A stretch of DNA of 64,000 nt, from NCBI GenBank assembly GCA_003667245.1, contig RCNN01000062.1:1-64000 (forward strand). Direction: 5' to 3'. Within the stretch, counting starts at the first letter, position 1; every line of letters begins with the position of its first letter. Under the pieces are notes generated by a model. It was not told where the DNA came from and made no database searches. It saw nothing but the letters and a program-made list of their open reading frames with translations. Position numbers and translations under genes: made by a program. The DNA comes from Heterostelium multicystogenum (Eukaryota > Evosea > Eumycetozoa > Acytosteliales > Acytosteliaceae). Positions 1 to 64,000 of this stretch are shown piece by piece.

Positions 1-915
1 AAACCTTGTACATCCTTCTTATAAGCTGTGTCAACATTGTCGAGAATATTTTCTTCATGTGCGCCAACTGCTCAGTGTTACTGTCTGGGTCAACATAAGG
101 AGCATTTGAGACTTTCTCTGTCGCTGCTTGTTTAGAAGGGGTGTTTTAGTGTGTTTTGCGCTGCTTGTTGTTGCTGTTCACCCAACTTAAACTTAACGAC
201 AATCGCTTTGAGTACGATGCTCTTCTGACTCTTCCTCTTCTTCCACGACGTGGTCATCTTCTAATCTTCTTGTTTCACCTTTGGCTTACGACCTCTTCGC
301 TGTTGGGGTGGCAGTGGGCATAGGTGGAGAGATGCTGGCTCAGCAGCTTTCTATCCGATGCAGGAGGATTCAGCTTAATAGTCAGCTTCAAATTGCTTTT
401 TGGAGTAACTGAAGTTGAAGTAGTAGTGTCTCGTCTTCGTCATGCACCGACACTTCGTGTCATCTGCTTGTGCCTGTCGAGCGATCTTCTCTTTGAGCTA
501 ATGGTGCCATGCTATTCTTATGTCTCTTGGTGTGTAGCGGTGCTGTTGCCATTGGTAGTTGGACTGGTGTCCAGTATCAGCCGACTTTCTCTTCTTATCG
601 TCTGGAGTCAGAAGCAACAGTCGTATTTCCCCCACCACCACCAGGTAAACAATCACTCTCTTTGGCAAAACAACATTTCCATTTCCATTATTTCATCGCG
701 TAGCACTGCTATTTCCACTATTATTATTACTTATTGTTGTTCGAAGATCTTTCTATTTGTTGCAGGAACATTACGTAACCTTTTGTGAAGCAGGTAGCTG
801 TGTAGTTCGTTTTGTCTCCCAGGTGTGCTGTATTTGAATTTATAATAGATTCTTTTTCTTGTTGTTGTTGTTGCTGTTGTTGTTCATTATCATCTTTCTT
901 TAGATGCTAAATCAT
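1..915 (-). pseudogene. Frame-broken poly-Q / AT-hook protein fragment, runs off left edge
   Basis: Protein-like segments run leftward on the minus strand but change frame every 20-50 codons. From high to low coordinates they are a poly-Q block near 850-890, glycine- and asparagine-rich pieces, a basic KKRKSADTG stretch near 600, a segment reading TPKSNLKLTIKLNPP near 400, an AT-hook-like RRGRKPK near 290, an acidic run, a short poly-Q and finally VDPDSNTEQLAHMKKIF near the edge. The AT-hook and acid/Q composition suggest a nuclear chromatin or transcription protein, but I do not recognise the family. No single frame is open for more than about 60 codons. Either the consensus has many indels here or the gene is decayed. 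The gene continues beyond base 1. Confidence 0.45.
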
Positions 916-1666
916 TGATTATAACAATCACATCAAATAAGACAATTATCAATATATTAGTTAATGTTTAGGTTTAAATCAATATACATATACAATACTT
1001 ACCACCACCTCTTGACCTTGTCATACTATACTAACAGTACTAATTGGATATCTATATCTATATCTATAACTTTACTAACTACACTCTTATTATATATTAT
1101 TCTCTAACTGACTATCTATCTATCTCTATCTATCTCTAATTCAATTATACTTGTTTGTTTTTTTGTAGTAAAATTGAATGAAAAATGAAAAGTGTAATTG
1201 GGAATGCTATTTCCTATGTTTCGATGAGATTTGATTGATTTCTATCGGATTCAATTAATTAAAGGGTGTGCTTGTTTTATATTTAAAGCAAAAAATAAGA
1301 AGATCTTCCTTCCTTATTTTTTCAATTAATTTTTGAAAAAACAATTTTATCCGTTAGTTGGAGGTTTATTTTGTGTGTGTTTTTAAAAAATTAAAAAAAA
1401 TTACAAAATTTAATAGTTTTTTAAACCCGCATGCGTTGAATTGATTATATTCTAATTACATTTTATTAAAGAATATTACAATGTAAGCTTATTTGATTCA
1501 AATATCAAAAAACAATGCATTGATTTATTATTGTTATTATTATTATGAATAATATGTGCTTTGCTATGTTAGGTTGTTATTTGTTAAGTTCTTTTAATGG
1601 TTTTTGTTGTTGTAAGCTTAAGATTGAACAGCAAACTTTTTCAAATGTTCCAAAATACATGAAGAT
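916..1666. other. AT-rich intergenic region between convergent-side gene ends
   Basis: Bases 916-1540 are simple AT-rich sequence with short tandem ATCT/TATC runs near 1050-1140 and A/T homopolymers. No supported gene or RNA is seen. The stretch 1541-1666 lies just past the SEC23 stop and is presumably its 3' untranslated region. Confidence 0.5.
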
Positions 1667-4040
<2,374 letters not shown>

Positions 4041-4933
4041 TTCTTTCTCCTTCTGACTGACTATATCTATCTATATCTATAATCTATATCTATTGTACAA
4101 TGTGAATCCAATCAATCAATCAATCTATATATGTATGTTTGTGTGTGTGATTGTCGATCCGATCCTATTATCCAAACTAAACTAAACCAAACTAATCCAA
4201 TCCAATCAAATCCAATCCAATCCTTAAGTAAATATAAATATGAATGTGAATGAAAAGTTTTGTTTAAAAATATAATATATTGACTTTTTTTAATGTGTTG
4301 AATGAACTGTGTAGTAGTCTTGTTTTTTTGTGTTTTTTTTCTTTTGATGATTCACTGTTTCTATTCTCTATTGTTTTTTTGAGGTTCAAATTTGATTAAT
4401 TAAAAAAAAAAAAACTAAAAACAAAAAAAACAAAAAATTAAATAAGAATGACTATTTTTTGGTCAATGCATCCAACTCATCATCATTGGCATTGGCATTG
4501 AAAGAATTTGAATATTAATAATATATATCTATGTTCTATTTGAACCAGCAATGCAAACACCACAGCTAGTTTAAGATGAATATTCTAAAGTTTTTGTTGT
4601 TGAGTCACTAGCTATTCTATTCAGTTGATTACTCATTACCTACATCTTTAAATGTACCATAGCTATAGTTTATAGTTTGAGTCAATCAAGGTTGGGCATT
4701 AGGCTGACCAATATCGTTTTTCATCAAAATTGATCGATTGATTTTATGACAAACTTATCTTGTGACAATATGTGGACCTGTCTATATTCATTCATGAAAG
4801 ATAAAAACTTTTGAGATCTAGATCTTCGTTTGTATTGATTAGATTTGTTTGGTTTCGTTTCGCCAAGCTTGGTGTTTTACTTTATTGTATAGATAAGATA
4901 AGATAAGATAGATAGATATATGTAGGTGTAATT
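4041..4933. promoter_or_regulatory. Shared upstream region of SEC23 (-) and the ALKBH1 gene (+)
   Basis: This 0.9 kb lies between two divergently transcribed genes, so it must hold both promoters. It has repeated TATCTA and CAAT-type short repeats near 4060-4220, long A and T tracts near 4260-4440, and a GATA-type repeat near 4890-4920. I see no coding or RNA gene. Confidence 0.5.
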
Positions 4934-6209
4934 ATGTTTAAAGTAGAGAAGAATAAAAGTAATGTTACTACTGGAGGTGGAGGTGCAACTGGTACTGCTG
5001 CTCTCTCGGAGTATATGAAAGTTCAGAAGATGTTCAAGCAACAAACAAGAACGAGAAGGGCAAAACTCTACCGAAGGATAAGAGACCTCCGATCGACTAC
5101 TCTACGGTGCTGGATTACAGAAATCTAAATGCTAACACCGATGTCAACAAAAGAGGATCATCGACCATTCAAACTTGTTTTCCGATTGCAGCAATGCCGA
5201 CGATGATCATTCATCGCTTTACTATGCACACCCTTCTACTTGGAAGGTATACGGACTTGCAGAATACCCTGGATTCTACTTCATTCCCTCTGTATTCTCA
5301 TCGTCACAACAACGTAAATGGATTAAAGATGCATTGGAGCTGTATGCAGAGCCACCTAATCTCACCAATCTAAGTCTATTTCATGGTGAAATAAAGAATA
5401 TATGGAGTTATGCACAATCTGAATTCAAACAACAACAACAACATCAGCAACAACAACAACAAAAAAGTAAAGAGAAGGATGCATGCCCAACGAGACCGTT
5501 GGATAAGAATGGTCAAGAACTACCACCTTATAGAGTGCTTCTCGAAAAGCTAACTTGGGCGACGCTCGGATACCAGTATCAATGGACGACAAGAGTATAC
5601 TCTGAAGATTCCTTTGAGGAAATACCTGAAGATCTTCATACATTAGTAACACATATAGCGAAAGCAACTAAATACGACCCATATGTCGCGGAGGCGGCAA
5701 TTGTAAATTTTTATTCAGAAGGTAGGTAACTGTATACTTCAAGCTAGTTGCTTTGTTGCTAATTCTTTGGGTGTTGTGGAATCTCTTTAGATTCGGTGAT
5801 GGGTGGCCATCTAGACGATGCAGAGGAGGAGATGGATAAACCAATTATATCGATTAGTTTCGGAAGTACTGCGGTGTTTCTCATGGGTGCGGAGACTAAG
5901 GATGTACCACCAGTACCTATCTATATAAGAAGTGGCGATATTATGATCATGGGAGGACGTTCACGGTATTGTTATCATGGGGTTGCAAAGATAGTTGAAG
6001 ACTCATTCGATGCCAATGACTTGCTTGACAGTTCTAACAGCAACGACGAAAACTATCGATGGCAACTCCACTGGATGAAGGAGAAGAATAGACGTATCAA
6101 CATCAACATTCGACAAGTTTTTAAAGTACCGAAAAGAGTTAAATCAACATCAACAACAACAACAACAACAGGTACAGATGAAACGAATACAATACAATTG
6201 ACAACATAG
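4934..6209 (+). CDS. alkbh1: ALKBH1-type 2-oxoglutarate/Fe(II) dioxygenase
   Basis: AlkB-family enzymes oxidatively remove methyl groups from nucleic acids. ALKBH1 members act on tRNA and DNA. The product shows [20 protein letters not shown], then [20 protein letters not shown] and, after an intron at about 5722-5789 (GTAGGT...TTTAG), the catalytic core. The iron ligands are the HxD in [11 protein letters not shown] and the downstream His in YCYHGVAKI, and the 2-oxoglutarate-binding Arg is in [11 protein letters not shown]. The intron restores the frame as GAA-GAT-TCG (SEDSVMGGH). A poly-Q/H insert lies between the N-terminal and core parts. The first 240 bases change frame twice (MFKVEKNKS, then [14 protein letters not shown], then [15 protein letters not shown]), so the N-terminus is uncertain. 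The stop is at 6207-6209. Confidence 0.85.
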
Positions 6210-6251
6210 TAGTCGTAGTTTGTTTGATGTACAGTTCGAAAATATGATAGT

Positions 6252-9200
6252 TTAATTATTCATTTTAAGGAGTGTTGCAATCTTATACTTGTTCTTCTCA
6301 AGTATGATTACACCTGCTATTAGGAGAGCAAAGAATACGACACAGGCCACTACGATCGCTGCAATAACTGACATTCGAGGGCCTGATTTTCCTTTGCAAA
6401 CTTGGTCGAATTCATTTGATGGTTCGTCTAGGTTGACGATGTTGGTAAAGTCAGGGTCGAGTAAGGCACTGACTGAATAGTGGGGGATGTTGATTCCAAT
6501 GTATGATTGTGCGCTATCTTTTGTTGATTCCGGTATGTATTCCGCATCATTTTTGAGCAGTGTATTAGTTACAGGCTGGATGTTACCGTCTACGTATCCA
6601 TATCCACTGAATCTACCATAGAGTGCATTGTCACCAACATTCATTCTGAGCCACTTTAAGTCGTTGTTATTGTCGATACCAGCTTGCTTTGAACTGCACT
6701 CGGCCTCATTGCTGCTCACATGCGCTCCCATTACAAGCTGGAGAGTGTTGAGCTTGTCTGCGAAGCTATAGGCTCCCACGAATATCATGTACTTCAACGA
6801 AGAGGGAGCAATCTCGATCGTCTGACCAGCAAATGATATGTTGGTGGCACTCTCATAGAAATGAATGATAATGGATAGGGATGAGTCTTGCTGGAATGTA
6901 GTTGAATATGTATAGGAGGTTACTGAGCCTGCAGTATTTTCAGTCAATGTCCATTTGTTATCCTTGATCTTGTACTCTTTGACAATTGCTTGAGTAGGTG
7001 ATAGCTCACGAACAGAGAGGATTGATATCATGCTGTTAGTAACGCTTGAATTGGTTACAATAGTTGGTGTTGTCGGATTGGCACCTGGTGTAGGTACGAC
7101 AATAATCTCTGAGTTACATTCTGGGCCCACCCAGTTGTCTTTGCATTTGCAACCCGAAGGAGTGCAATCACCTCGTCCTCCGCACTGTGGCGATCCTGGA
7201 CAAATGGGATCATTTGGTTTCGATGTTGGGGAAGGTGTTGGTGTTGGATTATTGTTTGATTCGAGTGGATATAGCTTCATTACATTAGATGTACCATTTT
7301 CGTTTAATACTTGGATTGTTATATATTGTTGAACTGGAATTGGATATACATTTACTATTAATAGAGTGTTCGAGATAATGTTTGGTTGGACAGTTGCATT
7401 TGGCAAGATATTAAGGTAGTTAATTAAAACATGGGTGTTGTTATATCCAAGTGAAAGTCCATGAATGGTGAGCTGTCCACCTGCTCTTGACAAAGGATCA
7501 AGTGATTCAATGTAAGGCTTGGGTGTAAAGACCGAGCTGATAAAGTATGGGTATCCAGAGTTTGACAAGTCTTCAGCAGAGTAACTACGAATATTGAGGT
7601 TATTATCGGTAAGACCATCTACTGTAATCAATATTCCATCAGCTCCAAACCCATAAGGAATCTGTGAAAATCCGGTGTATGAATATTTGTTGCCGAGGAG
7701 ACCAACAAATAGGGATGGAATGGAGATGAAGCTATATTGATTGGTGCAGAGATTGATTACTGGATTATGACGTGTAGATATACCAAAATTATCTTGAACC
7801 ACTAACTTAAATGATATACTTCTCGTTGCCAAACTTGCGTCATTGCTTGTAATGTCGTACTCAAAGCTTACAATAGAGGGGAGTATTTGGTCACTGATTT
7901 GATTGCATTGGAGTTTAATTGTTGGTGCTCTTGTTATTGCCATTAAAGGATTGACTGGAGAAATCAGCTTGTTAGTTGAAGACATCCATCCTACTTTATC
8001 AACCAATGTTACACCAGTGATCGAAAATACCTGACTTAAACATTGCTGTGTGTTTATATTCAAGTCGACAGTAACATTATAAATGCCAACAGAGTCATTA
8101 CCGGAAATCAAATTGGATGAGGTCAAGTATATCTGATAGGGTAAAGGATCTTGATCCGATGTGATATTGATATAACCATGACTGAAACCATTGTATAAGT
8201 CATTGATTCTAACTAGGAATGTCAATGGTTGAGTTGTATCAATGAAGGATGTTGTAGTTTTAATTTGTGTTATGATTGGAGGAAATTCATCAACAACTAT
8301 TTAAAGGAAGTTGAATAAGAATTAGTTGGACAACATATAAATATCTAATTAAATACCTACTGTTTGATACTTTAGTTAATAGAGCATCGGATCCAAAATA
8401 TGCTTGGTAAGAAGCTGTCTCTGAGAAGGGTTTCAATGGACCAAGACTGTAAACAACTTGACCAGGAAGTGTATTTGGTAGGATGAAAAAGTCTATCTTA
8501 TACATATTCAATTTGAAATCGTAAGCACCTTCGAATGTTAAATAATTTCCATAAGCTCTTGGAGATTGTGATGCAAAGTAGTTGGAAACAAAATAAGTAA
8601 ATCTTGGTCTTAAACTAGTATCGTTTGATTTTAATTTAAAGTATAGAGTCAAATTGGCCTGTTGCTTTCCAACATCAACATTATTTTGGGAGAATTTAAA
8701 ATATGTTAGTTTTGAAGCGTCAAAGTCACCTGTAAAAATAAGGTTGAAAGAGAATAAAATTAGCCACTTTGAATTTTAAAATGCTTAACTAGATATATAT
8801 ACTTGTTCTTGGCAAATTTGGTATCTTTAGTAGGTCATAATTGGCTATGTCGAAATTGGAAATTTGATAGTAATTGAAAGCGGCATCCACTATTTGAATA
8901 TTGGGTTTAAGTGAGTCCAAGCCAAATGTGTTGATTTCAAATTGGAACATTGATGACTTTCCAATATCACCTGGTTTAGTGAGATCTATTTTATACTCCC
9001 TGCCATATATTTCATTGTTAAAGCGAATCATATGGACTCCACTGAGATCATCCCACGCTATTATGGTAACCAAGTAGATATAAGTCGAAATACGAGTATA
9101 TGTTATACTTTTGATATCGGGGCTTTCTGTGTCAGGAGTTGGAGTATAAATATAGGCAGTACCCTTTACAGTAATCAAATTGGATTGGTTTGTTTTATCG

Positions 9201-10637
9201 TATGCCATAAAGAATGAATCACATTTTTCGGCATTGGATGATGCAAAGAACCCAGAAGCAACGAACGATATATTATTTGAATCGAATCTGTTCAAACCAT
9301 ATGGATATTCAGGTGTAAATTTTATATAGTCGAACTTAGGATTGCTATTTTCAGCTTGAGTATTATAAATACTGAAAACCAGAAGAGCAAAATCTCTAAT
9401 AACAGTGGTGGAAATTGAAGATATACACAGTCTGGCCTCAGTTAAACCATAGGCCGCGACAGTAATAGTTGGGGAATCATCCATAGAAATTGGTTCAGGT
9501 TGATAAGATGCATTGATTTCATAAGGTGTACTGGTCTGTATGTTGTCAATTGTAGATACCAAATTTGTGGGACTATATTTCATGTTGTCTAATACAAAGA
9601 TTTTGTCATTATCTCTGGAATAGACAGGAACGAATGGTTTCGGTGAAATATGGTTGAACAGGACTGGTGGGATATAATCACCATGAAGAATAGCTCCAAA
9701 CATTGGTTGACAATAGATGGACAGTGATGTATTGACCACACTAATAGAATTTTCAGAAAAAATATGGAGAGGGTGTATACAGAGTGTCACCAATATTGAT
9801 GTAATATTCTAGGTTACCAACCAATATTTTAATATTGGGTGACTGACCCAAGTCGGTAGTGTTTACATCGGAAGTCAGAGAAATTTGGCCAATATAGCTA
9901 TTAAATTGCATTTGTTGATTGTCAACAACTAGCTCTTGTAAATGACATTGAAACTTGCTGACTTCGCATGTCACATCGACACCTGATATTGGAACACTAG
10001 ATTCAAAGTAGAATTGCCTAAACATGTCTGGCTTTCCAATATCATTTTGATTGTAATCAGCAATCCATTTAGTTGAAGCACTTTTAAATTGAATCAATGG
10101 ATTCGCTATAGCTTTATGTTAGTGATTTTTCAAGAATTTTGATATCAATATGCCTACCTAAACATTTGCTAATTGGAGTCGAATATGTATATTTCTCTTG
10201 ATCTGAATCGACTGTGATATTGAAATCTATAGATTCTGTTTGACCTGCTTGTACAACATATGATATAAGTAATATAAATCTGTTATCATTTCTATCAATC
10301 ATTTGTAATGTGGTTGAATTTGACAGAGGCACCAAGGTAATAGGACTGCTATTGTAAAAATCAAAGAGTAACGAATAGGATACTGTACAGAAGGTGTACC
10401 AAATCTAGGAGTATTAATCGCTGATAACTTTACTAGATTTGGTTTGTTTTGCTGGCCATCTATTTTGGAAATTAAAGATTAATAAACTTGACTTTCAACC
10501 TAAATGGTTGGAAAATCCAAGTCAGAAGTCCACCTTCCAACTCGGACCATTTACTTACAATTTAAATCAACCAAATATATTAATACTAATAAAGATAATG
10601 AAATTATTATATTGTTGTTTTTGCTATTATACTTCAT
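6252..10637 (-). CDS. ComC-like IPT/TIG-EGF single-pass receptor, copy 1
   Basis: This is a large secreted or surface protein of the dictyostelid ComC/IPT-TIG type. The start at 10637 encodes a signal peptide (MKYNSKNNNIIISLSLLVLI) cut by an intron immediately after it. A long N-terminal ectodomain of beta-type repeats follows, then IPT/TIG-like repeats (DPLSRAGGQLTIHGLSLGYN), an EGF-like module (CPGSPQCGGRGDCTPSGCKC ... WVGPEC), the ComC-type C-terminal domain (KWLRMNVGDNALYGRF) and one transmembrane helix near 6290-6350 followed by a short basic tail. Several short introns are visible, for example 8297-8360 and 8730-8802, where splicing restores the frame (VSN|IVDEFPPIIT). At least two frame slips (near 9770 and 10340) remain. 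In D. discoideum, relatives act in cell-cell adhesion and developmental communication; the specific role here is inferred. A paralogue lies at 42832-47316. Confidence 0.75.
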
Positions 10638-11656
10638 GATTGATTGATTGATTGATTGATAGGCTCTTGGGGTAAGGATCCAATGAAGTGACTAATATTA
10701 TTTATAAATATCTTTATCAATCTATTTGGATCAATCAAATGATTGGATTTATCAATAAAATAAATAAACACTAGATATAATAAATAAGATTAGATCACTT
10801 TAGGTTTAGTTTGACATTCTCCCTGAGCGTTGAGTAAAATAGAGCTTTAAACAAAATAAGTGATTGGTACCAAAAATCAACAAGAAATGATTTTAATTAA
10901 TTAATGAAAAATAAATTTGACAAATATCTTGATTTATTCACCAAGTTCAGATATTCTAAAAATACACAAAAACAACAAATTTGAGACTGACTTTCATCTA
11001 ATGTCTCCTCAGCTGGTCCTACTAAATAATCTATTTCTTCCTCATTGGTTGCATCTACGCACATGGTTGAATCTCATCATTGTTTGTTTCGGTATCATTT
11101 CTCCATCCTGGAAAATCACTTGCCAGTTCAGGTGCTAAATTGCTTGTTTTGACTAAATTAACAAAAATAGCAACAGGTTATATATCCTGTTTATAAAATC
11201 TGATAAATTTATGATTTAATGAGATAAAAATGAATCTAGCAAGATTAGAGAATAAATATATTTTTTGATACACCAGACAACTTCTAAACAATACCTTTCA
11301 AAACATATGTTTTCACAATCTAAGATTTGATAATCTGAAAAAAAGCTATCTATCAATGGAATCACAATTAGATGCTTCTGATTAAAAGTTTATAGGAAGA
11401 AATTAATTTATGATTTTATGTTATTTTGATACATGTTTAAAAAAATGTTATTATTATAACTCCACAGCAGTAAATATAGTCGTATTGAATCTTTTTTAAT
11501 ATTGTCTTTGTTATTTATTATGTATTTTGCGGTTAAAAAATAACATATTTCAAATCCCACAAATAAGAAAATAGATAGACTATCATACATTGGTTGTACA
11601 CTCAGCACTAAAGTAAATATCATTTCATCTATATCCATTGGTATTTAACAACAAGA
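10638..11656. other. Intergenic AT-rich region
   Basis: The left end is the upstream region of the ComC-like gene and contains a GATT tandem run at about 10638-10662. Short open frames near 10917-11138 (+) and 11408-11638 (-) lack codon bias, domain similarity or introns, and I do not support them as genes. Confidence 0.5.
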
Positions 11657-12199
11657 ATGGGACCTTCTTTATCATTCTCTTCTCACAAAGTTCTTTTGGA
11701 TCCATTTGATATGTATTATTTTACTCCATTTACCCCTACCATCGTAGATCCTTCCAGAGTTGGCCAAGTTTACTTACTTCGCTTCCGACAGGCAGTAGCC
11801 AAACTGAACAAATGGAGCTTGCTTTCTCTCACTATGCTTTGCTAATCGACTTAGCTGGTGAGTCAAAGTCCAATAAACTCAAAGGACTCATCATACATAT
11901 TACAGCATTAAAAGGAAGATCTATAGAATTAATGATTGGCCATATCGTTCACAAAATGAATAAGTTAATTGATAGTACCTTCCTTGGTACTATAAAGAAT
12001 AACGATGGACCTTTTCCCCGTGAATGGGCTTTCCAGATAATCACCACTGCTCAAGACCAATGGTTCCCAGAGTTTGTACAAAGATATGGTTCAAAACTGG
12101 AGTCATCTAGCAAACTGTCAACAGTTTGCACGTTTCTTGGCCAACAAATTTAACTTGCCATGGCCAGATGCATCAGAGTTGCCGGAGATGGCAATTTGA
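11657..12199 (+). CDS. Small unknown protein with papain-like (LRAT/NlpC-type) motifs
   Basis: About 180 residues can be read from MGPSLSFSSHKVLLDPFDMY to NLPWPDASELPEMAI if two single-base slips are allowed (near 11810 and 12115). The family is not recognised with certainty. Three motifs resemble the permuted papain-like fold of LRAT, NlpC/P60 and PPPDE proteins: a histidine in SHYALLIDLAGE, a second histidine in LIIHITALKG, and NCQQFARFLANKF, whose Asn-Cys resembles the NCEHF-type nucleophile of LRAT proteins. Such proteins act as acyltransferases or peptidases, but function here is inference only. No signal peptide or membrane segment is seen. The gene sits alone between two AT-rich gaps, so its context says little. 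It may be inactive if the frame slips are real. Confidence 0.5.
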
Positions 12200-13360
12200 T
12201 AGAGCCAATAATTATAGATCTTTCCATTCTAAGTTCTACCAGCTCTCGTTGATTAATGCCGCAGATACTGAATCATTTTCATATTCTTATAGAAATAAAC
12301 AAACTTTTATCAAACATGTTTAATGTTTTTCATTCACAGATTTATTTATATTGATAATCTAAAATTGATATCTAAATTTGTGAATAATAAAATCAATTGA
12401 TTTTGTGTATTATTAAGTTTGCTGTCAAACTTTATAAATGGTCTATTTGGTTGGACTATAAGATAGACAAATCGAAACGAAAACTGAGTTACAATTGTCA
12501 TGCTTGGTCAAATGTGTTCATAGAACCATGGTAAAATGGTAAAGAAATATTTAAATACCATCAATTGATGCATGAGTTCGAACTCGGATTCTTTGGTGAA
12601 CCTTGTTTAGGTGAAACAGTGTCATATGACACCTAAGTACCTAATGAAATCTGAGTATATAAACCATCAAATCTACTGAAGTGTCTAACATCATTCAAAT
12701 ATAATAAGCTTATTGATGTATATCTATCTAAAACATAAATAATCATCATACATCAAACTTTTTCATTGTTAATTAATATTTAGGTTTTTGTGTTTGTATT
12801 AGCCAATCTCTGTGCAGAGGTGAATTCTTGGTTTATTGAGAGGTCACCCCCTTGTGAACATTGTGTATTTCATTATTTTAAATTAATTTTTTTGTTTGTT
12901 TTGCTTATCAAAGGCTTTACATTTATTCTTTATTACATTATACAATTGTAACCCAATAGGAATATTACTTAAAGTTAGTCAAGTTTAATTAGATAAGATT
13001 AGTTTTGGTTTAGTTTTAATCATTGTAGTCGTAGCACTGCCATCAAGTAGGTTTAATTGCATTAAACAACTAAAAAACTTAATAGCAACAACAACAACAA
13101 CAACAACAACACAAACAACAACAACAATATTAAACACTTTACTAATTTACACCATATCACATACACACATCACACATCACACATAATATATATTTATATT
13201 TTAAATTAATTTCATCATAATATAATAAAACAACACTTTTTATTAAAACATTTAATTTATTAACAAATAAATTCTATTCTATTTTTTCACTACCTTTTGT
13301 AATTTAAATTATTAATATTAGTTTTGTAAAAGATTTAGATAGATATAATAGAGAATAAAG
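12200..13360. other. Intergenic region with palindromes and CAA repeat
   Basis: No gene is supported. It contains two perfect palindromes (GAGTTCGAACTC at 12574-12585 and GTGTCATATGACAC at 12619-12632), a CAA/AAC microsatellite at about 13085-13128 and long AT-rich tracts leading to the TMEM50-like start. Confidence 0.5.
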
Positions 13361-14113
13361 ATGAAGAAGGTTTTAGCTTTTTTGGCAGGTGCATTTGTAT
13401 GTATAAAGAGAGTAGTTAGTTGTGAATGATCATTAAATTTGGGTTTATATGGAAAGATGAATGGATAGATGGATGTTCGGATTCGATGAATTAGCAATCT
13501 ATTAGATTCAGTCATATCATATCATATCGATTATGGCCCATATTACCCAAATAATCGATCGTTCAAACATAACTGCAATATCATCATGATTAAATAGACT
13601 GGTTATTAATTGATTGATTGCTTTGCGATAATAGTTAGTATAGGATGGTTCATTTGGATCGATGGACACGTATTATGAGAATCATAAAAACAGAGAGACT
13701 GATGGATATGGACCATCGATTCAATGGGTCTACTATTTACCAGGTATCTTTGCAACTGTTGCTCTTGTCATGCAGAATATTGTTAGTTTAGAATCACTGA
13801 GTGGATCATCGTTCCTCTCAGACGAAAGCACATCAACAAAGGTCCGTATTTGGTTGTTCCTCAGTTTGCTATTAGTTTTGGTGTGTAGCTGCTGCTATTT
13901 GGATTATGGCCGCAGTATTCATGCCACCACACAACAGAATTCTGGTGCAGAATATCCAGGAATTGCTCTAACCGTTCAAAATATTATGATTTTTATAGGT
14001 AACTAACACCAAACAAGCCAACCAATCGATATCCATACTAACTAACAGTTGTTCATTCTAGTTCATTGACATTGATGTACTCCAAATCAAGAAGAGAAGA
14101 AAATGAATTCTAA
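13361..14113 (+). CDS. TMEM50-like multi-pass membrane protein
   Basis: This is a small membrane protein of the TMEM50/SMP1 family, found in endomembranes and of poorly defined function. Exon 1 encodes MKKVLAFLAGAF before a GTATGT donor. After an intron, the frame gives SIGWFIWIDG, then YGPSIQWVYYLPGIFATVAL, then the family-diagnostic third helix start VRIWLFLSLLLVLV and the helix-four block YPGIALTVQNIMIFIG. A second intron (GTAACT...AG near 14000-14060) leads to a short basic tail SLTLMYSKSRREENEF ending at 14113. This matches the four-helix pattern and C-terminal charged tail of animal TMEM50. One frame slip is needed near 13670 (IDG to YYENHKN), and the exact acceptor of the last intron is uncertain. 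Confidence 0.75.
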
Positions 14114-14275
14114 ACAACATATCTTTATTTAAATTATATGTTGTTCTTTGTTTAGTTTGTACAAATAAATGATAGTTTATGTGTTTTATAGGAAAAGCAA
14201 AAGTAAGAATGAATGGTGACAGTGGAAATCTTGTTTATACAGTTCAATTAAATTTATTGATTCATTCCACATGTT

Positions 14276-15348
14276 TTACTCATCTCCACCTGATTCCTCT
14301 TCGTCAGCTCCGTTTTCAGCATCGTCTTCCTCATCGTCTTTGCTGTCGGATGGCGTTGATGATCTGAGCTTCTCTAATCCGTAGCAAACACCTATTAATT
14401 TACAACAGTCATCGTTGGAGAGTGCTCCTTTATAGGGTCGAGCGATGATTTGTCTTTGGCCTCTTTGACACCGGCGTCAAATGCATCTATGCACTTTTGG
14501 ACTGCGGCGACAGTCGATTTAGTGATGTCTTAATTTGGGAGACTTTGTATCCTTGCTTGTGGGAGCGCTGTGTTCATGTAGTGCTTTCCTTTCTTGATTT
14601 TGTCTGGCAATCTGATATAACGGTAGTCACGTCCAAAGTAATATTCTTTATCTTTCTTGTACATCTTCATTGTTAGACCGACACGACCGTTGAAATCGGT
14701 ACTTTGACATCTGGCTTCTTACGGCAGAATGGTCGCGCATGGTTAGATACATTCCTTTGTTTTCGCCAGGAAGCAGGGAGGTTCCATACTTGGTGACAAA
14801 AGACTGGATGTCAGGCTCACCGGCTTCTCTCAGGAGGCAGTCAACAGTGAGAGATGGTCCGTCAACAAAATTGTCTTGGCGTCGACTCGCTCAATGCCAC
14901 GGATGAGAATACCAGCATATGCAGTGCCGTCACCAAATGTCATGTCGAGACCCTTATAGCTGGCGGTTTTGTATCCACCACCGTTCTGACGATGGAAGTA
15001 CCATGATGCCATACGCTTTTGGTGCTCGTCTCCGTGAGCGTAGTGGTCGACGTGGTTATATCCCTTGAAGTAGTATTCGATTTCCACCAACATATAAGGT
15101 GCGCCACCACCATGAGAATGACGTCGTTCATCAGACGGTTGCCATGGTATCGAAAATCTCTTTGAATTCCTCTTCTTTGGCAGTAGCAATATTCTTAATC
15201 TCAAAGATATCTAAAATCTGCTGACGATCCTTTTTCGTTGCTTCGTCCAATTCCGCTGATACCTCATCAGCATCTGACTTTTGTGCTTTCTTGATTTGGT
15301 CCTCTGAAGAATCTACATCTTCAATTTCATCATTTATTCTTTTGGCAT
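14276..15348 (-). CDS. Conserved protein of unknown function (frame-broken)
   Basis: This minus-strand gene runs from a start near 15348 to a stop at 14276, in pieces that lie in different frames. An N-terminal acidic helix (KRINDEIEDVDSSEDQIKKA, then EIKNIATAKEEEFKEIFDTM) precedes a strongly protein-like core: GGGAPYMLVEIEYYFKGYNH, HGDEHQKRMASWYFHRQNGG, YKGLDMTFGDGTAYAGILIR, then FVDGPSLTVDCLLREAGEPD and MKMYKKDKEYYFGRDYRYIR. The tail is an acidic low-complexity block (DDEEDDAENGADEEESGGDE) ending in TAA. The E-I-E-Y-Y, WYFHR and KGLD blocks weakly recall alkyladenine-glycosylase-like proteins, but I do not recognise a characterised family. At least four single-base slips break the reading frame. 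Confidence 0.6.
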
Positions 15349-15560
15349 ATTAGTTATTACAAGTAGATATTAGTAAGTACACAAGGTAGATATGTTAATG
15401 GATAGTGTTTTTTGATCAAAATAATTTAATAAAAAAGGGTGCCCACCTTATTTCTGAGAAAAAGCCCTTTTTCACAAATCAGTATCTTAGCGAATCCACC
15501 CCTATTGCAAAGATGCTCAAAAAACAATTCAAAATAGTACAATCAGAGATATTTATTATT

Positions 15561-17185
15561 TTACTTTTTAGAATTCTTTGGATCCTTTTGATCAGCCAGT
15601 CTTCCATTCTTTCTTTTAGTATTTGATTCTTGTTGGTAGGTCGAGTCCATGTGTATATTTGTCTTTGTTTTTAAATGATTGTTAATAATCTCCAAAGATT
15701 TGAGAGATTTTGGAAAGCGACTTTGAATCACTGCTTTATATTTATGGAGAAACTGCGAGTTGTAGTAAGTGTTGTCATTGGAATACTCATTTAAGATATG
15801 ATCGATCGTTTCATATCGATCGTTCTCAAGTAGAGTCATCATTACAGAGTCATCCATTTTATAACCAGACAGCCTGCTAAACTCACTTCTGTTACATAGT
15901 AGCCATTCAATGATAGATATATTGTCAACTGCATCCTCGTCCGGAGCATTCTGAGTTTGTTAGTGGCTTTTCCTGAGGGACAATGGATTTAAAAACTGAC
16001 AGATTTATCGCGTCCTTTGAACAACCTTCGGTTCGATTTAAGTGAAGCCATTTCACGACTGCCAAATGTCCTCGTATTGCTGCACTGTCCATTGCAAATT
16101 TTGAGCAGCCTTCGGTTCGATTCCAATGAAGATACTTTACTATTTCTAAATAACCGGCCTCAGCAGCTCTGTCTATGGCACATGTAGAATTTGAAGTTGT
16201 GTTTTCGTTCAACCATTTAACCATTTCAAGATTTCCATTTTCAGCTGCAACATCAATTAGATTCTCTGATACATTTGCAACTGTTAACTGAGGATAGTTT
16301 TCTCCTAACCAGAGAACCATTTCAAAGTTATTGTTGCGAACTGCCGCTGTCATGAAGAAGGAGTACATTTGGGTAAAGCTATACTTTGCCAGAAGCTTCA
16401 TTATCGCCAGATGATTCTTTTCTGCCGCCATATCCATACTATTTTTATTCTGAATGTTTTCCAAATCTTCAGGGTAATTCAATTCCAATAGATAGCTAAC
16501 AACTTGAAAATGTCCAGCTTTTGTTCCATATAATATCATCTTGTTTCCTTTTCTATCATTAGGTCTATACCTAATAAGCCATTTTAGTATCTCCATATCT
16601 CCTAGGAATGCAGCAAGATCAAGTAGTTGAGGCACCGTATCATTTCCAAGATTGTTTCTATCAAAAAGGTGAGCAATATATTTAACCATTTGGAGGGACT
16701 TTGAATAGGGGGAGGCTACAAGTGCATCAACATAATTCCAACAAACATGAGAAAGAGTAGGAGATTCGGTGAGGTGTTTGACCATGTCCATTCGGTTGTT
16801 TGATACTGCAACAGTGAGATAGTGCTCCATTGGGTTTTTCGAAAGAATAATAGATTCTCTCGATTACATCGAACTCTTCACACAAATATGTAAAGACATC
16901 TACTCTTCCAAGCTTGACAGACGCCAATAATGCATCCTCTTGTTCATATAACACCGATTTATTAGCTTTGATCAAAGAATCTTTGTTCTTTGGGTAATAA
17001 CTCTTCATTAAATCAATATATCCATTGCCAATCATAACATGAGGCTTATTAATGACACTATTCCAATTATAGTATTGGCCATTTGGCGAGTATATTCTAT
17101 TAAGCAAATAGACATTTGTAAAGATATTTATCCTTAAATTGTGATTTAAGAATAGTTTCTTGAACAATGTTGTCAATTTCATCAA
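15561..17185 (-). CDS. Ankyrin-repeat protein of the dictyostelid 'NRTEGC' family
   Basis: From a start at 17185 (MMKLTTLFKKLFLNHNLRIN) the protein has an N-terminal F-box-like or helical leader. About ten degenerate ankyrin repeats follow, with the lineage-typical spacing (AAENGNLEMVKWLNEN, AAEAGYLEIVKYLHWNRTEG, AAIRGHLAVVKWLHLNRTEG). The C-terminus is LADQKDPKNSKK near 15561. Reading crosses three frames, with slips near 16810-16830 and 15860-15925, where the protein continues sensibly (MEHYLTVAVSNNRMDMVKHL; NISIIEWLLCNRSE). Repeats of this kind mediate protein binding; the partner is unknown. This family is expanded in some dictyostelid genomes. A badly decayed relative lies at 40708-41576. 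The two slips leave open whether this copy is functional. Confidence 0.75.
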
Positions 17186-17574
17186 GCTTGTTAGTCTATG
17201 AATGTTGCTAAGGTAGATGAATAAATAAGTTTATTTGGTGATGGCAAACCTATTCATAGGAATGAGTAGAGAGTGATGCCACAATCCATACAGAGCAATA
17301 TATCTATGATATTACCCTGATTAAAAAAAAAAATATTCAAGGAATCAATCATTCATAATGTTTACAAAATGCCCAAATTCACACAATTTTATTTGAGTGC
17401 TTAAACTGAGAAAATGATTAGAACTAATAATAATATACAATAATAATGATAATAATATGTTTAATTTATGATGAAACCATAAGTTATGGTTGTTGAGTAC
17501 AAATGATCGTTTAATAGTTTGAACACTGTTTGTTTTATTGGTGCGCAACAGATGATTCCGCAAACTTTGATATA

Positions 17575-17657
17575 AAGAATCATTGTCTTCGGACGTGCAG
17601 GTTCAAATCCTGCTTTTCTCAACCTGAGAAAATGGGCGAATGGTTAAGCCGATGAAT
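17575..17657 (+). tRNA. Circularly permuted tRNA-Leu(AAG)-like gene (3' half before 5' half)
   Basis: The 3' half comes first: anticodon 3' stem TCATT (17580-17584), variable arm GTC-TTCG-GAC typical of a class II tRNA, T-arm GCAGG-TTCAAAT-CCTGC (17597-17613), acceptor strand TTTTCTC (17614-17620) and discriminator A. Four bases later the 5' half begins: acceptor strand GAGAAAA (17626-17632, perfect 7-bp complement), T8, G9, a D-arm with GGC/GCC stem and the invariant GG (17635-17650), then GATGA, which pairs with TCATT. Joining after 17657 and before 17575 gives a 7-base loop AT-AAG-AA, a leucine anticodon that fits the discriminator A. A B-box lies upstream of an A-box, the reverse of normal order. 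Base 26 appears to be missing, and the join point is inferred. No conventional 5' half exists upstream. A remnant of tandem tRNA copies is the main alternative. Confidence 0.6.
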
Positions 17658-17688
17658 AAAATATCCTGCAGAAATGTCGCTACCGCAC

Positions 17689-17694
17689 TTTTTT
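17689..17694 (+). terminator. Pol III T6 terminator after the permuted tRNA
   Basis: A run of six T residues follows the 5' tRNA half by 31 bases. It directly abuts a possible closing stem formed by GGTGCG (17540-17545) and CGCACT (17684-17689), consistent with a precursor spanning about 17540-17690. Confidence 0.5.
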
Positions 17695-18283
17695 ATTATT
17701 TCTAACATATAAAGAAATAAAAAGATGGATGGCAAGACTGAACTAATTCAAATGTACAGTATAAATGTTATTTAAAAATGATTTCATTTGAACATTTACA
17801 TTGATATTTGTATAATATTTTGAAAGTAAACCAAATGTGATCTCTTATTTAGGACCTTGGAATGCAACCAAAAGATCAGAGTTGAGATATAAAAATTTGA
17901 TTCACCTATGTGCAAAGAAGAAAGAAAGAGTGATTGGCGTGGTTATATATTGTTTTATTTTTATACTTATGTGAAAATGATACCACATAATTTCTTTATA
18001 TAAATTACTGTAACCAGGTTCATCAGGCTCAATGTGATGTAGTTACTAAATCATAACTTTAATAAAGTAGTATTCACCAAACTTATTAATAAGAAATCAA
18101 AATTATAAATAAATATTGAATTTATATATATATATCAAGTTAGGTTCTAATATTGACAACTTAACCTTTGATTTCTGTAATATTATAATACAATATTGCT
18201 GCTTTAAATATTATTATTTATCATTTATCATAATTTATGTATCTTGTTAACTAGTTAGTCATTGATCACTACTTTAAATAAAA
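17695..18283. other. Intergenic AT-rich region upstream of scramblase gene
   Basis: I see AT-rich sequence with short A/T tracts and no supported gene, and no repeat beyond a TATATATA run near 18126. It presumably carries the promoter of the gene at 18284. Confidence 0.4.
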
Positions 18284-19143
18284 ATGGATCCTTATTTAGA
18301 TATTTTAAATAACTTTACGACATTAATTGTTAGGCAAAAACCAAGAGGAAAATGGTGGGAATTGCTCTGTGCATTGGAGCATGAGAATGAGTATAAAATA
18401 TATACTCCTGCAAACGAACGTATGTCTCGACTCCTCATAGATCTATGTAGATTAAAACTTTAGATATTAATGAATTCGTTATGAACCTGTTGAAGACTTT
18501 CTAACTGCAAGGGAACACACTTCCAATGCATGTCTTCTCTGTTGTGGGAAGTATAGGAAGTTTAAGCTAACATTAGAGATCTCGAGGGACGTGAAATTTT
18601 AAAACTAAAGAGACCGTATGTTATAATTATTCAATCGATTTCTTTGCAAGCCAAACTAAACCGGCATTGATATTATTTGCTAGATACCATTGTGGACGTC
18701 AAGGTTGCTGCTGCTGCTGTTGCGTTGAAAGCTGTCACCAGGAGGTGGAGATATTTCTTGGTGAGGCGACAAGTATGCCTGGCAAGTATATGGGCAGAGT
18801 CAAAGAGCGATTCAGTTGTTGCTTGCCAGTCCTTAATATCTTTGATGACACTGGCAATGAGGTCTATCGTATCATAGGATCTTGCTGTGGCTGCACAAAC
18901 TACAGTCTATCCATCAGACAGGGCAATGGAACATCCAGTGGTTGGGGCGATGACGGTGACGAAGTCGGAGAAATCGAAAAGACATGGTCCGGTTGGAAAA
19001 AGGAGCTCTTTACAGACGCCGATAACTTCTATATCAACTTCCCAAATCCATCATCTTCCCAACAAAAAGCCCTGCTTCTTGGTGCCCTATTCCTTGTTGA
19101 CTATCTGTTTTTCGAGAATAAATCAGAGAGATCCATGGTATAG
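18284..19143 (+). CDS. Phospholipid scramblase family protein
   Basis: Scramblases move phospholipids between bilayer leaflets or act as lipid-binding regulators. Exon 1 starts at 18284 (MDPYLDILNNFTTLIVRQKP, then GKWWELLCALEHENEYKIY) and ends at a GTATGT donor near 18420. Exon 2 carries the cysteine-rich segment FLTAREHTSNACLLCCGKYR and EGREILKLKRP before another GTATGT donor. Exon 3 from about 18683 gives YHCGRQGCCCCCCVESCHQE, then FDDTGNEVYRIIGSCCGCTN, then WSGWKKELFTDADNFYINFP. It closes with the family C-terminal block QQKALLLGALFLVDYLFFE. The order and the final D-A-D-N-F / KALLLGA motifs are diagnostic of the PLSCR domain. A frame slip occurs in exon 2 near 18575. The closest functional partner in the window is the P4-ATPase at 35 kb, but there is no linkage. 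Confidence 0.85.
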
Positions 19144-19346
19144 CCCAAGATCATAAATCTGAAAAGAGTAATATCAACAAAACAACCACCATAAACTTTA
19201 GCAAAGAAATTTCAAAAAAATCAACAAAAAAAAAACGAATCATCTTTGATTAAAATGAATGATTCGTTTTCATACATCTTAAGATTGCTTTTTTTTATTA
19301 CCTTTTTTTATTATTTATATTTATTTCAAAGTAGAGTTCTATAACA

Positions 19347-20034
19347 ATGGAGACTATTACAACTAATAAAATTGATCGTATCTGTGTATTCTGTGGTTCT
19401 CGACCTGGAGATAGCCCTGTCTTTACAGAGGCTGCTAAGAAGTTGGGTGAGGAAATGATTAAGAGAAAATATGGTTTGGTCTATGGAGGTGGTAACGTTG
19501 GTTTGATGGGTACCATTTCAGAGACTATCCAAAATGGAGGTGGTAAAGTACTTGGTGTCATTCCACACGGTTTGGCACCAAAAGAAATCTCTGGTACTAC
19601 CATGGGTGATGTCGTGTATGTCGACGACATGCACACCCGTAAGAAAATCATGTACGAACAATCAGATGCTTTCATCGCCTTGCCAGGTGGAATTGGTACA
19701 TTTGGTATGTGAACAACAACCATCGTTTAACTAACTGCTCTTTTCAGAAGTGCTAATGTAATTAACTTTAATAAACTTTTAGAGGAATTATTTGAAACAT
19801 TGACTTGGATTCAGTTGGGCATTCACTCAAAGCCAGTTTGGTATTCTCAACATCGATGGCTACTATTCACATTTACAAGCACTTTTGCAAACATCTGCTC
19901 AACGTGGTTTCATTGATCAGAAATTTATTAATTCAGTTGTCTTTAGCGATGATCCAATCGATCTTTTGAACAAATTAGAATCAACTGCTCCACCATCCTC
20001 ACTTTTCAAATGGATTAACACTTCACAAGTATAG
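19347..20034 (+). CDS. LOG-type nucleotide phosphoribohydrolase
   Basis: LOG enzymes release the free base from cytokinin riboside 5'-monophosphates; related proteins hydrolyse AMP-like nucleotides. The start at 19347 gives DRICVFCGSRPGDSPVFTEA, then YGLVYGGGNVGLMGTISE, and the catalytic signature PGGIGTFEE is completed across an intron (19705-19782, GTATGT...TTTTAG), where TTT-G joins AG-GAA. Exon 2 continues ELFETLTWIQLGIHSKPV, then after one frame slip near 19850 GILNIDGYYSHLQALLQTSA and ends KWINTSQV at 20034. Length (about 228 residues) and motifs match the TIGR00730/LOG family. Dictyostelids make cytokinins and discadenine as spore-stage signals, so a role there is plausible but inferred. 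Confidence 0.85.
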
Positions 20035-20474
20035 ATATATATATATTTATATCAATAGCGGATTGTAATAAAACAGATAGATTTATAATAAAATCCTTGA
20101 AATTATTTAATTACATTGACAATCACCAAATTCAATGATGTTAATTAGAGTTGGAAAAAGCTAAGAAATATTGATTGAACTTTCATTATTTAATTCTTAA
20201 ATCATCATAGTGAATAATTATTAAGGAAAATAAGCAGGATCCAAACGATTATTATTAGGATAGTTTAGTCATTAGAAAGAAATTTCTAAAGGATCAGATT
20301 TAACTTATTTGAAAAGCAATAAATTTCACTTTGGTGATTGGTTTTCATAAACATTTTGATTGGTTAAATTAAACGATACCGATACCAATACCAAGCATGA
20401 TCAGAGTCTTCTTTGAAAACACTAATTGTTAATAGAATGAATAGATTCCGGGCTTCGTTATGATAGTTTGATCT

Positions 20475-20545
20475 TGCTATATATACAATGAAATTTCAAG
20501 TTGGAATTTCAAATCATTCATTTATTCATTTAACAATCAACTAAA
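20475..20545 (+). promoter_or_regulatory. TATA-containing core promoter of the GH9 gene
   Basis: GCTATATATAC at about 20477-20487 lies some 60 bases before the start codon and is followed by an A/T-rich leader ending AACTAAAATG, a typical dictyostelid start context. The assignment rests on position and sequence only. Confidence 0.4.
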
Positions 20546-21989
20546 ATGAAGATATATTATAATTGTATTACTATTGCTACTATTAGTGCACTTTTGCTGT
20601 GGTCAAAACCATCGCTTGCCTATGACTATTGTGAATATCTTCACTATGGCTTGTATTTCTACAAATATAATCGTGCTGGAAAATTGCCAGATCATTATGT
20701 TCCATGGAGAGGTGATTCCACTTTGAATGACGGTGACCAAGGAGTGTTGTCCGGTGGATATTTCGATGCTGGTGACCATGTTAAGTTTGGATTTCCATTG
20801 GCCTCATCCTTGACAATGCTCTCTTGGAGCTTCATTCAGTACCAAAAGAATATTGAAAAATGTAATAGTACGGAGCTATTCCTTGAAACAATAAAGTATG
20901 GAACCAATTGGTTAATTGCTGCCCATTCAGAAGAACATAAAATGGCTGCACAAGTTGGAGATCCCGATGTCGACCATAGCTATTGGGGACCACCAGAAAA
21001 CATGACAATGGCAAGACCAAACCTACTACATTACTGAGTCGAAGCCCGGAACCGAGTTGGCAATGGAAGCGGCCGCAGCTCTAGCAGCAGCTTCAATTGC
21101 TTTCAATTCAACAGATACAAGGTATTCTGCTAAATGCTTGATGCATGCTGTTCAGCTATATGGTTTTGGAGACAAATTTAGAGACTCATACTCCAACAAT
21201 GTTCCTGGGGTTAGCTCCTTCTATAAAAGCTGGTCTGGCTATAATGATGAGATTGTATGGGCATCCATTTGGCTGCATAAAGCAACTAGCGACATTATGT
21301 ACTTGAATCGAGCAGAGAAAGACTATACTGATTTGGAAATAGCCAAACTAGCCAAACAAAACTCTCACGACTGGGACATGAAGTCACCAGGTGCTGCATT
21401 ACTCTTGTCTCAGCTATCGGCGAACAACTCACTCTTTGTTCATGACATTGAAGAGTATCTGGTTTGGTGGTTGCCAGCTTCCCAAGGGGGAGGTGTTCCC
21501 TACACTCCCGGAGGACTCGCATGGATTAGACAGTGGGGTCCCTGCCGTTACTCAGCAACCACTGCATTTCTAATGTCGATTTATGGTCAGAACGATGATA
21601 AATATATCCAATTCACAAAGAAACAAATGGCATATATTCTTGGTGACAACCCAAATCAACAGTCGTTTGTTGTTGGCATGGGTCAGAATCCGCCAATTAA
21701 TCCACACCATCGCGCCGCACACCATTCCACCACTAACAATATAATGGAGCCCAAAAACAATAAATATCTGCTCAAGGGTGCATTGGTTGGTGGACCATCC
21801 CAAGATGATTCATGGACAGTAAGTTTAATTCCAGCCTAATATTAAAGAGATCAAACATCGCTAACTAACTACCATTATCTATTACTGCAGGATGACAGAA
21901 CTAATTACATTAGAAATGAGGTTGCACTCGATTACAATGCAGGATACGTTGGTGCGATTTCCTATTTAGTTGGTACTGTTAACAAATGA
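20546..21989 (+). CDS. Secreted glycoside hydrolase family 9 endoglucanase (cellulase)
   Basis: GH9 enzymes hydrolyse beta-1,4-glucan. In dictyostelids they act on the cellulose of stalk, slime sheath and spore coat. Residues 1-25 form a signal peptide (ITIATISALLLWSKPSLA). The mature enzyme begins YDYCEYLHYGLYFYKYNRAG and shows the catalytic Asp region SGGYFDAGDHVKFGFPLASS, the His signature PPINPHHRAAHHST and the C-terminal catalytic Glu in RNEVALDYNAGYVGAISYL. An intron at 21819-21890 (GTAAGT...CTGCAG) joins SWT to DDRTNYIRNEV. One frame slip near 21030 separates PPENMTMARP from YITESKPGTELAMEAAAALA. Otherwise the catalytic domain is complete at about 460 residues. There is no cellulose-binding module or low-complexity linker. 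Confidence 0.9.
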
Positions 21990-22238
21990 ATAAATAAATC
22001 AATCAATCAATTGTTATTTATTGTTGTTCAAAGTATATTATTGATTATAATGAAGCTTAAGGATCTAGTGTGGTCTTCAATATAGGTCTCTCTCTTAACA
22101 AGATTTGAGTAAAATGGATATTGTCTTTAAAAGTAATTAATAACAGCTGCTATTAAGCTTAATATGCGAATATCGAATAACCTAAGTTTGTAATAGCATT
22201 CTCTTGATCTAAACATTGGAATGATTCAAAAGATTACT

Positions 22239-22611
22239 TCAACGATTATTATTATTATGTTGTTGTTGTTGTTGTTCATTTCCCAATTGTTTTTTTAATG
22301 CTACTTCTTCAAGCTTTGAAGGTTGAGTTAATAGATGTTACAATAATAATAATAGTATTAAGAGTAAAGCATATCTTATGACTTACTTGTAGTCTGTGAA
22401 GTTGATTAGAGAATAGAGAGTGCAAAGTAAAAAGAGTTCTAGCATCCGATTCTAACTGTTCGATTGTATTTGATATTGATGCTGTATAAGGTAGAACAAA
22501 AGAAGCTGTTGTCGAACGAATACTATTGCTATCAGCATTGCTATTGTTGATATTGTTGTTGTTGCTGTTAGTGTAATTATCTAGATAATCATGATTATTG
22601 TTATCGGACAT
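22239..22611 (-). CDS. Small coiled-coil protein, unknown
   Basis: Two exons encode about 100 residues. Exon 1 (22387-22611) starts MSDNNNHDYLDNYTNSNN, an asparagine-rich leader, then a predicted amphipathic helix SISNTIEQLESDARTLFTLH and LFSNQLHRLQ before a GTAAGT donor. Exon 2 (22239-22313), after a ...TTCAAAG acceptor, gives LEEVALKKQLGNEQQQQQH and ends NNNNR. Frame is kept across the splice. The size and single helix pair resemble small subunits of BLOC-, Mediator- or SNARE-regulating complexes, but no family is recognised. There is no membrane segment. Confidence 0.6.
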
Positions 22612-23346
22612 GTCGTCGTTCTTTCATTTGCCAAACAATACCTGTAATATGTTAAAAATTAACAAAAAACACTTATTCATATTTTGCCAAAACTAATGTG
22701 GATTCCAACAAAAATGTAATTTAAGATTGGAACTATGTCACATCATCATATTCCCATCCAACTGGAAATATACATTCATCCCTATGAAGTGGAAATTTAA
22801 ATTTAACAATATTATTCAATAATATATTCATTTATTTTGAAATTAGATTTATTTTTAATTTTAGTTTGGACTATTTATTACCATGTTCCAATCTAAGGAA
22901 ATTAATTGAATGTCTATTATTATTATGAACCGATTATTACTGATTATTATTATTAGGTTATTGATTATTGATTATTTATTATTATGATAACAAAGAAATT
23001 AAATTAAATTATGATTGTTTAATAGTATTGTGAATACTAATGAAATAATTTAAAAGCGATTCGAAATATTGAACGATAGTGATACTCTGTTGCTTAAAAT
23101 CCGATTCTATCTGTGGAGATTGTGATTGTACTATCATATCCTATTGCTATAATATTGGGTTGCCAATCTCAGCAAGAGACTAAAGGAATGTGATGAATGA
23201 ATATTGGAGTTGATTAAATATGTTTGATTGATTGACCTGCTGATCTGATTTGGTGATTGGTGATGAATAATTGAAATGTTGAATATTAATATATCTATAT
23301 TTGTATATGTGTAAACTATAATTGAATAAAGCTTGGAAAAAGTATC

Positions 23347-23761
23347 TTAAAGCTTGGAAACAATGGGAATCTTCAACTTTTCCAATTTCTCCTTGGCAAT
23401 GGTAATTTCTAATACACCATCGTTCATGGTTGCTTTGATTTTGGCTGGATCGGTTCCAGGTGGTAAACGGTAGGAACGTATGAACTTGCCATACGATGAC
23501 TCTATACGGTGGCACTTTTCGGTGTCGTCTTTCTTTTGGTATTTCTTCTCACCGCTGATGATGATAGTGGAAGCATCCTTTGATACATCGATGGAGACGT
23601 TGTCTTTACTCAGACCCGGCAACTCAAACACAATGACAATACTCGACTCGTTCTCTTTGATGTCGACAGCAGGACGCCAGATGCTGATTCTAGTTGGCGA
23701 GTGCGACTCAAACAGCTTTCTCTGGAGTTTTTTTCATTTCTTTGCTTGGGTGGAATTCCAT
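23347..23761 (-). CDS. Small heat-shock protein (alpha-crystallin/Hsp20 domain)
   Basis: Hsp20 proteins bind unfolding proteins without ATP. The product from 23761 (MEFHPSKEMKKTPEK) continues, after one frame slip near 23716, as LFESHSPTRISIWRPAVDIK and the alpha-crystallin core FELPGLSKDNVSIDVSKDAS, IIISGEKKYQKKD, SYGKFIRSYRLPPGTDPAKI and NDGVLEITIAKE, ending IPIVSKL at 23347. The GVLEI motif is the usual 'GVL' of the family. In-frame sequence extends upstream as FKEQQIIQPVSNTSYNN plus a poly-N tract to 23854, where a TTTTAG acceptor occurs. The true N-terminus may therefore lie in a further upstream exon that I could not place; a candidate is near 24930-25010. Confidence 0.8.
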
Positions 23762-23854
23762 TTTTCCAGATATATTATTATGATTGTTGTTGTTGTTGTT
23801 GGTGTTGTTATAAGATGTATTAGATACTGGTTGAATTATTTGTTGTTCTTTAAA

Positions 23855-26006
23855 CTAAAATGGAATGATTCAATTTATAAAGCAATATAATATATTATTA
23901 ATAATTAATTAGTATAATGTTTTATTTGGGGTTGTTAAAATATTTTAGTTAGCAAACTAAGATTAGATTGATGACAATTGGAAATGGAAGGAAAACATAA
24001 TAATATATGATGGAAAAACAGTATTAAGGTGGAGATTTTTAAGTAAGATGAGAAAGAGTGGAGAGTATATTATTCTATTTTTGGTCAGATTTAAAAGTGA
24101 CTATTACTTTAAATGTATGCTAACATACATCAAGGTAGTTTGTTTATTTTAGTGGCCACTTTCAATTGATCATCCAATCATTATTATCATAACTAAAGTT
24201 GATGCACAATCCAAAATAAACAAGCTTACAATATAATTAAACATATTTTAAAAGTAGGAGTAGTTGGATGGGGTGAGTGGTGAGCTACAAAAGACTACAG
24301 ACAGAATTAAGAAGATTTGATTTATGAATGATGATGATTGATTGATTCACTTAGTGGTGGTGAGTGGTAGTAGTGTTAGTTGCAATATCACATAAAACTA
24401 GATTGCTGTTTTTAATTTTCTGATAAGATTGGTAGGTGATTCACTTTTAAAGAGTGTTAACACTGTGATTAAATCTCAACACTGAATGCTTTGCTTTGCT
24501 TTTGCTGTAAAACACATAATTACTAATATAATATAAAGTGTGTAATTATAATTATCCACATGTTGATAATGTACTACAAACTAGCTTCATTAATTAAACA
24601 AATATGGTAAAGATGTGAATAGTGTGCTGCAATCCTTTCTTTTCATGGAATTATTCTTCTTCTGAGGTAATTCTATTTGTCATTTCTATTGTTACTGATT
24701 GCAGTAGAAATAGATTTAGATCAACCATTATGGATCTTTTTGATTGAAACAACCCAATTGATGATCAAATAGTATAGTCTATCTTACATAATCTCTACTT
24801 CTCCTCACAAATTCATAATATTCAAGAAGCTAGTATACATACATATATATACTACTCCTACTATTACTTTAAGAAACTGGAATTTGAATTTATGATTCAT
24901 GTATGCAATGTTAACATACCTCCATTGTTATTGTTGCTGTTGATGATGCTGCTTCTACTTCTGGCTACTTTTGTCGGCAATATAGTATGAATTCTCTTCT
25001 TGAAAGGTTTAGGAAAAAGATAATTAACAGGAATTATCTAACTGTTTCTTGCTGATATGAACTAAATTTAACTAATTAAATAATTGGTTGAATAAATAAT
25101 AATTGACTGTTTTTTCCCAAAATATTAATTATTAATATATATGTTGTTGTTGTGTTGTCTGTCAAATCTATTGTTATTTGATTGTATGAAAACTGAAAGT
25201 GTGGGGGTAATAATGTTGGTTTTGATTTGCAACTTTGCTACTAGTAGATTTATGTTTATTTGGTAATATACTACTATTATTATATTAGGGGTTGGTTGTT
25301 GTTTTTGTTGTTGTTGTTGTGGCTATTGTGGTTTGCTAGCAAAACTATATAATATCAACTAATAGGGAGGGATGATTAAAACTCAGAGATGAGAATGAAT
25401 GAATGATGGAAACGGAACTGAAGGGAATGGAATGGAATGAATTGGAATTGAATTTGTTTGTTAGAAAAAATAAATGAAACTGAACAATACAATACAATAC
25501 AATACAATAGAATACAATGAAATAAAAAGGTAAACTAAACTAAAACATGTAAGTAAATCTTGATGTTTTCATTTATTACCAAATTAAATTGGGAATTGAA
25601 TTTTTTTTAATCAAACTTTGGGAATTCCCAAAGGAAATTTCAATTCAATTTTTGCATTTGGTATTTGATTAGTTATTTTGTTGTTGTTTTTATTTAGCCG
25701 GTAAAATCAGATTAAATAGAAGATATTTTAAATAATAATATTAATAATAATTGTCACATGTGAAACTATTGAGTTAGTTTCAATAGTGCAGTGGGCTGTT
25801 TGTTTTTATGTTTTTATTGTTCGATACCAAAACAAACCAACAACAACAACATCTACCAATGTGATTAAATGTGCAATCTAAAGGGACCATGTTGTGTGAT
25901 ATGATTGCATTGGATTGTATCGTTTCTGACTGACTGACAGGCTGATGACTAAACTGATCAGCAGTTCATTATTGATCAATCTATCAGTCAACTAGTGGTC
26001 AGTCAA
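23855..26006. other. Long AT-rich intergenic region with one orphan exon-like stretch
   Basis: Mostly simple sequence: TTG/TGT repeats near 25140 and 25290-25330, and an AATAC tandem run at about 25486-25512. A minus-strand stretch at about 24930-25010 reads YLFPKPFKKRIHTILPTKVA, then a short N tract, and stops at a GTATGT donor near 24920. It could be a 5' exon of the Hsp20 gene, but no start codon was found. Nothing else is supported. Confidence 0.35.
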
Positions 26007-28373
26007 TCAGTCGGTTGATCTTTTAACGTTACCACCACCTCCAATGATGTTGTTGACAAATGATGAACCTAAGTTTCTTGGGGCGAATTTAGATGACTTG
26101 CTATTTTGTTGGGATTTCGTGGATGAGTGAACACCAAATAATCTTGAGGTTGGGTTTGAGGCGTGTGAAGATGATTGCTGGGTACCAAGTCCCATGTAGA
26201 TCATCACTGCAAAGACAATCGATATAATGAATACAAAGAGTGAAAGGATAAAGGTTGAGTGTGCGCGCTCCATTTGGTAGACATAGTAGCCGTGGACCGT
26301 TGGGATAATGATATCGTTGTAACCGTCATTGTTCAAGTCTCCAATGACGGGTGGGCCCATTGGCATGACATTGACTGCTGCTGCATCGGTTGGCTGATGG
26401 TGGACATCTTGATGTTTTCACTGGCCTTTTTTGGATGCTTCTGTGCTTCTTTCTTTCTTTCCAAGCTTCTCACTGATTAGAATCTCACCGTTCTGGTCCA
26501 AAAATTACAATGTGGTCTGCCACTGCCAATAGACTGGTCTTTGGACCAAAGACTTCCAACGAGAACGCCTGAATGGAGGGCTGGGGATAGGGCTGACCCG
26601 CCTTTTGCCATCGAGCTTCAGTGTCACGCTGCCAGTTGGAACGACCGGTGTGTCTGACACTTGTGATTTTGCCACTGTTGACAAGGAATACAATGTCGTT
26701 GTACTTTCCATAGCCAGCAACGGTGTTACTGCTGGCGATGATGGCTGGCGCGACTGTTTGAGCACCACGTGACACTTCAGCACTAGGTGAACTTCGCCAG
26801 AAGAAGTAATCAAAGTCCATTCCACCTTCATGGCATATTGATCTGTTGAAGAGGTAGTCACGTGGTGGCAATCCTGACAATCCAAGTGCCAGACATATCT
26901 CTTGACGTCTGTTTCTTGAGAACATTGATGATCCTGGCAAGTTGCCGGCAATTGAATGAACCTGATCGACGACTCCATCATTGTTTAGATCTGCATATAC
27001 TATATAATGGTCGCTGTTCTCTGCCTTATTAGTAGAGTCGAGAAGTAGTTTTGCAGAGGGTTTCTTCCATTTTGCAGCTGAATCACTTCCATTCCTGCTT
27101 TTGTATGAGCAATGATGACATTTGGTTCCTCGATGTGGTCAGTCTCTGCGTGTGGGCTATTATGACCTTTGCCTGTCAATCCTTCGAAATGTGATGGATG
27201 CACACCAATGATCTCTGTGTTCCAATCGCCATCAGTTTGTGATGCTTTGCCTGGATTGTGTCGATTTGAACCCTGCTTCTCAAAATGTGCCAACTGGAAT
27301 CTGGTGTCAAACTTTGATGACCATCGATGTGGCATTGCAGAAATCATCGACTGTTTATAAGACTTCCAGCTAACTTCGCCAATATGCTCCAACAGTGAGT
27401 AAACATGCTGCTTGTAGCTGTGTCTCTTCTCCTCATGGTGCTCCTCGTCAGCATGTGTGTTTTCGGGCAAGAAAGAGAATTCATCATGTTTCCAGAAAAT
27501 CTGTCCATCGGCTGCATTGAATGCATAGAAAGAGAAGTGATTCTCATCTCTGTGGACTTCACTTTTGTCATGCTCGTGATCCTCTTCTTTGCTGTTGTCT
27601 GCTGTAGTGGTTGGATCACCTTCGTCGAGGGTGCCAACCTTTGAGCCCATTGTGCTTGGGTCGAATCCAATAGCAGGTGTAATGTGTGATCGATGCAATT
27701 CGTTCGGAATAGCCTCGAGGCGACCTCCAACAACGACCAATCCGCTCGACACAATCTCAATGGTGACTTCAGAGTGGTAGTGATTCTTTGGTATTTCATC
27801 GACTACATATCGCTCCCAGAGTGGCTTCAGCTGATGATCGAATGCCAGAACACCCCACTCCTCTGTTACCACCACAATCATCTGGGTCGACGTTGTTCTC
27901 ATCATGAAAGGAGTAGAATAGCCTGTCTGCAATGCGACGATTCTTCTTCCACTTGACAAACCGACCTTTGACGCCAGTGACACCTCGTACTTCAAACTGG
28001 CCTTTCCAATCGATGAAATGCCCTTTCCTCCAATCAACGAATCATCTGCGATCAGTGGATCAACAACTCTGATCTTATGATCAGTGGTCACATATATAAT
28101 TTCTACAGTCGTTGGTTAGTAGTTGGTTGGTTGGTGGATCAGTTCATGATGATCATGGGATAGAAACATACCATTCTTTCCATCACCGTCCAAGTCGGTG
28201 ATGATTGGATTTGGCAAGACCTCATTGATTTGAGGATAATGTGAATTTGAGTATTGATTAGTATCTATGGGTATGACAAACGACAGTCTAACACTGTGGT
28301 CTCTATTGGTATAGAACGACAGCAGCACTATAACCATACACAACAAAATCATCCAAACATCTCTTTGCCTCAT
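26007..28373 (-). CDS. FG-GAP repeat type I membrane protein (NERD1-like)
   Basis: This resembles the eukaryotic FG-GAP/VCBS membrane proteins related to plant NERD1 (At3g51050), which sit in the secretory pathway and are linked to exocytosis and wall or matrix delivery. Exon 1 starts at 28373 with a signal-anchor (MRQRDVWMILLCMVIVLLSF) and a calcium-binding-type FG-GAP motif (NPIITDLDGDGKNE), the last codons joined over an intron at 28103-28171. The large exon continues IIYVTTDHKIRVVDPLIADD, a His/Glu-rich loop, VIIAHTKAGMEVIQLQNGR, ADLNNDGVVDQVHS and a final GDLNNDGYNDIIIPTVHGYY repeat. A C-terminal helix (FILSLFVFIISIVFAVMIYM) and a Ser/Asn-rich tail end at 26007. Frame slips occur near 27040 and between 26366 and 26485. 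Confidence 0.8.
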
Positions 28374-30176
28374 GTTTTTGTTTTAATTCTAAATATATAT
28401 AAACTAACCAAAACTAAGCCTCAAGTCAACTAGACAACAACTTTTAAAAATATACAAATTTACACTTTACTACTGCATAATAGTAACTATACTCTATATC
28501 TCTATCTCTATATATCTATACCTATAATATATATTTCTATTATATTTTAATAATCTATCTATCATCTAATCCTAGATATGACAAGAATAGAGCTGAGAAT
28601 AGAACAGTCATCAATTTCAAAACAAATTTAAACTCCCCCCAAAGATCAGTTCAACTTTTTAATTTAAAATGAAATTTGGTCATTATCATCACAATAATAT
28701 TTGATTTGGTCATTTCTTGCAAAATCATTTTCCTCAAAGTTTATTTGATACCAAAAGCAACCAAACCAACAACAAAAAGTCCTACACCCATCTTAGGATT
28801 TCTTTAATATTGGAATTCTAAGATGTGATTTCTCTGATAATTAGAAGCTTCAATATTTTTAATAATATCTTTCACTTATCTGATAGATGCTCCTAATAGG
28901 AACTCACACCTCCTCCTAATTTTTAATTTTGCTCCTATCAACTTTTACCATTTCATTCATCTACCTTTTATAAACATTGAAAGAGACGACTATACTGTTC
29001 TCATTAATATTGAATTAGTTTAGTTTTAGTTGTTTTACTAAAGAATAAAGTAAGTTGCACCTAGCAAGTTGTTGTTGTTGGTCATTGCACTATGAACACT
29101 ACAAACATGAATGAGAATATCATATCACATCAATCATACACAATATCTATTATTATTATTATTATTATTATAGAGATAAGATAAATAAATGCTCATATTT
29201 CTATCTATCTATTATTGTGCTTTATAAACTTTAAAGTAAGAAATAAGTGTTTGTTTCTTATATATTATGATTTTTTAAAAGTTGAAAAATTATGCCCGGG
29301 CAACGATTTTATTTTGGCCACTTGACAATGAAGACTATGGAGAGAGTATTTTTTAATTTTTATGATTTTTTTTGAATTTTTTCAAATTATGTTTTTTTCA
29401 GGCATAGTTTTTTCGAAAGTAAGCAGGAGTAAACACGCTCAAACTGACTTCTGTTTCTCTTTTTCGACAACCATACTATCAGAGGATAATAGGCAAAATG
29501 TTCCAAAAGGTAGATAATCGACAACAAAATAATTTAGTGATGAATTAAACAATTTAATCAATCGATGATCGACAATCAAACAACTATCACTAGCTCTATC
29601 TCTTAATCTCGACCAAATTCAACAAAAGCTTCAAATTAGAATAATAACTATAGTTAGTTGAAATCTAGATGAAAATAATTACTATTACTACATTACTACA
29701 ATTATTATCGCTATATTTATTATATCTATTTAGTTTTGCTACTACTACTATAAATTATATCAAAATATATACTATATCTATTTAGTTCGTTTATAGATTT
29801 ATTCAGATCGATCAACTCTATGAAAGTACTTCAAAAATCAGATTATAATCTATCGTAGTTTTATAGATGATGACAACAGATTGAAGAAATATTTACAGCA
29901 ATTCTCGAGGATATTTATTATCAACTTGAAAGCTTTAATATGGAATGCTATTCTACAATCAAATATCAAATATCAAATTTATAACATTAGTTATAGTAGC
30001 AGTTATATCAAAAGTCGTCATTCTATTCAGTCACACAATACAAGAGATAGAGCGAGAATTATTTTTTTTTTTGCAAAAAAAAAATTAGTGTTTAGATTTC
30101 TAGATCATCACATAAAAATCAATTTTTTCATCACTATCTTATTCGTAAAAACTTTCATAATAATCAAATCTCTAAC
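28374..30176. other. Intergenic region upstream of NERD1-like (-) and L13a (+) genes
   Basis: This divergent intergenic region is nearly all AT-rich low-complexity sequence, with a TTA microsatellite near 29148-29171. One GC-rich spot stands out: the palindrome TGCCCGGGCA at 29293-29302, inside a 26-codon open frame at 29292-29372. An open frame at about 29881-30180 lacks coding character. No RNA gene is recognised. Confidence 0.4.
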
Positions 30177-30825
30177 ATGAACTATCTATCTTTAACTAAG
30201 ACTGTTGTAGTAGACGCTAAAGGACACCTTCTCGGTCGTCTCGCTTCCAAGGTTGCCAAAGAGCTCCTTTGCGGACAAAAGGTCGTCGTCGTTCGTTGTG
30301 AAGAACTCGTCCTTTCCGGTCCATGTATGTATAGCACTGACACTACTCTATCACTCGTATCGCGTACCTTTTGCTAACCAATAAATCTATCATTACACAG
30401 TGTACCGTAACAAGTTAAAGTGGGCTTCCTTCCTTAACCTCACTTGCAACACCAACCACGCCCGTGGTCAACGTCACAACCGTTCACCATCAAAGATCTT
30501 CTGGCGTGCCGTCCGTGGTATGTTGCCACACCGTACCCCACGTGGTATGTTGGCTCTCCACAGAATGAAGATGTTCGAGGGTTGCCCAGCTCCATACGAC
30601 AGAGTTAAGAAGATGGTTGTACCAGAAGCTCTCCGTGTTGTCAAGATGAACCCATGCCGTAAGTTCACCGTTCTCGGTCAATTGGCCCAACAAGTCGGTT
30701 GGAAATACAGAGACGTCGTTGCCAAGCTCGAAGTCACCAGAAAGCAAAAGGCTGCTTCACACTACCGTAAGGCTGCTCTCCTCCGTCTTTACCAAGCTCA
30801 AGCTCTCAAGAAGGTCAATGCTTAA
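30177..30825 (+). CDS. rpl13a: 60S ribosomal protein uL13 (L13a)
   Basis: This is a large-subunit ribosomal protein. Exon 1 gives [20 protein letters not shown] and [14 protein letters not shown], the start of the uL13 fold. An intron at 30325-30400 (GTATGT...ACACAG) restores the frame as P-L-Y-R-N-K. Exon 2 carries the family signature ILPHRTPRG equivalent ([20 protein letters not shown]), then [20 protein letters not shown] and a basic C-terminal helix ending QALKKVNA. Length (about 190 residues) is close to other eukaryotic L13a proteins. The codons are strongly C-biased compared with neighbours, as expected for a highly expressed gene, and no frame slip is present. The N-terminal MNYLSL is slightly unusual and is taken as the start because it is the first in-frame ATG. 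Confidence 0.95.
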
Positions 30826-31165
30826 ATATTTATGCGTTAACATCGTAAAATAAATGCCAAAATTAATCCTCTTAAAAAACAACAATAATATAAACATTCA
30901 CAGTCTTATCATCATACATGTAGTAATAGAAATAACTATTATTACTTTTTAGTGATAAGTTTTCAAGTTTTATTGGTATAATAGAGTCTAAAACTATAAA
31001 TTTTGATTTGTTTGATTTGATTTGATATTGTTGTTTTGATCTTACTCAAATCTTATTATCTTTAAGACTTGATCTGTTCAGACTTGCAATTATATTACTG
31101 ACTGCGAACTTTATGTGATCGTGTTCTCATTCAGTTGTTATGACATTGTTGGTTTATTTAGAATT

Positions 31166-32106
31166 ATGAGTAGAAACAACAACAATAACAACAGCAATGT
31201 AATTAAAGATAGTAGTAGTAGTCGTAGTCGTAGTAGTCATATAAATAATAATGTAGATTTTGATAATAATAATAATAATGTAATTTATATAATAGATGAC
31301 AGTGAGGAAGAAGAAGAAGAAAAAGAAGAAAAAGAAGAAGTAGATGATCTTGGTAGTAGTCGTAGTCATATAGATGCTAAAGCGAGGGATGATGATGAGG
31401 ATCAGTATAGATATAAAGATAAATATTATAGTTTGCAGATCTCGCGATGCTACTATCGTATCTTCTTAAAGCATATTTCAAAGATGAAGGTGATAAGGTC
31501 GAGTCTAATGGATCGAAGATATACATTCTTCATGTATGATCATATTCAGGTGAATATGGTGGAGCTGTTTGGTGATGTTATATCGATGCACTACAGAATA
31601 GTTGATGACAAGCTGAAATTCTCATTTGTGATAGACGATAACAGCGGTTACACAATCGAATGTCTTTTGACAAAGGAAGCCACCACCGCTGCGCAGGTTC
31701 AGAGTGTCCAGCATCAATACAAGAATCAAATTGCAGCAGGTCGATTTGTGCGCATTTGGGGACATCTAGATCTCAATGCCCAATTCAATCCAAAATGTAT
31801 AGTAGATAAAGTTGGTAGGTTATTATTATTAACATTGATATACAATACAATTACTATACTATACCCAAGCAATACAACACAATACAATACAATAGATAGA
31901 TAGAAAGATAGATAACTAATAATAATTATTCTATTTAAATAGAACCTGTAGAGGATGCCAATAAATCAGTATTACTCTGGTTACAATGTATAGATTTGCA
32001 TCAATCACTTTATATACCCTACTCCAAGTATTTAAGTGCTCAGCAAAGCAAAATCAACGACAACACCAACAACAACAACAATAACAACAAGCGTAGGAGA
32101 ATATAG
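31166..32106 (+). CDS. STN1-like OB-fold protein (possible CST telomere-complex subunit)
   Basis: The chosen start (31166) gives MSRNNNNNNSN, a low-complexity acidic leader (EEEEEEKEEKEEVDD), then a compact domain: YRIFLKHISKMKVI, FFMYDHIQVNMVELFGDVIS, KLKFSFVIDDNSGYTIECLL and GRFVRIWGHLDLNAQFNPKC. The pattern (short strand leading into 'V.GDVIS', then 'F.IDD.SG.TIEC', then 'VRIWG.L') is that of the STN1/RPA2-type OB fold that binds single-stranded telomeric DNA. An intron at 31815-31942 (GTAGGT...AAATAG) joins KV to EPVEDANKSVLLWLQ, and the protein ends in a basic KRRRI. There are no frame slips. Assignment to STN1 rather than another RPA-like OB protein is moderate. An earlier ATG at 31115 is in frame but lies in leader-like sequence. 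Confidence 0.55.
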
Positions 32107-35100
32107 ATCTAGGTTAGGTTGGTTAAGTAGATCCATAAATATATACATTGAAATTCAAATTGGTTAAGTTCATATATCATGTATCATATTCAATAGATAG
32201 TGCATTTATTGAATAACTCTAATTTTAAATATTATAATATTATAATAAATAATAATTAACATGATCATGCTTGGCCTGTTTTTCCCTCCATCCATGCACA
32301 CTAATGTCTCTACTCCAGACTCCTCACATCTATCAGTTCATTAGTTTCCCTCTTTTAAAAGCTTTTCTATTTTCTTATTTTTGTAGAATGCAAGCAATTT
32401 ATAAATTATAATAGTTATAACAATAATATATATAATGATGATATACATACTCATCAGTTATTAGTAAAGGCAAAAGAAGAAGATAGGAGAAGGAAGAAGT
32501 GTAAGAAGTAATTCTTCCTTTCTCTGCGAACAATCAATCCTTACATCTAAAGATGTTAAAGGGTTGAAAGATGTGCAATATGGATGAGTTGGAGTTGGCA
32601 GGTAGTCAGCAATGCGCATAACATTCAAACAACAAACACTAATCTCACCTTATAAGTATAAAGACAGGTGGTTAAGTGAATTTGAACAACATTAAGTAAG
32701 TTTCACTAGGCATCTGAGTTTAGTTTCCACAGAAAGTTAATTAGGTTTTTTTGATTGTTGAATTCCTACTTGTAAGAAAGATATCTCTTAATCCAATAAT
32801 TCATTCATTATTGGTTGTGTGCAATATCAATCAGTCATCTTTATAACCATTATCATCACATGCATCCAACCAAACAAGCTTATCATAACAGTTGTTGCTT
32901 GTTTGCTTGTTTCATTACTTTTTAAGATAGAGACAGATGTAATGAAGTATCTATCTATCTATGGTAGAAATTCAAGTGAGAGGTAAAAATAATATTATTT
33001 TAGATTGTGGCTGTCTGATGTTTATATTTGTGTATGTTGATTATCCTTATGTGCAGCTGTTGCGCCCTGCAGCGCTGTTACATCATCCATCCACTAAAAG
33101 TAGTGTTAAATCTGATTACAAACTAAACATTATTATTAATTATAAGATAAAACCAACACACTCTTTTCTTTCTTTTAAATCCAGATTCAATTGAAGCTAT
33201 TTGTTTGTTGTTGATCATATATATTTGAGAGTGGACTTTCTATCATCTTGGGATATGGAAATGAAAATCCAACAAGCAAATAAACAATCACCCAAACCAG
33301 TATCACTTCACCAAATCTAACAAATATAAACACACCACAACCAACAACAAAAACAAACACCAATATTCATTAAAATAATAAAAGTGGAAAATATAAACAT
33401 ATTATTATTATTATTGAAGAAAGTGGGTGGTGCTAACATGTCCATCCAGAACATTCTCAATCGACACTTGTGTGAGACCACCCCATCATGATTTTGATTA
33501 AACAAATATATATATTAGTAAATACCAAAAACACACCACACACACACACACTCATGTACACACCCAAACAACATCACATATCTTGTGTGTATAGTGTGGT
33601 GGAGTGGATGGAGTGAATTGTTTGATTGATCATGTAAATCATTGATTTAGTGATTTAGTGATTGATTGATTGATTTTGATGTACATAGATTGGATTGTGT
33701 TTTGTTGTTTATTAATAATAACAAAAATGTTTATAGACATTATAATTGATCATATTAATTTTAATTAATCATAATATATATATAAAATAATTTAAATTTG
33801 TTGATTTAAAGAAATTGGAACATGAAAACATAACCCTCTTGTTTTGATCTATCTAGTGGGTTGTGAGCTGCTTATGCTGCCTTATTATGACACTATCAAA
33901 ATGTCAAATCTTGAATTAAACACCAGCTTGTCCTCAATCAAAAAGTACTACTTTACAATTGTTGTATTTTAAATTTCTGACTGTTTTTATTTAAGTAGGT
34001 AGATGTGTAAGCGATCTGCTCGACTTCCAAAAGTAAATACTACCTTTCTTCACCCACCACCATCAGCACTTCCACAACTCACTACTTATCCTTTGTCAAT
34101 CACATCACATTCACATCACCAATGTAATTACTTGATGATGGTGGTGTAAGTATCGTATCGTATCATAACATATGGATGGATCCATGCATGCATGGAAAAG
34201 AATGTAATGAAAAGATAAGAAAAGAAAGGAAAGGTTGATTGATTGAATTGAGTAGTTTTTGTTGTATCTTTGGCTGATTGGTTTGCTTGTTTGGATTAGT
34301 TGTTGTTTTATTTCCATTTTATTTAAATAGTAATATTTTATAAAGTAATAAAATTAGTAGTAATATTAAGATAATATATATCATCAAATATCATAATTAT
34401 TATCATTATTATTATGTTTGGTTTTAAATAATAATATAATATCATTTGGTTTAATTCAAAAGTTTGTATTATTGCTGCTCAATTTCACTAGCCACCTTCT
34501 TGCTTACTCAAAATCCATAAATTCACCCAACACTACAATTACTTATTCCTTGCTACTACAACAAACAATAATAACATCAATCATAATGTGAGTTAGGTAG
34601 TTCTCATCTTATCTTCCTGATCATTTTCAATTCTACTTCTATGTTAAATCTATCTACACTACACTTACTTGTAGTAATATATATTTATCAACATCACTAG
34701 TGCAATCACTAGCAACACCACCGGCAGGCAGAGAGACAGTCTAAAAAATAATTAATAGTAAAACAATAATATTAGTATTTTTAAATAATTTAAATGTACA
34801 CAATATCATATTTCCCATCGATTTTAATTTAATTGTTTCATCCATCCGTCAATAACTACAAACAACAAGTTAGTTTGTTCACTCAATCATCTCACTCACA
34901 TTCCAACTAACATCTAGATATTTCCTAATTAATACATAAATCTCACAATTGTTATTATTACAAATAATATTAGTAATAGTAATCATAATAATAATTTATT
35001 TTAGTTTGTTGTTTATTTATTAATCAAACTTAAACTTTTAAATAAATTTAGAAATAGGAATAAATAATTAATTTCTTTTTCCAATTTAATTATGTTCATA

Positions 35101-35191
35101 TTTATTTTCCAGGTGTAATTTAAAAACATTTCAGCTCCTGATAGTATAATAATAATAATAATAATATTGGATTAACAATCAATAAATAAAA
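32107..35191. other. 3 kb intergenic region, no gene found
   Basis: Low-complexity AT-rich sequence with GA-, CA- and AAT-rich runs (for example CA repeats near 33535-33555). Islands of mixed composition occur near 32520-32700 and 33420-33490. The latter contains complementary GGGTGGT (33425-33431) and ACCACCC (33477-33483). No reading frame with coding character and no canonical tRNA was seen. The right end carries the promoter of the P4-ATPase. Confidence 0.4.
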
Positions 35192-38955
<3,764 letters not shown>

Positions 38956-39282
38956 ATTAATCTTATATTATTAAATAAACATAATACAAATCAAGAATTA
39001 TAATACCAAAAAATTAATAAATCCTTCCGGATTCTCTCTTAATAATTTTTCTGCAATAAAATATTCTTTATTCTTTATCTTTGTTGATTGAATTCATTTG
39101 TATTAGATATTCAAATTTTGTTAATATTAATTTGCAGAAGGAAAGCCTTATGGAAAGAATATAAGATCTTTGTTTTTTGAAAATTACATTAGCCATCAAG
39201 AACTAGTATTAGAATATAAAAGAAAGAAAAATCTTTAATCATAGTAATAATTGTTTTTAGTCAGAATAGGAAATATGATTTA

Positions 39283-40538
39283 TTAGTCTTCTTTTAATTG
39301 CAAATAATAGTGTGGAATAAAATGTGTTGGAATTCCATTTACATCATACGAAGGAATTTTTTTAACCTCCAAATAGTACATTCGGTTGGTGTCAACCACA
39401 GTGTTTGGTGAAATGTATAGTCCCTTTGGAAGAGTTTGGGTCTCATATGGAAGAGTAGCTAGTTTGTTTGGATTCTCTGGATCATACTTTTGAAGGACAT
39501 TGACTTGTGTAAAATATAAAGGAACATTGTCTGGACCCAATTCAGGTTTTGGTGCAAAAGCTATCTTATAAAGTGAATTTTCATCCAATTCTAAATCTGA
39601 TGGAATAATTAAGTTTGAAAGCGGGTTGGAGTTTTCTTTTTGTTGTTGTTGTTTTTGTAGTTGTTGTTGTGGTTGATGTATTTGATTTTGGGATAAGTTT
39701 GTTTCAACATCTGAGGTCGAAATAGATTTTTTCCAATATATAAAGGAAAGACAAATAGATAATAGACTGAGTAATAGTAGTACAATGCAGAGATAAAAAC
39801 CAGAAGTAGGGTGCCATGAGTATGGATTGGATTTTCCATACAAGGATTTACACCATTTGTCACATCCCAAATTACTTCCCAAAGTTTTGGCAAAAGCAAG
39901 AGGGAGAGAAGCTAATAGTGTCATACTGATAAAATTAAATATAGAGAGTGAAATACCATAAAACATCATTGCAATAGATCTTTTAAAAGCAGATTTCAAA
40001 GGAATACGAGTCAAGACCAGTAGGCACAGACAGGAAATCAATGAAAAGTATTGAAAGACACCAATCGCTATAAAGTGTTTAAATACTGATGATTCCTCAC
40101 TAATCTCGAGGTACTTTTCTTTTTTGGTTAAAATTCCATCTGAATCTTCCTGTAAACAATTGAATTTCCTATCAAGTAAATATATTTATATCATTGAGAA
40201 TCAATAGGACTTACTCTTCTGTAAATATATGAATATAGATTTAATATGATTTGATCATTGCTTTTGGTTGATGTATCTTCTTTTAATCTATACCAATCAG
40301 TGGAAACTGAGGCAATATTTAAGATTAAAATAAGCACAGCGTTAAGGGTTAAAAGATTCTGCCAAAAGATGGCAGAATTTATCTTATTTATATTATTTAT
40401 ATTGATCATTATCATTATTATCTCTTCTTTAGAAATTGAGTGAAATGAATCATTATTTGTAAATGACAGAGATGAATGAAAAATTAGACTGTCTTTTCCA
40501 TTTAAAAAAATCAAAATCTTCGATCTCTTTTCCCTCAT
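39283..40538 (-). CDS. Four-helix membrane protein, unknown
   Basis: Two exons (40215-40538 and 39283-40149) joined by a GTAAGT...TTTACAG intron encode about 390 residues. Helix 1 lies in exon 1 (WQNLLTLNAVLILILNIA) and is followed by SVSTDWYRL, a short extracellular loop start like that of claudin/PMP22-type tetraspanning proteins. Helices 2-4 are in exon 2 (FIAIGVFQYFSLISCLCLL, FYGISLSIFNFISMTLLASL, SGFYLCIVLLLLSLLSICLS). A Gln-rich linker and a 110-residue cytosolic tail with YKIAFAPKPELGPDNVPLYF follow. The start at 40538 is the first in-frame ATG; a later ATG at MIMININNINK is equally possible. No frame slip is seen. Function is not assigned. Confidence 0.65.
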
Positions 40539-40707
40539 TTTACAAAATCAGAAAGATTTCAAAAAAGTTTTTCAGTTACTCGCAGTCCCAACACATTTAA
40601 TAGATATGTCTTAAAATACAATCCTTACCAAAATCCTCATTGATCCTAATTTCAAACAGATGATTGAAAAGAGAACCAGAAGAGAAATTATGTGTCCAAT
40701 ATTGTTA

Positions 40708-41576
40708 TTAAAAGGACTTTTGGGTAGTCGGGATGTTGCGCAATTTATCGAAATGTCGTGCTAAACTTTCTAAAATATATTTACTTCTACCTTTTGCTCT
40801 ATTAGTATATCCCTCTGTTCTGTTTAATAACAGATATTTGACAACTTCTAGGTATCGATGGCGGGAAGAGTATCTATTGCCTTTGTTGTACAACCTTCGG
40901 TTCGATTTTCACTGAGCGCATCAAGATGCCTACCTCTTGCATCAAAGTCGATGGCAATGACAGTGAATCCTTCTTTTCTATTGAAATGAATGAATTGAAC
41001 TATCTACGGTTTCCTACTTCAGCCGCATTGTCAATTGCCTTGTTTGTACATATCTAAATTTCCTGATCTGTTTTCATGTAGCCATTGAACGAGACCAAAG
41101 TGATTGTTGGCAGCAGCTACATCAATCAAATCTCTACCCCAGATGTTTTGTTCAAATGAATCTATTTGAGTATTAAGTGTCCATGTGTGACAAGGACTAT
41201 TATACCCTCCTTGTTAAACCTTTTCTCAAGGATCACCATTATATTTTGATAAGGACATTGACAAATATACTTTTTTTTTAAGTTTTATTCATTTAATCCC
41301 TCTATTCTTTTTATCCAACAAGAATTCCACTACATCTCGGTGTTCGACTAAAATGCTCTGTCTATATCTAATCGTGAGCATTTTTCTCTTCGATTGAGGT
41401 AAGATACCGAACAATCCCAATGTTACCTGTGTCGCAGCTAAATCCATTGTTTTGATAGAGAAGGGCTCCGTGCAATTCTCAAGCTTATTCCCTATGGAAG
41501 CAGTGTTGATAGGATTAGTAGAAATACTAAACTCTGGTGACAATATGCTTATCCATTCAATCGCAACAAAATACAC
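40708..41576 (-). pseudogene. Decayed ankyrin-repeat gene of the NRTEGC family
   Basis: Minus-strand fragments in several frames resemble the ankyrin gene at 15561-17185. They include HRYLEVVKYLLLNRTEGYTN near 40830, HLDALSENRTEGC near 40915, a VQFIHFNRKEGFT piece near 40985, DLIDVAAANNHFGLVQWLHE near 41100-41150, and an N-terminal fragment with VEHRDVVEFLLDKKNRGI near 41300. Internal stops and frame changes occur every 20-40 codons, and the repeats are incomplete. This is much worse than the scattered single slips in neighbouring genes, so I call true decay. Confidence 0.7.
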
Positions 41577-42111
41577 TCCATTTCAGTAGAATGAGTAATG
41601 TCGTTCTGCCCTGTAAGTGGTATATTTCTGGAATATCTAAGATTCCAGAGTTCTTTAGAACAAAGATGACAAGTTGTAAATCTTGAGATTTTGATAAGGT
41701 AGTGTTGGAGGTGGTTTCCTATCTACTTACCTGTGAAATGTAAAGACCAACACCATTTGAACAGATTGAAATTAGTTTGTAGTCGGTTGCTATGAGAGAT
41801 TGATAGAGATAATAGAGAGTCTTGATTGGGAAACTTGCTCAATTAAAGAGAAACCAATAGAATTTAGTTTAGTTTTTAAGGAAAACTAATAGAAATTCCA
41901 TTGAAATTTTATTAAAAAATTCAAGTTTGCAACCCATTTTTTTGGGATTTTCCTTCTGAAAAAGAATAGTAAGAAAACTATTTAAAGAGTAAGGTATGCA
42001 AAATATAATCCATTCCATTAATTAATAAATAAATACTAGAAAACACACATACACATATATCAATATAATTATAATATCTATACAATCTTATAATTTATCA
42101 AACATTAAAAA
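41577..42111. promoter_or_regulatory. Upstream region of the intact Hsp20 gene
   Basis: AT-rich with several A and T runs. There is no clear consensus heat-shock element (a TTC/GAA pair near 41954-41960 has one base of spacing instead of two). A degenerate ankyrin remnant may extend into its left end. Confidence 0.35.
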
Positions 42112-42744
42112 ATGTCAGTAACATTTTATTCACCATTTTTCACAAGTTTACCAAACAATAATTCCAAGTCCAAAGCATCAAAAAATAATGTTCTTTCATT
42201 GTTTGATGAAGAGTTTTGGGACAATAGTACTAATCACAAACAACAACAATTGAAGTCTAAAGTATGGAATCCAAGAGCAGATTACACAATTGATCAAGAC
42301 TCTGTGACTATCAAATTTGAATTGGCTGGTTTGAAAAAAGAGGATATCAATATAGATTTACAGGAATCAACATTAACAGTATCTGGTGAAAAGAAAGACA
42401 GCCTATTTACAACTGAACTAATCAAGTCTCCAACTCAAGAAGAATCAAAATCATCTGAAGATTCACCAAGAATTGAAGATGATGAATCTAAAGAAAATAC
42501 AAAGGAATTGAATAGCAAAGAATTAAAAGATACCAATAGATCCACAACTGATACACAACCAGCAAAGAAGAGAATCATTCATAAATCAGAAATAGTTTAT
42601 GGAAAGTTCAAGAGAGTATTCCAACTTCCAAAAGACATTGACCCGGAAAGTGCAACAGCCAAACATGAAGATGGAATTTTAACATTCTCAATCAAGAGAA
42701 TTCAACCAGAGCCACCCAAATCAACTAAGATTTTAATTCAATAA
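42112..42744 (+). CDS. Small heat-shock protein with charged insert (Hsp20)
   Basis: An intact single-exon gene of 210 codons. The N-terminus (MSVTFYSPFFTSLPNNNSKS) leads to the alpha-crystallin domain: WNPRADYTIDQDSVTIKFEL, AGLKKEDINIDLQESTLTVS, then GEKKDSLF. The domain is interrupted by about 70 residues rich in Ser, Glu, Lys and Asn (EEDSPR/ENTKELN-type), and resumes at KSEIVYGKFKRVFQLPKDID and EDGILTFSIKRIQPEPPKS. The insert falls between the strands flanking the usual dimerisation loop, a layout seen in other dictyostelid Hsp20 proteins. It is a second Hsp20 copy besides that at 23347-23761 and differs by this insert. Confidence 0.9.
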   Translation: MSVTFYSPFFTSLPNNNSKSKASKNNVLSLFDEEFWDNSTNHKQQQLKSKVWNPRADYTIDQDSVTIKFELAGLKKEDINIDLQESTLTVSGEKKDSLFTTELIKSPTQEESKSSEDSPRIEDDESKENTKELNSKELKDTNRSTTDTQPAKKRIIHKSEIVYGKFKRVFQLPKDIDPESATAKHEDGILTFSIKRIQPEPPKSTKILIQ

Positions 42745-42831
42745 TAAAATTATTTAATTCAGTGTATATTTTAATCAAATAAATAAAATTGTATTTCCAT
42801 ATTTAAATCTAATATCTAAAACTCTATTTAT

Positions 42832-45800
42832 TTAGATTTGATAATTTTTGTTGCATTCTCGACTCTTGTTGTTTATATTTCTTTCTTTTTCTGATATATA
42901 TAGAATGGCTGCGATAATTATAGAAATAAAAATAACACAACCAACTACAATTCCAGCAATTGCACCATTAGTTAATTTCTTTTGATGTTGAGCAAATGAA
43001 ATCAGATGTATCTGAGGAGTTGATATCAATTAGATTAGAGAAATCAGGATCTAAGTAGATATATTCTGTAAATGATGAGCTAGTAATTCCGACAATTACA
43101 GATCTCATTTGTTTGGTTTGATCTGAAGTGTTATCTTCAATAATGACATTCTGAATTGGTCTTACTCTATTATCAATGATGCCTTTAGACAAGAACCTTC
43201 CATAAAGACTATTGTCACCAACATTTAATTTGATCCATTGAACATTTTGATCGACAACACCGACACCTGAAGAGGAACATATATCTGATCTTTCTGTTTG
43301 TATAGATGATCTCATATTTGAATGAGGTTGGTCTGATCTTTGAATTCATATGAACTCATATTCAATGAAAATTTGATTGTGGACATAGGAATAAAGAGTT
43401 GTTGATCTGCAAATGAAATGTTACTTGAACTCTGGAAGTATTCAATCGAAACATTCAATAATGTAGATCTTTGGTCAAGTTTGTTGAATAAAAGTATTTT
43501 GGATTTGATGAGGGTCTGCTGAGATCTGTGAAATTCCATGTGCTGATATTGAATGTTTTAACAACATTCATTGCTGCATCTAGTTCTCTGACACCAATAA
43601 TTTCAATCGATGTCGTAATTAATTTTCCAGATTCTGTGATGTTTGTTCCTGATGTAGGATCAGGATATGCAGGGGGAACTGGAACTACTATTATATCTAC
43701 ATATATTATTAGAATAACCTATCTCTATCATTGAAATTCAAACTTATACATACTTGATGAACATGATGGCCCATTCCATGGTTGATTACACTGACAAATT
43801 GAATTGTCACAATGTCCATTGTTGTTACATTCTGATGTGCCTGGGCATTTAGGTGGTTCAGATGTTGATGTTGGTGTTGGAGTACTTGTTGGATTAGGTG
43901 ATTCAGGTATAGTAACTATTGGAATAATTAATTCATTTGAATCAATTCCATTCTTTGTGACAATAATTGAAATGTTGTTCGAGAAGATTGATGGAATATT
44001 AATAAATTTTAGCATGATACCATATAAAGCATCAGGGTAAAAATTTTACAAATCCTTTTCCATTTTCGTTGACAATCCATTTGAATTCAATCCAAAATTT
44101 CTACCATAAACAATTAGATCACCACCTTTGTTTGTCAACTTCAATGCCTTTTCTAAGATTGGTTCTGTATAGGTAATTGTTCTATTCAATGAATACGGCC
44201 AGGAATTGGGACTATTTATCAAATCTAAAGTTGTGTATCCACGATAGTTTTTGAAATTATCTACCAAACCAAAAATACTAACCAAAATTACATTCATACC
44301 AAAACCATATTCAATTTGATATGTTGATTCAAATAAATATTCATTTTAACCGATGTTTTATACTCCATTGTAATCTGAGCTAAATTTCCGTTATCCGAAG
44401 TCAACTGAACGATGGGAGAGTGTCTAAGGGAGAGTCCGGATGGTTCCAACATCCTTAACCTTCATTGAGAATATAATGGTTCTATTTTGTTTACCAACAT
44501 CAATTATTCTTGGTGAAAAGTCAAAATAGGTCATTATTGGAGCGTCAACATCGATTAAATCTATAATTATTTAATTAGCTAATATTATGTTTGTTAAAAT
44601 ATTGTTTATGCTAGGTAACTTACTGGTTTGACAATTAACTTGTATTTTTAGTTGAGAATCATATTGGGATCCAAATATTGAAGTCAATGGGTTAATATTG
44701 GTGAGATACTGGCTTCTATAGTTATATTTGTCATAGAGTTGTACATTTGAAATTGTATAGACCTGTGAACGACATGTACCATTCAATTGGAATCTAATTT
44801 GATAAATTCCATCGAATTCATCACCATATACTAAAGAGGAACTACTGAAGTTTACTTTTATCGCTAATAAATCATGATCTGATATTATTTCTAAAGTTCC
44901 ATATGAAAATCCATTTGGAAAATCTGTGATTCTCATATTCCAACCAATTTCCTCTACTTTTGTTTCATTTATTGTATGATTGTTGCTTGGGATAGCATGA
45001 ACTTCTTCAATAATTGGGTCCATAAAATCACCATCTATTTCAATAGATTTGATTAGTTTTCTTTAAACTTTTTGTTATCATTCTATTTACCTGAATTTAT
45101 TACTGTTATAACACTTTCATTAAAGTAGGACTCCAGTGATGGTGAATCTAATGTTGATCCTAGAATCTTGATACCATAAAATACCTTTCCAGGAATCATA
45201 CCCTTAGGAATTGTGAAATCTATGACGTATAGGTTCAATGTTGTATCATACTTTCCTGTATAGATAGTGGAAATGTATGAAAAAACAAAGGTAGGCTCAA
45301 TTGATTTAATTGGATAGCTTAAATTGAAATAAAGTGTTCCATTAACATCACCATTGCTTAAATCAAAGACATTTCTTGATAGTTTAATAAATGTAAAGTT
45401 ACCAACATCAACAGACACTAATAATAAAGGTAATTAGGATAAATATAAAAAATAAGTTAATTGAAATCATTGGTACATACTTTCAATGTTATCTGGAAAA
45501 TAACCAATGATACCACCTTCTATGCTTGGTTGATACAATAGTGAATTTGAAAACTATATTGCATGAAACATGCATCATATATAGTAATGCTATATTCATT
45601 TAGAATATCGCTGAGAGAAATCTCCAATTCATAGATTCCATTATAGTTATCACCATAGATAGGTGTAGAAAGAGAAGTAGCGGTATAACCAATACCCATA
45701 GATGTAACCTGACAAACAGAAGTGATATTTAATCTAGCAATAAGAGAAAACCACTGAGCTTGACCATAGGTAACACTATTTAGAATTACATTGGGAACTG

Positions 45801-47316
45801 TAAAGATAAAATGGTTTTGGATTAGTTTAGTTATTTCAGACTATTCAAATTAATTTACTTTTTGGAAGAGGATTGAAGTTTGAAAAAGGATGAACCTCCA
45901 GGATTAAAATTGATAAGAATAGAATCTTTTTGAAGATCTTTGTTCAATGGAAAAACATTTGAGTATGTATAAACTCCATTGGCGGCAACTGTAGAGTATG
46001 GGTAAGGATTTAGATAATATAAATATAAACTAGCGGAAAACTTGTGTACTTAAAATGGGCTGGGAAATTATAGACATATTAAAAGAAGAGGAACCAAGTA
46101 AACAATTCTAAACTCGGATAATATTGAACTGTTGAATATTGTTGTGCGTTTATATCTAAAAAAACAATATACAAAATTAATAATTAAATTTGTAAAGAAA
46201 ACCTAACATTGTATCTTACATTTATATTTGATTGGTGGAAGTGTAATTACTGGATATGATAGAGGTATGCGAATTGATTGTAAGAGGATTGAGTTGCCCT
46301 ACAGAAATAGTTTGGAATGCCATCTTTTGTAAATAAGTTGAATGAGTTTGATTTTGTTGTAAAAGTTGGTATGGTAGAAAAAAAGTATTTCCAGAAGCCT
46401 TATTCATAATAGAAAATAATGAATTGGAATTCTCAACCAATAATATGCTAACCAATTCATAATTTAACATTTGAAAATCTTGGGTCAAATTGGCACCTAT
46501 CGGAGGGTAATAAGTCTCTTTTAGAACTACCGGTGTACTTGTAACTAATAGATTTTACAATCAGTACTTTAAAAGATTATCTTGGAAAACTATTTAAAAC
46601 AAACCTTTATACGGGAATATATTTGTAACATTAAACTTGATTTCATGACCTCTAAAAGTTAACGTGATTGGTATCTCAGAAGGTAAAGGAGTTAAAAACT
46701 CTTCAGAAATTGCAATCAACAACCCTTTGATATTTGGCCTTGTAACAAAAGGCACTAATGAACAAGAAAAAGGTGAAACAGTTGAGCAATATATATTATT
46801 ACTCACTAGTAATGAGTTTTGTGAGAAATCAAATTCCAAAAATACAAAAATATTGTCGTTAGGTACATTGTTGGAGCACCTATTCTCTTAATTTTAAAGC
46901 TATTTAAATCAAAATCTATAAATTTGGGATTAGAGTTAGAATTAACTTTACGGAATAAAATATAAATATAAAACTTACCTAAGCATGTAAATCCTGGAAT
47001 AGTTATTGATTGTTGACCAGAGGAAGTTGTAATATTAATTCCAAGATCGATTGAAGGGGAATAGTTACGAGTAGTTTTGAAAATTAAACAACTGAACAGT
47101 GCCATTCTCATTTTTTGATACCAAAAGAGAATCTAATGGTGAAAGGGAGGGCAATAGGCAGGTAAAATCAGTAGGTCTTAAAGGTTCATCGTGATACACC
47201 AGAACTGAGAAGGAGAATGAGCATCTATTTTGATCATCTTTAAGAGGAATAGGTTTTCCAATGGTATATTCCAATAAAGTTGCACATCTTATATAATCTA
47301 TTTTTTGGTTAATCAC
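42832..47316 (-). CDS. ComC-like IPT/TIG-EGF receptor, copy 2 (frame-broken)
   Basis: This is the paralogue of the gene at 6252-10637, in the same orientation. From high to low coordinates: an N-terminal ectodomain (IRCATLLEYTIGKPIPLKDD), further beta-rich repeats, WNMRITDFPNGFSYGTLEII, TIG-like parts near 44050-44290 (LTNKGGDLIVYGRNFGLNSN), an EGF-like module (CPGTSECNNNGHCDNSICQC), the ComC C-terminal domain (QWIKLNVGDNSLYGRFLSKG) and a transmembrane helix (AIAGIVVGCVIFISIIIAAI), ending at 42832. Short introns occur between pieces, but many junctions, for example around 43310, 44040-44050, 45420-46220 and 46810-47110, require frame slips. The region near 45500-46200 gives only weak fragments. 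The 5' signal-peptide exon is not clearly identified upstream of 47316. It could be a decaying copy. Confidence 0.65.
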
Positions 47317-48129
47317 AAAAAATTACATTTAAAATAAGAACAAGTTAATCTTGAGGAACTAAACTCTATACATGGAGTTTCTTGTTACCTATAAATAAAA
47401 ATATAATATATATCTTTTATAATATACTTTGAAATTATCATTTTTTGTTAAGAGAAATATATTAATAATAAACTAGATGATACTTAGATCTTTTATAATT
47501 GTTGATCATTTCATTCTTTAGTTAGGTCGATAAAAAATCCAAAAAAACAGGTTTTTACTAGCAGTTCTAAGATTTTTTGGGAACTAGTTTTACCAAAGGG
47601 CTGATTCCATCTTACGTTTTAACCGAGATCTTTTGATAATTTTTACAATTGATGTTTACAAAAATTTTGGTTTAGATGAATGAATCTAATTATTGATTAA
47701 ATCTGATAACTTGGGATATCATAAATAACAACATCAATTTATTAACTACAATACCACATCTTGTTTTAGTTTTTTTAATAAAAGGAGTAATTAATGATGT
47801 AAAAAAACTTTAAATAAGGATGGTAAGCCATCAGGTTGAAAAACAACTGATTTTTTTTTCTTGAGGAACTAAAAATCAAGTAATCAACCAAAGATAAGAA
47901 TGTATCACTCTTTCTGCAGATTTTTTTTTTGTTAAATTATTTTTAGTTATAGGAGTAATAAGTGATGCATACAGATGTTTATTTATTGTAGGTTTTTTGA
48001 AGCCTACAAATTTCCAGGTGGTTTATGTTTATGGATAAGAAGAATAACTTCCTTTTCCGACTTGGTTTTTTTTTTCTTGATTAAAATCCTTTATGCGCGC
48101 ATTTTTGTGTTTTATTTTAAAATTATGGA
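47317..48129. other. Intergenic, short repeated words
   Basis: AT-rich sequence between the ComC-like gene and tRNA-Lys. The word CTTGAGGAACTAAA occurs near 47352 and again near 47862, and AGGAGTAAT words recur near 47785 and 47953. This suggests a small local duplication or a decayed repeat. No gene is supported. Confidence 0.35.
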
Positions 48130-48202
48130 CGCCCAATGTGGGGCTCGAACCCACGACCACACGGTTAAGAGCCGTGCGCTCTACCGACTGAGCTAACCGG
48201 GC
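48130..48202 (-). tRNA. tRNA-Lys (anticodon CTT)
   Basis: On the minus strand the sequence folds as a complete 73-base cloverleaf. The acceptor is GCCCGGT with ATTGGGC (two G-U pairs), with discriminator G. The D-arm contains AGCTCAGTCGGTAGAGC, the anticodon arm is CACGG-CTCTTAA-CCGTG with CTT at positions 34-36, and the T-arm is GTGGGTTCGAGCCCCAC-like. Both Pol III boxes are intact, and there is no intron. The T-rich run below 48080 can serve as terminator. A retroelement target site lies 43 bases upstream of its 5' end. Confidence 0.97.
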
Positions 48203-48244
48203 GTTGATGATTTTAAAAAAATTTATAAATTCATTATTCTGAAA

Positions 48245-48261
48245 CATTTAAATAGGTAGGT
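48245..48261. repeat. Left target-site duplication of the TRE-like insertion
   Basis: CATTTAAATAGGTAGGT is repeated exactly at 49158-49174, on the other side of the element. The match can extend three A residues to the left, which merge with the poly(A) tail at the right copy. Confidence 0.8.
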
Positions 48262-49157
48262 GCCCAGAGTCAAACTCAAGGAGGTCTACTACACAATGAT
48301 GGACAATCAAACAAAAAAAGAGTGGAATCTGTTCAAACCAACCCCGGCCAAATCGAAATCCAATCGAAGGGAATCAACATCTTAGCCAATATCAGTAAAC
48401 TCTCCAAAATCAAACCGATCAAAGGAAGAGACCTCATCTGGCGCTATTTTCTCAAGATCCTGCCCCTAGTCAAAGGTACCAATGTTACCTGCATTCATTC
48501 AGTGCTAGTCCCTCACTTTGAAGAAGCAGCCAAACAAATCGACGTCAAGTTCAACAGATGGGAAATCCGGAGACTCAACATCTCCAAAGAAAGCGAACTT
48601 TCAACCAACCTAATCGCCTTACTTATGGAATATGCCTGGAACCACAGAAACAAGAAGATACACAACGAAACACCTAGCTTCATACACAAAGACATCATAC
48701 TCCATAGGCTCAAACACGTTGTGAAATCCGTATACTACACCTCTTTAGAAAGAATCTTATGGTGGACAAACAAAAGGAACAACGCAACAAAGGATGGTCT
48801 AATCATCCTGTGCGATCTCAAGATCACAGAAATTACCAACCAATACAACAAACATTGGAACAACAACAAACTAATTACATTACAACTACCCAATCCAAAT
48901 CAACATCAGGTTTAAGCTAACAGTCAACAACCTGACCAAACAAACAAACTGTTATCACTCATTCCAGAGATCCAAACTGAGAGGCAACAATCAACTGGAA
49001 AGATGATGATCCAAACTATTCAGAACCGACCACTCAACTGACTATTATAAGATTGATATACTTCCCAATTAATAATAGATTCAATAAACTAGCTTTTGAA
49101 TTTGAGATGGTTATAGATTATAACCATCCTATTCACTTGTCTCAAAAAAAAAAAAAA
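48262..49157 (+). mobile_element. 5'-truncated non-LTR retrotransposon (TRE-like), 3' end with poly(A)
   Basis: An 896-base insertion flanked by a 17-base direct repeat and ending in 14 A residues (49144-49157). It lacks a 5' end and encodes only the last ~220 codons of a reverse-transcriptase-type ORF. These begin in one frame (PRVKLKEVYYTMMDN, TKKEWNLFKPTP) and, after a slip near 48360, continue as GINILANISKLSKIKPIKGR, RDLIWRYFLKILPLVKGTNV and LLMEYAWNHRNKKIHNETPS, ending NQHQV at 48915. The W-x-H-R-N-K block is typical of the region after the RT domain in non-LTR elements. C-rich codon use sets it apart from neighbours. Insertion 43 bases upstream of a tRNA 5' end matches the known TRE5-type preference of dictyostelid elements. 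Confidence 0.78.
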
Positions 49158-49174
49158 CATTTAAATAGGTAGGT
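49158..49174. repeat. Right target-site duplication of the TRE-like insertion
   Basis: Exact copy of 48245-48261, directly after the poly(A) tail. Together the pair marks a target-primed reverse-transcription insertion. Confidence 0.8.
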
Positions 49175-51138
49175 TTAGTATTTGACAAAACCACTTCACC
49201 CCTCCCTTATTCACCAAATATAAAAGTTGAGATATTTATTTTTTCTTGTATTCTCTTTTTAGATGTTTTCTCTGATTCTTATTATTATATAAATATCTTA
49301 ATGTTTGAAAGTGTCAAATAACCACCTTTGTCATACCAGTATAAAAAGAGTTATTTTGCTTTTAGACAGTCATTATTATTGGTATAGGAAAAATAAGAAA
49401 TTAAATTTTAACAGATATGTCCAATAAGAATCGACTCACTAATTGGAAAAGACACTCTTCTCGTGATTCGGAATTCCGAATTGGGATATTTTAATTTTTC
49501 TATGATCATTTAATTCCTCATAGGAAACTAAAAACACATTTAGGAAATAAAAATTAGATAAAAGTGAATATGACAATAGTATTAGTCTAAATATTTATAT
49601 GTAATATAAATTAAAGTAAGATTGGTCCATCAATTACCAATTTAAAACAGTGAACAGACCATTTGCACACTGTAGTGTTCACACCCAGTGTTATTACCCA
49701 CATTCTGTTCATTACCAATCTCTATAGAGAGTTTCCAAAGAATATTTAGAGCTATTATTTAGAATGGACAACAATCTAATTGATAACAACGCTGTCAATA
49801 GCATAACAGCTCTCTAACCAACTCTATTGAACCTATTCATATTGATTAGATGGTTTTTTTTTAATTTTTTTATAATGAAAGCAAAGTGGTAGCTAAAGAG
49901 AATAGCATCATTGGAAGAAATAAATAAACTCTTTCAATCAAATATTTCAATAATTTGATCAAAAAGACTAAGCTTATTTTGTGTTAACCAAACATGGATT
50001 GTTTACACTCTATCTTATTATATCATCTTTCTTCACCAAACTAAGTAGTAAATCTAAATCCAACCACTCATCTTTAACATCTCTCGCTCTTCACAATACA
50101 CTCGCACCCTACATATACCCACTCACAACTATGATCATAACACTATGTACCATGTTTCCACCTATTCATTTCTTCCCATTCAAGTAATTGATTAAAGAAT
50201 GCTTCGTTCATTTCAATCAACACTCACACCCATCTTCACCCAAAATGGATTTTAAAGCTATAGCATTCAAATATATATTTACTTTATATCAAATGAAACT
50301 AACACCAACAAAACATCATCATCATCAAGAAATTAAACACAGCTCATTGTGGTATAATTAAAAAGCTGTACGTGTACAGTACAGCTGAAGATTCATAGGC
50401 TTCTTCCTAAACAATAGATGAAGTTTCAATTCACCAAAGAACGTTTAATTATGTTGTTTTGTTTTGTTTTTTTTTGAATTTGATTGAATTTAATTTACCA
50501 ACCGGTATAAATTAATTGTTTGTTCTATTGGTTTTCATCATTGATTGCAAATAAAACAAATCCTGCATAACCTGAGTGCTTAATATTGGTTTATTGCAAA
50601 AATCATATTTTCATTCATGTTGTGCGATGCCACTTTTAAAAATCACAACCCCACTGATGCTCATCATCAATTTTAAACCCATGTGACAATATTAGAACTA
50701 TTTTGGGGATGATTTATTGAAACAGTCTTCCTCGTATTAGAACCAAACCATTGTAAAGTAACAGTTTGACACCTGAATGGTCAATACTAACATCCCACTA
50801 TCACCAAATCAATCAACAAGCACCTTGATTTTAAAAGCTTGTGTGCTATAAAATTTGATCCGGTAGCTAAGCATGATCAAAAAATTGAGCCTATAAATAA
50901 TCTATACCTTCATTTTGATTTCATTCCGTTCATTGTTTTGAATACCAATCAAACTTCCCATTTTAATTATCTCCTTCTCTACAAACATATTTATTAGTTT
51001 TAATTAACATATTAAAAATACTTAGTACTCATCAGAATACCACTAAATCATATCACTTTATTCAAATCAATAACTAAATTAGAAAATATTTATTCTTTAT
51101 AAGCATCCTGAAAACTTATTTATTTACATTCTGGAAAA
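49175..51138. other. Intergenic region with a strong hairpin
   Basis: No gene is supported; a short frame at 49981-50187 has no domain or codon signal. A perfect 8-bp inverted repeat, AGCTGTAC / GTACAGCT with a 7-base loop, lies at 50364-50386. The rest is AT-rich, with the P450 promoter at the right end. Confidence 0.45.
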
Positions 51139-52973
<1,835 letters not shown>

Positions 52974-54224
52974 AAAAGAACATTTTTAATTTAATTATTT
53001 ATTATTTATTTAATATATTTCAATAAAGTTAACGATTTATAGAATCAAAATTATTAATTAGAAAAAATTTATTATTAATAAATATTGGGTATTATTTGAG
53101 AACAGGTAGTGTATTCAAGTTTATTTATTGGTAACTTCCCTTATTCACTATTTAGTAACCTGGATCTGATTGGTGGTATTAACAGGTTGGAAAAACCTGT
53201 CAATCATTCTTCCAGAAATAGAATTACATTAACCTAAACTACAAAACCAATACTCAAAAATTTTATTTATTTTTCTTAAAACTACAGGTTGAGACATGTC
53301 ATGAGTTTTGACACCAGGATAACTTCAACCACATTATACCCGATTTCTCAAAAAAACATAAATTAAATGTTAATAAAATAATTTTTTTCTGACCAGGATA
53401 ATGTTGATAAATTTATTTGCTAGATGAATATAACTATAAAAGCATTCAATCATAAGTTTATTAAACTGAATATTAAATTATCTTTTAAAGTGATTATTTT
53501 TACAATTATTTTTCTAAAATTATAGATTTATTTGTTTTTGAATCTAGATAATTTTTAGATTTTTATTCTTAAAAGAATCATGATCAATTATAATGAATAA
53601 AAAAATTAAAGTTGGAAATTATCTATTTCCAACCTTTTTTTTTGTTTTTTTTTTTTTTTTTTTTGAAAGTATAACACAAACTTCAAAAAGAGTTACAATC
53701 TCTATTACTACTTAAAGTAGTATTGATTGAAATTGACCCATACGAAGTATGCCTAGCTTCACATTTTATTAATTTTTAAATTAAAATCAAAGAAGGAGGT
53801 AGTAATTCGCAAATGGATGATTTATCCAGGAACTATAGTGTTCGTTCTTTGGTGAATTTTTGGTGGGAGTTGGATTGGTTGGAGTGGGTGGGATGTGATT
53901 ATGGGTTAATGCTAATTAAAAGGAAAGCTCTCGGCAAGCTTTCCAATATGGATATTTTTTTTTTAGTTTCTATAAAGGTTGTGGTGAGATGTTTGGTGGG
54001 TGATTGGTGGTGAGTTGAATCGGCTGTTATCCAATACAAGAGTTGTAAATGAGATAGTTGGAAAGAGTTGATTATAACTTTTCTGGAAACTGTTCATTAA
54101 CAGCTCTGCCATACGGTCACAAACCCTCAAGTTATTGATCGTAGTGGTTGATTGGATAAGATCGAGTATCCTATACGCAAACTGTACAAGTTTGGTCAGG
54201 ACTAATTGGGGGAGTGGAGTTGTA
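52974..54224. other. Intergenic, T-tract-rich
   Basis: AT-rich spacer with a long T tract at about 53634-53664. A short frame at 53813-54013 has no coding features. The right part (54014-54224) is probably the 3' untranslated region of the PH-LysM gene. Nothing else is seen. Confidence 0.45.
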
Positions 54225-55728
54225 TTATTTTACAAAGGGATGGGATTGTTCCCAATCGAGATCATCCTTTAGCTCTCTGAGTGCCTTGGTGATATCCCAG
54301 TCGTTATTGACGAGATAGGAACGGGACTCCTCTTTGGAGATGTTCTCAGACACAGCGAAGAGCTGGATCATCTTTCTGCGCTTCTCCTCTTCAGTTTGGG
54401 GAATCGGTGCCTGTGTGGTCATGTTGATTGGACCCGAAACTGGAACGAGAAGTGTTTGGTGGGTAATACATGTATCATTCTTTATCAAATTGGTTCTCTT
54501 GATAACGTCGATAGTAGTATTGTACTTGATGGCCAAACCGGCAAGGGTATCGGAGACTTGAACACGGTGTTGAATCCATTGAACTTTATCAGAGGTTGTA
54601 ATTGGTTGTTGGGGTTGGGCTGTCGATTGCTGGAAGTAGTTATTGATGATAGGATATGGCTCTTGTTTGGCACCATATGGTGGTGGAGCAAACTGTTGAG
54701 TGGATTGGTTGCTCATTATGTTGGCATTGCTCATAATGTTACTCAGATTTCCGCTGCTCATGTGATTGCTCATTTGCAATGGTGGATAGTGGGAAGGAAT
54801 TGATGGGAGTTTGGTGGTGAGAATGAGGCCATACCTGGACTAGAGGACTGGAGGAAACGTTGATTACTAACTGATTGCAAGTAGATTTTCTTTTGGGTGT
54901 GGAGCGAGTCGATCCATGCTTCGGTTTGGTCGACAACTGGTGAATAGAGATTGTGATTACGTTGACCATCATTAATCACCAAACAGATACGATCACCATC
55001 GTCTGTTGACATTCTCTTAAAGGAAATAGTGATATCAGCCAACTGGAATACACGATGGACAGTCTTGTCTGTCTCATCGTAGTAATTGATCAATGAGCTA
55101 AAAGTCAATCTGAATCTACGCTTCTCCCAGAAACCAAGACGTTTACCTTGCTTTTTCAAAACACCTTCATAGAGAATACGCTCGGCACCAACATAACCGA
55201 AATTCAAGTTTTGATAGATTGGATTGTTTTGTTGAACAACCTCTGGTTTTGGAACTGTCATTGAACGAAGAATCTGTGATGTGTTTTCATCCTCGACATG
55301 ATATGTTGAGAAACATGGTGAAGCTTCTCTACCAACACGATTACAACACAACCATCTTTCCTCTCCTTTAACATAACTATATAAGAATAGAAAATGAATA
55401 TTAATATTTGTTATTTTTTGATTTGTTATTTGTTGTAGTTCACTTACTTGTCACGATGGTATGAACATGCTTGGTTATTGAATGAATCCATGTGATAATA
55501 GATCTTTGTACATTTAAGACAACGCTTGAGATCAGTGGCTGTTTCAAATTGTGGTGGTTGAGCTGGTTGTCCTGCCATTTGCATAGATGGATAAAGTTGC
55601 TGTTGTTGGAAGTTGTATGGAAGTGATTCCATAAGACCTGGTACCATCATTGGTTGTGTATTCATTTGGGGGTATCCATATTGTTGCTGTTGCACCTCAC
55701 CAAAATCATTAAATTGTTCGAAACCCAT
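54225..55728 (-). CDS. Zn-binding, PH and LysM domain protein with UBA-like tail
   Basis: The start at 55728 gives MGFEQFNDFGEVQQQQYGYP, a Q/P-rich leader, then a cysteine-rich module (KRCLKCTKIYYHMDSFNNQA, CSYHRD), joined over an intron at 55377-55447 to NYVKGEERWLCCNRVGREAS, so the Cys/His pattern is shared by two exons. A PH domain follows (ERILYEGVLKKQGKRLGFWE ... QTEAWIDSLHTQ, with the conserved late Trp), then a Q/N/P-rich linker. Next are a LysM domain (HRVQVSDTLAGLAIKYNTTI, LVPV) and a C-terminal UBA-like helical motif (MIQLFAVSENISKEESRSYL, NNDWDITKALREL). One frame slip lies near 54770-54850. LysM usually binds glycans, but there is no signal peptide, so this protein is predicted to act in the cytosol at phosphoinositide membranes. 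This is inference. Confidence 0.82.
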
Positions 55729-57889
55729 TTATGATTGTTTGATTTGTCTCGTCTGATTATTGCTCTGATTGATAACTTCTTGAAAATAATGCTTGAATTT
55801 CGTAAGTCTGTGACTATTAGATTACAAATATTAATATAATTGGCTACTATTAATATTTTATTCGAAATTGATTAACAACAACTATTTAATACACAACAGC
55901 ACTACAATTCTTTGTTGTTCTTATTATTAATAATCGACTATGATGTAAATAATAAATAAATAAATAAACAACACACTAAACCCTTTTAATCTACTTTTTA
56001 ATAATTAAATTAAAAACCAATATTAAAAAGGAAATGAAACCAATTAATTAATTACTATTATTATTTTTATTATTATTTAATTACTATGGTTGTTTGTTTA
56101 TTTGTTTATTTATTGTTTAATAATCAAATGAATGAAAAACAAAATAAAGTTATTCTTATTATTATTACTATTATTATGTGTATGTTATTATTAGCTATCC
56201 TATCACTAAATTCAAAAAAACAAAAAATAACTGTTAAATAAAACAAAAAAATAAAACTAAACCTGGTAACGGAATTTTTGCAGTGGCTATCCCACTCAAC
56301 CAGGATTTAAATATTCACAAAAAAATGTCGGAACTTTTTGTTTTTTTTTTTACATTATGAGATATTGCATGGGAAAATAATGCGATATGATTTTTTTTAA
56401 GATTGTTGGTTAAAAACAGAGTGACAACAATAATAATTATAAACTTTGTGCAAATTAATTAATTTGTGATGAAACAGGAATTAAAAGAAGATCGTTGGGT
56501 AAATGAACGAATGAGTGAATTGGTTTTTAAAACTGGTTGCTACATTAGTTTACAACTACCTGATAATTTACATTATCCTGGTTATTATAAACTAATCATA
56601 ATAATAATAATAATATAATAATAAGGAGTGGAGTGTGATGTAATACAATGTTTATATGTATGTATGTCTGAATTATCCAAACTAATAAACTAAAATAACA
56701 CAAAGTTGTTTATAATAGATCCCAGGCAAATGCTGAGGGTGTCTGTTTGAAATATAAGAAATGGGTTTAAATGTAGTGTGCTGTGTAATGTTATAATGTG
56801 TGATGCAAATCAAAAAAAAAATATACATACTTTATAAAAATGTAAACTTTAGATCTGCTGGTTACTAATGACTAACTATTTACTGCTAAACTAAACTAAG
56901 ACTAATTTAAAGTGGTGTTTTGTTTATTTGTTTGCTGTTTGGAGTAATGTTCTTGCCAATGATTCTGCCGTAACAATATTAACTCTCACTGCTGCTGTTG
57001 CTCTTTACTAGTTTTGTTGTTGGTGATTTATTTTTGTTATTTTTTTTGTTTTGCAGGAATATGAAATTTCCAAACAAAAATAGGTTGATTTGCAATTATT
57101 GTATTGTAATTGCAATCTTTTTATTATTTATATTTAAATCTAATAACCAATAAAAATCAAATAAAAAGAAATAAAGTTGATCTTTTTATCAATGAATTAA
57201 ACTTGATAATTCTTTTCTTTTTACTTTTTTTTTTTTTAAAATAAAATAAAGTTGAAACAAATAATTAAAAAAATTAAATATAAATAATAATAATAATGAT
57301 GAACAAATTAAACAAAGAGAAGAGATGAATTGGATGAAATAATGTGTTTTAGAGAATCGAAAATATAAAGGTTGGTTTTTCTTTTGAGTACGACGAATTA
57401 GTTCATAAGCGTTTCTGAGTTTGGTGAGTGATTCATTCCTCTGGGAGGGGCAGGTGTCCTGGTATTTTCTTTTGAAAATTGTTTTTATCAGCATTGCTCA
57501 ACAACAAAACATCCAATCACTGGGTGAATTAAAATCTCTGTCTCATCAATCTAGCCTGTTTTTTGTTTTTTTTTTGGCTAAAAATCATAAATGGTTTTTT
57601 TTGACAATTTCAATTTAATTTATTTTTATTTTTTTTCTCTTAGATTTGTCACCAGACTTCTGAATGACTGATTTATTATTCAACACCAATATTAGTTTGA
57701 TGTATCGATTTGTGCTTAGAACTGGTTTGGCAAAGTCTGGATGTCACTCACCTCAACAACAACAAATTCAGGTGTACAATGTTTTACCAGTAATTGCAGA
57801 TATAATATCAAATATCAATTAGTGACAAGTCTGATTGATTAAAATAAGGGTTATTTCAATAAAAGATAATTAAACTGATGCAGAGTTAT
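55729..57889. other. Intergenic, AT-rich
   Basis: Upstream region of the PH-LysM gene followed by about 1.5 kb of low-complexity sequence with AAT/TTA runs. A minus-strand frame at 57189-57494 is largely poly-T derived and is not supported as a gene. No RNA gene is recognised. Confidence 0.45.
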
Positions 57890-59151
57890 TCAAAACTGGA
57901 TGGGTGGTGTACCTCTCAACACGTTGCGCAGTGTCAACAGATTCAATGGAATGGTGTTACCAACATTCAAGACTGGCAGATTAAAGGCAGGAGTTGCTGG
58001 CAGCGTAACCTGACCATCTGCATTAATTACAAGACCAGGAAATCCATTGAACAGACTGGAAGTAGGGATCTACAGTTAATTATGTTAGAAATTATGCAGT
58101 TGAGGTCTAGTTAGATAGACTTACCTCGAGTGTATAAACTGGGTTTGGCGAAATACCAGGAGGTACAGTCGCCGTATTTAAGTGACCATGAATAGGATAG
58201 ACAAATTCAGCCGGGAATTCAGGTATCGGAGCAGGCGTAGCAGGAGGGAGGAATCCAGGTATTGGTCGTCTTTTTCTCCACTCTTTCTGGAAGTATTCTC
58301 TAATTGCATCTCGAGAAGTGTGGTGAAGAGGGGTTGTTCCAAAGGATACCACGGTTTGAGGGAGCCTTGTTGAATGTCTGCGCAGATAGAGAAGGCTATC
58401 ATTTGGAAGGTATTGTCACTTCTTTTGGGCCAAAGGGATATGCACAGTACGATCTGTAGTCTGTTGTATCCAACAAATAACGCTTGGCCTTGGTATGAAG
58501 AGACTTGAGCGACTGAGTGACCCCAACTTCAATTATCATAGTTGGAAAAGGGTCACCATCTTGGTTGGCAGTTAAACCTGCTCTAATTATTGGAGTGAAC
58601 GATCGGTCAGCTTGTTGTGCTTTTGTGCCTGGTACTAGAGTGAGATCAATGGCATCTGTTCCTTGGAGATATGGACCCAAGTCTGTACCTCCCTGTGCCC
58701 ACGATCTCGAGAACCAATTAGCAAGCAATTCATGAGCTTTGGAAATAACAAGTTCATAGATGAGTACTGATCCGTCGATGTAGGCAAGTCGATTCTTGAG
58801 ACCTCCTAAGAGGTTATGTTCATGTCTAGATAAGAACTTCTCAAGTGTCACATTCTCAGCGATTGTATATGGTTCAAGCTCTACTCTATCGCTTTCATCT
58901 CCATCGGTTCTCCTATGTGAATTTAGATGGGACTATAGATTGTCTTAGTGTTGAATTGTATAATACCATTTGATATATATATATTTATTTACCTCTCTAA
59001 GGTGCATGATTATAGACTCCCATGTTTGATAATCTTGAGGGACATCATGTTTCTGGGTGCTGTTAACAACTTGAGTGACATGTTGTGCTTGTAATGAACC
59101 ACTCTTTACCTTCTTTGTTGTAGGCCTCTGTACTGATCTCTTGGTTGACAT
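57890..59151 (-). CDS. PD-(D/E)XK nuclease-like protein (Uma2/crinkler-type core)
   Basis: Exon 1 starts at 59151 (MSTKRSVQRPTTKKVKSGSL), basic and nuclear-like, and splices near 58937-58995 to SHLNSHRRTDGDESDRVELE. The core reads TLEKFLSRHEHNLLGGLKNR, FSRSWAQGGTDLGPYLQ, ADRSFTPIIRAGLTANQDGD and FPTMIIEVGVTQSLKSLHTK. The D-x-S-F-x-P and I-I-E-V-G-x-(S/T) motifs are those of a restriction-endonuclease-like domain found in many fungal and amoebal proteins. After a frame slip near 58400 the protein continues DAIREYFQKEWRKRRPIPGF, PVYTLE and, beyond a second intron (about 58077-58125), IPTSSLFNGFPGLVINADGQ, ending GTPPIQF at 57890. Such genes are often multicopy; catalytic activity is inferred from the motifs only. 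Confidence 0.65.
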
Positions 59152-60120
59152 TGTTAGAGTTTAATTTGATGATTATTTATCATTCCCTATGGCGGAGGTC
59201 ATGATAAAACTAGTATAATAATTCAATGTATACAAATGAATGACTCAATGCAGAATAAGATGAAATAAAAATATGATAAATAGCTATGTATTCGCTCAAA
59301 TAAAAGAGAGAATCAAATGAGTGACATTACTTCACCACTCACAATCAAAGGTTAAGACCCATCAATATCAAACAAACTTCCAATATCTGTTAGGAAACAT
59401 TGTCGAGACATCCAATCATTACATGTAAGATATTTGATTCGTTCAAAGAAGGTCATTCACAAATAACACTAATCTCTTTTTATTGTCACCCAACTATTGC
59501 TTTCAGTTTGAGAAACCATTCTTGGATACTTTGAATTTATCGAAGTAGTTCCTCCTATTTACACCCAACTTTTGTGGATCTTAACCAAAAGTTGATATGA
59601 TGTATGTCATATAACAACTATTTAAGGTTAGGGATCATTCAAAAAGATTATGTTTAGTTAGAGAACAAAACTGAATTACAATTCCCAACTTGTTGTTTTT
59701 GATGAGTGTTATAGTGAAAAATCCCTTGTTTTACAATAGATTAAGAATAAAAGTTTAGGATGTCATCCTCCCACTTCCATTTATATTATTAAATTTAATT
59801 ATAATTTGGGTATAATTTTCCAATGAATTCCTGATTTTTGTTTTATATAGAAATTGGGGTAGTAATAGTCTTAGATTTATATAAAATTTATTTAGATATA
59901 TTGAGAATAACTAAGACTTACTTTGAAACAAAATGACACAGAGATTCATAGTTTAAGGAAGTTTAAATGAGATATCAATGATTTTCCCTTAATATTCCTT
60001 AAGTGTGGCAAAATTTAAATTGAAAAAATAAATGTGTGTGTGACTTGCACCTACAAAGTTCAAAATTAGATCTTCATATTTTTAGTTTGCTCTAGAACTA
60101 GTTTTATTAACAAGTCAATA
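59152..60120. promoter_or_regulatory. Divergent upstream region of nuclease-like (-) and GET3 (+) genes
   Basis: About 1 kb between two divergent start codons. It holds AT-rich sequence with no supported gene, and must carry both promoters. Confidence 0.45.
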
Positions 60121-61563
60121 ATGTCTACAACAACAACAACTACTACAAACAATGCTTCATTCGATGATGATTATGAGCCAACTATAAATAACTTACTTGA
60201 GAAAGATACATTAAAGTGGATTTTCGTTGGTGGAAAAGGTGGTGTTGGTAAGGTATGTATATGCAGCTTAAGTTGTTAATCTTTGGTTGATCGGTTGGTT
60301 GCTGTGATACAGAGTCGTTGGTTTGCTGAGATCTTGGTTGTGTTGAGTTTGAAAGTCATGTTGATGTAAACTAATATCATGATTGCTAATTACTCCTCTA
60401 ATAATAGACTACAACATCATGCAGTATTGCTATTCAATTGGCTAAGGTCAAGGAGTCAGTTTTGTTGATTTCAACAGATCCTGCACACAATCTAAGTGAC
60501 GCTTTCGGTCAAAAGTTTACAAAGCATCCATCATTGGTCAATGGTTTCCCAAATCTATTTTGTATGGTAAGCAGGAACTCATTATCAGAACGAAGTACAT
60601 CGTCTAAAATAGCTTATTGATATGAATTTAAACTACAATAGGAAATTGATCCCACACCAGATCATGACGCACCAGAATTTATCAACAAGCAAGGTCCAGG
60701 TGGTTTAATGGATTTCCAAGAGCTTGCAATGTCAATTCCAGGTGTAGATGAAGCAATGAGTTTTGCAGAGGTTATGAAGTTAGTCCAAAATATGAAATTT
60801 TCTGTTATTGTTTTCGATACTGCTCCAACTGGACATACTCTTCGTCTTTTGTCAATCCCATCATTGCTTGACAAAGGTATTGCCAAGTTCATGGATAACA
60901 ATCTCTCGGGATTATTTTCTACTGTATGTATCTGCTTTCTCTCAACCAAATCATCACTCTTTACTAATACTTCAATCTACAATATTTTTAGTTAGGAAAT
61001 GTAGTAGGAACTGAACACTCACCAGACCAAATTAATTCAAAGATTTCATCAATCAAGAAGACAATTGAAGAAGTTAACACTCAATTTAAGAATCCAGTAT
61101 GTTATTTAGGAACTTGTGTAGATAAATTCATTCACTAATCTCTTTAATCCTACAGGATGTTACAACATTTGTACCAGTGTGCATTCCAGAATTCCTTTCA
61201 CTCTATGAAACTGAGAGATTGATTCAACAGTTGACAAAGTTAGATATGGATGTACAGAATATCATTGTAAATCAAATAGTTTATCCAGAGAATGGTACGT
61301 AAAAGGTTAATTTGTCGATAAATTTGGAGATATCATATTTATTAATGATTTTTATAGAATGTGGACTTTGTCATGCAAGAAGAAAGATGCAACAGAAATA
61401 TCTTGACCAAATGGCAGATCTCTATATGGATTTCCATGTAACAAAGATGCCATTATTGAAAGCTGAAATCAGAGGAGTACCATCACTCAGCATATTTTCT
61501 GAACTTTTGACTACCCCATACGATCCTTCAAAGCCAGTCGTATTGCCAACCGAAGAGAAATAA
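60121..61563 (+). CDS. get3: GET3/TRC40 ATPase, tail-anchored protein targeting
   Basis: GET3 binds newly made tail-anchored membrane proteins and hands them to the ER receptor. Six exons read cleanly: 60121-60252, 60408-60566, 60642-60923, 60992-61096, 61156-61294 and 61358-61563, all with GT/AG borders. The P-loop is [16 protein letters not shown], spanning the first intron. Switch I is [18 protein letters not shown] and the switch II/A-loop region is [16 protein letters not shown]. The hydrophobic groove helices include [20 protein letters not shown]. The zinc-linked dimer cysteines are [16 protein letters not shown]. It ends LPTEEK at 61563. Length (about 340 residues) and motifs match eukaryotic GET3 rather than bacterial ArsA, which has two tandem domains. 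No frame slip is present. Confidence 0.95.
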
Positions 61564-61696
61564 ACAAATAAGATATGGATATTTAAGTAATGATATAAAA
61601 TATTATAATTGATTTATTGGTGAAGCTTTTGTGAAAAAAGAATTGATGTATGAATATCATGGTCTAAAAAAGATTTGTGTTGCAAGTAGCAATCTT

Positions 61697-64000
61697 TTAG
61701 TTAAATGAACCATCGAAACCATTGAATCCAGATAATAAAAATATGCTGTAGTAAGGCTTCTTTTCAATCTTGGAGCACCAATTCCAAGCTGATGTCAATC
61801 TACCATCGATACATGAACCTGCATCAAAGAAGTTGTCTGCTCCACTACCGTCGAATGCATGCTTGAAAAAGTCACTTAAAATTAACTGTGGAGCGTTTAA
61901 ATTAGTACAAATTAATTTTAGCAAAACATTGAGATCTCTAAACTTACCTTGATTAAATTCTTTTGGCTACCAAAAGTGTTTTGAATATATAATTGAAGAT
62001 TATGATCTTTAATCTTTGGAATGTGTTCGATGGCAATAACTATTGGGTTGAGAATACGAGAGATCTGGGTGTACTTATCGATAAAGGTAAGGGCATTGGG
62101 TACGTTATGATCTCCAAGATGAACAACGGATGAACCAACCCAGTATTGACCGACCTTGGTTTGGGCAGAATGGAGGATCTTACCCATAGCTGATGAAATC
62201 TTTGGTGCTTGTTGGATACGGTTCAAACCTTGACCAGTGTTACGGAGTGAGTATGAATTTCCACGGAGCAAATCAAACTCTGCCAAGTACCAGAGACGGA
62301 ACATATCGTGGAGGATCTTCTTCCAGAGTGTGAGTGATTGATAGACGTACATAAATTGTTTTTGGTGGGAGTGATTGAGACGAGCACCGGCTTGTCCTGG
62401 TGTGATTCTCAAAGAGAATTGATCTTCGGTATCTGGATCAAAGTGTGTCTTGAGAAGTTTAATCATTTTTCTTACAGAGTCACGATTCTCTCTGAGATAG
62501 GTGTGATTGTCACCGATTGAATAAATACATTGTTCGATTTGGTCTATTGATAGTGTCGATGAAGAGTACTTTTTGGCGAGAGTCTTAATGGCTTTTTCCT
62601 TAAATCTTATCTCTTGTTGGATTGTGTAACGATCCTTGCCATCTGGGAGCACTTCTTTGGTGGCAATCTCCAACAAAGGATCACTAAGAAGCTCGAGTCC
62701 ACCGAGCTCTTCCAAAACTGAGTAGACAGTCTTCAAGTCAGAGACCAATTCCAATCCGAGCGATTCTCTAATCTCACGCTGACTAGAATCTTGGAGCAAA
62801 TGAATCATCTTTCCATATTCAGATCTCATTTTTGCTGGATTCATAATCTTATGTCTTCTACCAATTTCAAAAACAGTTTGGAAAAACTGTTCATTGTCAG
62901 AGAAATCTTTCTTTTCAACTAATTGCTGTCCTTTCTTGAAATCACTTGAAAAAGAGTATTAATAAAAGCATGTTGCTTTAGTACTCATGGTCAATCTTAC
63001 CTAGCAACTAATAAACCACAAAGAAATAGCACAAATATGACGCAATTGATCGTTGATACGCTTTGGACGGTTGTTTACTTGGATATCAACTTTATCAGTG
63101 TATTCAGAGACATGAAGTGATGCCTCTAGAAGACGGAGAAGATTACGTTCTTGGAGTGTTAAACGCACTGGAATATATTTGGAACGCTCAGAGAAGTAAT
63201 TGTGGTTGATATTCTTGTCGGGCAGATTGTTTACTTTACGAGCGTAGACGTAGAACTCCTCGTCGTCCATATCGTCGTCATCTGCTCTGCGTCCATTTGA
63301 TACTTCAGTATTGTTGCTATCGTGAACCATCTGATTGAAACTACGATGACTCTTGAGTGGATCAGCGCCCAGACCAACTCCCAAACCTTTATTATTATGA
63401 TTATGATTAATATTATTAGTACTACTGTGTATCGAACCACTAACAAAACTACTATTATTATTATTTTGATTATGATTATTATTGTCGTCGTTTGGGAGTG
63501 GCGAATACTTTAGCTGATTGTTGTATATATTAAATATCGATTTATTAAATGCGGAGTTTCCCAAGATGTTCATCATTATTGGTTGTGTCGTCATTGATTT
63601 TATATTGCTATCCATTATAAGACTATTACTATTATTATTTTGGTTGCTATACCTACTTGAGATTTGTGATTGTAGCTTCTCACCTGCTGATGAGGTCGAG
63701 CCTGATGGTCTGTGTGGTCCATTCTCAAAGCTTTTCAAAAGAGATCCAGAGAGCAAGTCGGTGTATGTATGATTCTTTCTCTTTCCTCTTCTGTGAAGAG
63801 ACTAAATAAATGAAATCCATTGAAATTAGTTGCTCTGTGCTGCTATCTGCTGCTAACCTGTTACCTACATATCCACAGACCTCACATAGGTCGTCTTGAC
63901 ACTGATCGCAGTGAATGGAAGCTGGTTGATCTGTACACTCGACGCACATTCCCTTGGGAATGTCATCCTCTTCCTCAACCATATGATCGTTAGTGTCATT
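61697..64000 (-). CDS. B-box zinc-finger UPF0652/DUF2009 protein, 5' end off window
   Basis: A conserved eukaryotic protein of unknown function. The first exon in view begins in frame at the window edge and carries MVEEEDDIPKGMCVECTDQP, then HCDQCQDDLCEVCGY, a B-box zinc finger continued after an intron as SLHRRGKRKNHTYTD. A Ser/Asn-rich linker follows, then the DUF2009 domain: RLTLQERNLLRLLEASLHVS, a splice at 62945-63000 into SDFKKGQQLVEKKDFS, FFQTVFEIGRRHKIMNPAKM, SEYGKMIHLLQDSS and SSVVHLGDHNVPNALTFID. The last intron (61886-61947) leads to LILSDFFKHAFDGSGADNFF and an end at GFNGFDGSFN. A frame slip lies near 63030. Zinc ligands fit a B-box of the TRIM type but without RING or coiled coil in view. 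Confidence 0.82.

Follow-up and report, generated by a model that had tools for sequence, protein, structure and literature searches.

Genes in which the 3' half of a tRNA is encoded ahead of the 5' half are known from some algae and an archaeon. The available part of a review counts 34 such permuted genes in six algae and Thermofilum pendens, and notes that they are also known from algal nucleomorphs (Soma, 2014; PMC3978253). Permuted tRNA genes are reported as well in the available part of an article on Auxenochlorella (PMC12633428). No report of one in amoebae is found in titles or abstract openings among the literature matches listed. The locus that we describe here, in a dictyostelid, shares with the algal and T. 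pendens genes, as the accessible text of the review presents them, the precedence of the 3' half, a T-run after the 5' half, a class II tRNA (favoured among the known genes) and an external upstream element. Its spacer measures 4 bases, against 1-74 bp in the known genes, and its junction lies at 33/34 to 35/36, whereas those tabulated are 15/16, 20/21, 37/38, 50/51 and 59/60. It also stands apart in its amoebozoan host, in having no clear bulge-helix-bulge motif, in the absence of base 26, in the presence of five redundant ordinary genes, and in an upstream element that resembles DUSE where the known genes have a plain TATA-like one (Soma, 2014). The most similar cases are the type II genes for Leu(CAG) in C. 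merolae and Leu(TAA) in O. lucimarinus and M. pusilla, which are likewise class II tRNA-Leu genes broken in the anticodon loop; unlike the present locus, they have a 37/38 junction, a motif of bulge-helix-bulge type and spacers of 9-25 bp (PMC3978253, available part).

A second group of comparable genes is found in the dictyostelids themselves. There, noncoding RNA genes are preceded, about 60 nt upstream, by the element DUSE, [AT]CCCA[AT]AA (Kjellin et al., 2021; PMC7919456). As far as the available text of that study goes, DUSE is associated with RNA polymerase II and RNA polymerase III genes alike and is strongly indicated as essential for transcription of the Class I RNAs; in P. pallidum, all Class I DUSEs have two Cs, not three. 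The locus resembles these DUSE-driven RNAs (U6, U2, Class I) in the distance of its upstream element, and the Class I RNAs in having 5' and 3' ends able to pair; it would make an RNA of about 150 nt with a tRNA core, against about 60 nt for a Class I RNA (PMC7919456 and PMC3188802, accessible parts).

The most likely reading, to which we give roughly one chance in two, takes the locus for a circularly permuted tRNA-Leu(AAG) gene under the control of a DUSE. If it is expressed, tRNA genes with swapped halves extend to amoebae, and one in Amoebozoa would mean that the permuted arrangement arises in other eukaryotes. At rather less than even odds, we tentatively see in it a first case of tRNA gene permutation beyond algae and archaea, in a gene that would have exchanged TFIIIC control for a DUSE, or snRNA-type, promoter, and whose halves meet inside the anticodon without a bulge-helix-bulge; either the splicing machinery of dictyostelids would accept a new junction, or an unspliced, two-piece tRNA-like RNA would have a role of its own. 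Dictyostelids being laboratory organisms, promoter, circle and product are all open to testing.

Host genome and processing enzymes

The assembly amounts to 29.7 Mb in 528 contigs. Mitochondrial ATP6, encoded on contig C17, is 97% identical to that of Heterostelium pallidum and 81% to that of Cavenderia fasciculata. The host is thus a dictyostelid close to H. pallidum, a member of Group 2A (PMC7919456, available part), in keeping with the amoeba assumed in a preliminary description of this DNA. A protein search with a piece of a flippase gives no dictyostelid name among the 120 matches listed, many of them nameless. The genome encodes tRNA_int_endo domains at two places and the ligase RtcB in three pieces on one contig, so that the kinds of enzyme proposed for algal permuted pre-tRNAs in the accessible part of the review (Soma, 2014; PMC3978253) exist here. 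Some GC-rich contigs have, by eye, bacterial-looking sequence or tRNA genes (L088 on contig C342, L002, L003 and L007) and likely come from food bacteria.

Layout and detection of the permuted halves

The window, that is, the whole stretch of 64,000 nucleotides that was analysed, carries on its forward strand, at 17575-17659, a complete class II tRNA 3' half upstream of the matching 5' half, with four bases in between. The 3' half (17575..17621), delimited by ARAGORN and by a descriptor presented below, is made of the remainder of the anticodon loop, the 3' strand of the anticodon stem (TCATT, 17580-17584), a long variable arm (GTC-TTCG-GAC, 17585-17594), the T-arm with its B box GGTTCAAATCC (17597-17613), the 3' acceptor strand (TTTTCTC, 17614-17620) and the discriminator A (17621). 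The spacer ACCT (17622..17625), also recovered by the descriptor, separates the discriminator from base 1. It is followed by the ARAGORN-delimited 5' half (17626..17657, or as far as 17659 with a join at 35/36), consisting of the 5' acceptor strand (GAGAAAA, 17626-17632), U8, the D-arm with GG, which contains the A box (17635-17650), the 5' strand of the anticodon stem (GATGA, 17651-17655) and bases 32 and U33. Every element of the two halves listed in the preliminary description, including the four-base spacer, is present at the position it gave.

In the joined halves every stem pairs fully: the acceptor stem 7/7, the T-stem 5/5, the D-stem 3/3, the variable arm 3/3 and the anticodon stem 5/5, the last with one G-U. 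The conserved bases U8, A14, G18G19, U33, TTC, A58 and A73 are there. The cloverleaf formed by these swapped, same-strand halves is complete with two exceptions: base 26 is absent, as had been remarked before, and pair 11-24 is a reversed G-C. Both features are unusual in a decoding tRNA.

A permuted gene can go unnoticed, since neither tRNA finders nor Rfam recognise it, and this locus behaves in that way. ARAGORN reads the joined sequence (17626-17657 followed by 17575-17621) as tRNA-Leu(aag), which bears out the loop with U33 and anticodon AAG (Leu) that the preliminary description had predicted upon joining. In the native order ARAGORN calls no tRNA at the locus, with introns allowed or not, and Rfam gives no match at its cut-off; at loose thresholds, its tRNA model reaches 20 bits (cut-off 29, E 0.18) over 17500-17621, where the T-arm and acceptor part of the match is the 3' half of the permuted gene. 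A descriptor of permuted tRNAs was written that specifies a 5/5 T-stem with a TTCRANY loop, a 7/7 acceptor stem, a spacer of 1-60, U8, a 3-bp D-stem and GG. It matches one place in 707,768 strand-bases (the window and the examined loci, both strands, the loci partly overlapping) and none in 12.8 million shuffled strand-bases.

A chance similarity or an assembly artefact, such as a chimeric join of two tRNA-containing reads, appears extremely improbable in front of these figures, and the halves pair with each other. The assembly is admittedly a draft in 528 contigs, some of them GC-rich and bacterial-looking. There is, however, no source for a chimera, because a DNA search of the genome found neither half elsewhere: the joined sequence matched the permuted locus alone, in a search that skips very common words. 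An origin from an ordinary tRNA copy was discarded, as the joined sequence has no match to one in that DNA search; it has none either on C17, taken as the mitochondrial genome, and a mitochondrial origin was rejected likewise. A 24-base piece of the locus has no exact match in the viral contigs. The locus is almost certainly a permuted arrangement derived from a tRNA.

Two other molecules with comparable features were considered. tRNA-Sec is a class II tRNA with an external promoter, the anticodon UCA and long acceptor and D stems; the AAG anticodon, the 7-bp acceptor and the 3-bp D-stem of the locus exclude it. In two-piece (permuted) tmRNA, the T-arm and the 3' acceptor strand are transcribed ahead of the 5' acceptor strand, and the tRNA-like domain has no D-stem, a long helix replacing the anticodon arm. 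The locus has the same order of T-arm and acceptor strands and a predicted long helix at the place of the anticodon arm. By contrast with tmRNA, it has a 3-bp D-stem and a class II variable arm, which reject this identification, and it is a nuclear gene.

Relation to the ordinary tRNA genes

A pattern search finds five places with an ordinary Leu(AAG) gene; over the letters read, from the end of the D-stem to base 73 (the 5' acceptor strands fall outside this reading), the five do not differ. It also finds sequences read as Leu(TAA) at three places. ARAGORN calls Leu(TAG) at two places, Leu(CAG) at one and Ser(GCT) at three. These lists are lower bounds, the Rfam tRNA search having scored 63 of 1,723 candidates. 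With five ordinary Leu(AAG) genes, the permuted gene is not needed for decoding, and any argument from necessity is discarded; in particular, the case made in T. pendens from a permuted gene being the sole one for its anticodon does not hold here. Of the interpretation originally put forward, the permuted order, the Leu(AAG) cloverleaf and the (dictyostelid) host stand; the outcome of the check proposed with it, for a normal tRNA-Leu(AAG) elsewhere, speaks against the gene being necessary.

Among the five ordinary tRNAs compared, Leu(AAG) comes closest to the permuted 3' half, with 34 of 51 aligned columns identical, a slight lead over Leu(TAA) (33/52); the other values are 26/49 for Leu(TAG), 29/55 for Leu(CAG) and 30/54 for Ser(GCT). 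Within this set, only Leu(AAG) has the T-loop TTCAAAT in common with the permuted gene. Four of the five pairs of the anticodon stem are changed on both sides with respect to ordinary Leu(AAG), with pairing kept, and the 15-48 pair is A-U, against G15-C48 in the fully read Leu(TAG), Leu(CAG) and Ser(GCT). In the swapped halves these in-step changes join bases 44 to 75 positions apart, and they imply descent from a working, diverged tRNA. Taken alone, they cannot tell whether selection would have gone on after the swap.

Two tandem, diverged tRNA-Leu copies could have lost their outer halves, leaving an idle 3' half next to an idle 5' half. We hold such a relic to be distinctly improbable. It agrees with a locus made dispensable by the five ordinary Leu(AAG) genes, with the loss of base 26 and with the marginal flank pairing described below, and intact pairing is equally expected after a recent loss. 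Yet the pairs between the halves are all intact (7/7 and 5/5), both halves break inside the same loop, that of the anticodon, and the genome DNA search, with very common words skipped, shows no ordinary-order copy of the diverged sequence. Furthermore, the DUSE-like element and the T6 run discussed next are placed as for an expressed noncoding RNA.

Promoter-like and terminator-like elements

In the permuted gene the B box is ahead of the A box, and hence the usual internal tRNA promoter would not serve; an external DUSE would take its place. The DUSE-like element AAACCATAA (17474..17482, forward strand) occupies -66 to -58 with respect to a proposed start at 17540, which is inferred from the outer stem. 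One C short of the published [AT]CCCA[AT]AA, it fits the dictyostelid DUSE promoter type in sequence and in position, about 60 nt upstream. Upstream stretches were read for three of the five U2 matches of the genome; two have the same 9-mer, AAACCATAA, at -59..-51, and the third has not. In the stronger of the two U6 matches, the form with three Cs, ACCCATAA, stands near -68 relative to the model start. By comparison, neither form of DUSE is present at -80..-41 of any of 32 ordinary nuclear tRNA genes; these were obtained from 47 calls in the examined loci, reduced to 40 distinct ones, of which eight were dropped by judgement (four bacterial-looking, four mitochondrial). For the two forms together, 21 positions give an expectation of 0.002; this figure is indicative only, because the choice of the start site preceded the discovery of the element. 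A TATA-like stretch, TTTAATAG (17510..17517, forward strand, -30 to -23), was picked out by eye and is weak in this AT-rich sequence.

The weaker U6 match, without a DUSE form, lies near position 137404 of contig C23 (locus L096), close to a tRNA-Asn gene; scoring 44 bits, at the cut-off, it is possibly a U6 pseudogene. At 17475-17491 of the window, a single base separates the DUSE-like AACCATAA from its reverse complement TTATGGTT, which comes after it; the window has no further match to AACCATAA beyond these two, where 5.55 are expected.

A T6 run (17689..17694, forward strand), a possible RNA polymerase III terminator, abuts the flank stem, as previously noticed, and there is a T6 after the strong U6 match of this genome as well. 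The locus is thus laid out as a single unit, with an external promoter-like element, a T-run after the 5' half and none in the spacer. A T4 run (17614-17617) belongs to the acceptor strand of the 3' half, outside the spacer, and might stop RNA polymerase III early. It is not decisive, because internal T4 runs also occur in ordinary genes here, those for Leu(TAG) and Ser(GCT). To judge from these elements, the locus is flanked in the manner of a small-RNA gene, not of a tRNA gene, and it is likely, mainly on account of the DUSE-like element, to be a transcribed small-RNA gene. The DUSE-like element did not feature in the preliminary description; it suggests how a gene whose A and B boxes are in reverse order might be read, through a borrowed snRNA promoter. 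A Class I RNA was considered and rejected: compared by eye with the available parts of PMC7919456 and PMC3188802, the locus has neither AAG...CUGU termini nor a motif of the CTTACAGC type, and it is not about 60 nt long.

Flank pairing, junction and possible products

The proposed leader (17540..17574) and trailer (17658..17688), both on the forward strand, pair imperfectly in the predicted minimum free energy (MFE) fold, through 17540-17545/17684-17689, 17551-17554/17675-17678, 17556-17558/17671-17673, 17560-17562/17667-17669 and 17569-17573/17661-17665, a helix of 6+4+3+3+5 bp. The whole RNA has a folding z of -1.65, and 16 of 200 shuffles fold equally well. The flank duplex alone is equalled by 2.9% of 5,000 shuffles and at 521 of 9,065 window positions with the same geometry; with the anticodon stem included, the counts are 124 of 2,000 and 1,394 of 9,065. 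Marginal to unremarkable on these scales, leader and trailer pairing is dismissed as strong evidence and may be supportive at most; the helix proposed earlier does appear in the fold.

Because A stands on both sides, joins at 33/34, 34/35 and 35/36 all yield the same loop, A-U-AAG-A-A, with anticodon AAG; joins at 36/37 or at the canonical 37/38 would yield AAA. In the MFE fold the junction lies in a 6x5 internal loop, bordered on one side by the anticodon stem and on the other by the outer helix, each of 5 bp. It has no 4-bp central helix and hence no strict bulge-helix-bulge, in line with the internal loop that had been noted in place of a clean motif. A relaxed 'no H' form may be present. 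It is at this junction that the splicing model is weakest.

Under the reading of a DUSE-driven permuted gene, RNA polymerase III, recruited as for U6 by the external DUSE and perhaps the TATA-like stretch, would start near 17540 and read up to the T6 at 17689. Its transcript would fold with the 4-base loop linking the acceptor ends and with its outer ends paired. Cuts in the internal loop by the anticodon stem, after 17657-17659 and before 17575-17577, would then free two ends for ligation into a circle, from which RNase P and tRNase Z would remove ACCT before CCA is added. Once charged, the product would add a minor Leu(AAG) tRNA to those made by the ordinary genes. We put the formation of a decoding Leu(AAG) tRNA at about even, since a sensible anticodon that matches the body is set against the missing base 26, the reversed 11-24 pair, a splice motif that is not clean and the five ordinary genes.

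It is also possible, if on balance unlikely, that a DUSE-driven noncoding RNA keeps the permuted tRNA fold and is never spliced into a decoding tRNA. Such an RNA could stay linear, with paired ends, or RNase P and tRNase Z could nick the 4-base loop, leaving a tRNA-like RNA in two pieces, which the anticodon stem and the flank helix would hold together; its role would be somewhat like that of two-piece tmRNA, or that of a decoy for LeuRS or for processing enzymes. The non-canonical junction without a clean bulge-helix-bulge, the missing base 26, redundancy with five Leu(AAG) genes, a promoter-like element of the snRNA and Class I kind rather than the tRNA kind and ends that pair in the best fold all favour this account. 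What speaks against it is that the join exactly completes an anticodon loop (U33, AAG, A37), that the isotype of this anticodon agrees with the closest relative found for the body, Leu(AAG), and that the flank helix is only marginal.

Sequences downstream of tRNA genes

Of the 32 ordinary tRNA genes, 26 are followed, at a distance of 16-29 bases, by a motif that is rich in GC and mostly palindromic, CGCATGCGG or ATGCGCGCAT, for example at loci L066, L080, L016 and L026; this is a raw count, with a motif set drawn up after these genes had been viewed. The ATGCGCGCAT form follows 10 of 11 Lys-CTT genes. Only 14 of the 32 genes have a T5 run within 50 bases, and the GC motif may act as a terminator for RNA polymerase III or as a boundary element. 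It is absent from the permuted gene. The accessible part of an article on dictyostelid tRNA genes (PMC5006619) has no match to 'palindrom' or 'downstream motif'. Beyond the permuted locus, the only other Rfam match at loose thresholds is a weak one at 17771-17844; it is to a family of C/D snoRNAs, scores 30.8 bits where the cut-off is 80 (E 0.11), and is probably due to chance in AT-rich sequence. Finally, a repeated piece, GCCCAAGGCAGAATAGCTGATGTGGTATGGTAGTCTGCTTGTGACGCC...GGTTCGAATCC, with parts resembling A and B boxes, is found about 50-110 bases downstream of tRNA genes (at L006, L024, L026, L080 and others); it resembles a tRNA-related SINE or the terminal part of a tRNA-targeting retrotransposon.
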